The notes below the pieces were generated by a model that was given only the letters and a program-made list of their open reading frames with translations, ran no database searches and was not told the DNA's origin. Made by a program: the position numbers and the translations under genes. This document shows positions 1 through 39,611 of a stretch of DNA of 39,611 nucleotides, in pieces. Source of the DNA: Alphaproteobacteria bacterium (lineage in GTDB: Bacteria; Pseudomonadota; Alphaproteobacteria; Acetobacterales; Acetobacteraceae); assembly GCA_016869715.1 (NCBI GenBank), contig VGDM01000011.1:64379-103989 (forward strand), in the 5' to 3' direction. How positions within the stretch are numbered: the first letter of the stretch is position 1; each line of letters begins with the position of its first letter.

Positions 1-495
1 CAGCGCATCAATCACCGTGCGGCTATTGGGCGCGAAACCACCCAGCACGCTCAGGATGAAGAAGTAAAACGCCACGCCAAGCAGCGCGAGGCCGGCCACC
101 AGCATCCCGGTAATAGCGCCAGATTTGAAGGCGACATCCAGCCCGGCGGAGAGCGATTGCGTCGAAGCCTGCGCCGTTCGCAGATTGGCGCGCACGGATA
201 CATTCATGCCGATAAAGCCCGCTACACCGGACAGGATGGCGCCGGTGGCAAAGCCAATCGCCACCGCAAAGCCCAGCCGCCAAGCAACAAGCGCGAAAAG
301 CGCCACGCCGACAATGGCGATGGTGCCATATTGCCGCTTCAGATAGGCCGATGCGCCTTCCTGAATGGCAAGAGCAATTTCCTGCATCCGCGGCGAACCG
401 GGATCGCGTGACAGCACATCCTTGGCAGTGATCACACCATAGGCGATGGACAACGCCCCAAGCGCGATAACCAGGATCAGCGATAAGGTCAACAA
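1..495 (-). CDS. hppA: Membrane-bound proton-translocating pyrophosphatase (N-terminal part, runs off window)
   Basis: Integral membrane H+-PPase, which couples hydrolysis of pyrophosphate to proton export across the cytoplasmic membrane. Only about the first 165 residues are in the window. The translation has a hydrophobic first segment ([16 protein letters not shown]), the conserved [18 protein letters not shown] stretch, then a membrane segment leading into [18 protein letters not shown] and a further helix ([19 protein letters not shown]), in the order seen at the start of the family. I chose the TTG at 495 because GGGGGAG lies 9 nt upstream and the family normally begins right at this first helix; an in-frame ATG at 546 would add 17 polar residues. 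The residue that separates K+-dependent from K+-independent pumps lies outside the window. The next gene upstream encodes the soluble pyrophosphatase, so both routes for disposing of pyrophosphate are together. Identity is firm, start less so. Confidence 0.9.
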
Positions 496-670
496 AGCTT
501 TAGACTCCCCCTTCGTGGCGCGGAACGGGCCGCCGCGCGCCGGCATGATGACCGGAGCGTAGTCTGACCCCCAGGACGGACCTGATGGGACACTTCCTTA
601 AAAGGGGCAGGGCGGGGGCGCAACGGGGGAGGCGGGTTTCCAGCCGAAAACCCTTGCCTTTAAGGACAAT

Positions 671-1201
671 TCAGGCGTTTTTGGCACGTGCAATTGCTTC
701 GCGGATCAGCCGATGCGCTTCCTCGGCATCGCCCCAGCCAATGAATTTCACCCATTTGCCAGGTTCCAGGTCCTTGTAATGCTCAAAGAAGTGCTGGATC
801 TGCTCAATGGTGATCCGGGGCAGGTCGGTATGATTGTAGACATGCAAATAGCGCTGGGTCAGCTTGGGGGACGGCACGGCGATGATCTTCTCATCGCCCC
901 CGCCATCATCTTCCATCTTCATCACGCCAACGGGGCGCACATTCAAAACGGCGCCGGGCACAATGGGGCGCGTATTGGCCACCAGCACGTCAATCGGGTC
1001 GCCATCTTCGGAAAGCGTGTGCGGCACAAACCCGTAATTCCCCGGATAGCGCATGGGCGTGTGCAGAAAGCGGTCCACAAATAGCGTGCCGGCGGCCTTG
1101 TCCATCTCATACTTGATGGGCTCACCGCCGATCGGGACTTCAACGATTACATTCACATCATTCGGCGGATCATTGCCGATGGGAATGGCATCTATGCGCA
1201 T
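671..1201 (-). CDS. ppa: Inorganic pyrophosphatase (soluble, family I)
   Basis: Cytosolic family I pyrophosphatase that hydrolyses pyrophosphate to phosphate and pulls biosynthetic reactions forward. The 176-residue product is the normal length for prokaryotic family I enzymes. It shows the N-terminal [19 protein letters not shown] block, [22 protein letters not shown], the metal-binding signature DGDPIDVLV around residues 65-73, and the second acidic block [15 protein letters not shown]. The start at 1201 (MRIDAIPIG) has GGAGAG upstream and matches family N termini; the reading frame is open for another 123 codons upstream, but that extension is low-complexity Ala/Arg and overlaps the divergent peptidase gene, so I reject it. 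It lies immediately upstream of hppA on the same strand. The divergent M20 peptidase gene starts 136 nt away, so the gap must hold promoters for both. Confidence 0.95.
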
Positions 1202-1337
1202 GGGGGTCTCTCCAGGGGCGGCGGAGCGGCCACTGCGGTCGCTCGAAAGCCCTTTCGGGGCGGATATGCCCGCGCAGGCCAACATTGCAAGAATGTTACG
1301 GCTTGCCAGGACCGCCAGCCGCAAGCAGGTTGCATGA

Positions 1338-2615
1338 ATGAACGCCGAAGCCCTCCGCAACCGCGTCGCTTTCGCCGCCGCCGCCGCCCGCCGGGCGGCT
1401 GAGGTGGTGGCCCTCACCCAGCGCTTGACCGCCATCGCTTCCCCCAACCCACCCGGCGATGTGCGGGATGTGGCGGCAGTTGCCGCCGAGATGCTGCGCG
1501 CCCTGGCGCCAGCCGCCGAGATCACCCTGCATGAAACGGACCCCCAGGTGACCAATCTGGTCGCGCGCATCTGTGGCGCCGGGCCGGGCCGCTTGCTTGC
1601 CTATAACGGCCACTTGGACACCTATCCGGTGAATGAGGCGCTGCCCTGGACCGTGCCCCCCTTGGGCGGCTTGCTCAGCGATGGCCGGCTGTATGGGCGG
1701 GGTGTGGCCGATATGAAGGGCGGCATTGCCGCTTCCATGCTGGCTTTTGCGCTGCTTGCCGAATACCGCGAGGCCTGGCACGGCGAAGCCCTGCTGACGC
1801 TGGCGGGCGATGAGGAAAGCATGGGCCCGCTTGGCACCAAATGGCTGCTGAATAACGTGCCCGGCCTTGCGCAAGCCGATGGCGTGATCATCGGCGATGC
1901 CGGCAGTCCGCGCGTGCTGCGCTTTGGCGAAAAGGGCTTTGTCTGGATCGAGATTGAGGCTGCTGGCCGCGCTTCCCACGGTGCCCATGTGCATTTGGGC
2001 GATAACGCGATTGATCGGCTGCGCGCTGCCCTGGATGCCGTGGCGGCACTGCGTGCCATGGCGCCCGAACCGCCGCCCGCCGTAACAGCCGCCATTGCCG
2101 CCTCGCGCGGCATCAGTGAAGCGCTGTCAGGTGCTGGGGAAGCCGCGGTGCTTGGCGGTGTCACGGTGAATATCGGGCGGATCGAAGGCGGGGCCTCGCC
2201 CAATCTGGTGCCGGCCTCGGCAAAGGCGGCCTGCGATATCCGCCTGCCGGTGGGCCTGCCCAGCGCGCGGCTGCTCGGCGCGTTGCATGAGGCGCTGGAT
2301 ACGCTGCCCGGCATCACCTGGCACGTCCTGCGCTGCTTTGAACCCAACCACACCGACCCGGCCTTGCCCATCATCCGCCATGTGCATCAGGCGGCGGAGG
2401 AAGTGTTGCGCGAAGCCGTGGCCGCGAATATGCGCGTCGGCGGTTCCGATGCGCGCTGGTTCCGCATGGCCCGCCTGCCCACCGTGGTTTATGGCCCAAC
2501 ACCGCATAATATGGGCGGCGCGGATGAATGGGTTTCGGTCGCGGAGCTGGAAGCCATTGCTCAAATCCATGCCCTGGCCGGGTTTGATTTCTTGAGCACG
2601 GAGGATGCCGCTTGA
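1338..2615 (+). CDS. M20-family metallopeptidase (ArgE/DapE/carboxypeptidase G2-like)
   Basis: A 425-residue zinc-dependent amidohydrolase of the M20 family, which removes an acyl group or C-terminal residue from small amide substrates in the cytoplasm. The two-zinc site is visible: GHLDTYP (His92, Asp94), GVADMKGG (bridging Asp125), the catalytic/ligand pair in GDEESMGP (Glu159-Glu160), GDAGSP (Asp187) and a C-terminal ligand His in TPHNMGG (about 390). The lid/dimerisation domain lies in the middle, with [17 protein letters not shown] and the family's G(A)SPNLVP segment. The substrate cannot be told from sequence; succinyl-diaminopimelate and acetylornithine deacetylases and glutamate carboxypeptidases share this layout, and no arginine or lysine genes are adjacent. 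Its stop codon overlaps a TTG with a strong ribosome site that once started the following DUF4239 gene, so the two were probably translationally coupled. Confidence 0.88.
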
Positions 2616-2762
2616 TCACCCTACTTGGCGAGATTCTCGCCTTCAGCCTTTTGGCCTTTTGGTTGTTTTTTCTTCCTGCTGCGATGACTCGCTGAAAGAA
2701 TCGGGTCCTGGCTTGGCTAGCGCCATGCCTCACACGGGGCCGCGCCGGCGGAAGGGGTTGGC
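2612..2762 (+). pseudogene. Disrupted 5' end of the DUF4239 membrane-protein gene
   Basis: The ancestral N terminus of the following gene can be read here but is broken twice. A GGAGG at 2600-2604 stands 7 nt before a TTG at 2612 that overlaps the M20 stop codon. From it the frame gives a hydrophobic helix (LGEILAFSLLAFWLFFLP, then AAMTR) and stops at TGA 2693-2695. Moving one base after codon ATG 2684-2686 puts translation into the frame of the downstream gene, giving LAERIGSWLG, then an in-frame TAG at 2718-2720, then RHASHGAAPAEGVG running directly into the downstream MVVGGMLGLLAF. DUF4239 proteins typically have a first helix, a short basic linker and then this second helix, so the parts fit one gene carrying a one-base insertion near 2687 and a nonsense codon at 2718. 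The reconstruction is inference from reading frames. Confidence 0.6.
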
Positions 2763-3413
2763 ATGGTGGTAGGCGGCATGCTCGGCCTGCTCGCCTTCGT
2801 GCTGGCGCTGACCCTTTCCTTCGCCAGTTCGCGGTTCGAGGAACGCCGCCAGGGCACGCTGATGGAAGCCAATGCCATTGGCACCGCTTGGCTGCGCGCT
2901 AAGGCGATTGGTCATCCGCGCGGTGAGGAAGTGGCGAAACTATTTGAGGATTACACGAAAATCCGCGCCGATTTCATCAGGGCGCCGGCGGACCGGGACG
3001 CGGTGCGCGCTATCAATGACCAGACATCAGCGCTGCAAAACCGCCTTTGGGAACACGTCACCGCCATTGTGCGCGAAGGGCCGGATGTGATTTCATCCTC
3101 CCTGATGCCCGCGACGAATGAAGTGTTTGACCGTACGACGGCGGAGCGCTTCGCCTTCGCCCAAACCATGCCAGCGCAAATGATCTGGCTGCTGATAGGC
3201 ATTGCGGTGCTGAGTATTGGTGCGCTCGGCTATCAACTGGGGCTGCGCAAACTATCCCAGCCGATCCTATCAGTGCTGCTAATCGGCATGTGGACTTCGG
3301 TGATTGTGGTGATCTTGGATTTGAGCGCGCCGCGCATCCGCAGCCTGCGGTCCAGCGCCGCCGCCTATTACTGCACACTGGAAGGCTTCAACCCCGCTCC
3401 CGCGCGAAGATAG
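2763..3413 (+). CDS. DUF4239 (bestrophin-like domain) membrane protein, N-terminally shortened
   Basis: A 216-residue membrane protein resembling the DUF4239 family, whose role is not established. It opens with a helix (GGMLGLLAFVLALTLSFA), followed by the family's ASSRFEERRQ and EANAIGTAWLRA motifs, a long polar loop (residues about 40-135), and two helices at about 139-160 and 170-190 (MIWLLIGIAVLSIGALGYQL; ILSVLLIGMWTSVIVVILDL). The usual first helix is missing because the upstream part of the gene carries a frameshift and a stop. The ATG at 2763 has GGAAGGGG 5 nt upstream and is the first start after an in-frame TAG, so a shortened protein could still be made. Whether it works is unknown; the body of the gene is undamaged. 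Confidence 0.6.
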   Translation: MVVGGMLGLLAFVLALTLSFASSRFEERRQGTLMEANAIGTAWLRAKAIGHPRGEEVAKLFEDYTKIRADFIRAPADRDAVRAINDQTSALQNRLWEHVTAIVREGPDVISSSLMPATNEVFDRTTAERFAFAQTMPAQMIWLLIGIAVLSIGALGYQLGLRKLSQPILSVLLIGMWTSVIVVILDLSAPRIRSLRSSAAAYYCTLEGFNPAPARR

Positions 3414-3460
3414 CCCGGCACCTCGCCGCTTCGCGCTGCTCGTGATAGGGTACGGAATTC

Positions 3461-5122
3461 ATGACCCGCGCCGCCACCGAAACGCTAGCCCCCATGCCTG
3501 CCCGGCGCCACAGCCCGGCCTGGGCCTGGGGGTCCATGCTGGTCGCCTGCGCCATTGCAACGCCGATCCTTGCCGTGCTGGTGACCGCCGCCGCGCCGGG
3601 CGGCGAGGTCTGGCGCCACATCCTGGCAACCACATTGCCGGGCATGCTGGCCAGTTCTGCCCTTCTGGCCCTGCTGGTCGCCGCCATGGCCGGCAGCGCA
3701 GGCGCCATCACGGCCTGGCTGGTGGTGGCATGCGAGTTTCGTGGCCGGCGCTTTCTGGAAGTGGCGCTGCTGCTGCCGATTGCCATGCCCGCCTATCTTT
3801 GCGGCTATGTCTATACATGGCTTTTGGATGTCGCGGGGCCGGTGCAAACCACTTTGCGCGCCGCCACCGGGCTTTCCTTTGGGCAATATTGGTTCCCGGA
3901 AATCCGGAGCCTGCCAGGCGCTGCACTCATGCTCGCCATGGTGCTTTATCCTTACGTGTACATGCTTTGCCGCGCGGCGTTTTTGCAGCAAAGCGTGTGT
4001 CTGATTGAGGCATCGCGCACGCTGGGCCATGGGCTGGCGCGGAGTTTTCTGCATGTCGCCCTGCCGCTGGCGCGGCCCGCTTTGGCCGCCGGCATTGCGC
4101 TCGCACTGATGGAAACTCTGGCGGATTTCGGCACCGTACAGCATTTCGCGGTACGCACCTTCACCACCGGTATTTATGAGGCCTGGTTCGGTATGGATAA
4201 CCGACCGGCGGCGGCGCAGCTTGCCGTTGCCCTGCTGGGCTGTGTCGGCCTGCTGCTGGCGCTTGAGCATATCTCGCGCGGCGGGCGGCGCTTTCACCCA
4301 ACCACAACCCGCCACCCGGCCTTGCGCCCGGTGCGCCTTACCGGTTGGCGGGAAGGGTTGGCGCTGGCGGCTTGCGCGCTGCCGCTGATGATTGGCTTTG
4401 TCATTCCAGCCGGCGCGCTGTTGTGGCTGATGGCGCAGGCGGGCGATCCCTTCAGCCCGGCGCGGTATTTGCCGTTCGCGCGCAATTCCCTGGTGCTGTC
4501 GGGTGTTACGGCCGTGCTGGCAGTGCTGCTGGCGGCCGGCATGGCCTGGGCAGCGCGGCTTTATCCATCACCGGCGCGCAGCATCGCCAATCGCGTCGCG
4601 TCACTTGGCTATGCGCTGCCGGGTTCGGTGATTGCGGTGGGTGTGCTGGTGCCCTTCGGGTTGTTCGACAATGCACTCGATTCCTGGCTGCGCGCGCGGT
4701 TTGACGTTTCATCGGGGTTATTGCTGTCAGGCACCATGGCGGCGCTGGTGTTTGCCTATCTGGTGCGGTTCTTGGCGGTGGCGCTTTCCGCGGTGGAATC
4801 GGGCCTCGCGCGGTTGAAGCCATCCCATACGGATGCCGCACGTGTGCTGGGGCGACGGCCCGGACAGGCAGTGCGTGAAGTTGAGGTGCCGCTGGCACGA
4901 AGCGCGCTGCTGACCGCAGGACTTTTGGTTTTTGTGGATACCATGAAGGAATTGCCGGCAACACTGATCGTGCGGCCCTTTGACCTCGATACGCTGGCCG
5001 TGCGCGTCTATAATCTGGCGTCAGATGAAAGACTGGCCGAGGCTTCAACCGCGGCCATTTTGATTGTGCTGGTGGGGCTGCTGCCGGTGGCAGCCCTGAC
5101 GCGTATGATGCGGCGGGGATAG
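3461..5122 (+). CDS. Iron(III)-type ABC transporter permease, two-domain (FbpB/SfuB-like)
   Basis: A 553-residue inner-membrane permease with two fused permease domains, about twelve predicted helices, as in ferric iron uptake systems that take Fe(III) from a periplasmic binding protein. Each half ends with an EAA-loop that docks onto the ATPase: EASRTLGHGLARSFLHVALP near residue 183 and DAARVLGRRPGQAVREVEVP near residue 465. The segment DTMKELPATLIVRPFDLDTL near the C terminus is typical of this family. The ATG at 3461 is preceded by an AGGG/GGA-rich stretch. No binding protein or ATPase gene accompanies it in the window, so it is either an orphan or partners are encoded elsewhere. Putrescine, thiamine and sulfate permeases are related, but the fused two-domain layout favours iron. 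It converges on the damaged aapM gene with only 16 nt between. Confidence 0.85.
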   Translation: MTRAATETLAPMPARRHSPAWAWGSMLVACAIATPILAVLVTAAAPGGEVWRHILATTLPGMLASSALLALLVAAMAGSAGAITAWLVVACEFRGRRFLEVALLLPIAMPAYLCGYVYTWLLDVAGPVQTTLRAATGLSFGQYWFPEIRSLPGAALMLAMVLYPYVYMLCRAAFLQQSVCLIEASRTLGHGLARSFLHVALPLARPALAAGIALALMETLADFGTVQHFAVRTFTTGIYEAWFGMDNRPAAAQLAVALLGCVGLLLALEHISRGGRRFHPTTTRHPALRPVRLTGWREGLALAACALPLMIGFVIPAGALLWLMAQAGDPFSPARYLPFARNSLVLSGVTAVLAVLLAAGMAWAARLYPSPARSIANRVASLGYALPGSVIAVGVLVPFGLFDNALDSWLRARFDVSSGLLLSGTMAALVFAYLVRFLAVALSAVESGLARLKPSHTDAARVLGRRPGQAVREVEVPLARSALLTAGLLVFVDTMKELPATLIVRPFDLDTLAVRVYNLASDERLAEASTAAILIVLVGLLPVAALTRMMRRG

Positions 5123-5138
5123 AGGTGCGACGTCGCCC

Positions 5139-6226
5139 CTACCGTGCCTCAGGCCGCAAGGTTTTCTCAAGCGATTGTGAATACCGGCTCATGGCAAAGC
5201 ACAGCAAGAGAAAAAAAAGGCCGCGAAAAGATAGGTCTCGGTCGGAAAGCCGAGCCGATTCGGATCGCCGAGTGCAGCGCGGAGTGTGGTAAAAAAATCA
5301 AGCACGCCAATCACCACCACCTGCGTCGTATCCTTGAAGAGCCCGATAAAGGTATTGACCTGGGATAGGATGGAGATCGTCAGCGCCTGCGGCAAAATGA
5401 TCCGCCGCATATTCTGCCAGAAGCTCAGCCCCATCGCATCCGCCGCTTCATATTGGCCGCACGGCATGGCTTGCAGCCCGCAGCGCAAGACTTCGGCCAC
5501 ATAGGCAGCGCTGAATAGCGTATAGACCAACAGCACGCGCATCAGGCAATCAATCGTGACCCCTTGCGGCATGAAAAGCGGCAGCATGATCGCCGCTATA
5601 AACAGCAGCGAAATCAGCGGCACGCCGCGCACGCATTCAATGATGGCAGTGGAGAACCAGCGCACCAGCTTCAATTCACTGGACCGGCCAAGCGCCAGCA
5701 TGATCGCGAGTGGATAACCAAGCACCAGCCCATAAACCGCGATAATACGGGTGATGGTGAGCCCGTCCCATTGCCGCGTTTGCACGAAAGGCAGCCCGAA
5801 AACACCGCCCTGCATCAGCAACCACATGGCAGGCGCCGCAACGGCCCAGCCGAGCAACAGCCAGCGGCCCCAAAAGCGCCTGATGGTGGAAAGCAGCACC
5901 ATCGCCACCAGGATCACAATCATGGTCGCGGGGCGCCAGCGTTCCTCATAGGGATAAAGGCCGAAAATGGAGAACCAGAATTTCTCCCGCACAAAGGCCC
6001 AGCAGGCGCCGCCCGCGGTACGACAGGCCTGCGCATTGCCATCCCAGGTCGCGTTCGTCACAGCCCAGGACCAGACAGGCGACGCGGCGAGATAGAGCAA
6101 CGCCAGGCACGCCAGCGTGAGCAGCGTATTGAGCGGCCCGGCGAAGCAGGCCTTGATGAAAGCCAGCACCTTTTCGATAAAACTCGGCCCGCGCGGCGCG
6201 GCTTAGTTGGAAATCGCTACCTGCAT
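5139..6226 (-). pseudogene. aapM: General L-amino acid ABC transporter permease AapM, disrupted
   Basis: Remnant of one of the two inner-membrane permeases of an Aap-type general L-amino acid transporter. The ATG at 6226 has AAGGAGCG about 9 nt upstream and overlaps the end of aapQ, but codon 8 is TAA (6203-6205). After it the frame runs open from about 6202 to a TGA at 5189 and carries the family's features: helices, IECVRGVPLISLLFI, and the EAA loop QYEAADAMGLSFWQNMRRII followed by NTFIGLFKDTTQVVVIG. At the C terminus a run of eight T (complement of 5211-5218) shifts the frame; one more T would restore FFLLLCFAMSRYSQSLEKTL and a TAG at 5139, the expected AapM ending. A GTG at 6169 could restart translation after the early stop. 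Two lesions in one gene argue for a pseudogene; the homopolymer event alone could be a sequence error. Confidence 0.8.
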
Positions 6227-6230
6227 CGGA

Positions 6231-7409
6231 TCAACGCTCCTTCAACAGGGCGACTTTGGCGTTACACCAATTCATCAAGCCCGAGGTGATGAGGCTGATG
6301 ATTAGATAGACCGCCATGAAAATCGGAATCACCTCAATCGCCTGACCGGTCTGATTGATCAGGGTATTGGCTACACTCACCAGATGCGGATAGCCGATAA
6401 CGATGGCGAGCGAGGGATTCTTGGTCAGGTTCAGATATTACGACGTGAGCGGCGGGATGATGACGCGCAGTGCTTGCGGCAGGATCACCAGGCGCATGAT
6501 GCGCCCCGGCGGCAGACCCAAGGCGCGCGCGGCTTCCCATTGCCCCTTATGGACGCTTTGAATGCCCGAACGCACAATCTCGGCAACGAAGGCCGAGGTA
6601 TAGACGAAAAGCCCCACCAGCAACGCAAAGAATTCCGGTGATAGCGGCGGCCCGCCTTCAAAATTGAAGCCGGCAAGTTCCGGCCATTCCACAACCGGCG
6701 CAAAACCCAAAGCCATCCCGAGCGCCGGAAAGCCGCATAGCATCAGCAGCTGAGGCAGTAACGTCGCGCGCCGATCCCCGGTCGCGATCTGACGCGCCCG
6801 TTCACGTCGCAGCAGCAGTCACCAGCCAATCGCCGCAATAAAGGCAGCCAGAAGAAAGACCAACAGGGCCGTATCGGCCATGAGCCCAGGGATGTTCAGC
6901 CCGCGCTGAGACAGGAACACGCCGGGCAAGGGCTTCAGCGCTTGGCGCACAGAGGGAAGCTGCAACAGCACCGCGTGCCAAAACACCAATTGCAGCACCA
7001 GGGGCGTATTGCGAATGACCTCGACATAACCACTCACTAGGCAACACAGTCGCGGGTTGGTGGAAAGCCGCGCAAGGCCGAGCAGAATGCCAAACATCGT
7101 GCACAGCGCGATGCCGACAATGGCGACACGCAGCGTATTCAAAAGCCCCAGTGTCAGCGCCCGGCGATAAGTATCGGCCGGGGTATAGGCGATCATGTAT
7201 TCGCCAATGGGAATGCCGGCTGAAAGGTCCAGAAATCCAAACCCGAATTGCAAGCCGCGCGCCGCCATATTCGCTTGCGCATTGGACCAGAAACACCAGC
7301 CACGCAGCACCACCGCAACTAGCAGCCCGGTCTGGATAAGCAACCCACGGCGCGATCCCGACAAGGGAACGATGCCCCTCGCAGACCGCATGGCGGTGGA
7401 TGAACTCAT
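6231..7409 (-). pseudogene. aapQ: General L-amino acid ABC transporter permease AapQ, two in-frame stops
   Basis: Remnant of the first permease of the Aap-type amino acid transporter, reading leftward between aapJ and aapM. One frame covers the whole gene but contains TGA at 6819-6821, between FIAAIGW and LLLRRERARQIATG, and TAA at 6438-6440, where SQYLNLTKN would be expected and SxYLNLTKN is found (CAA to TAA is the simplest change). The flanking translation is otherwise normal: FGFLDLSAGIPIGEYMIAY, VEVIRNTPLVLQLVFW, the EAA loop QWEAARALGLPPGRIMRLVI, and a C terminus ending NWCNAKVALLKER at TGA 6231-6233. I place the start at ATG 7409; an in-frame start at 7472 also exists but overlaps the intercistronic hairpin. 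No indel is needed to join the three pieces, so sequencing error is an unlikely explanation for both stops. Confidence 0.85.
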
Positions 7410-7442
7410 GCGGCGAATTCCAGCGGTAACACAAGACAGGAA

Positions 7443-7475
7443 AGGGTGGTGGGTCTTTGCATCACCCACCACCCT
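7443..7475 (-). terminator. Perfect 12-bp stem-loop between aapJ and aapQ
   Basis: AGGGTGGTGGGT at 7443-7454 and its exact reverse complement at 7464-7475 enclose a 9-nt loop. It sits in the roughly 118-nt gap between the end of aapJ and the start of aapQ. Only a short T run follows on the transcribed strand, so it may be a partial terminator or an mRNA-stabilising hairpin. Such elements commonly follow binding-protein genes so that more binding protein than permease is made. Confidence 0.7.
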
Positions 7476-7527
7476 GAAGCATCACTGCGCGTCACGACAA
7501 CGCGCGGCCTTGGGTTACGCGTGGAAA

Positions 7528-8565
7528 TCAGCGCAGCGGGGGCGCATAGAGCAAGCCACCGCGAGTCCAGATGTTGTTCAACCCGCGCTTGAGTCCCAGC
7601 GGCGTATTGGTGCCGAGGTGACGTTCAAAAATCTCACCATAATTGCCGAAGTTGCGGATGATGACGCGCCCAAAATCAGCACGGGCGGCGCCGATGCTCT
7701 CACCCATATTGCCTTCAGCACCAAGCAGACGGCGGATCACCGGATTGGTCGCAGTGGCCGCGATCTGTTCCACATTAGCCTGGGTGATGCCCATTTCCTC
7801 GACGTCAATCAGTGCGAAGGTGGTCCAGGCGACGGTATTCGTGAGTTCCTCATCATCCTGACGGACGGTCACAGCCAGCGGTTCCTTGGACAGGCGCTCG
7901 GGCAGGCTCACGTGATCTGCTGGGCGCGTCAGCAGCGTGCGCTGGGCGGCAAGGGCAGCAAAGTCATAGGTGAACACGTCGCAGCGGCCGCTATCATAAG
8001 CGCGGCGGATTTCATCCAAATAAGCGATCACAACCGGGGCGAAGCGCAGATTATTGGCGCGGAAGAAATCGGCGATATTGAGTTCCGTCGTCGTGCCCGG
8101 CTGCACGCAAACCGTGGCGCCATTCAGCTGATGCGCGCTGGTCACGTTCAGGCGGCGCGGCATCATGATGGCCTGACCATCATAAAAGGCGATCGCCGGG
8201 AAGTTGAAGCCGTTCACATTGGAATCGCGCGTCAGCGTCCAGGTGGTGTTGTTGGACAACACATCCACTTCACCGGAGGACAGCACTGGGAAGCGGCTTT
8301 GCGTGATGACGGGGACAAATTCCACCTTGGTCGGATCATTGAGGATGGTGATCGCGATGGCGCGGCAGACTTCGACATTGAAGCCGCCCCAGCGGCCCTG
8401 GCTATCCGGCACCCCGAAGCCCGGGTTGGACGGGCCCTGCACGCCGCAGCGGAGCGTGCCGCGCTGGCGAATCTGGTTCAAATCGCGCCCGGCAAGGGCT
8501 TCACCCACGCCAAAGGCCATGAAGGCCGCAGTAGCGGCAGCGAAAAGCTTGAATCTTGTTTGTAT
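7528..8565 (-). CDS. aapJ: General L-amino acid ABC transporter periplasmic binding protein AapJ (start codon uncertain)
   Basis: Periplasmic solute-binding protein of the Aap/Bzt type, family 3. The mature part is intact and shows typical landmarks: LNQIRQRGTLRCGVQG just after the signal peptide, GFNVEVCRAIA, SSGEVDVLSNNTTWTLTRDS, FYDGQAIMMP, VCVQPGTTTELNIADFF, and GRCDVFTYDFAALAA. The signal peptide reads xQTRFKLFAAATAAFMAFG, where x is encoded by ATA at 8563-8565, right after AAGAGGAAA. The natural start was therefore probably ATG changed to ATA. The next in-frame starts upstream are TTG codons (up to 8667), which would put about 34 unrelated residues before the signal peptide; ATA is used here only as the boundary. 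With aapQ and aapM broken and no aapP next to them, the protein may be secreted without a working transporter. Confidence 0.8.
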   Translation of the reverse strand: MQTRFKLFAAATAAFMAFGVGEALAGRDLNQIRQRGTLRCGVQGPSNPGFGVPDSQGRWGGFNVEVCRAIAITILNDPTKVEFVPVITQSRFPVLSSGEVDVLSNNTTWTLTRDSNVNGFNFPAIAFYDGQAIMMPRRLNVTSAHQLNGATVCVQPGTTTELNIADFFRANNLRFAPVVIAYLDEIRRAYDSGRCDVFTYDFAALAAQRTLLTRPADHVSLPERLSKEPLAVTVRQDDEELTNTVAWTTFALIDVEEMGITQANVEQIAATATNPVIRRLLGAEGNMGESIGAARADFGRVIIRNFGNYGEIFERHLGTNTPLGLKRGLNNIWTRGGLLYAPPLR

Positions 8566-8782
8566 TTTCCTCTTTTCCCAAGGATCAGCCAAAAGGTTGA
8601 TCCGGAGCGACGACGCGCGCGGGGCGACTTGAATTACAAGGGCGCAACCCGGGCGAAATCTGTTCAAAGGCCGCCCTCTTGACCAGGAATGACCAGAATT
8701 CGTGCAAAACTGGCGCGTGAGGCCGCATTATGCGCCAAAAGGGGGGCAGAGGATGACCGGAGTTGGGACGCCTCGGCTTAGC

Positions 8783-10426
8783 TTACTTCACAATCGCCAC
8801 ACGCAGCGCATTTGTCGTCCCCGGCGTGCCAAAGGGCACACCGGCTGTCACCACCACCTCATCCCCGCTTTTGGCGAAGCCTTCATGCTGCGCGGCGCGT
8901 GTGGCGCGGGCTACCATTTCCGTCATGGAATGGATTTCATGCACTTGCAGCGAATGCACGCCCCAGATCAGCGCCATGCGCCGCGCCACGCCCGCGCTGG
9001 TAGTCAGCCCCAGGATCGGGCAATGCGGCCTTTCGCGTGCGACCCGAAGTGTGGTGGAACCGGTGGAGCTGAAGGTTGCAATAACCTCAGCTTCGATCGT
9101 CTCAGCGACCTGACGCGCGGCGGTGGCAATGGCGCCGGCGCTGGAATGCTCGGGCAGCGGACGCGCGGCATCGGTCAGGCGGCGCCAATCGGGGTCCTGT
9201 TCCACGCGCGCCACAATGCGATCCATCATATTGACCGCCTCATAAGGGTATTGCCCTGCAGCGGTCTCAGCCGAGAGCATCACCGCATCCGCGCCATCAA
9301 ATACCGCGGTGCCAACATCTGACACCTCGGCGCGGGTTGGGCTCGGCGCAGTGATCATGCTCTCCAGCATTTGCGTTGCCACCACAACAGGTTTGCCGAG
9401 TGCGCGGGCCGTGCGCACGATGCGCTTTTGCGCAAGCGGCACTTCTTCCGGCGGTAATTCCACGCCCAAATCGCCGCGTGCGACCATGACGCAATCGGTG
9501 AGCGCCATGATGGCATCAAGGTTTTCGAGTGCCTGCGGCTTTTCCAGCTTCACCATGATCCAGGCGCGTCCGGCGGCGATTTCCTTGGCTTCTGCCACAT
9601 CTTCAGGGCGCTGCACGAAAGACAGGCCGATATACTCAACACCCTGGTCGAGCAAGAAGGCGAGGTCCGCGCGGTCCTTTTCCGTCAACGCCGGAATGGG
9701 CAGTGACACATCGGGCACATTCACGCCCTTGCGGTCAGAAAGCGGGCCGCCTACCACGACCTGGCTTTCCAGATGATCGGGGCGCTTATGCGTGACGCGC
9801 AGGCGAAGCTTGCCATCATCGAGCAAGAGCGTGGTGCCGATTTGTGCCGCGGCGATGATTTCCTGATGCGGCAGATTGACGCGTCTGGCGTCACCCGGCG
9901 TTGGATTGAGATCAAGCTTGAAACTCTGCCCCGATCGCAGCTGCACCCGCCCAGCCTGGAAGCGCCCAACGCGCAGCTTCGGCCCCTGTACATCGGCCAA
10001 TATCCCGATGGGGCGGCCCACCCTGGCCTCCACGGCGCGGATGGTGGCGATGCGCGCGGCGTGATCCTCATGGCTGCCATGGGAAAAATTAAGGCGGAAA
10101 ATATCGGCGCCGGCGCGGTGGAGGCGTTCGATCATCTCCGCGCTGCTGCTGGCGGGGCCGAGGGTTGCAATGATTTTGGTCCGGCGCCGGCGGCGCAGAA
10201 CGGGGCGGGCCACCATGCGGGGCAATCCTTGTGTTTGAGGGGAGGGTGCCAGGTCAGGCCGAAGGCTTTCCGGCGCTAAGTTCAGCGCCTTGGCAATTTC
10301 CGAAACACGATCCTCAGGGACGCGATTCCATTGCGAAACGGCGGCGGTGGTAATGCCCAAAGCGGCGGCAATTTGCTTGACGGTACCGCGCCGGGCGAGA
10401 AGGGCTTCAAGGGCTGGGTCACGCAT
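8783..10426 (-). CDS. pyk: Pyruvate kinase with N-terminal helix-turn-helix domain
   Basis: Converts phosphoenolpyruvate and ADP to pyruvate and ATP, the last step of lower glycolysis. Residues 71-547 form a complete pyruvate kinase: TKIIATLGPASS, RLNFSHGSHEDH, LADVQGPKLRVG, VKLEKPQALENL (the signature lysine region), ARGDLGVELPPEEV, and ATQMLESMITAPSPTRAEVSDV. Before it, residues 1-58 look like a small Cro/YdaS-type DNA-binding domain (VKQIAAALGITTAAVSQW as the helix-turn-helix, then VPEDRVSEIAKAL and SLRPDL). The linker is open and in frame, so a fusion is the simplest reading; an ATG at 10216 with AAGGA 9 nt upstream could also give a plain 477-residue kinase. It follows glycerate 2-kinase by 65 nt, consistent with one operon feeding 2-phosphoglycerate to pyruvate. 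An imperfect palindrome lies just upstream and may be its own operator. Confidence 0.92.
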   Translation of the reverse strand: MRDPALEALLARRGTVKQIAAALGITTAAVSQWNRVPEDRVSEIAKALNLAPESLRPDLAPSPQTQGLPRMVARPVLRRRRRTKIIATLGPASSSAEMIERLHRAGADIFRLNFSHGSHEDHAARIATIRAVEARVGRPIGILADVQGPKLRVGRFQAGRVQLRSGQSFKLDLNPTPGDARRVNLPHQEIIAAAQIGTTLLLDDGKLRLRVTHKRPDHLESQVVVGGPLSDRKGVNVPDVSLPIPALTEKDRADLAFLLDQGVEYIGLSFVQRPEDVAEAKEIAAGRAWIMVKLEKPQALENLDAIMALTDCVMVARGDLGVELPPEEVPLAQKRIVRTARALGKPVVVATQMLESMITAPSPTRAEVSDVGTAVFDGADAVMLSAETAAGQYPYEAVNMMDRIVARVEQDPDWRRLTDAARPLPEHSSAGAIATAARQVAETIEAEVIATFSSTGSTTLRVARERPHCPILGLTTSAGVARRMALIWGVHSLQVHEIHSMTEMVARATRAAQHEGFAKSGDEVVVTAGVPFGTPGTTNALRVAIVK

Positions 10427-10434
10427 GACCCTAT

Positions 10435-10497
10435 CTTAGCAAAATTAAGTCTACCAACTACCCAAAATCAGCGCGGCTTAATTTTTAAAAGTTAAGC
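10435..10497. promoter_or_regulatory. AT-rich inverted repeats between gck and pyk, candidate operators
   Basis: A 22-nt imperfect palindrome (GCTTAA, AT-rich centre, TTAAGC; 10476-10497, two mismatched positions) overlaps the end of the glycerate kinase gene. A second element, CTTA seven bases TAAG, lies at 10435-10449. This AT-rich stretch stands out in high-GC surroundings and is just upstream of the pyruvate kinase whose N terminus carries a DNA-binding domain. Operator function, including autoregulation, is inference. Confidence 0.4.
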
Positions 10498-11772
10498 GAC
10501 CAGCAACGCGCGAAAATCATTCACATTGGTGAGCGTCGGCCCCGTCATCACCAGATCGCCGAGTGCCCGGAACAGCCGATAGCTGTCATGGCCCGCCAGC
10601 AGCGTGCGGGGATCAAGTTCGGCAGCGCAGGCGCGGGCTAGCGTATCCGGGGTGGCGATGGCGCCGGCATTATTCTCTGACCCGTCTATGCCATCCGTGT
10701 CGCCCATCAGCGCCCAGATGCCGGGGGTTCCGGCCAAAGCCAGCGCGCAGCCGAGCAGGCATTCGCCATTCCGCCCGCCGCGGCCGGGCTTGGGGTTGCG
10801 GATTGTCACTGTCGTCTCCCCGCCTGAGAGCAGGATGGCCGGGCCGGGTAGGGGATGGCCATGGGTTGCGGCGGATCGCGCGATGCCGGCAAGGGCAGTG
10901 CCCAATTCCCGCGCCTCCCCTTCGAGCGCATCGCCCAGAATCAGGGGCGTGAGGCCAAGGCTGCGTGCGGCAGCGGCGGCGGCTTGCAAGGCCATGTTGG
11001 GGGTCGCGATGAAGCGATAATCCGGCGTGCCCAGGCGCGGATCGCCGGGTTTCGGGCTTTCCTCCACGCCGGCGGCCAGATGCGCCATCACCGCTGACGG
11101 TAACTGCATGCCGTAATGCGCCACCAGGGCGCGCGCATCGGCGAAGCTTGAGGGGTCCGGCACGGTGGGGCCGGAGGCAATCACACTCGGGTCATCCCCC
11201 GGCACATCGGAAATCGCGAGCGTCACCACGCGCGCGGGATGCGCCGCTACCGCCAACCGCCCGCCGGAAAAGGCGGAAAGATGCCGGCGGATGCAGTTCA
11301 TTTCATGGATGGTGGCGCCGGACGCGAGCAGCGCCCTGTTCACCGCAATCAACGCCTCCAACGTAAGCCCAGGCGCGGGCAGCGTCGTCAGCGAAGACCC
11401 CCCGCCCGAAACCAGAAACAGCACCAGATCATCCGCCCCCGCGCCGCGCGCCACTTCCAGTAATGCCGCCGCAGCCTTGGCCCCGGCGGCATTCGGCACG
11501 GGGTGAGAGGCTTCCAGCACCCTGATCCGCTGTGTCGGGTAGCCATGGGCATAGCGGGTCACGACCAAGCCTTCGATTGGGGCATCGGGCCAGGCGGCCT
11601 CCACCGCCGCAGCCATGAAGGCGGCGGATTTCCCGGCGCCCAGCACAATCACCCGCCCGGGTGGGCGTTCCGGCAAATGCCGCGCCAGAACCTGGCGCGG
11701 ATCGGCGCTGGCAATGGCCGCGTCGAACACTTGGCGGAGCGCGGCGCGGGCGGATGCATCGGTAAAAGCCAT
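10492..11772 (-). CDS. Glycerate 2-kinase (MOFRL/GckA type)
   Basis: Phosphorylates D-glycerate to 2-phosphoglycerate with ATP, at the end of glycerate, tartronate or tartrate breakdown. At 426 residues it has the normal length of the DUF4147-MOFRL family (once annotated hydroxypyruvate reductase, TtuD). Landmarks: VIVLGAGKSAAFMA near residue 35, LFLVSGGGSSLTTLPAPG, a central AISDVPGDDPSVIASGP, and the C-terminal MOFRL domain with ILLSGGETTVTI, GRGGRNGECLLG and GDTDGIDGSENNAGA. The start at 11772 (MAFTDASARA) has AAGGAAG 6 nt upstream. Pyruvate kinase follows in the same direction; the same pairing occurs in tartrate utilisation (ttuD-ttuE). No tartronate semialdehyde reductase gene is present here, so the source of glycerate is unknown. 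Confidence 0.9.
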   Translation of the reverse strand: MAFTDASARAALRQVFDAAIASADPRQVLARHLPERPPGRVIVLGAGKSAAFMAAAVEAAWPDAPIEGLVVTRYAHGYPTQRIRVLEASHPVPNAAGAKAAAALLEVARGAGADDLVLFLVSGGGSSLTTLPAPGLTLEALIAVNRALLASGATIHEMNCIRRHLSAFSGGRLAVAAHPARVVTLAISDVPGDDPSVIASGPTVPDPSSFADARALVAHYGMQLPSAVMAHLAAGVEESPKPGDPRLGTPDYRFIATPNMALQAAAAAARSLGLTPLILGDALEGEARELGTALAGIARSAATHGHPLPGPAILLSGGETTVTIRNPKPGRGGRNGECLLGCALALAGTPGIWALMGDTDGIDGSENNAGAIATPDTLARACAAELDPRTLLAGHDSYRLFRALGDLVMTGPTLTNVNDFRALLVA

Positions 11773-11852
11773 GGCAAACTTCCTTTGTCGTGAGAGTATG
11801 GCGAAGTCGCGCCGAATGGGCCATCTATGGCGGGATGTATCAGGAGGCCACC

Positions 11853-12161
11853 ATGCCCGAAATCGACAAGGCAACCCAGACAGAGCTTGAAGCCGCTGCC
11901 TTCCGCCGGCTGGTGGAACATCTGCGCGGTCGCAATGACGTGCAAAATATAGACATGATGAATTTGGCCGGCTTTTGCCGGAATTGCCTGAGTAAGTGGT
12001 ATCGCGCCGCTGCCGAGGAAAAGGGCTTGCCGCTGACCGACCCTGAAGCGCGGGAGATCATCTACGGCATGCCCTATAAGGAATGGCAGGCGCAGTATCA
12101 GAAGGAAGCAAGCGCCGAACAGAAAGCGAAATTCGCCTCCTCCAGCCAGGGGCAACATTGA
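11853..12161 (+). CDS. DUF1244 family protein
   Basis: A 102-residue soluble protein of the DUF1244 family, widespread in proteobacteria and without a known function. Recognisable are AAAFRRLVEHLRGRNDVQNID, MMNLAGFCRNCLSKWYRAAA (with the two conserved cysteines) and MPYKEWQAQYQKEA. The ATG at 11853 has AGGAGG 5 nt upstream, which fixes the start; an in-frame start at 11790 would overlap the divergent glycerate kinase promoter region. Its stop codon overlaps an ATG (TGATG at 12159-12163) belonging to an alternative start of the following GapR gene, so the two are probably co-transcribed. Confidence 0.88.
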   Translation: MPEIDKATQTELEAAAFRRLVEHLRGRNDVQNIDMMNLAGFCRNCLSKWYRAAAEEKGLPLTDPEAREIIYGMPYKEWQAQYQKEASAEQKAKFASSSQGQH

Positions 12162-12214
12162 TGGCACGTGCACCTAAAGCTAAAGCGTCCGGACTACACA
12201 CTGAGGAACGCAAA

Positions 12215-12484
12215 ATGGCCAAGGGCCCCAGCACGCAGGAAACTACCGAAGTCGGCGGCATTGCCGGCGAAAGGCTGCGGTCCATTGTGGAGCGCATTGA
12301 ACGCCTGGAAGAAGAAAAAAAGGCGCTGTCCAGCGACATCAAGGACATTTTCGCGGAGGCGAAATCAGCGGGCTTTGATGTAAAGGTGCTGCGCGCCGTC
12401 ATCCGGCTGCGCAAGCAGGAGCCGGCGGAAGTGGAAGAACAGGAAACGCTGCTTGATCTCTATCGCCGCGCGCTTGGGATGTAG
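12215..12484 (+). CDS. gapR: GapR-like nucleoid-associated protein (DUF2312)
   Basis: A small DNA-binding protein of the DUF2312 family; its best-studied member, GapR of Caulobacter, binds AT-rich overtwisted DNA and supports gyrase and topoisomerase IV during replication. The 89-residue product matches the family length and carries its coiled helices: GERLRSIVERIERLEEEKKA, LSSDIKDIFAEAKSAGFDVK, LRAVIRLRKQEPAEVEEQE, and LLDLYRRALGM. I chose ATG 12215 because GAGGA lies 7 nt upstream and the product length fits; ATG 12161, overlapping the DUF1244 stop codon, would add 18 basic residues and cannot be ruled out. It converges on the spermidine-synthase-like gene with a hairpin at the junction. 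Confidence 0.9.
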   Translation: MAKGPSTQETTEVGGIAGERLRSIVERIERLEEEKKALSSDIKDIFAEAKSAGFDVKVLRAVIRLRKQEPAEVEEQETLLDLYRRALGM

Positions 12485-12497
12485 AGAGGGCCCACTA

Positions 12498-12524
12498 CCG
12501 CGCGGTTAGTTGGCTGCCGCGCGG
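12498..12524. terminator. GC-rich hairpin at convergent gapR / synthase ends
   Basis: CCGCGCGG occurs at 12498-12505 and 12517-12524; it is self-complementary, so the copies form an 8-bp stem with an 11-nt loop that contains the TAA stop (12506-12508) of the leftward gene. No clear T tract follows on either strand, so bidirectional terminator function is only likely. Confidence 0.4.
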
Positions 12525-14770
12525 CGCTGCCCCGATGCGTTCCGACTGCGCACATAATGCCCGGTATCGTTGCTCGGGTTGTTGATGTAGAATTCATCAC
12601 GCGGGAAAACATCTGTGAGCGGCGCTTCGTCGCGCTTCTGCCCCGGCTGCCACTGCAGCGGTGTTCCGGAGAATAGGCTCGCCCAATCGCTGAAATCCTT
12701 GTTGCCGGCGCGCAGATGCGCCAGATGTGTGGGGTGTGCAAATTGCTCCACAAGCCTTGCGGGGTCGAAGGGAATCGGCTCGTTGGAACCGATCATCACC
12801 CCTGCCGGCATCAACAACAGCGCATGGGGAAAGACCGCGGCGAAGGTTTCGACCGCGCGCTGCGTTGGTGTCCATTGAATGTAAAGCCCACCCGCCGCCA
12901 AACGCCGCCGCGCTTGGTCAATAAACTCCGCGCTGTACAGCAAGCCGGAATGTGACCCCTGCGGCAGAATCGCATCCGCTTCGATAATGTCATAGCGCCG
13001 GTCTTCCTTGACGAGTGTGCGTCGACCATCGCCATATTCCATCTGCCAACGCGGGTCCTTGAACATGCGCGCAATGGGACCTTCTGGGTAATGCTGCCCG
13101 ATTTCTTCCAGCGCGGTCAGCACGGGTGCGACCAATTCAATGGCGCGAATCTGGCTTTCCGGGCGGATGCCGGCCGCCCAGGGCGTACCGCCACTGCCAA
13201 TGCCAATTACCAGCACATTTTTCGGATCAGTATGGATCAGCGGCCCAACCGCGCCCAGGAATTGATGGATGGACAGGAAGGGAATGCGCCCCTGGCTGAA
13301 GCCTTGGATGAAAAAGGGGCCTTCCGCCACGCCATCCGCACCCTTGCTGTCGCGAAAAAACGCCACGCCCGAACGATCTTCCGCCCAGGCCACCATATTG
13401 CCCGGCCCTTCCGCATGCATGCGCGACCAAAGCCCCGCATTGCCCGGCATAAGCAAAAGTGCGAGCGCGGAGGCAATGGCCAAGCCACTCTCCACAGGCC
13501 GCCGCCATCCCCCATGCCACAGCCAGCCCAGCAGCAGCAAAAGCGAAAGTGCCGCCAGCAGTTTCAGCGTGCCCGCCGTGCCGAGGAAATGCAGCGTGAT
13601 CAGGCCAGTGAAAATGGACCCTGCCGCATTGCCGGCGATATTGGCCAATTGCACCCAACCAACCCGCGTGCCGACACTCGCCAAATCCCGCTGCACGGCG
13701 CGCTGCACAAAGGCGAAGGTCATGCCAATCAGGAAGGAGGGCGGACCGACTACGACCACGGCCAGGAAGATGGTCATCGTCAGCGCCCTGCCATGCAGGC
13801 GCGAATGATCCACCGCCATCAGATCAGCGATGGGCCAATGCGGCAGGGCAAGCCAAAGCGCGGCTAGCAACACCACCGCCAAGACAAAACCGGCACCCTG
13901 GGTGATGAAAAAGGCCGGGCGAGGGTCCTTCAGGTGGCGGACCATGCGGGCTGCGAAGGCCATGCCAAGCCCATCCGCCAACAGGAAAATCCCAAGCACC
14001 GTCGGGAAAAGATAGGCGTGATATTGGCCGACCTGGCCCATGATGCGGACCCAGAGAATCTCCAGCGCCACAATCACATAGCCCGACAGGAAGACGAGAA
14101 AGCACCAAAGCGGCAGACTGCCAAAGGGTGTCGCGCCATCCTTGGCGGCGGCGCTTGGCGAGGGCAAGGGCAGGCCTCGCAGCTGCGGTAGCAGAGAAAG
14201 CGCAAAGAGTGCGGCGAAAATTTCAAGCCCCGCCGCCAGCCAAAGCGCGCCGACAAATCCGAGATTGCCAACTAGAAACCAACCACCCAGGAGCGCACCA
14301 AGCCCGGCACCAAAGGTGTTCAAGCCGTAAAGCAGGCCGATCCGTTCCGCGACTGTATCCAAGGCGGTTGACACCGCACGGGCCAAAAGCGGCAGGGAAG
14401 CGCCCATCAGCGTGGTTGGCAGCACAAGCCCCGCGAAGCAGAGCGCGAAGATCATCGCCGGGTCATCCACCACCCCGGCCAAATCCGTCGCCAGCCAATC
14501 ATACAAGAATGCCTTGGACAGCAGGGCAAAAATGCCAACGCCAATTTCCGCAATGGCAAAGCCGATCAGCGCGCGCGCAGGCGTAATGCGATCAGCGATC
14601 TTGGCGCCAATAATCGAACCAATGCCAAGCCCGGCCAGGAAGGCGCCCACGACAAGCGCGGCGGAAATCGTGTCGGAACCGGCAAAAATGCCCAGCATCC
14701 GCTGCCAGACTATCTGACACAGCAGCGCGGCAAAGCCCGAGGCAAAAAAGGCAACGGCCAAACGAGGCAT
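12506..14770 (-). CDS. Membrane protein fused to a spermidine-synthase-like domain
   Basis: A 754-residue protein joining a polytopic membrane domain (about residues 1-480, many helices, resembling a major-facilitator fold and including LALEILWVRIMGQVGQYHAY-type motifs) to a soluble domain like spermidine synthase at about 490-754. The soluble part keeps a nucleotide-binding-like segment VLVIGIGSGGTPWAAG, an acidic strand AIELVAPVLTALEE, YGDGRRTLV and YDIIEADAI (canonical YDVIIxD), so it may bind decarboxylated SAM or another SAM-like ligand. Classic aminopropyltransferase residues cannot be confirmed. Fused proteins of this kind are widespread, but their substrates are not known. ATG 14770 is chosen because the first helix (RLAVAFFASGFAALLCQIVW) follows at once and GGAGGAG lies 10 nt upstream; an in-frame start at 14827 adds 19 polar residues. 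It is transcribed divergently from the ThDP enzyme. Confidence 0.8.
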   Translation of the reverse strand: MPRLAVAFFASGFAALLCQIVWQRMLGIFAGSDTISAALVVGAFLAGLGIGSIIGAKIADRITPARALIGFAIAEIGVGIFALLSKAFLYDWLATDLAGVVDDPAMIFALCFAGLVLPTTLMGASLPLLARAVSTALDTVAERIGLLYGLNTFGAGLGALLGGWFLVGNLGFVGALWLAAGLEIFAALFALSLLPQLRGLPLPSPSAAAKDGATPFGSLPLWCFLVFLSGYVIVALEILWVRIMGQVGQYHAYLFPTVLGIFLLADGLGMAFAARMVRHLKDPRPAFFITQGAGFVLAVVLLAALWLALPHWPIADLMAVDHSRLHGRALTMTIFLAVVVVGPPSFLIGMTFAFVQRAVQRDLASVGTRVGWVQLANIAGNAAGSIFTGLITLHFLGTAGTLKLLAALSLLLLLGWLWHGGWRRPVESGLAIASALALLLMPGNAGLWSRMHAEGPGNMVAWAEDRSGVAFFRDSKGADGVAEGPFFIQGFSQGRIPFLSIHQFLGAVGPLIHTDPKNVLVIGIGSGGTPWAAGIRPESQIRAIELVAPVLTALEEIGQHYPEGPIARMFKDPRWQMEYGDGRRTLVKEDRRYDIIEADAILPQGSHSGLLYSAEFIDQARRRLAAGGLYIQWTPTQRAVETFAAVFPHALLLMPAGVMIGSNEPIPFDPARLVEQFAHPTHLAHLRAGNKDFSDWASLFSGTPLQWQPGQKRDEAPLTDVFPRDEFYINNPSNDTGHYVRSRNASGQRRAAAN

Positions 14771-14922
14771 GACCGAAGAACTCCTCCAGAAGCGGTTTTC
14801 CTGACCGCTGTTTTTTAGTGGCGGCAAATTACGGCGAAATTACCGCATGGCAAGTGCCCATCTTGCCCGCAGCCAAGGCTCGGCGCAGGCTGCGCCCGGT
14901 ATCGCCAGTTGGAGAGTCGGCA

Positions 14923-16461
14923 ATGAATGGTGCGGAAAGCCTGGTCCATACACTCATAGGTAGTGGGGTAGATGTCTGTTTCTCCAATCCAGGCACGAGT
15001 GAGATGCATTTCGTCGCAGCCTTGGACCGGATTCCCGGCATGCGCTGCGTGCTGGGTTTGCAGGAAAATGTCGTGACCGGCATGGCGGATGGCTATTGGC
15101 GCATGGCGGAAAAGCCGGCCTGCACCCTGCTGCATTGCGGCCCTGGCCTCGCTAATGGCTTGGCCAATCTGCATAATGCGCGGCGCGCGCGGTCCGGCAT
15201 TGTGAATATCACGGGCGACCACGCCACCTATCATCGCCCCTATGACGCGCCGCTGACCGCCGATACCGAAGGCTTCGCCCGCGGTGTTTCCGCCTGGGTG
15301 AGGACATCAACCGATTCAACCAAGGTGGGCGCTGATGCCGCCGTTGGAGTGCAAGCGGCGCGGACGTCACCAGGGCAGATCGCAACGCTGATCCTGCCCG
15401 CCGACATCGCCTGGAATGATGGCGGCGTGGTGGCGCCGGCCCTGCCCGTACCCGCCGTGCCGCAAGCGGACCCGCATGCCATCCGCAACGCCGCGCGCAT
15501 CCTGCGCGAGAAGAAGAATGTGCTGATCCTGCTGGGCGGCCCGAGCCTCCGCGAAGGCGCGCAAGTAAACGCTTATCGGATCGCGGAAGCGACCGGCGCG
15601 CGGCTGATGGCGGAGGGGTCAAACGGCCGCACCCAGCGCGGGCGCGGGCGTATCGCCCTGGAACGCGTGCCCTATTACGTGGACCAGGCTGTGGATGCGC
15701 TGAGATGGGCGGAGCATCTTATCCTGGTGAATGCAAAGGCGCCGGTCGGTTTCTTTGGCTATCCAGGCAAGCCTTCCTTGCATTACCCGGCCAATGCGGA
15801 AGTGCATGTGCTGACGCGCTATGAACAAAATGCCGAAGTTGCCTTGGCGGCGCTGGCGGCGGAATTGAACGCGCCGGCCATTGCCATCCCGGATCGCGGC
15901 CCGCGCCCGGAAGTGGTGCGCGGTGCGCCATCGCCGGAAGGGCTTGCGCGTGTATTGGGTGCGCTGATGCCGGAAGACGCAATCATCGCCGATGAAAGCG
16001 TGTCCTATGGTCGCGGCTTCTTCCCCGAAACCCATAACGCGGCGCCGCATGATTGGTTGCAGATCACAGGCGGTGCCATTGGTTGCGGCATGCCCTTGGC
16101 GACCGGTGCTGCCGTTGGTGGCGGCGGTCGGCGCGTGATCAATATGCAGGCCGATGGTTCGGCCATGTATACGGTGCAATCGCTCTGGACTCAGGCGCGC
16201 GAAAGGCTGCCGGTTACCACGGTGATCATTTCCAATCGCAAATACGCAATCCTGCTTGGCGAATACCGCAATGTCGGCGCCAATCCGGGCCGCACGGCGA
16301 TGGATATGATGGATCTTGGCAATCCCGATATCGGCTGGGTGAAATTGGCTGAAAGCATGGGTGTGGAAGCCGCGCAGGCCACCACGCTCGATCAGGTCGC
16401 TGACATGATGAGCCAAAGCTTCGCGCGCCCCGGCCCCTTCCTCATTGAATTGGTGGTGTGA
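14923..16461 (+). CDS. Acetolactate synthase large-subunit-like ThDP-dependent enzyme
   Basis: A 512-residue thiamin-diphosphate enzyme related to acetolactate synthase and benzoylformate decarboxylase. The cofactor-activating glutamate is in VLGLQENVVTGMADGY, the HCGPGLANGLANLHNA segment follows, and the diphosphate/Mg site is MQADGSAMYTVQSLW with the downstream Asn in IISNRKYAIL (the usual GDGS is ADGS here). It lacks the partner regulatory subunit gene of true acetolactate synthases, and its length is shorter than IlvB, so a decarboxylase or lyase of another 2-oxo acid is more likely than branched-chain synthesis. ATG 14923 has GGAGAG 8 nt upstream; the frame is open from 14818 but that overlaps the divergent promoter region. 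The following SDR gene starts at the stop codon, indicating a coupled two-gene pathway: carboligation or decarboxylation followed by redox. Confidence 0.85.
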   Translation: MNGAESLVHTLIGSGVDVCFSNPGTSEMHFVAALDRIPGMRCVLGLQENVVTGMADGYWRMAEKPACTLLHCGPGLANGLANLHNARRARSGIVNITGDHATYHRPYDAPLTADTEGFARGVSAWVRTSTDSTKVGADAAVGVQAARTSPGQIATLILPADIAWNDGGVVAPALPVPAVPQADPHAIRNAARILREKKNVLILLGGPSLREGAQVNAYRIAEATGARLMAEGSNGRTQRGRGRIALERVPYYVDQAVDALRWAEHLILVNAKAPVGFFGYPGKPSLHYPANAEVHVLTRYEQNAEVALAALAAELNAPAIAIPDRGPRPEVVRGAPSPEGLARVLGALMPEDAIIADESVSYGRGFFPETHNAAPHDWLQITGGAIGCGMPLATGAAVGGGGRRVINMQADGSAMYTVQSLWTQARERLPVTTVIISNRKYAILLGEYRNVGANPGRTAMDMMDLGNPDIGWVKLAESMGVEAAQATTLDQVADMMSQSFARPGPFLIELVV

Positions 16462-16463
16462 AC

Positions 16464-17237
16464 ATGGATGTGCAACTTGCCGGCAGGCGGGTCCTAATCA
16501 CGGGTGGATCAAAAGGCATTGGGCTTGCTTGCGCGGAATCCTTCGCGCGAGAGGGCTGCGACATTGTGCTCACAGCGCGCGATCCGGCGGCACTCGCGAC
16601 CGCTGCCGATAAGGTGCGCGCCTTGGCGCAGGTACGCGTCGAAACCCTCGCCGCTGATCTCTCCCGGGTCGAGGAACGCGAAAGGCTGCATGCCGCTTTT
16701 CCGGATATTGATGTGCTGGTGAATAATGCCGGCGCCATTCCTTCCGGGCGGTTGCAGGATATTTCCATCCAGCGCTGGCAGGAAGCCTGGAGCCTGAAGG
16801 TGTTCGGCTATATTCACCTCTGCCAGCTCTATCTTCCGGCGATGGAAGCGCGCAAGGCCGGTGCGGTGGTGAATATCATCGGCATGGCCGGGCGTTCACC
16901 GAAGGCGGGCTATATTTGCGGCGGCGCGGGCAATGCTTCCCTGATTGCCTTCACGCAAGCGCTTGGTGCGGCGACGCAGGTTAACGGTGTGAAGGTTGTC
17001 GGCATCAATCCAGCCGTCACCAAGACCGATCGCATGATCACCCAGGCGCGTGTCAATGCGAAGCTGAAATTCGGCGATGAGGAACGTTGGGCGGAAACCA
17101 TCACCGGCCTGCCGTTCAATCGCCCGATTGAAGCAGCGGAAATTGCTGACCTCGCCGTGTTTCTAGCAAGCCCGCGCGGCGTTTATGTGAATGGCACGGT
17201 AGTGGATGTGGATGGCGGGGGGATGTGGCGCGGCTGA
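16464..17237 (+). CDS. SDR-family protein with atypical active site
   Basis: A 257-residue Rossmann-fold protein of the short-chain dehydrogenase/reductase family. The NAD(P)-binding TGGSKGIG (residues 13-20) and the structural NNAG (87-90) are present, and the C-terminal VYVNGTVVDVDGGG is typical. The catalytic set is not: the usual serine is replaced by Gly (about 140, in VNIIGMAG) and the YxxxK motif reads Tyr150-Ile-Cys-Gly-Gly, so the lysine is missing, followed by AGNASL. The protein may bind cofactor but use other chemistry, or act on a substrate tethered by the neighbouring ThDP enzyme. The start may be ATG 16464 or GTG 16458, which overlaps the upstream stop codon; the two genes are surely co-translated. 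Confidence 0.85.
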   Translation: MDVQLAGRRVLITGGSKGIGLACAESFAREGCDIVLTARDPAALATAADKVRALAQVRVETLAADLSRVEERERLHAAFPDIDVLVNNAGAIPSGRLQDISIQRWQEAWSLKVFGYIHLCQLYLPAMEARKAGAVVNIIGMAGRSPKAGYICGGAGNASLIAFTQALGAATQVNGVKVVGINPAVTKTDRMITQARVNAKLKFGDEERWAETITGLPFNRPIEAAEIADLAVFLASPRGVYVNGTVVDVDGGGMWRG

Positions 17238-17241
17238 CGCG

Positions 17242-18189
17242 TCACTTCTTCCAGGGCGTGCGCCGCCACATCTCGCCATAGGCGGCGTATTGCTCATCCA
17301 CGAAGCCGCGCATAGTGGCGCGGTTCATGTGCCGCACAATCAGGAAATCGCGTTCCGCGATGGCGCGGAAATCCGGGTCTTCCGCTGTGCGGCGCACTGC
17401 TTCTTCCCAGCGCGCCAGAACGGGTTCCGGTGTTGCCGCGGGCAGGGCAAAGCCGCGCGCTGAACCAGCCGCCAGCGGAAAGCCCGCTTCCGCCACAGTT
17501 GGCAAATCACTTGCCTTGTCCCAGCGCTGCTTTTCCATCAGCGCCAGCACACGGAGCACGCCTTGCAGATGCGCACGCACCGTCAGGCTGACAGTGGAAA
17601 TGGACCCCACCACATGCCCGCCCTGCACCAATTGCATCGCTTGGCCCGCGCCGGTGGTGGGCAGCCAGGTAAAGCGCGCACCAGAAGCGTTTTCCAACTG
17701 CATCAGCGCCAGATGCGGCGCGCTGCCAATGCCGGCACCCGCCATGGTGATATCTTCGGGCTTGGCGCGCGCAGCTTCGATCAGATCGGTCAGGCTGCGA
17801 TAGGGTGAATTGGGTGCCACGAAGATGGTATAGGGTTCATCGGTCAAAAGCCCGACATAGGCGAAGCTTTCCACGCGATAGCGGGGCGTATTGTCATAGA
17901 GTGCCGTCACCAGCGCGGGCAGCGATACCAGCGCGGCTATGCGACCATCCGGGGCGGCGGCCGAGACCTCATTCAACATGATCATGCCGCCCGCACCTGG
18001 GCGATTGACGACGATGATCTGCTGGCCGCCCAGGTATTTCTCCAGAAAGGGCGCGGCCATGCGCGCGGCGAGGTCAATATTCCCACCCGGCGTGAAGCCC
18101 ACCATGATCTGGATCGGCCGTTCCTGTGCCTCCGCTCGGATGGCGGGTGCCGCCAATCCGGCTGCCAGCATTGCGCGCCTGCCGATCAT
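17242..18189 (-). CDS. Tripartite tricarboxylate transporter substrate-binding protein (Bug family)
   Basis: A 315-residue periplasmic solute-binding protein of the Bug/TctC family, which captures small carboxylates or related solutes. It starts with an export signal containing two arginines (MIGRRAMLAAGLAAPAIRAEA), then shows family landmarks: IMVGFTPGGNIDLAARMAAP, VVNRPGAGGMIML, the PNSPYRSLTDLIEAARAKPE stretch, GAGIGSAPHLALMQLENASG, and LPTVAEAGFPL near residue 230. No TctA or TctB membrane components are nearby; orphan Bug proteins are common in such genomes and may share permeases or act as sensors. It converges on the SDR gene, 4 nt apart, and is divergent from the LLM oxidoreductase. 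Ligand unknown. Confidence 0.9.
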   Translation of the reverse strand: MIGRRAMLAAGLAAPAIRAEAQERPIQIMVGFTPGGNIDLAARMAAPFLEKYLGGQQIIVVNRPGAGGMIMLNEVSAAAPDGRIAALVSLPALVTALYDNTPRYRVESFAYVGLLTDEPYTIFVAPNSPYRSLTDLIEAARAKPEDITMAGAGIGSAPHLALMQLENASGARFTWLPTTGAGQAMQLVQGGHVVGSISTVSLTVRAHLQGVLRVLALMEKQRWDKASDLPTVAEAGFPLAAGSARGFALPAATPEPVLARWEEAVRRTAEDPDFRAIAERDFLIVRHMNRATMRGFVDEQYAAYGEMWRRTPWKK

Positions 18190-18309
18190 ACCAAAGCCCC
18201 CCTTTTTATCGGCCTAATTACAGCGCGGGCAGATGGCTGCGGGCAAGAAAAAACTTGCGCCCCTGCTAGCTTGATCTAGTCTGGCATCAGCCCCGCCCAG
18301 GAGAGCCCC

Positions 18310-19374
18310 ATGCTGCGCTTCAGCAATTTCCTTTTTCCCGAAAGCCGCGAACCTGCCGGTGATCAGCGGGTGATCGCGGAAAGCGTCGCGGAAGCGAAGC
18401 TCTGTGATGAACTTGGGGTGGAAGTGCTCTGGCTTGCCGAACATCATTTCGATGGCAATTGCGCCTATGTGGACCCGGTGACTTTCGCCGCTGCCGTGCT
18501 GTCAGCCACCAAGCGCATAAAAGTTGGTTTTGCGGTGGCGCAGGTATCGCTGCATCACCCGATGCGGCTCGCGGAACAGATGTCGCTTTTGGATAATCTC
18601 TCAGGCGGGCGGGTGATTGTCGGGCTTGGGCGCGGCACAGCCTATAACGTCTATGAATACCAGGGCTATGGCATTCCGGCGGAAGAAGCTTTGGAACGCT
18701 ATGAGGAAGCCGAGGGAATTATGCTGAAGGCCTGGAGCAGCCCGGATGGTTTTCAGCACAAGGGCCGATTCTGGGAATTGAATGTGCCAAGGCTGCGCCC
18801 GGTACCCTTCACCAAGCCGCATCCTTATGTGATCCGTGCTGCATCCAGCGAAGATGGCGCGCTGCATCTGGCGCGGCGTGGCCTGCCCTTCCTGATGAAT
18901 GTGCAATCGTTGGAAGTGACGCGAAAGCGCCTCGCGGCCTATCGCGCCGCGCTCGCGGAAGCAGGTTTTGATGCCGCGCATATCGCGCATTGCCTCGATG
19001 AAAGCTGGGTCTGGCGCAATGTGGTGGTGGCGGAGTCGGATGACGAAGCGCGCCGCATCGCGATCCCTGCCTTTGAGGCAATGCAGGCACAGCGCAAGGC
19101 CATGCGCGAGAAAATCTACGCCGAACAGGGCGTGATCATGAAAAAGGAAACCGCGCCACCCGCTCGGGCCAATCCCGAACACTCGCTGATCTGCGGCACG
19201 CCCGCGACTATTGCCGCGCGTATGGCGGAGATTGAGGCGACCGGCGTTGGCGGTGTGATCTGCTCCTTCCGCCTTGGGCCTATGAGTGCCGAGGTCACCA
19301 ACAACTCCATCCGCCTTTTCATGGAACAGGTGGCGCCGCGCTTCGCGGGCCCCATGCGGCAGGCGGCAGAATAG
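18310..19374 (+). CDS. LLM-class flavin-dependent oxidoreductase (luciferase-like)
   Basis: A 354-residue luciferase-like TIM-barrel enzyme, probably an FMN-using monooxygenase or oxidoreductase working with a separate flavin reductase. Landmarks: LCDELGVEVLWLAEHHFDG near residue 40, VGFAVAQVSLHHPMRLAEQM, LDNLSGGRVIVGLGRGTAYN with the GxGRG loop near residue 105, and RRGLPFLMNVQSLEV. The C-terminal part has CGTPATIAARMAEIEATGVG, typical of the family. The start MLRFSNFLFPES lies in a normal position, and 120 nt separate it from the divergent Bug gene. The substrate cannot be assigned; neighbours suggest organic-acid metabolism but no sulfonate or nitrilotriacetate genes are nearby. Confidence 0.88.
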   Translation: MLRFSNFLFPESREPAGDQRVIAESVAEAKLCDELGVEVLWLAEHHFDGNCAYVDPVTFAAAVLSATKRIKVGFAVAQVSLHHPMRLAEQMSLLDNLSGGRVIVGLGRGTAYNVYEYQGYGIPAEEALERYEEAEGIMLKAWSSPDGFQHKGRFWELNVPRLRPVPFTKPHPYVIRAASSEDGALHLARRGLPFLMNVQSLEVTRKRLAAYRAALAEAGFDAAHIAHCLDESWVWRNVVVAESDDEARRIAIPAFEAMQAQRKAMREKIYAEQGVIMKKETAPPARANPEHSLICGTPATIAARMAEIEATGVGGVICSFRLGPMSAEVTNNSIRLFMEQVAPRFAGPMRQAAE

Positions 19375-19375
19375 A

Positions 19376-19400
19376 CGCGGGCGAAGGGGTTACGCCCGCG
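19376..19400. terminator. Hairpin at convergent LLM / dxs ends
   Basis: CGCGGGCG at 19376-19383 pairs perfectly with CGCCCGCG at 19393-19400, with a 9-nt loop holding the TAA of dxs (19390-19392). It lies between two convergent genes, fitting a bidirectional terminator, but lacks a T tract. Confidence 0.45.
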
Positions 19401-21309
19401 CGGGCAAATGCATCTCTGCCTTGCCCAAAGCGGCAAGTGCTGTTGCCATAATCTGCGGCGCATTCAGCCCAGCTTGGTCATATTGCTTGCGCGGCGCGTT
19501 GTGATCAATAAAGACATCCGGCAGGCACATGGGGCGCAGCTTCAGCCCGCGATCCAGCAGCCCATGCGTCGCCAAATGATGCATGACGAGGCTGCCAAAG
19601 CCGAGCATGGAGCCTTCTTCAATCGTGATCAGTACTTCATGCTCACGCGCAAGCCGCTCTACCAAGGCAGTATCAAGCGGTTTGGCAAAGCGCGCGTCGG
19701 CGACCGTGCAGCAAAGCCCATGTGTCGCCAATTCATCAGCTGCCTTCAGGCATTCCTGCAAGCGCGCGCCATAAGACAAGATTGCGATCGCGTTGCCTTC
19801 GCGCAGCACGCGCCCCTTGCCGAGATCAAGCACCGAACCGCACTTGGGCAATTCAAGACCAAACCCCTCACCACGCGGATAGCGAAACGCGGAAGGCCGA
19901 TCCTCAATCGCGGCAGAAGTCGCAACCATATGCATCAGCTCCACCTCATCGGCAGCCGCCATCAGCACTATATTGGGGAGGCAGCCAAGATAGGCGATAT
20001 CAAAAGAACCCGCATGGGTCGCGCCATCCGCGCCGACCAACCCGGCGCGGTCCATCGCGAAGCGTACTGGCAGGGATTGCAGCGCCACATCATGCATGAT
20101 CTGGTCATAGGCGCGCTGCAAAAAGGTTGAATAGATCGCACAAAAGGGCTTCAGCCCTTCGGTCGCGAGCCCTGCCGCGAAAGTTACCGCATGTTGTTCC
20201 GCAATACCAACATCAAAACTCCGGCGCGGGAATTTCCTGGCGAAGGCATCAAGTCCGGTGCCGGATGGCATGGCGGCATTGATGGCGACGATGCGCTCAT
20301 CAGCCTCCGCTTCCGCGATCAGCGCATTGGCAAACACCTTGGTGAAGGAAGGCGGACCGGGCAGCGCCTTGGCCTGTTCACCGGTGACGACATTGAACTT
20401 CACCACGCCGTGATATTTGTCAGGCGAGGATTCCGCCGGCGCATAACCCTTGCCCTTTTGCGTGACCACATGCAGCAGGATCGGTCCTTGCTGCTCTCGA
20501 TCACGCAGATTGCGCAAAATGGGCAGCAAATGGTCCAGATCATGCCCATCCACCGGACCCACGTAATAGAAGCCAAGTTCTTCAAATAATGTACCGCCGG
20601 TTAGCAACCCGCGCGCATATTCATCCGCGCGCCGCGCAGCGCGTTCCAAAGGCGCCGGGAAGCGCTTGGCCAGCCGCGCCATCATATCGCGCAAGGACAG
20701 GAAGGGGCGCGATGAAATCAGCTTGGACAAATAAGCACTCATCGCGCCCACGGGTGGCGCAATGGACATGTCATTATCGTTCAGAATGACAATCAGATTG
20801 GCCTTGGATGCGCCGGCATTGTTCATGGCCTCATACGCCATGCCGGCACTCATCGCGCCATCGCCGATCACCGCAATCACATGGCGGTCCTTGCCCTGCA
20901 ATTGGCTGCCAATCGCCATGCCAAGCCCGGCGGAAATGCTGGTCGAGGAATGTGCCGCGCCGAAGGGGTCGTATGCGCTCTCACTCCGTTTGGTGAAGCC
21001 GGAAAGCCCGCCGCCTTGGCGGAGCGTACGAATGCGATCGCGCCGCCCGGTCAGGATCTTATGCGGATAGGCCTGATGCCCGACATCCCAGATCAGCCGA
21101 TCATGCGGTGTGTCGAAAATCGCATGCACTGCGACAGTGAGTTCGACCACCCCCAGCGATGCGCCAAGATGCCCGCCGGTGACGGAAACCGCGTCAATCG
21201 TCTCGGCGCGCAATTCGTCGGCTATACATTTCAATTGATCGCTAGAAAAATTTCGTAAATCGCTCGGAATGGTGATGCGATCCAGCAGCGGTGTGACAGG
21301 ACGGTTCAT
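19390..21309 (-). CDS. dxs: 1-deoxy-D-xylulose-5-phosphate synthase
   Basis: ThDP-dependent enzyme that condenses pyruvate and glyceraldehyde 3-phosphate, the first step of the MEP pathway to isoprenoids (and a precursor for thiamin and pyridoxal). The 639-residue length is normal. Visible motifs include [54 protein letters not shown], the ThDP/Mg site [50 protein letters not shown], and [18 protein letters not shown] in the pyrimidine domain. Its ATG directly follows the TGA of ispA, and both follow xseB, the usual alphaproteobacterial order, so the three are co-transcribed. All expected motifs are present; the gene appears intact. Confidence 0.98.
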
Positions 21310-22227
21310 TCAGCTTCTCCGCGCGATGGTATAATCCGCAAGCGCGCGCAAATGCGCCGCCGCATCCCCGAAAGCATCCAGATGATCCTGCGCCTGCGCG
21401 GCAAGCCGTTCCGCTTGCAGCCTGGCGCGTTTAAGTCCCAAAAGCCCGACCAGAGTGGCCTTGCCGGCATCGGCATCCTTGCCGGTACGCTTGCCCGTGT
21501 CCTCGGCCGATGCGGTGGCATCCAGCACATCATCGGCAATCTGAAAGGCAGCACCCAGATCGCGGCCATAGGCGGAAAGCGCGTGGCGCAGCTGAATGGG
21601 CGCCTTGCCAAGAATGGCGCCGGCCTCGGCGGAAAATTCAACCAGCTTGCCGGTCTTCAGCAATTGCAGCCGGCCGATTTCCGCCTCTTCCAAGGGGCGC
21701 CCAGCTTCTTCCGCCAGCATATCCAGCATCTGCCCGCCGCACATACCACGCGCGCCGGCCGCCCGCGCCAAGGCGCGGCAGAGCTCCGCCCGCACGGCGG
21801 GATCAGCATGCGTTTCCGGCTCACTCAACACCAGAAAGGCTTGGGTTTGCAGCGCATCACCTGCCAGCACGGCGGTTGCTTCATCAAAGGCGCGATGCAC
21901 GGTGGGTTTGCCGCGGCGCAGATCATCATCATCCATGCAGGGCAGATCATCATGCACCAGCGAATAGGCATGCAGCATTTCAATCGCCGAGGCGACACGC
22001 AGCGCCGCTTCTCGCGCCACGCCGAATTGCGCAGCACCTTCCAGCACCAGAAAACCGCGCAGCCTTTTGCCGCCCCCCATGCTGGCATAGCGCATGGCTT
22101 CAAACAGCCGCGCCTCATCGCCCTCGGGCGGCGGGATCAGCGCATCAAGCGCGAGATCAATTTCAGCAGCCGCCGCCGCCATGGTGGCTGCAAGAGCCTT
22201 GGCGAGATCGGGCGGGGTCGCCAGCAT
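21310..22227 (-). CDS. ispA: Polyprenyl synthetase, probably farnesyl diphosphate synthase
   Basis: A 305-residue class I prenyltransferase, which adds isopentenyl diphosphate units to allylic diphosphates to make geranyl and farnesyl diphosphate. It has the first aspartate-rich motif in LVHDDLPCMDDDDLRRGKPT (around residues 95-114), the preceding GGGKRLRGFLV substrate site, and the second aspartate-rich region in AAFQIADDVLDATAS. Residues between the motifs fit the short-chain IspA group more than long-chain synthases, but chain length cannot be fixed from sequence alone. It sits between xseB (8 nt gap) and dxs (adjacent stop and start), so it is in the isoprenoid operon and supplies undecaprenyl, ubiquinone and possibly hopanoid or carotenoid pathways. 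Confidence 0.95.
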   Translation of the reverse strand: MLATPPDLAKALAATMAAAAAEIDLALDALIPPPEGDEARLFEAMRYASMGGGKRLRGFLVLEGAAQFGVAREAALRVASAIEMLHAYSLVHDDLPCMDDDDLRRGKPTVHRAFDEATAVLAGDALQTQAFLVLSEPETHADPAVRAELCRALARAAGARGMCGGQMLDMLAEEAGRPLEEAEIGRLQLLKTGKLVEFSAEAGAILGKAPIQLRHALSAYGRDLGAAFQIADDVLDATASAEDTGKRTGKDADAGKATLVGLLGLKRARLQAERLAAQAQDHLDAFGDAAAHLRALADYTIARRS

Positions 22228-22235
22228 GCGGCGCT

Positions 22236-22496
22236 CTATTCCACGTCTCGCAGGGATGGCCCGGCTGGGCCATCCACGATGGCTTGGATTTTCTGCTCCG
22301 CTTCCGCGAGCTTCGCCTCACAATGGCGCTTCAGCGCGGCACCGCGCTGATAGGCGGTGACCGAGGCTTCCAAGGCGCCCTTGCCGCTTTCCAATTCCCG
22401 CACAATGCCTTCAAGCTCCGCGAGCGCTTGCTCGAAGGAAAGGGCGGCAATATCGGACGTTGGGGCCCCCGCCGTCTCGGTTGGTGTACGTACCAT
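22236..22496 (-). CDS. xseB: Exodeoxyribonuclease VII small subunit
   Basis: Small subunit of exonuclease VII, which with XseA degrades single-stranded DNA to acid-soluble oligonucleotides in repair. The 86-residue protein shows the family core LSFEQALAELEGIVRELESG, followed by ALEASVTAYQRGAALKRHCE and LAEAEQKIQAI, all within one helical hairpin; the N-terminal 15 residues are poorly conserved. It is first in the xseB-ispA-dxs operon, a frequent arrangement in proteobacteria. The large subunit gene is not in the window. Confidence 0.95.
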   Translation of the reverse strand: MVRTPTETAGAPTSDIAALSFEQALAELEGIVRELESGKGALEASVTAYQRGAALKRHCEAKLAEAEQKIQAIVDGPAGPSLRDVE

Positions 22497-22529
22497 ACTG
22501 TCAGCCTAGCCTGACAAATGTGGATATGT

Positions 22530-23498
22530 CTATTCCGGTTCTATGCCCGCGGTACGAATGGCCGAGGTCCAGCGCTGGGTCTCGGATTTGACGAAGGCAG
22601 CCGCTTCTTCTGGGGTGGAGGTGGACACCACCATCCCGAAGCCCGACGACAGTCTTTCGCGCAAATCGGCCTGTTCCCCGGCGCGGCGCACCGCGGCATT
22701 CAGGCGGGAAACCGCCAGGGTTGGCGTGCCGGCGGGCACGAAAAGCCCGAACCAGGCGGTGATCTGATAGCCAGGTAGATTGCCGGCTTCCGCCACGGTG
22801 GGGATTTCCGGCAGCATGGCGGAGCGTTGCGGCGCGGTGATGCCAAGGATGCGCAGCTTCCCCTCGCGCGCCTGCGGCAGGATAACCAATTGATCGGCCA
22901 CGAAAAGATCAACCCGTCCTGCCAGCAAATCCTGTACTGCCAAGGGCGAGGACCGATAAGGCACGCGGAGCATCTTGACCCCGGCCATATGCGCCATGAG
23001 CTCGGTCGAGACCTGCTGGGACGACGACGCAGAGGCGTAGGTGATGCCTTCGGGCTTGGTTTTCGCCTCGGCCAGCAATTCAGCCAGATTCTGCCAACGC
23101 GATTCGGCGCGCACCGCAACCAGCAGCGGCACGGAACCAAGGGTCGAGACCGGGATGAAGGCAGTGTCCACATCAAAGGGCACGCGCTTGAAAAGGGCGC
23201 CTGCGGCGGCATTGGTGGAATTGGTGCCGATCAGCACGGTCAGGCCATCCGGCGTGGCGCGGGCGACGGCCTCGGCCCCGATCAGCCCATTGGCGCCGGC
23301 GCGATTTTCCACCACCACATTCTGGCCGAGGGTTTCGCGCATTTTCTCGGTAAAGACGCGCGCGACTGTATCGGTGGCGGAACCGGGCGCGAAGGGCACA
23401 ATGGCGCGCACGGGGCTGGGCGGCCATTCCTGCGCGGCGGCAAAGCGCGGGGCGAGCGCCGCGGCTGGCAGGGCGGCGAGAAGATGACGACGGTGCAT
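22530..23498 (-). CDS. Tripartite tricarboxylate transporter substrate-binding protein (Bug family), second copy
   Basis: A periplasmic Bug-family binding protein of about 322 residues. It begins MHRRHLLAALPAAALAPRFA, an export signal, and has VRAIVPFAPGSATDTVARVF, VVVENRAGANGLIGAEAVAR, ATPDGLTVLIGTNSTNAA, PYRSSPLAVQDLLAGRVDLF, and IPTVAEAGNLPGYQ. I chose ATG 23498, with AGAGG 6 nt upstream and the signal peptide starting at once; an in-frame start at 23555 would add 19 residues. It is only distantly like the other Bug protein in this window, so the two are separate family members and not a recent duplication. No membrane components are nearby, and the ligand is unknown. Confidence 0.9.
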   Translation of the reverse strand: MHRRHLLAALPAAALAPRFAAAQEWPPSPVRAIVPFAPGSATDTVARVFTEKMRETLGQNVVVENRAGANGLIGAEAVARATPDGLTVLIGTNSTNAAAGALFKRVPFDVDTAFIPVSTLGSVPLLVAVRAESRWQNLAELLAEAKTKPEGITYASASSSQQVSTELMAHMAGVKMLRVPYRSSPLAVQDLLAGRVDLFVADQLVILPQAREGKLRILGITAPQRSAMLPEIPTVAEAGNLPGYQITAWFGLFVPAGTPTLAVSRLNAAVRRAGEQADLRERLSSGFGMVVSTSTPEEAAAFVKSETQRWTSAIRTAGIEPE

Positions 23499-23558
23499 GG
23501 CGAACCTCTTCATTTTGTAATGTGGAATTTTGGGGTGCGGGCTGGTCCCGCGCACGGA

Positions 23559-24488
23559 TTAACTGAGCATCAGTGCACGGACATGGGCGGCAACCGACGA
23601 ACCAAGCGCAGCCAGATCGTAACCTCCTTCCAGCACTGAAACGACACGCCCTTCGGCATGGCGCGCCGCAAGCGTGCTAAGTTCTTGCGTTATCCAGGCG
23701 AAATCCGCCTCCGTCAGCCGCACCTGCGCCAGCGGGTCCGCGACATGCGCATCAAACCCAGCCGAGATGATCAGCAATTCAGGCGCAAAGGCGTCCAAGG
23801 CCGGCAGCAACAGCCTATCCCACACGGCACGAAACGCCGCGCCATCAGCGCCCGGCGGCAGGGTGGCGTTGAAGATATTGCCCACACCCCGTTCCTGTGG
23901 CGTGCCGGTGCCGGGGTAAAGCGGCCGTTGATGCGAAGATGCCAGCATCATAGATGCATCGGCCTCAAAACAGGCTTGCGTGCCATTGCCGTGATGCACA
24001 TCGAAATCCGCGACCGCAACACGTGTCAGCCCATGCACAGCCTGGGCATGGCGCGCGGCAATCGCGGCATTGGCAAAGACGCAAAACCCCATGGCGCGAG
24101 ATGGCTCAGCGTGATGGCCAGGCGGGCGTGTGGCGCAAAAGGCGTGGCGGATCGGGCCGGTGCAGACCGCATCCACTGCCGCCACAGCAGCGCCGGCACT
24201 CCGCAAGGCCGCTTTAATGCTGCCATGGGACAGAATGGTATCGGCATCGAGCGCCACGCGATCACCCTCGGCAGGAGCGGCTTTCATAATCGCTTGCAGA
24301 TAGGCTTCGGGATGCACGCGCAGGATTTGTTCCCGCGTTGCGCGCTGTGCCTCGGCGCGCGGCAGGGCGCTGAAGGCCTCCGCTTCCAGGGCGCGTATCA
24401 CGGTACGCCAGCGGTCTGGGCATTCCGGGTGATGCGGCCCCGGATCATGCGCCACACAGGCGGCATGGGTCAGGATCAGCACGCTCAT
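23559..24488 (-). CDS. Histone-deacetylase-family (AcuC/HDAC-like) amidohydrolase
   Basis: A 309-residue zinc hydrolase of the arginase/deacetylase fold, which in bacteria deacetylates acetylated lysines, polyamines or other acylated amines. The active-site elements are all visible: HDPGPHHPECPDRW at the N terminus, RPPGHHAEPSRAMGFCVFAN (catalytic His pair), ADFDVHHGNGTQ (zinc Asp and His), IISAGFDAHVADPLAQVRL (second Asp) and VLEGGYDL (Gly-rich loop ending in the catalytic Tyr region). Length is typical for this group. It overlaps the TusA-like gene by 4 nt (ATGA), so the two are translationally coupled. Whether it acts on proteins or small molecules cannot be decided here. Confidence 0.9.
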   Translation of the reverse strand: MSVLILTHAACVAHDPGPHHPECPDRWRTVIRALEAEAFSALPRAEAQRATREQILRVHPEAYLQAIMKAAPAEGDRVALDADTILSHGSIKAALRSAGAAVAAVDAVCTGPIRHAFCATRPPGHHAEPSRAMGFCVFANAAIAARHAQAVHGLTRVAVADFDVHHGNGTQACFEADASMMLASSHQRPLYPGTGTPQERGVGNIFNATLPPGADGAAFRAVWDRLLLPALDAFAPELLIISAGFDAHVADPLAQVRLTEADFAWITQELSTLAARHAEGRVVSVLEGGYDLAALGSSVAAHVRALMLS

Positions 24489-24724
24489 GCTGATGTGTCG
24501 TCGCGCTTACGGATCACGAAGCGATAGCTGCCCTGATCTTCGGAAAAGGCCAGCAGCGCATGGCCGGTTTCCCGGCAAAAGGCATTGAAATCCGCAACCG
24601 AGGCCGGGTCGGTGGCCAGCACGGTCAGCCGCCCGCCGCCTGCCACGCCGCGTAGCGCCTTATTCGCCTTCAGCACCGGCAGGGGGCAGGTCAGGCCCCT
24701 CACATCCAGAATCGTCTCGCTCAT
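24485..24724 (-). CDS. TusA/SirA-like sulfurtransferase
   Basis: A 79-residue protein of the TusA family, which carries sulfur as a persulfide on a conserved cysteine. The TCPLPVLKANKAL motif (Cys-Pro-x-Pro, residue about 13) is intact, followed by GGGRLTVLATDPASVADFNAF and the C-terminal YRFVIRK strand. TusA delivers sulfur for tRNA thiolation in enterobacteria; relatives take part in molybdenum-cofactor and sulfur-oxidation pathways. It lies first in a two-gene unit with the deacetylase-like gene and is divergent from the ROK kinase; no TusBCD, DsrE or sulfur-oxidation genes are visible, so the pathway is not identified. Confidence 0.92.
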   Translation of the reverse strand: MSETILDVRGLTCPLPVLKANKALRGVAGGGRLTVLATDPASVADFNAFCRETGHALLAFSEDQGSYRFVIRKRDDTSA

Positions 24725-24804
24725 GCGTTCTCTTCCACCATGGCTTGCGTGTGGCCGCCAGTTCAGGCTTGCGGCGCTGCCTTGCTTTGACCAAGACTAA
24801 TAGC

Positions 24805-25695
24805 ATGAAACTCGGCATTGATCTGGGCGGCACCAAGACGGAAATCGTGGCCTTGGGCGATGATGGCGCCGTACTGCTGCGCGAACGCCGCGCCAGCCCC
24901 GCAGCCTATGACGGCGTTTTGGCGACCATCGCCGATTTGGTGCGCGATGCCGAGGGAGGGCTTGGCCAACGCGGCAGCATCGGCATCGGTATTCCAGGTA
25001 GCCCGAGCCCCGTGACTGGCCTGGTCCGCAACGCCAATTCCCAAGCTTTGAATGGGCGCGCCTTGCAACAGGATCTGGAGGCTTTGCTTGGCCGCGCCGT
25101 GCGCATCAGCAATGACGCGAATTGCTTCGCGATGAGTGAGGCCGCGGATGGCGCCGGCGCTGGCTACAACACTGTTTTCGCGGTGATCATCGGCACCGGG
25201 ACCGGTGCGGGGATTGTCTCGGGCGGGCGCATTCTGGATGGGCCGAATGGCACGGGCGGCGAATGGGGCCATGTGCCGCTGCCCTGGATGCAACCCGCAG
25301 AATTTCCGGGTCCCCGCTGTTGGTGCGGCCAGCATGGCTGCCAGGAGACCTTCCTGGCCGGCCCTGCCCTGGCGGCGGATTGCGATGGACCGGGGGCGCG
25401 CGATGCCACAGCCCTGCCGGCGCGAGCGGCGGCAGGGGATAAACGCGCGCAAGCGGCACTGGCGCGGCATGCGGATCGGCTGGCGCGGGCCTTGGCGATG
25501 ATTGCCAATATCCTCGACCCGGATGTGATCGTGTTAGGGGGCGGCCTGTCCAATATGGCGCATCTTTATCGCGATGTACCGGGGCTGATGGCGCGGTATG
25601 GCTTTGGCGATGTGGCGCGCACGCCCTTGGTGCAGGCGAAGCATGGCGATTCCTCGGGCGTGTTTGGCGCCGCACGGCTTTGGGATGCAGCATGA
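24805..25695 (+). CDS. ROK-family sugar kinase
   Basis: A 296-residue ROK kinase that phosphorylates a hexose such as fructose, glucose or N-acetylglucosamine. Motifs: the ATP loop LGIDLGGTKTEIVAL at the N terminus, the catalytic NDANCFAMSEA near residue 106, GTGTGAGIV, GGEWGHVPL, the ROK zinc cluster CWCGQHGCQE (three cysteines with an upstream His), and ILDPDVIVLGGGLSN. The start at 24805 gives the expected N terminus; the open frame from 24745 adds 20 non-matching residues. The gene has no DNA-binding domain, so it is an enzyme and not a NagC-type repressor. The next gene starts at its stop codon. The sugar is not determinable. Confidence 0.9.
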   Translation: MKLGIDLGGTKTEIVALGDDGAVLLRERRASPAAYDGVLATIADLVRDAEGGLGQRGSIGIGIPGSPSPVTGLVRNANSQALNGRALQQDLEALLGRAVRISNDANCFAMSEAADGAGAGYNTVFAVIIGTGTGAGIVSGGRILDGPNGTGGEWGHVPLPWMQPAEFPGPRCWCGQHGCQETFLAGPALAADCDGPGARDATALPARAAAGDKRAQAALARHADRLARALAMIANILDPDVIVLGGGLSNMAHLYRDVPGLMARYGFGDVARTPLVQAKHGDSSGVFGAARLWDAA

Positions 25696-26081
25696 TCGGG
25701 CGTAGTTTCAGGGCGGGGGCGGTCTATTTCCTGCTGCTCTTTGCGATTGGCTTTTTGCTGGGCGCGACGCGCGAAGTGCTGCTGGCGCCGCGCTTTGGTG
25801 TGGTGGTGGCGAGTGCGCTTGAAGCCATCCCCATGCTCGCCGCCATTTTCCATTTCGCGCCGCTGATCGCGCGCCGCTTTGGCATTCCGCCGAAATCGGG
25901 CGGGCGCCTGCTGATGGGCGTCTTTGGCCTGGTGCTGCTGATTGGCGCGGAAATCGCCATGACACGTGCGATGCGCGGCCTGTCGCCCGAGCAATGGCTC
26001 GCGCATTTCGCGAGTATTGAAGGCGTGATCTATGCCGTGCTGCTAATTTGGTTCGCCGCCATACCTTGGCTAAGGCGATAA
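25692..26081 (+). CDS. Small four-helix membrane protein, function unknown
   Basis: A 129-residue inner-membrane protein with four hydrophobic stretches (AVYFLLLFAIGFLLGATREV; VVASALEAIPMLAAIFHFA; LLMGVFGLVLLIGAEIAM; EGVIYAVLLIWFAAIPWL) and positively charged short loops. I do not recognise the family. The first ATG (25692) overlaps the ROK kinase stop (ATGA), and dinB follows 3 nt after its end, so the three genes form one transcription unit. The third helix carries a Glu (GAEIAM), and the pattern resembles small uncharacterised integral proteins of alphaproteobacteria. No function is claimed. Confidence 0.85.
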   Translation: MIGRSFRAGAVYFLLLFAIGFLLGATREVLLAPRFGVVVASALEAIPMLAAIFHFAPLIARRFGIPPKSGGRLLMGVFGLVLLIGAEIAMTRAMRGLSPEQWLAHFASIEGVIYAVLLIWFAAIPWLRR

Positions 26082-26084
26082 GCG

Positions 26085-27374
26085 ATGCCCGCACTCTGCC
26101 GCGATTGCTTCCACCACGCGGCCGAGGATTTCGCGCGTTGTCCGGCTTGCGGTTCCAGGCGTGTTATCGCCCATCCTGATCTGTTCCGCTTGACCGTCGC
26201 GCATATTGATTGCGATGCCTTCTATGCCAGTGTCGAAAAGCGCGACCAGCCGGCATTGACGACGCGCCCGGTGATTGTGGGGGGCGGGACACGCGGCGTT
26301 GTCGCGGCGTGCTGCTATATCGCTCGGCTATCGGGCGTGCGGAGCGCCATGCCCATGTTCAAGGCGCGCGCCGCCTGCCCCGATGCAGTGGTGATCAAAC
26401 CCGATATCGCGAAATATGCCCGCGAAGGGGCGCGCATCTGCGCCATGATGGAAGCGCTCACGCCCTTGGTGCAGCCACTTTCGATAGATGAGGCGGTGCT
26501 CGATCTGCGGGGGACCGAGGCGCTGCATAACGCGCCCCCCGCCGTGGTGCTGGCGCGCTTCGCTCGTGCCGTCGAGCGTGAGGTGGGAGTGACGGTCTCT
26601 GTGGGCTTGGCTGCAAATCGGCTCATGGCGAAATTGGCGGCAGAACGAGACAAGCCGAGAGGTTTTGCCGTGATTGGCGCGGGGGAGGCCGCCGGCTGGC
26701 TGGCGCCCCAATCGGTGGCCGTACTGCCCGGCGTAGGGCCGGCCATGGCCAAGCGCCTGGCCTCGGCAGGTTTTGTGCGCCTGGGGCAATTGGCCGCGCT
26801 TGATGCCCGCGCTGCCTTGGCCCGTTTCGGCGCCGATGGCCCAGTCTTGGTGGCGCGCGCGCGGGGCGAGGATGACCGCCCGGTCAACCCAAGCCGAGAG
26901 ACCAAAAGCATCAGCGCCGAGACCACCTTTGATACCGATATAGCTGGCTTAGACGCGCTTGAGGCGCCGCTTTGGCGGATGTGCGAAAAACTCGCGCGCC
27001 GGCTCAGGGAAAAGGGGCTGGCGGCGGGCGGGGTGGTGCTGAAGCTGAAGGCGGCCGATTTTGCGCTCCGCACCCGGTCTCAGCGCCTGCCGGAACCAAG
27101 CCTTTTGCCGGAGGTGATTTTCGCCGCTTCCAGGCCATTGTTGCAGGAGGAAGCCGATGGCACGGCGTTTCGGCTGATTGGCATTGGCGCCCAGCCCCTG
27201 GCGCCGGCGGATCAGGCGGATCGGGGCGATTTGGCCGATCCCGAGGCACCGCGCCGTGCCGCGCGTTGGAAGGCGATGGAAGCTTTGCGCGCCCGTTTCG
27301 GCGAAGATGCGGTGGTCGCCGGGCGTGGTTTCAAGGCAAAACCAGCGCCGGGTAAATCCGATGAAAGCGTGTGA
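26085..27374 (+). CDS. dinB: DNA polymerase IV with N-terminal zinc-ribbon
   Basis: Y-family translesion polymerase that bypasses damaged template bases with low fidelity. The polymerase core starts near residue 38: VAHIDCDAFYASVEKRD (first catalytic Asp pair and the steric-gate Phe/Tyr region), VVAACCYIARLSGVRSAMPM, PLSIDEAVLDL (second metal-binding DE), SVGLAANRLMAKLAAERDKP and the helix-hairpin-helix LPGVGPAMAKRL near 222. Before it, CRDC and CPAC (residues about 5-21) form a four-cysteine zinc-ribbon-like motif. An acidic/Pro-rich tail follows the little-finger domain. Length is 429 versus about 350 for the Escherichia enzyme. The start (MPALCRDCFHH) includes the first Cys pair. It ends 4 nt from the convergent CHAP gene. 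I see no LexA box upstream. Confidence 0.93.
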   Translation: MPALCRDCFHHAAEDFARCPACGSRRVIAHPDLFRLTVAHIDCDAFYASVEKRDQPALTTRPVIVGGGTRGVVAACCYIARLSGVRSAMPMFKARAACPDAVVIKPDIAKYAREGARICAMMEALTPLVQPLSIDEAVLDLRGTEALHNAPPAVVLARFARAVEREVGVTVSVGLAANRLMAKLAAERDKPRGFAVIGAGEAAGWLAPQSVAVLPGVGPAMAKRLASAGFVRLGQLAALDARAALARFGADGPVLVARARGEDDRPVNPSRETKSISAETTFDTDIAGLDALEAPLWRMCEKLARRLREKGLAAGGVVLKLKAADFALRTRSQRLPEPSLLPEVIFAASRPLLQEEADGTAFRLIGIGAQPLAPADQADRGDLADPEAPRRAARWKAMEALRARFGEDAVVAGRGFKAKPAPGKSDESV

Positions 27375-27377
27375 CGC

Positions 27378-28169
27378 TTACCGGCGCGCTGGCGCCTGCG
27401 CGACTTCCTCAAAGCCCCGCACACCATTCGGGCGCAGTGACTGCGCATGGGCCAGCACTGAGCCACCGGCCCGTGGGGTTGCGGCGGTGCGGATGTTGCC
27501 ATTGTCCGGGCGATCATAGATAAAGCCCTGGATTGGGTAAATGCGGCCCAGGCTTTCCTGATCCCGCCCGACCTGCACACGAACTGATGACCAGTCATTA
27601 TTGAGGGACACGTCAATCACCGAGACATCCTGCATGATCGACCCGCGACGAATGCCGGGACCCGCCCAATTCGCGTGATGGATGCGAATTTCGCGCGCAC
27701 TGATCACTTCCTGCACCACCGCGACGTGACCGGAACGCATTTGCCCGGTGCGGGAAAAGGCCAGGATGGCGCCGGCTTCCGGTGCATGGCCGCGTGCGTA
27801 AAGCCCGGCAGCATTATGCCACCAATCGCCGCCATTGCCGCGAATCGCCATGCCCGTGGCCTGCCGCACATAAGGCACGCAGGAAATGCCGCCAAGATTG
27901 GCGTGCTCAAGGCGTTGGACTTGAGTATTGGAGCGACGCGCAGGTTGCACCGCCTGATTGGTGCTGACGCTCTGGGCCTGCACGGCAGCGGGACGTGGGG
28001 CTTGAGGATTCGCCTGAGCCTGATTGGCGGGCCGAACGGTGGCGGGCTTGGCGGCCTGCTGGTGTTGGGCGGCGGGCTGTGGGTTCGCCTGACTCGCAAA
28101 AGATGGTTTAAACACAAAGGCCAGACCAAGAGCTACAAAGGCGGTCTCGACAAGCTTGCTTGTCTTCAT
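27378..28169 (-). CDS. Secreted CHAP-domain protein (putative peptidoglycan amidase)
   Basis: A 263-residue exported protein. A signal peptide (MKTSKLVETAFVALGLAFVF, ending near ASQA) is followed by a low-complexity Gln/Ala/Pro-rich linker (residues 27-85). The CHAP domain begins near residue 92: GGISCVPYVRQATG with the catalytic Cys97, GNGGDWWHNAAGLYARG, GAILAFSRTGQMRSGHVAVV with the catalytic His148, then the IHHANWAGPGI strand supplying the third polar residue. Such proteins cut cell-wall peptides or amides during growth or division, and the family is common in acetic-acid-bacteria relatives. It converges on dinB and its promoter region, about 90-220 bp upstream, contains two pairs of short direct repeats. 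Substrate specificity is not predictable. Confidence 0.9.
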   Translation of the reverse strand: MKTSKLVETAFVALGLAFVFKPSFASQANPQPAAQHQQAAKPATVRPANQAQANPQAPRPAAVQAQSVSTNQAVQPARRSNTQVQRLEHANLGGISCVPYVRQATGMAIRGNGGDWWHNAAGLYARGHAPEAGAILAFSRTGQMRSGHVAVVQEVISAREIRIHHANWAGPGIRRGSIMQDVSVIDVSLNNDWSSVRVQVGRDQESLGRIYPIQGFIYDRPDNGNIRTAATPRAGGSVLAHAQSLRPNGVRGFEEVAQAPARR

Positions 28170-28554
28170 TTCGGTTCAAAGCCCCCGTATGGATGCAACG
28201 CTGTTGCGTATCGGAGGCGAGGTAAGCCAGGCGAAATTAACGGAGCAAGTATGGCGGCTGTAACTTGGTGAAACTTGGTGTGATTAGCTGAAAGAGACTG
28301 TGGGTATTAGTGGAATATAGGAATTTGATCTGTGATTTTCGGCGAAAATGGGGCGGCGCCACAGTGTGGTGACTTTGGTGCCACAGTTACTGCAGGGATT
28401 CGTCGAGGCTAAACGCGGCTCGGCGCGGTCTGTTCCAGCCGCAAAAAACCGCATCTATAGCCCTTCCTCTAGGAAAGAATACACCATCAAACCAACTGAC
28501 GCCACTGCCCCCCGTCTGCCATAAAAAAGGCGGTGGCCCCGGGGAGCCACCGCC
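28170..28554. other. Non-coding gap upstream of the CHAP gene with short direct repeats
   Basis: No gene is supported here. It includes AACTTGGTG at 28262-28270 and again at 28272-28280 (10-bp period), and GCGCCACAGT at 28356-28365 with GTGCCACAGT at 28378-28387 (22-bp period, two helical turns). The first of these overlaps the palindrome CCACAGTGTGG (28359-28369). Spacing in whole helical turns suggests a dimeric regulator binding upstream of the CHAP gene. The chemoreceptor terminator occupies the far end (28523-28554). Confidence 0.4.
28523..28554 (-). terminator. Rho-independent terminator after the chemoreceptor gene
   Basis: On the minus strand a perfect 9-bp stem (GGCGGTGGC / GCCACCGCC; 28546-28554 with 28529-28537) with an 8-nt loop is followed by six T (28528-28523), the classic intrinsic terminator form. 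It lies just past where the chemoreceptor signalling domain ends. Confidence 0.85.
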
Positions 28555-30253
28555 TGCCAGAGAAGCCCGGTGAAGAGGTCGGGCTGCTTGCAGCCGCTTG
28601 ATCAGGGCCTGGGTCGCTTCGCGGAGCTGCACCGCCTCATCTGCCAGTGTACGGCTTGCATGGGTGATGCCCCCCATGGCCTTGCCGGCATGTTCCGCCA
28701 TCCCGGACACCCGGCCGATGGAGCCTTCCAGCCCATCCACCGCCTTGGCGGCATTGCGGAGGCTGGAAGCGATTTCTGCTGTGGTGGCGGATTGTTCCTC
28801 GAACGCCGCCGCGATGGCAATGTTTTCGCCATCCAGCTGGCTGATACGGGCCACGATGTCGCCGATCACGCCGACCACATCGCCGATGTGGTCTGCATGG
28901 CGCCGATTTCGGTCTGGATGCTCTCGGTCGCCTTGGCCGATTGTGCGGCCAAGTTCTTCACCTCAGAAGCCACCACCGCGAAGCCCTTGCCAGCCTCACC
29001 GGCGCGGGCCGATTCGATCGTGGCATTGAGCGCCAGCAGATTGGTCTGCGCGGCATTGGTGCCGATTAGCCCGGTGACATCATTGATGCGCACCGATGCC
29101 GCATTCAGCCCATCCACCAGACTGCTCACGCGATCCGCCTGTTCCGCCGCACCGCGCGCGGTTTGCGCCACGGTAGTCACGCGGTTGGAGACTTCGGAAA
29201 TCGCAACCGTGAGTTCCTCAGCCGCGGCGGAGACGGATTGGATGCCGTGATCGGCTTCCGTGCCCTCCCGCGCGGCAGAGCGCGCCTGGAACAGGGTCGC
29301 ATCCGTGACGGAGGCAACCTTGGTGCCTTCCTGCACGAGCATCGCCGTGCTCTGGAACAGTGTGCTGACCGATTGGCCAACCGCGCGCTCCAGATCGCCC
29401 GCAATGCTTTGGATGGCAGCGCGCCGCGCCGCTTCCATTTCTGCCCCACGTGCCGCTTCCGCTGCACGCAGCTTTTCCGCTTCCACCAGGCCTTCGCGGA
29501 AGACAGTGGCGGCACGCGCCATTTCACCCACTTCATCCTGGCGCCCCATACCCTGAAATTCCTTTGAAAGATCGCCCTTCGACATATTTTCCATGCCAGC
29601 AGCAACCGTTCCAAGCGGACGCGTCACTCGGGCAACCACGACCCAACCGGCAGCGACCAGGGCGGCGAGGGAGAAAAGCCCCACCGGCGCGATCAACAGC
29701 GTGCCTTGGTTGACCAAGGTCAATTCATTCGCGACCTTGTCATTGGTTTCGGCCACGATGGTGTCCATCATGGCGCCGATCGATTCCGTAAATGGGTCAA
29801 TCGCCTCAAAGAGCCGTTCCTTGATGAGCTGTTCAACCTGCGCGCTGTTCTTGGCTGTGGCGATGCGCACCAGATCCTGCGTGACCTGTTACGCCGCCGA
29901 GCGGCGTTCGCGCGCCTGGGCAAAGGCTTCCTGGACGCTTGGCGGTAATTGCGCCTGGGCCAGGGCCGACCAGGAGCGGTTGATGTTCTTCACCGCATCG
30001 GTAAGGTTTGTTGCACCCTCTTCCCAAGTGAAATTGCCATTGCGAATTTTGTGGGATGCATCCACTTCAAAAACAGGATAGGCGTCTGACAACGCCTTCA
30101 AGTCAATCAGCGGCGCAACCGCATTGGCCTTGATTTCGGTGAAGCTCTGGGCGTTGTGGCGCATGGACACCCAGGCATAGATGGCCGCGCCGGCATTCAC
30201 CGCGCCGATCATTGCAAGGATGGTGAGCAATAGGGGGCAATTCTGATACGCAT
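28555..30253 (-). pseudogene. Methyl-accepting chemotaxis protein, disrupted
   Basis: A chemoreceptor gene broken at three or four places. From ATG 30253 (AAGGAG upstream) the frame reads MRIRIA, then a C run that lacks one base; with it restored, PLLLTILAMIGAVNAGAAIYAW continues as the first helix and periplasmic domain. TAA at 29889-29891 interrupts the sensor domain (RRSAA stop QVTQDLV). The HAMP region ([20 protein letters not shown]), a coiled coil and the signalling hairpin tip ([20 protein letters not shown]) are otherwise good. A second missing base near 28881-28884 (AMQTTSA then DVVGVIG) shifts frame again, and the frame then runs to IAAAFEEQSATTAEIASSL and LIKRLQ. It ends without a stop before the terminator; CGA 28579-28581 may be a mutated TGA. 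It would have sensed an external ligand; the gene is now nonfunctional. Confidence 0.88.
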
Positions 30254-30593
30254 TGTCTGGCGTACTCCTTTCGTGAGACCGCGCCATTATGCGGGCGTCG
30301 TTCTTGCTGAAAGGTGACCAGGGATATTGAGGCGCCACAAATTTTCGCTGCCTCAGGTTAATCGCCACCAGGATATCGCAGGGCTAGTCACGCTGCTTTC
30401 TGTATTCTTACTCGGCACCAAGTTACGCAAAGCTTAAGTCAAAAATGAAATGAATTTGCATCGTGAGTTGAGGTGCCTGAATATACATCAGAACACGGGT
30501 GTCTCCCACGACTTTGGCGCCATCTTCAGCAGCGTCCCGCCTCGCTAAGGTTAAGCCGCAAAGCCCGTTGCATTTCGGTGAAATTCCTGTGAC
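30254..30593. other. AT-richer intergenic region upstream of the chemoreceptor
   Basis: No gene is supported in these 340 nt. The stretch around 30380-30490 is notably AT-rich relative to its surroundings and should contain the chemoreceptor promoter (leftward); the ribosome site AAGGAG of that gene lies at about 30266-30271. I found no convincing -10/-35 pair or inverted repeat. The end of the region abuts the stop codon of the truncated PHP-family gene. Confidence 0.4.
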
Positions 30594-31121
30594 TCAAAAG
30601 AAGTGGGGATTGGACCAGGCGCGCTTGCCCGCCGCATCGACCACTAAAATGCGCGCAAAGCCACCATCGCGCAGTTTTTCGAGCGGCAGCACTGCCCTGG
30701 TCTGCAAGGGCGCCACCGCCTGCGCGGCGGATGAACCACGCCCCAGCACCATGATGCTGGATGCCGGGCTGCACTGCACCTCAACGCGATCCTTTCCCCA
30801 GACAAAGCCTTCAATCCGCGGGCCTTGGCTTGCGTAGAAATGCCCGGCCTTCAGCGCGGCCAGCAGCGCTTCCGATTCATTTTCCGTGGCCTTCACCATG
30901 ACCCAGCCGCCAAACCAATCCTCACAGGCGAAATGCGCGTCATCCACGGCAATCAACGAAACGCGCCGGCCATCGGTCAGCAGCCGATCCGCAAGGAAAG
31001 CACCGCCGCCACGAGCGGTGCGCACCTGGCTGGTGTGCTTGTAGATCTCAACGGCATGCGCGGCGGCGATACTATGCCCATCATCTGGCGTCAGCCCATA
31101 CCAGCCGGGATCAGGCTGCAT
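30594..31121 (-). pseudogene. PHP-family (CehA/McbA-like) metallohydrolase, N-terminal half missing
   Basis: The 175-residue product matches only the C-terminal half of PHP-superfamily proteins (CehA/McbA-like). It begins with GWYGLTPDDG, the part that normally follows the central AHP motif (here PDPGWYG), and continues HAVEIYKHTSQVRTARGGG, LIAVDDAHFACEDWFGGWVM (the metal-binding DDAH), AALKAGHFYASQGPRIEG and AGKRAWSNPHFF at the end. The first half, holding the HxH(S/T)xxSDG metal site and TDH, is absent; the upstream neighbour's stop codon is only 15 nt away. ATG 31121 has AAGGAG 6 nt upstream, so the fragment could still be translated. Without the N-terminal metal ligands it should lack phosphoesterase activity. 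A deletion is the simplest cause. It is the last gene of the long leftward unit. Confidence 0.75.
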
Positions 31122-31136
31122 TGGGTTCTCCTTCAC

Positions 31137-31472
31137 TCATGCGGGCGGGATTTCCGCCAGGGCACAGAACACGGGCTTTCCCGCCCGCCTGAAGCGCCCG
31201 ACTTCCTGATCCGCGCCTTTGCTTGGCCCACCCAGGCGCAGCACGGCATCGCAACGCTCAGCCAAGGCAAGTGATAGCGGCATCATCACTTCGTCAAACA
31301 CATCGCCCTCAGCTGCGGCAATGATGGGCAGCGCCATATTCAAGCCTATCGCCGGGACATGACCAAGCCTGAGGATCGCAAGTGCTGCCTGGTTCGTTTC
31401 AGCCAAACGCGCGGCGCGGAGCGCAACATCAGCGCCACCACGTGTACAAGGCGCGGCGATCATAATCCACAT
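31137..31472 (-). CDS. Small nucleoside-deoxyribosyltransferase/DUF4406-like protein
   Basis: A 111-residue soluble protein resembling small deoxyribosyltransferase/DUF4406-type folds: N-terminal MWIMIAAP strand, RGGADVALRAARLAETNQAA, a hydrophobic GHVPAIGLNMALPIIAA segment, MMPLSLALAERCDAVLRLGG with Glu/Arg/Cys spacing typical of the fold, and SKGADQEVGRFRRAGKPVF. The family often begins with a Gly-Pro-Tyr loop; here it is Ala-Pro-Cys, so the usual catalytic residue in that loop may be changed. Substrate unknown. It begins 3 nt after the end of otnC and is followed 15 nt later by the PHP fragment, so it is part of the same transcript. Confidence 0.6.
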   Translation of the reverse strand: MWIMIAAPCTRGGADVALRAARLAETNQAALAILRLGHVPAIGLNMALPIIAAAEGDVFDEVMMPLSLALAERCDAVLRLGGPSKGADQEVGRFRRAGKPVFCALAEIPPA

Positions 31473-31475
31473 GGA

Positions 31476-32108
31476 TCAGCCGAAAACATCCAGCAGATCA
31501 TCCACTTGCGCCGGCGTCAGGCTACGCGCACCGGCACCGTGCAGCAGCAGCGCAAGCCGCGCGGCTTCTTCCAATTCTTCTGCCGTATGCACGGCATCCT
31601 CCAAAGTGCGGCCCGAGACCACCGGGCCATGATTGGCGAGCAGCACGGCCTTGGCCATCTTAGTGGCCTCGTGAATGTCGTTTTCCATCGCGCCATCGCC
31701 GGGGCGGTAATAGCGGATCACCGGTAAAAGCCGCCCAACACGCATCACGAAATAGGGCGTGAGTGGCGGGATCGGCGCGACCTCCCCGGGTTCGGCAAGA
31801 CAGGCAATCGCGGTGGCATGGGTGGAGTGCAAATGCACCACCGCCCCGGCATCGGGCCGCGCTGTCAGCACTGCGCGATGCATGAAGATTTCCTTGGATG
31901 GCTTGTCACCCGAAACATGCGAAAAATCTGGCCCGAGCTTGGAGATACGCGCGGGATCAAGCCTCCCGAGGCAGGAATTCGCCGGCGTCATCAGAAACCC
32001 ATCCGGCAGCCGCACACTGATATTGCCGGCTGTCCCCACCGAATAGCCGCGCGCAAAGAGCGAGGCGCCAAGGGCAGCGAGTTGCGCGCGCAGCGCTGCC
32101 TCATCCAT
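31476..32108 (-). CDS. otnC: 3-oxo-tetronate 4-phosphate decarboxylase / class II aldolase
   Basis: A 210-residue class II aldolase/adducin-fold enzyme. In the OtnK-OtnC pathway it decarboxylates a 3-oxo-tetronate 4-phosphate to dihydroxyacetone phosphate. Landmarks: GNISVRLPDGFLMTPANS near residue 30, KEIFMHRAVLTARPDAGAVV with the catalytic Glu, HLHSTHATAIA with two zinc histidines, and AVLLANHGPVVSG with the third. Its ATG overlaps the end of the upstream kinase gene by 8 nt, and that kinase is the OtnK-type partner, which supports this name over fuculose aldolase. The route needs an upstream dehydrogenase and an isomerase (OtnI) that are not in this window. Confidence 0.85.
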   Translation of the reverse strand: MDEAALRAQLAALGASLFARGYSVGTAGNISVRLPDGFLMTPANSCLGRLDPARISKLGPDFSHVSGDKPSKEIFMHRAVLTARPDAGAVVHLHSTHATAIACLAEPGEVAPIPPLTPYFVMRVGRLLPVIRYYRPGDGAMENDIHEATKMAKAVLLANHGPVVSGRTLEDAVHTAEELEEAARLALLLHGAGARSLTPAQVDDLLDVFG

Positions 32109-33360
32109 GGGTGAAGGCTTTCAGGAAGCAATCGCGCGCACCAAAATTGCCGGACTTCAACGCCAGATGCAGCCCGTGCGGCTCGGCAAAAGTCCAGGGC
32201 ACACCTGGATCAATCTCGGGACCGATGCGGAGCGCTGTCACGCCAAGCCGCTGCACGACAGCGCCAGAGGTCTCACCCCCCGCCACCACCAGCCTGCCGA
32301 CACCACGTGTGACCAGCCCTGCCGCAATCGTGGCCATGGCCGCTTCAATCAGGGCGCCGGCCGCATCACGGCCAAGCTTCGCCTGCAATGCGGCAACCTT
32401 TTCGGGCGGTGCGCTTGCCGCAATCACCACCGGGCGATCAGCGGCCAATTTACCCGCGACCCATTCCAAAGCCTGCGCCGTCAGCGCCGCCGCATCGGGC
32501 GTGGCCAGCGCATCCAATTCCAAGACCGGCACGTGATCCCGCGCGAGGCCGATTTGCCCGAGCGTCGCGCGCGAACAGGACCCCGCCACCACCGCCGCCA
32601 TGCCCTGCATGGGCGGCAGGCTGGCCGCATCGCCACGCGCGGGCAGCAGGCCGGTACGGCGGAAATTCTCAGGTAGGCCCATCGCAACGCCGGAACCGCC
32701 GGTGATCAGCGCGTGTTGTGCAGCAGCCTCACCAATTGCAAGCAAATGCTGATCCGTCACCGCATCCATAATCGCATAGCGCCGGCCTTGCGCGGCAAGG
32801 CGCATCATGGCCTGGCGCGTGGCGGCGGCACCTTGTTCGACAGTGGTGAAAGGCACCAATCCCACCGCGCCATCAGTTTGCCGGCCAAGCACGCGCACCA
32901 GATTGGCATCGGTCATCGGCGTCAGCGGATGGTTTTCCATGCCGCTTTCATTGAGCAGTGCATTACCGACGAAAAGATGGCCGAGATAGATCGTGCGCCC
33001 ATTGGTCGGGAAGGATGGACAAGCGAGCGCAAAGCCCGAACCCAATCGCTTCAGCAGCGCATCCGCGACAGGCCCGATATTACCCTGCTTCGTGCTGTCA
33101 AATGTCGAGCAATATTTCCAGAAAATCTGCTTGGCACCGGCAGCCAGCAGCGCATCACAAGCGGCAAGCGATTGCGCCACCGCCTCACCCACCGGCGCGG
33201 TGCGCGATTTCAGCGCAACGATCACGGCATCCGCTTCCGGCAGGGGGCCGGCCGGCACGCCAATCACCTGCACGGCAGTCATGCCGCCTTTAACAAGCGT
33301 ATTCGCGAGATCCGTCGCCCCCGTGAAATCATCTGCGATGCAGCCGAGCAAAAGGGGCAT
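32101..33360 (-). CDS. otnK: Four-carbon acid sugar kinase (3-oxo-tetronate kinase)
   Basis: A 419-residue kinase of the DUF1537 family that phosphorylates a 3-oxo-tetronate with ATP ahead of OtnC. The N-terminal domain starts with LLGCIADDFTGATDLANTLV and contains YCSTFDSTKQGNIGPVADAL (substrate loop), CPSFPTNGRTIYLGHLFV and ENHPLTPMTDANLV. The C-terminal nucleotide-binding domain has MAAVVAGSCSRATLGQIGL and the RLVVAGGETSGAVVQRLG signature near residue 370. I chose ATG 33360 (MPLLLGCIADDF) although an in-frame TTG at 33366 exists. The stop overlaps the start of otnC by 8 nt, and the upstream methyltransferase ends 7 nt away. Family members act on D- or L-threonate/erythronate-derived acids; the exact stereoisomer is not determinable. 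Confidence 0.9.
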   Translation of the reverse strand: MPLLLGCIADDFTGATDLANTLVKGGMTAVQVIGVPAGPLPEADAVIVALKSRTAPVGEAVAQSLAACDALLAAGAKQIFWKYCSTFDSTKQGNIGPVADALLKRLGSGFALACPSFPTNGRTIYLGHLFVGNALLNESGMENHPLTPMTDANLVRVLGRQTDGAVGLVPFTTVEQGAAATRQAMMRLAAQGRRYAIMDAVTDQHLLAIGEAAAQHALITGGSGVAMGLPENFRRTGLLPARGDAASLPPMQGMAAVVAGSCSRATLGQIGLARDHVPVLELDALATPDAAALTAQALEWVAGKLAADRPVVIAASAPPEKVAALQAKLGRDAAGALIEAAMATIAAGLVTRGVGRLVVAGGETSGAVVQRLGVTALRIGPEIDPGVPWTFAEPHGLHLALKSGNFGARDCFLKAFTHG

Positions 33361-33366
33361 GTGCAA

Positions 33367-34242
33367 CTACCTTGCAGGAGGAAGGGCGAGGAAATCCTGA
33401 TGACCGATGCGCACGGCAAGCTGCCCGGCGTCGGCCTGATCGCGCCGCGTTTCAAGCCAATCCAGAATGGCCTCCGCACCACGCCTTTCCCAGCCGAGTG
33501 CAGCCAGGCCATGGCCATCGGCAGTGGCGCGGGTAAAGGCGCGGGCGCGACGATCCACCACCCACTCACTCGGCGCGCGATGAATGGCATAGCCATGCGC
33601 GGCAAAGGCTTCCGCCATGACGGCGGGCGCATGCGGCCCGAGTGATGCGCCACCAAAACCCTTGTCGCGCGCCTGGTCTCGGCGAAAGCCGCGGGCCACC
33701 AGCGCATCGGCGGCATGGGGCGGGGTGAAGCGCTCGCGTCCTGTCACATTCAGCGCAGCATAGAAGGGCAGGCGGCGCGCGGCGCAGGCAGCGGCCATGG
33801 CTTCCACCCAACCGCGCGAGACCAGATCACAAAGCGCCGTGCTCACTACCGCATCCACGCGTTCCAAGGGCAGATTGGCCGGTGCGGCGGCAAGGTCGAC
33901 AAGGATCGCTTCAATGCGCCAGGCGCCATGCGGCGCATGGACCAGCAACGCGCTGCGCCCTGGATTGGTGGCGGGCCAACCCACGGCCTCGGCACGGTCA
34001 GCGATGGTGTCAAAGGCACGGGCGAGCAGTTCCGTATCGCTATCCACCAAGGTCCAGCTTTGCGCGCGGCCAATGAAATGGCCAAGCCAGCGGAGCAAGC
34101 TGCCGGTGCCCGCGCCAAGATCAAGCAGGCGTGGCCGCCCCGGCAGAGAAGCCGCGAGCAGCGCCGCCAATTCTGGATTGCGCGCTGCGGCGTCATGAGG
34201 CTCACGCAGGTCGAGCCAATCACCATCGAATCTTTCAGCCAT
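33367..34242 (-). CDS. Class I SAM-dependent methyltransferase
   Basis: A 291-residue Rossmann-fold methyltransferase. SAM motif I is RLLDLGAGTGSLLRWLG at about residue 38, with the acidic strand end TLVDSDTELLARA, and AILVDLAAAP/VDAVVSTALCDLV as later motifs. The C-terminal half (RERFTPPHAADALVARG, FGGASLGPHAPAVMAEAF) is specific to a subfamily with no function I can name. It overlaps the upstream glycosyltransferase gene by 8 nt and lies with it, the FitAB module and the PTPS-like, MDR and RibD-like genes in one leftward run. It may methylate a product of that cluster, but this rests on position only. Confidence 0.82.
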   Translation of the reverse strand: MAERFDGDWLDLREPHDAAARNPELAALLAASLPGRPRLLDLGAGTGSLLRWLGHFIGRAQSWTLVDSDTELLARAFDTIADRAEAVGWPATNPGRSALLVHAPHGAWRIEAILVDLAAAPANLPLERVDAVVSTALCDLVSRGWVEAMAAACAARRLPFYAALNVTGRERFTPPHAADALVARGFRRDQARDKGFGGASLGPHAPAVMAEAFAAHGYAIHRAPSEWVVDRRARAFTRATADGHGLAALGWERRGAEAILDWLETRRDQADAGQLAVRIGHQDFLALPPAR

Positions 34243-35281
34243 GATCGAGAGCTTTCAGGAAAGCGGCGGCGCGGTCCGGCCAGCGCGGCAAGGCTTGGCC
34301 GGCGCGCCAGGAGGCTTCAGCCATGGCGGCGCGCAAGCCCGCATCGAAAATTGGCCGGCGCATGGCGCGTGACAGCGCAGTGTGGTCATCCACCGCCGCC
34401 ACCACGGCAGCATCTTCCGGCACAATATCGGCAATCGCGCCACCGGCGGTGATCGCAAGCGGTAGGCCGCGCGCCATCGCTTCCGCGGCTGCCATGCCAT
34501 AGCCTTCATAACGCGTGGCGAGCGCGAAAAGATCAGCGCGCGCATATTCCGCATCCAAAGCCGCATCCGGCAGCGCGCCCAGAAAGCGCACGCGCTGCGC
34601 GAGGCCAAGCTCCGCCGCCAGTGCCCGCAGCCCATCGGCATGCACGGGATCGCGCGTGGCATCGCCGGCGATGGCGAGCGACCATTCAAGATCGGTCAGA
34701 CGCGCGAGGGCGTGGAGCAGCACATCATGCCCCTTGCGCGGCACAAGCAAGCCAATGCTCAAAATGGCGCAGCCTGGGCCAGCGGAACCGACCGCGCGGG
34801 GCGCGGCATCTGTGCCTGGTTCAATAACCGTGATGCGCGCGGGGTCCGCGCCGAAAGCTTCCGGCAAATCCCGCGCCGTGAGGGTGGAGGTGGTAATGAT
34901 CCGCGCGCAGGCGCTGAACAGTACGCGTTCGGCAGCCTTCAAGGCTTCGCGCTGGCCTTCTAGGGCGCCGGTTTCGAGCGCAGTTGGGTGATGGACCAGC
35001 GCGGTTGCGCTGCGGCGTGTCAGCTCATCAGCCAAGGGCAAAAAGGCAGGCAGGCCGAGGCCATCAATCACAATACACGCGCCTTCGGGGACTTCTGCCA
35101 GGACAGCACGCGCCGCTTCGGTCGCCGCTTCATCCGGGAAGGGATGGCGCCCGGCCAATTCCACCACGCGCACATTCTGCCCGAGTGCGCTGAGCCCTTC
35201 GACCATGCGGCGATCATAGATATAGCCGCCGGAAATCGCGCTGAAGGGCGCGGGGACGATAAGGTGGATGGCGCGGGTCAT
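34235..35281 (-). CDS. Glycosyltransferase family 4
   Basis: A 348-residue GT-B glycosyltransferase transferring a sugar from an NDP-sugar to an unknown acceptor. The N-terminal domain starts with MTRAIHLIVPAPFSAISGGY, a Gly-rich loop, then RRMVEGLSALGQNVRVVELA; the C-terminal domain has ITVIEPGTDAAPRAVGSA, SIGLLVPRKGHDVLLHALAR, and the donor-binding EGYGMAAAEAMARGLPLAIT with the EX7E-type spacing (Glu...Glu). The start at 35281 overlaps the stop of the toxin gene by 4 nt (ATGA); an in-frame upstream start exists. It neighbours the methyltransferase and lies with PTPS-like and RibD-like genes, so the acceptor may be a pterin-type molecule, although a cell-envelope sugar is also possible. Confidence 0.85.
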   Translation of the reverse strand: MTRAIHLIVPAPFSAISGGYIYDRRMVEGLSALGQNVRVVELAGRHPFPDEAATEAARAVLAEVPEGACIVIDGLGLPAFLPLADELTRRSATALVHHPTALETGALEGQREALKAAERVLFSACARIITTSTLTARDLPEAFGADPARITVIEPGTDAAPRAVGSAGPGCAILSIGLLVPRKGHDVLLHALARLTDLEWSLAIAGDATRDPVHADGLRALAAELGLAQRVRFLGALPDAALDAEYARADLFALATRYEGYGMAAAEAMARGLPLAITAGGAIADIVPEDAAVVAAVDDHTALSRAMRRPIFDAGLRAAMAEASWRAGQALPRWPDRAAAFLKALDHG

Positions 35282-35721
35282 GGGGTGTCGCGAGGGCCTT
35301 GCTGATGCGCCCAAGGGTCTATCACCGCTATGCCGCAACCGGCAAAATCCGCGATATTGCGCGTGGCGATGGCGGCTTGCCGGGCGCGGGCAATGGCGGC
35401 GATTTGGCCATCAGCGAAACTGATCGGGCGGCCTGCGGCGCGGCGTTCCAGAAACACCTGCATAAAGGCCTGGGCGGCGGCGCTGTCAAAGGACAGGATG
35501 CGGCCGGCGAAATCCTCGGCGAGCATGGCATCTATCGCGGCCTGCACTTCATGGCGCCGCTTGCCCGCTGGCAGCATGGCGGCACCACGGCGCAATTCGG
35601 CCTCTGTAATCGCGCTCAAATACAATTTGGCGGCGTCTTGCACGGTGAACCAAGCCAGCACGGCTTCGGATGGTGCGGGGCGCATAAGTTCCGAGATCAG
35701 ATTGGTATCCAACAGGATCAT
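35278..35721 (-). CDS. fitB: PIN-domain toxin, VapC/FitB family
   Basis: A 147-residue PIN-domain ribonuclease, the toxin of a type II toxin-antitoxin pair. The acidic metal site is visible: MILLDTNLISELM (Asp5, Glu11), SAITEAELRRG (Glu40/Glu42), ISFADGQIAAIA (Asp104) and TRNIADFAG (Asp125). The sequence LDTNxISE, LSAITxAEL and the AGRPISFADGQIAAIA stretch are those of the FitB/VapC group. It starts 9 nt after the end of the antitoxin and its stop overlaps the glycosyltransferase start, so it is translationally linked to a gene of unrelated role. In Neisseria, FitAB slows intracellular growth; the target RNA here is unknown. Confidence 0.9.
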   Translation of the reverse strand: MILLDTNLISELMRPAPSEAVLAWFTVQDAAKLYLSAITEAELRRGAAMLPAGKRRHEVQAAIDAMLAEDFAGRILSFDSAAAQAFMQVFLERRAAGRPISFADGQIAAIARARQAAIATRNIADFAGCGIAVIDPWAHQQGPRDTP

Positions 35722-35730
35722 GCGCGCGCT

Positions 35731-35973
35731 TCAATCGAGGTGCGGCGGTGCCGGCGTGGCCTCTCGCGGCGGCAGGTCCAGATCAACCCCGCCGAGCACA
35801 GCGAAGCGGCGATGGATGGCCTGGCCGAGATCGACGGTGGGGGCAGGGCAGCTAATGGATTGGCGGAGGATATCGCGCGCCTCTTCTTCCATGGAACGGC
35901 CATGTTCGGCAGCGCGGATTTTAAGGCTACGCTTCAACGCCTCATCAAGATTACGGATGGTAATGCTGGCCAT
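35731..35973 (-). CDS. fitA: FitA-like ribbon-helix-helix antitoxin
   Basis: An 80-residue Arc-type antitoxin that binds and blocks the PIN toxin and, as a dimer complex, represses its own promoter. The N-terminal ribbon-helix-helix reads MASITIRNLDEALKRSLKIR followed by AAEHGRSMEEEARDILRQS, as in FitA. The C-terminal tail (LGQAIHRRFAVLGGVDLDLP) would embrace the toxin. The start at 35973 has AGGAAGGG 7 nt upstream. Immediately before it are a sigma-70-like promoter and three 8-nt operator half-sites. Identity rests on fold, size and neighbour. Confidence 0.9.
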   Translation of the reverse strand: MASITIRNLDEALKRSLKIRAAEHGRSMEEEARDILRQSISCPAPTVDLGQAIHRRFAVLGGVDLDLPPREATPAPPHLD

Positions 35974-35980
35974 GCGGGCG

Positions 35981-36026
35981 CCCTTCCTGATGCAATCATT
36001 GTAATCATTGATTGCACTGCAATCAA
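35981..36026 (-). promoter_or_regulatory. fitAB promoter, ribosome site and triple operator half-sites
   Basis: Leftward promoter: -35 TTGATT (complement of 36021-36026) and -10 TACAAT (35998-36003) with exactly 17 bp between. Half-sites TGCAATCA at 35991-35998 and 36018-36025, with the inverted copy TGATTGCA at 36009-36016, cover the core promoter; the two nearest copies form a palindrome with one base between. AGGAAGGG at 35981-35988 is the antitoxin ribosome site. The layout fits antitoxin-toxin autorepression. Confidence 0.75.
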
Positions 36027-36048
36027 GCGGGGCTTAGGCGCGTTCAGG

Positions 36049-36465
36049 TTAGGCCGCCGGCGCCTCACCCGGCGCGGCTTCATAGGCTGCCCAGGCGATA
36101 TGGCTTTCGCGCAGCAGCACCTTAATGCCCGTCACCGCCTTGCCGCCGGCACCAAGCTTGCCCCCAGCCAAGGCAGCCGATAGGCAGCGATGGATATGCA
36201 GGCAGAGGTATTCCGTTGTCGTGTTCTGCCCGGCAAAGACAGGTTCCGCATCCAGATTGCGATAATCAAACCCGTCCAGGATATGGCGCAGTTCCACCTT
36301 CGCCGCCGCGATATCCACCAGCAGATTGAGCGGATCGAGCTTCGGCGTGCGGAACTCCGCTTCCACGATGAAGGTGGCGCCATGCAGGCGTTGCGCGGGG
36401 CCGAATTCCGCGCCGCGGAAGGAATGGGCGATCATGACGTGATCAACAACGGTCAGGCTGAACAT
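36049..36465 (-). CDS. 6-pyruvoyl-tetrahydropterin-synthase-like protein with altered active site
   Basis: A 138-residue tunnel-fold protein related to PTPS/QueD, enzymes that act on dihydroneopterin triphosphate. The strand order, His14 (MIAHSF), the FDY-based loop (normally DHxxLN), Glu85 in NTTTEYL (PTAENL in QueD) and Glu120 in LLRESHIAWAAYE match the fold. But the catalytic cysteine is absent, the zinc HGH motif reads His28-Gly29-Ala30 so one zinc histidine is lost, and the catalytic Asp-His pair's His is Tyr68. It therefore probably does not do the standard reaction; it could use a modified reaction or bind pterins. I chose ATG 36465, 31 nt after the MDR gene; a start at 36585 would overlap it. 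Confidence 0.75.
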   Translation of the reverse strand: MFSLTVVDHVMIAHSFRGAEFGPAQRLHGATFIVEAEFRTPKLDPLNLLVDIAAAKVELRHILDGFDYRNLDAEPVFAGQNTTTEYLCLHIHRCLSAALAGGKLGAGGKAVTGIKVLLRESHIAWAAYEAAPGEAPAA

Positions 36466-36496
36466 GGGCGGGGTTGTTCCTGTGCGGTTCGGCGGC

Positions 36497-37480
36497 TCAT
36501 GCACCATAGGTGACGAGGGGGCAAAGCGGCGCCGGCGTGCCGGGGGCAGGGTTGAGTAAGCCGGGCATCGCTTGGGGCAAATCATCGAAGGAAGTCACAG
36601 GGCCGATCAGGGCTTCCAGGGTCGGGTCCGCCAGCAGGCCGACCGCCGAGGCCATGCGCCGCCCAAAACTGCGCCGGGCACGCATGGCGGGTGCGACGGC
36701 GCCCACCTGGCTTGAAATCAGGCTCAGGCGGCGGGAATGAAAGGCTTCACCCAAAGGCAACGCGACTTCCTGCGCGCCGAACCAGGAGGCTTCGATAATC
36801 CGCGCCTCAAAGGCTGCGCATTGCAGGGCCTGGCGCAAGCCGGCGGGATTGGCGCTGGCATGGATGATCAATTCTTGATCCTCCGGCGCCGCTTCCGGGG
36901 CGGCGAAAGCCACGCCGAATTGTTCCGCCGTGGCCCGGCGCGATGGGTCGGGGTCAATGATCGTCACCGCCATGGCTGGGATGCGCGCGAGCAGATAGGC
37001 CACCAGCAGCCCGACCACGCCAGCGCCGATCACCAAGGCGCGCTCTCCGGCCAGGGGTCCTGCATCCCAAAGGATATTTAGCGCGGTTTCCATATTGGCG
37101 CCAAGCACGGCGCGGGTATCGGGCACCGCATCCGGAATGGGGATGCACATGGCGGCGGGAGCGAGGAAGAGATCCTGATGCGGGTGGAGGCAAAATACGC
37201 GCCTGCCTTGGAGTTCCGCCGGGCCCTCCATGACGTGCGCCACGCCGCTGTAGCCATATTTCACCGGGAAAGGGAAATCGCCGGCCTGCAAGGGGCAGCG
37301 CATCACGCCCCGTTGGTTTTCCGGCACCTTGCCCGCCAGCACCAACCTTTCTGTTCCACGTGAAATGCCCGATGCCAGCATGCGCGCCAGCACCTGATCC
37401 GGGGCGCGGCGGGGCAGGGTCTCGGTGCGGAGTTCCGCCACGCCGGCGGCGATCGTCCATAAGGCGCGCGCTTTGGTCAT
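36497..37480 (-). CDS. MDR-superfamily (zinc-type) alcohol dehydrogenase-like oxidoreductase
   Basis: A 327-residue medium-chain dehydrogenase-like protein. The N-terminal catalytic domain shows MLASGISRGTERLVLAGKVP and FPFPVKYGYSGVAHVMEGPA, the Rossmann domain VIGAGVVGLLVAYLLARI followed by TIIDPDPSRRATAEQFGVAF and LIIHASANPAGLRQAL, and the C-terminal part ASWFGAQEVALPLGEAFH. The four-cysteine structural zinc loop is missing, and the usual first zinc Cys is replaced in this subgroup (SGISRGTE), as in BchC-like and related unassigned members. It overlaps the RibD-like gene by 4 nt and is followed by the PTPS-like gene, so it probably reduces a ketone on the product of those two enzymes. Substrate not known. 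Confidence 0.8.
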   Translation of the reverse strand: MTKARALWTIAAGVAELRTETLPRRAPDQVLARMLASGISRGTERLVLAGKVPENQRGVMRCPLQAGDFPFPVKYGYSGVAHVMEGPAELQGRRVFCLHPHQDLFLAPAAMCIPIPDAVPDTRAVLGANMETALNILWDAGPLAGERALVIGAGVVGLLVAYLLARIPAMAVTIIDPDPSRRATAEQFGVAFAAPEAAPEDQELIIHASANPAGLRQALQCAAFEARIIEASWFGAQEVALPLGEAFHSRRLSLISSQVGAVAPAMRARRSFGRRMASAVGLLADPTLEALIGPVTSFDDLPQAMPGLLNPAPGTPAPLCPLVTYGA

Positions 37481-38262
37481 GCATGGCCCCCGGGCCGCGC
37501 GCGATCCAGCGCGGCATCAATCAGGATATCGGGCGCGATATCATGCACGCGCCAGGAGAACCTCAGCCCATCAGCGATGCGCGCCACTTCCGCCAAGGTG
37601 AAGGCCGGGATGCCAGAACCAAGCAACACCGGCGCCACGGTGACATGCAGCCGATCGAGACAGCCTGCCGCCAAAAAGCGCGAGACCGTGAGTCCGCCAC
37701 CTTCGACAAAAACCCGGTTCGCCCCGCGTGCCTTGAGCGCTGCGAGCAGGGGCGGAATGGCAAGGCCTCCACCCGGGGCGCGCGGCAGGCGCAAAATCCC
37801 AGCCTCCCCGTGATGGTCAGCCCCGCCGGTATCGGCAGCGCAGACCAGCAGCGTGGGCGGCCCGCCCTGAAAAATCCCGTATTCGGCGGAAAGTTTGCGG
37901 TCCGTATCCAGCACCACACGGAGCGGATCCGGCCCCGGCACTTCGCGGGTTGTGAGGCGCGGATTGTCATAACGCACCGTGCCCGCGCCCACCACCACGG
38001 CGTGGCAAAGTGCGCGCAGCCGATGCGTGTGCAGGATATCACCGGGGCCACCGATCCATTGGCTTGACCCGGCAGTGGTGGCGATGCGGCCATCCAGCGT
38101 TTGCGCGAGCCGCCCTATGATGCGGCAGCCATCAGGGGCTGAGGGTAGCGCCAGCACTGGGCCAAATAGCGCGGCAAGCGGGCCAGCAGGCAGCGCCGCG
38201 CCCGCGCCATCACGCAAAGCGAGCAGGGCTGACCATTCGGCGGCTTCGGCGGTGGGTTCCAT
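37477..38262 (-). CDS. RibD C-terminal-domain (DHFR-like) pyrimidine/pterin reductase
   Basis: A 261-residue NADPH-dependent reductase with the RibD C-terminal fold, without the deaminase half found in bifunctional RibD. Landmarks: CRIIGRLAQTLDGRIATTAG (DHFR-like substrate segment), SSQWIGGPGDILHTHRLRAL, AVVVGAGTVRYDNPRLTTRE (NADPH), PDPLRVVLDTDRKL, ANRVFVEGGGLTVSRFLAAG and DRLHVTVAPVLLGSG. The substrate could be a pyrimidine (riboflavin pathway) or a pterin: in tetrahydromethanopterin synthesis a related protein reduces dihydropterin. It is first in a leftward run with MDR, PTPS-like, GT4 and SAM-methyltransferase genes; since the neighbour resembles a pterin enzyme, pterin reduction is favoured. 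ATG 38262 has no good ribosome site. Confidence 0.82.
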   Translation of the reverse strand: MEPTAEAAEWSALLALRDGAGAALPAGPLAALFGPVLALPSAPDGCRIIGRLAQTLDGRIATTAGSSQWIGGPGDILHTHRLRALCHAVVVGAGTVRYDNPRLTTREVPGPDPLRVVLDTDRKLSAEYGIFQGGPPTLLVCAADTGGADHHGEAGILRLPRAPGGGLAIPPLLAALKARGANRVFVEGGGLTVSRFLAAGCLDRLHVTVAPVLLGSGIPAFTLAEVARIADGLRFSWRVHDIAPDILIDAALDRARPGGHA

Positions 38263-38530
38263 CGGCGCCTAAATGCCTGAGCGCGGCTTGGTGCGCCAGA
38301 GCATTTGCGGTTGGCTTTGAATTGATTGTCTCGGAGCGTGTCGCTGCACCCTCGGCGAAAGACCAAGCGCTTCCCGCTGACTGCAAAGGCGATGCGCCGA
38401 CCGCCAAAGACTTTCCTGCTTGTTTCTTGGAGGCAAAATTTCTTGGTCCATCCTGCGATGCCTGTTATTCTGGTCGAAGTCACGGGCTCTAAATGAAGCG
38501 CGAGCATCTGCACCTATGCGGAGCTGGCTT

Positions 38531-38608
38531 ATGAAAGGGAACAACTGGAAGCCTTTTTTGACTGGTCTTGCAACAGGCGGGTCAATCGGCTTCGTCAGTA
38601 TTTTTTAA
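38531..38608 (+). CDS. Tiny open frame with one hydrophobic segment (25 residues)
   Basis: A possible 25-residue peptide, MKGNNWKPFLTGLATGGSIG followed by FVSIF. A GGAG ribosome-like site lies 7 nt before ATG 38531. It could be a small membrane peptide, or chance; it is short and I recognise no family. It lies 16 nt upstream of a second tiny hydrophobic frame in the same direction. Confidence 0.25.
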   Translation: MKGNNWKPFLTGLATGGSIGFVSIF

Positions 38609-38624
38609 GGGTGAACCCCTTCTG

Positions 38625-38711
38625 ATGAGGGCATTGCTCAGCGCCTACATCGCGGCAGTGGTCGCCAGTTTGATTGAATATGTGATCAAAGTGCCAAAGA
38701 CTTCAGTGTAA
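38625..38711 (+). CDS. Tiny open frame with one hydrophobic segment (28 residues)
   Basis: A possible 28-residue peptide starting MRALLSAYIAAVVASLIEYV, with a basic tail (IKVPKTSV), typical of a single-helix membrane peptide. AAGGG lies 13 nt upstream in a hairpin-like repeat, so the ribosome site may be occluded. Its pairing with the frame at 38531 is suggestive but not proof of function. Confidence 0.25.
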   Translation: MRALLSAYIAAVVASLIEYVIKVPKTSV

Positions 38712-38774
38712 TCTTTGGCCTACAAAAGATCGCTCGGCGTTAAGGGCGTTCTGTCCACAAAATCCTTTCATCCC

Positions 38775-39290
38775 TCAAGGCGCAGCCAGATTGATCGTGA
38801 AAAACGGCAGCAGCGCCCGCATGATCAAGCCTGCCAGCACCGGCAGGAAAAAGGACGATGCCAGGCGCAGCGCCACAAAGCGCCAGCCCAGTACAGGGTA
38901 TTCCCAGGTCAAGATCCTGTGCATCGCATAGACCGACCAGGCGGTGAGCAGCGCGGTCATTTGCGCAACCCCTGCGCCGGCCTTGCTGAAGGTGATCGCC
39001 AAAGGGAAGGTCACAAAAGGCCCGCCCGGCATGACACCGCCAGCCAGTGCCGCGATCATGATGCCATTCAGGCCGGAATCATCGCCAAGCCAGGCGGTGG
39101 CGATATCGGCCGGCACAAGTTCTGACAGAAACGCCGCCATCGGTAGCGCCACGCAGAACATGGGCAGGATGCGCCAAAAGCCACGATTGGTCTCGGCCGC
39201 TGCGCGCCTGGCCTGGGGCATGCCGCGGCGCATGCAAACTGCGAGCACCGCCAGTGCAATGACCCAAAGGAAGATTTGCGGCCCACTCAT
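38775..39290 (-). CDS. Permease-like membrane protein (ArsP_1/YraQ-like)
   Basis: A 171-residue membrane protein with about five helices: FLWVIALAVLAVCMRRGMPQ, WRILPMFCVALPMAAFLSEL, the GDDSGLNGIMIAALAGGVMPGGPFV segment with a PGGP turn, LTAWSVYAMHRILTWEYPVL and LRLASSFFLPVLAGLIM. The repeat-like turn motif and half-length fit the half-transporters of the permease family that includes ArsP and YraQ; the substrate is unknown. Its ATG overlaps the stop of the next gene (ATGA), which encodes a related protein, so the two likely form a heterodimer. Confidence 0.6.
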   Translation of the reverse strand: MSGPQIFLWVIALAVLAVCMRRGMPQARRAAAETNRGFWRILPMFCVALPMAAFLSELVPADIATAWLGDDSGLNGIMIAALAGGVMPGGPFVTFPLAITFSKAGAGVAQMTALLTAWSVYAMHRILTWEYPVLGWRFVALRLASSFFLPVLAGLIMRALLPFFTINLAAP

Positions 39291-39611
39291 TTCGGCGGTT
39301 CCCAGGTGATGGGCACGCGCCGCGCGATCCAGCCCGCGAGTATCGGCATGGGGAAGGTGATCAATGTGCGCAACAGCGCGAAATCAAGGCCGAGTAGCGG
39401 CGCCTCATAGACCAACAATTTTTGGAAGCCATTCAGCGACCAGGCGAGGATGAAGGCGACCAGCGCACCGCGATCCGCACCCGCACCCGCCAGCACCAGC
39501 ACCAGCGGAAAGGCCGCCATGGGGCCCCCGGGCGATAGCGTGCCGACCAGCGTTGCGACAAACAATCCGAAAACTCCGCTATCCGCCCCCATCCAGCGCG
39601 CCAAAGCATCC
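39287..39611 (-). CDS. Second permease-like protein, paralogous to its neighbour (partial; extends beyond window)
   Basis: The visible part has MGADSGVFGLFVATLVGTLSP with a PGGP turn, FILAWSLNGFQKLLVYEAPL and ALLRTLITFPMPILAGWIAR, matching the corresponding stretches of the 38775-39290 protein position by position (GxDSG, PGGPxxxFPL, AWSxxxxxxxLxxEyPlLG). The two therefore derive from a duplication of a half-transporter. The start lies outside the window. Confidence 0.55.
   Translation of the reverse strand, partial: DALARWMGADSGVFGLFVATLVGTLSPGGPMAAFPLVLVLAGAGADRGALVAFILAWSLNGFQKLLVYEAPLLGLDFALLRTLITFPMPILAGWIARRVPITWEPPK

Follow-up and report, generated by a model that had tools for sequence, protein, structure and literature searches.

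Five genes of an Acetobacteraceae genome, read leftward within a stretch of 39,611 nucleotides (the window), raise the question of whether they form one pathway and, if so, what it makes. An earlier note on this DNA had proposed that a RibD-type reductase, a dehydrogenase, a PTPS-like protein, a glycosyltransferase and a methyltransferase reduce, elaborate, glycosylate and methylate a pterin-like compound. We put at roughly one half the probability that the cluster is a dedicated biosynthetic pathway, present here in a five-gene form and most likely starting from GTP; the best reading of its product is a glycosylated, methylated pteridine or ribityl-pyrimidine.

Table 1. Genes of the cluster and its neighbours, with positions in the window.
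Feature	Position	Strand	Basis
RibDx, RibD C-terminal reductase domain alone	37477..38262	-	PF01872, E 2.5e-38
MDR, zinc-free medium-chain dehydrogenase/reductase	36497..37480	-	ADH_zinc_N below Pfam cut-off; weakly BchC-like; model
PTPSx, PTPS-fold protein of SCO6650 type	36049..36465	-	PF01242, 1.7e-18
Antitoxin-like small ORF, first gene of inserted pair	35731..35973	-	sequence reading; position beside PIN gene
VapC-type PIN-domain toxin, second gene of insertion	35278..35721	-	PF01850, 2.1e-10
GT4 glycosyltransferase, retaining GT-B	34235..35281	-	PF00534, 3e-27
MT, class I SAM methyltransferase, unnamed family	33367..34242	-	weak PF13649; model
OtnK, 3-oxo-tetronate kinase	32101..33366	-	NF043035, 598 bits (cut-off 350)
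OtnC, 3-oxo-tetronate 4-phosphate decarboxylase	31476..32108	-	NF043034, 276 bits (cut-off 250)

Open reading frames, Pfam and NCBIfam profiles and, for MDR and MT, structural models place all five families on the minus strand between 33367 and 38262; the span first drawn, 30594..38262, also includes two small genes, down to 30594. The tight packing described earlier is real. RibDx and MDR overlap by 4 bp, 31 bp separate MDR from PTPSx, and GT4 and MT overlap by 8 bp. The run keeps to one strand, but PTPSx and GT4 are not adjacent here because a toxin-antitoxin pair sits between them. This insertion of about 780 bp has no counterpart in L093 and L094, two close relatives of the window locus, and is shared by L092; the pair is no part of the pathway. 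As a control we scanned 145,218 bp, made up of eight stretches of the same genome around cyclohydrolase or creatininase genes and the left 30 kb of the window. This sequence held no match to MDR, PTPS or MT, none to the CDP-alcohol phosphotransferase or flippase-like protein considered below, one GT4 match (75 bits) and one RibD match, on a stretch bearing the canonical ribD. Seven creatininase matches and two ORFs matched by cyclohydrolase models were expected from the choice of stretches. The clustering of the five families in the window is beyond chance.

Co-occurrence beyond the genus had been set beforehand as a test. A scan returned at least 587 PTPS-like relatives, and 142 loci spanning four phyla were examined. 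The named loci are the best 80 of the at least 587 by similarity, and Acetobacteraceae-type loci are therefore over-represented; the sampling also took in 6 of 20 plasmid records, picked for variety, 20 of 23 new carriers and 35 loci drawn evenly. MDR was found upstream in 136 of the 142 loci, GT4 downstream in 131, MT in 120, RibDx in 113 and all five in 97, counts that are not independent of the set, since members of these loci supplied the family models. In the even draw (n=35) MDR lies upstream in 33 and GT4 downstream in 33, with MT in 31, RibDx in 27 and all five in 24. The order MDR-PTPSx-GT4-MT is retained in most of the 142 loci, usually with RibDx, and a similar order recurs in Alpha- and Gammaproteobacteria, in Actinomycetota and in one MAG each of Acidobacteriota and Gemmatimonadota. 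Co-occurrence thus reaches four phyla, and within the 142 loci GT4 and MT do not look like strays from unrelated clusters, the same families staying with the cluster in most of them. These observations support the view that the five genes belong together as a single conserved biosynthetic unit. RibDx is frequent (113/142) without being obligatory. Among the 25 named actinomycetotal loci only 11 have it within 9.5 kb, and of the eight even-draw genomes whose locus lacks it, two carry a high-scoring unlinked copy, five have only matches at the level of canonical RibD or weaker, and one (68% complete) has none. Cytochrome b561 and YceI genes are each linked in 14 of the 142 loci. Searches of the open-licence literature found no description of the cluster, so that one may be in print elsewhere.

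The set, with a linked cyclohydrolase and creatininase, is also retained in two genomes, 1.4 and 1.6 Mb in size, whose loci have 26-28% GC; this speaks for a product in everyday use. The toxoflavin route uses cyclohydrolase II, a RibD-like reductase and a methyltransferase, the same first enzymes that would be drawn on here if the product were a pyrimidine-derived, antibiotic-like secondary metabolite. Such a product would suit the presence of the PTPS-like gene on 20 plasmid records, including those of Streptomyces, Microbacterium and Rhizobium, and the RND efflux set that adjoins the cluster in Methylosinus. However, a near-constant gene order over four phyla and persistence in genomes of this size are unlike an antibiotic cluster, and six annotated stretches list no polyketide or peptide synthase. 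We consider a toxoflavin-like metabolite quite unlikely.

OtnK and OtnC had been placed in the same run as the five genes. Both are real, and 0 bp separate MT from OtnK, but they stand outside the conserved set. Besides the window, OtnK is linked in three MAGs labelled no further than Proteobacteria and in 42 of the 49 named alphaproteobacterial loci; no other locus of the 142 shows the linkage. In all, 302 plasmid records match the window at the DNA level, a comparison that would miss a diverged cluster, and in the 10 listed only the OtnK/OtnC part matched. A role as later pathway steps was rejected because among the 142 the linkage is limited to Acetobacteraceae-type loci; OtnK and OtnC are a separate sugar-acid module.

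The assembly yielded no PTPS-family gene other than PTPSx, which matches SCO6650 of Streptomyces coelicolor (PDB 3d7j) at 2.2e-41 over residues 1-131. Where PTPS and QueD have CxxxHGH, it bears FGPAQ-xx-HGAT, with A64 in 141 of the 142 loci and H68 and A70 in every one, the window included. It shares with these enzymes the T-fold (PF01242) and two of the three zinc histidines, but the third is replaced by Ala in 142/142, and the Cys and the triad His are likewise gone in 142/142. We take the lost residues to be the third zinc ligand and catalytic Cys-Asp-His members of PTPS/QueD, and Glu160, retained in 142/142, to be the Glu that anchors the pterin ring. Because the third zinc ligand, the Cys and the triad His are all lost, PTPSx cannot be an ordinary PTPS or QueD; judged by its residues, the active PTPS of a biopterin pathway would be missing. 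Relatives of PTPSx on plasmid records are nevertheless annotated as 6-carboxytetrahydropterin synthase with a queuosine GO term. If these names were right, PTPSx would be a queuosine enzyme with incidental neighbours, and the lack of a second PTPS-family gene in the assembly would fit. It scores only 35.8 bits against the QueD model (cut-off 89.25), and MDR, GT4 and MT constantly accompany it. QueD was rejected on the universal loss of catalytic and zinc residues, and we find the queuosine reading scarcely credible.

In RibDx, RibD_C (PF01872) covers residues 49-223 of 261 and Pfam finds no deaminase domain over the 261 residues; it is not a bifunctional RibD, and a separate ribD is present in the genome. 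Its nearest solved relatives by sequence are the pyrimidine-phosphate reductase 6p8c and RibD proteins. RibD_C reductase residues are common to RibDx, RibD and the archaeal and fungal ribosylamino-pyrimidine reductases (D57, G58, T95, D99, R106 and E187-G188-G189 are retained in 110-113 of 113), and the archaeal enzyme, too, has no deaminase domain. RibDx nevertheless differs from both known types, falling below the cut-offs of TIGR00227 (126 against 150) and TIGR01508 (90 against 186). It is probably a reductase of a ribosylamino-pyrimidine phosphate. The best NCBIfam match of MDR is BchC (50 bits, cut-off 291), and the top fold matches of its AlphaFold model (mean pLDDT 94.6) are MDR folds. 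S40-R-G-T-E44 and K74-Y-G-Y77 stand at what are presumably the positions where zinc MDRs carry Cys and His-Glu, and MDR is in this respect no zinc-dependent alcohol dehydrogenase. With G152xGxxG157 in 138/138 and D176 in 137/138, it is probably NAD-dependent and without zinc ligands. GT4 has its EX7E pair (E278 in 134/134, E286 in 127/134). MT falls below the Pfam cut-offs and has no match among NCBIfam models; its SAM motif D41-x-G-x-G45-x-G47 is kept in 120-126 of 126 per position, and class I methyltransferases are the fold matches of its model (pLDDT 96.3). Because the structural matches are only to generic class I and MDR folds, no substrate can be derived from them for MT or MDR.

The earlier note had remarked that no GTP cyclohydrolase is adjacent. 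This is true of the window, but in 42 of the 142 loci a match to a GTP cyclohydrolase II model falls within 9.5 kb. The linked enzyme is of type II, the riboflavin type. A creatininase-family hydrolase is linked in 26 of the 142, and neither gene stands beside the set in the window or in most other loci. Creatininase lies within 9.5 kb in 13 of 13 loci whose cyclohydrolase has a switch residue other than Tyr, against 8 of 28 with Tyr (Fisher p 1.6e-5, uncorrected for kinship; L050 was omitted, the cyclohydrolase motif of its matched ORF being degenerate). Within Actinomycetota alone the figures are 13/13 and 0/8. A kinship-aware test held just two well-supported independent pairs, too few for significance. 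The pairing fits a formylated intermediate that would require deformylation. The linked hydrolases belong to the family of archaeal ArfB, a formamide hydrolase that would provide this step, but the three of 26 scanned are closer to the MftE model (105-132 bits) than to ArfB (25-38 bits), all below cut-off. They keep E59, H61, D70, H144, H191 and E196, presumably the metal ligands, in 26/26. The linked cyclohydrolase II may be the riboflavin gene, since fewer than one third of loci have it and it is the best-scoring copy in several genomes. In the window's own genome a Tyr-type cyclohydrolase is found on another contig (C3), and there are six creatininase-family genes, all away from the set.

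Membrane proteins could point to a different product. A CDP-alcohol phosphotransferase (phosphatidyltransferase) is linked in 54 of the 142 loci and a flippase-like LPG_synthase_TM protein in 38, and these with GT4 and MT could make a glycolipid or envelope sugar, PTPSx and RibDx having been recruited to a ribitol-type step with no pteridine involved. The fold matches of the MDR model, which include polyol dehydrogenases and TarJ, and the missing catalytic residues of PTPSx are in keeping with this. Yet the linked cyclohydrolase II, the residue-intact RibDx and the kept pterin-anchoring Glu indicate a GTP-derived ring, and the window's genome has a complete five-gene core with no clear orthologue of the phosphotransferase (two weak matches, best 1.3e-5) and no flippase match, in a search that had no positive control there. 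We regard the glycolipid as unlikely. The same absences, with cyclohydrolase, phosphotransferase and flippase all unlinked, might instead mean that the operon is decaying here, split by the insertion and yielding no product today. This is improbable: the five reading frames are intact with their motifs, the insertion is intergenic between genes on the same strand, and close relatives likewise keep all five.

The preferred reading is a GTP-derived pathway. The earlier pterin proposal is partly supported: the linked cyclohydrolase II and the retained Glu favour a GTP-derived, pterin-like start, and the PTPS-like protein is to be read as something other than an ordinary PTPS. In the scheme that we infer, from its substrates and step order to its product and the pterin nature of that product, GTP cyclohydrolase II would open the guanine ring to give 2,5-diamino-6-ribosylamino-pyrimidinone phosphate, a step that the enzyme on contig C3 could supply here. 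With a non-Tyr cyclohydrolase the formylated intermediate would form and the linked hydrolase would strip the formyl group. RibDx would convert the ribosyl chain to ribityl with no deamination beforehand, leaving the 2-amino group in place as in pterins. PTPSx might hold the pyrimidine or a derived bicyclic ring through its Glu and bring about a ring closure, a tautomerisation or a side-chain step by a non-classical and probably metal-free route. MDR would oxidise or reduce the side chain, GT4 attach a sugar and MT a methyl group, and in many lineages the phosphotransferase and flippase-like protein may act at the membrane to complete or transport the product. More tentatively, the product could be a new class of GTP-derived cofactor, a glycosylated, methylated ribityl-pteridine or ribityl-diaminopyrimidine, often membrane-tethered or flipped, perhaps serving electron transfer, as the cytochrome b561 and YceI genes linked in some loci would suit, made with a metal-free PTPSx in at least four phyla.

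The window has the SCO6650-type motif and the ordered neighbours MDR, GT4 and MT, interrupted by the toxin-antitoxin pair. A Streptomyces cluster combines CDP-alcohol phosphotransferase, MDR, PTPSx, GT4, MT, flippase-like protein, creatininase and a Met-type cyclohydrolase II, whereas the window has the five-gene core only. We take the S. coelicolor region to be SCO6650-SCO6655. Work by Spoonamore et al. in 2006 and 2008 reportedly found that SCO6655 forms a formylated pyrimidine and that SCO6650 is without zinc and PTPS activity. A sugar-bearing pteridine has parallels, in that Chlorobium and cyanobacterial glycosyltransferases attach sugar to pteridine, the Chlorobium enzyme using tetrahydrobiopterin (PMC5683033); GT4 is likened to them by function only, and the window's set has no residue-complete PTPS. 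A 2010 metabolic model names SCO6655, and PMC3509567 cites Spoonamore et al. 2006.

As a whole, the cluster probably turns GTP into a methylated compound that bears a sugar and is related to the pterins and riboflavin. The conserved, unexplained pathway exists in hundreds of copies, of which the window holds one, and annotation hides it because its key gene carries the name of a queuosine enzyme despite its lost catalytic residues. A possibly common small molecule may await discovery, and a new family of pteridine-type molecules is a possible outcome.

The five genes that the earlier note had described as a single leftward run are real and all lie on the minus strand, and the identities proposed for OtnK and OtnC downstream of them were confirmed.

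Features of the cluster region (window positions; RibDx, stand-alone RibD-type reductase; MT, methyltransferase)
Feature	Position	Strand	Remark
Adjoining permease-like ORFs (pair)	38775-39610		5' of cluster, by reading; related ORF upstream elsewhere too
RibD-like (RibDx)	38262-37477	minus	one run with MDR, PTPS-like, GT4 and MT
MDR	37480-36497	minus	same run
PTPS-like	36465-36049	minus	same run
VapBC-type toxin-antitoxin pair	35278-35973	minus	cluster's strand, between PTPS-like and GT4
GT4	35281-34235	minus	same run
MT	34242-33367	minus	same run
OtnK + OtnC	31476-33366		after MT; 3-oxo-tetronate kinase + decarboxylase
Small protein	30594-31136		closes run; weak CehA/McbA and DUF3604 metallohydrolase similarity

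The toxin-antitoxin pair, made up of an antitoxin-like ORF plus a VapC with a PIN domain, was missing from the earlier list of genes. In two loci whose PTPS-like protein is 96% identical to the window's (L093, L094), the PTPS-like and GT4 flanks align around about 5 bases where the window has 782; this insertion of about 780 bp has no counterpart there and is common to the window and locus L092. Together with L126 and L129, L093 and L094 come from metagenome bins titled Asaia bogorensis that carry Roseomonas-like copies, and these labels may be wrong. OtnK is restricted, among the 142 loci read, to Acetobacteraceae-type loci, in most of which OtnK/OtnC follow the cluster although the two modules look unrelated. 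In Methylosinus (L069), too, a DUF3604 gene is found close to the cluster.

The 142 loci were picked by the PTPS-like gene, independently of its neighbors, and comprise 35 from an even draw of the class, 6 of 20 plasmid records, 80 named contigs, 20 of 23 new phylum carriers and the window. The gene immediately before the PTPS-like one, in the same orientation, is MDR in 136 of them (33/35 in the even draw), and GT4 follows a short way downstream in 131 (33/35), a count that leaves out the window and L092 because their insertion takes them beyond the distance allowed. A methyltransferase is present in 120 (31/35), RibDx nearby in 113 (27/35) and all five genes in 97 (24/35); contig ends account for some of the missing neighbors. 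Less frequent linked genes encode a CDP-alcohol phosphotransferase (54 loci; 12/35), GTP cyclohydrolase II (42; 12/35), a flippase-like LPG_synthase_TM protein (38; 0/35), a creatininase-family hydrolase (26; 6/35), cytochrome b561 (14; 7/35) and YceI (14; 8/35). The 145 kb control stretches gave no match to MDR, PTPS, the methyltransferase, the CDP-alcohol phosphotransferase or the flippase-like protein, and one match each to GT4 and RibD; they were picked around cyclohydrolase and creatininase genes, hence the presence of those matches. Three loci without a GT4 match (L072, L147, L191) show an MDR-PTPS-like-methyltransferase arrangement, followed in L072 and L191 by RibDx, and a ribokinase and an MtnA-type gene lie near the L072 cluster. 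RibDx was also searched for in ten genomes, two of them linked controls (G246, G053). Among the eight without RibDx in the locus, G028 and G035 hold a high-scoring unlinked copy (300 and 271 bits), RibD matches in G175, G271, G231, G096 and G233 are no better than the canonical level or weaker, and none was found in G064 (68% complete).

The PTPS-like protein matches PDB 3d7j (2.2e-41), which is SCO6650 of Streptomyces coelicolor. It reads HGA and DY where classical PTPS (2g64) has the HGH motif and the triad DH. All 142 members keep the first and second zinc His and Glu160, and all have lost the third zinc His (to Ala) and the triad His (Y 125, F 8, M 5, L 4); the Cys is Ala in 141 and Ser in 1. 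Functions are assigned to these positions by analogy with the classical enzymes. Plasmid records label relatives as 6-carboxytetrahydropterin synthase with a queuosine term, an annotation that the residues contradict. In the window's assembly (196 contigs, completeness 100, contamination 5) this is the only PTPS-family gene found. MDR is without the usual zinc ligands and keeps the nucleotide motif plus an Asp of the kind typical of NAD use. The central reductase residues of RibDx are kept in 110-113 of 113 sequences, with more variation at H78 (99), H80 (103), R115 (106) and D119 (103), and the motifs of GT4 and the methyltransferase are intact.

Of 289 genomes in an even draw of the class, 36 encode the PTPS-like protein, including the window's own (31 of 224 genera), as do 27 of 398 genomes of a phylum draw at E 1e-20. 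A one-genome-per-species scan gave at least 595 pattern matches, at least 587 of them encoding a relative. The best 80 of 587 were kept: Pseudomonadota 53, Actinomycetota 25, and Acidobacteriota and Gemmatimonadota 1 each, each of these two being a lone metagenome assembly; Acetobacteraceae and Roseomonadaceae are over-represented among these 80, since matches were ranked by similarity to the query. The full set, along with a cyclohydrolase II and a creatininase linked to it, is retained in two alphaproteobacterial genomes of 1.6 and 1.4 Mb (L064, L066; loci 26-28% GC).

Spoonamore et al. are said to have found in 2006 that SCO6655 yields a formylated pyrimidine, reportedly owing to a Tyr to Met change. 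This switch position, which corresponds to Tyr105 of E. coli RibA, was read in 41 linked cyclohydrolases, the L050 ORF having been dropped, and is Tyr in 28, Met in 9 and His in 4. A creatininase gene accompanies 13/13 non-Tyr loci versus 8/28 Tyr loci (Fisher 1.6e-5); within Actinomycetota the figures are 13/13 versus 0/8, with the hydrolase looked for up to 9.5 kb away. The MDR protein tree implies at least 4 changes of the switch residue and 8 of creatininase. This association may reflect kinship, since just two independent pairs fall on well-supported branches, both of which agree with the rule. The linked hydrolases belong to the same family as ArfB, an archaeal deformylase; three that were scanned matched ArfB weakly and MftE better, all under the cut-off. 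The deformylation step of archaea is described in PMC13028884, as is a similar claim for Sinorhizobium meliloti. The switch-creatininase rule gives moderate support to a cluster that starts from GTP via cyclohydrolase II. Cyclohydrolase II copies were counted in 15 carriers. The linked copy may double as the riboflavin gene in G162, G033, G260, G060, G131, G277, G189 and G259, since it scores highest there; G015, G216 and G161 have a stronger unlinked one in addition.

In the window's own genome the cyclohydrolase on contig C3 carries Tyr, so that a deformylase would not be needed; a second lies near the canonical ribD on contig C13. Of six creatininase-family genes, two score 277 and 266 bits with the model of the cluster's hydrolase and, since linked hydrolases of other-class loci (L175, L178-L180, L182) score 244-295 bits, an unlinked hydrolase may serve this genome. 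Searches for the CDP-alcohol phosphotransferase and for the flippase-like protein found no clear orthologue in it, the second of them having no positive control in this genome.

As a whole, the five-gene observation of the earlier note is correct and more general than its reader could know. Its interpretation as a pterin pathway is plausible, but its enzymology departs from the biopterin route used for comparison. The cluster is a conserved pathway, and two proteins of its Streptomyces version have reportedly featured in earlier publications.
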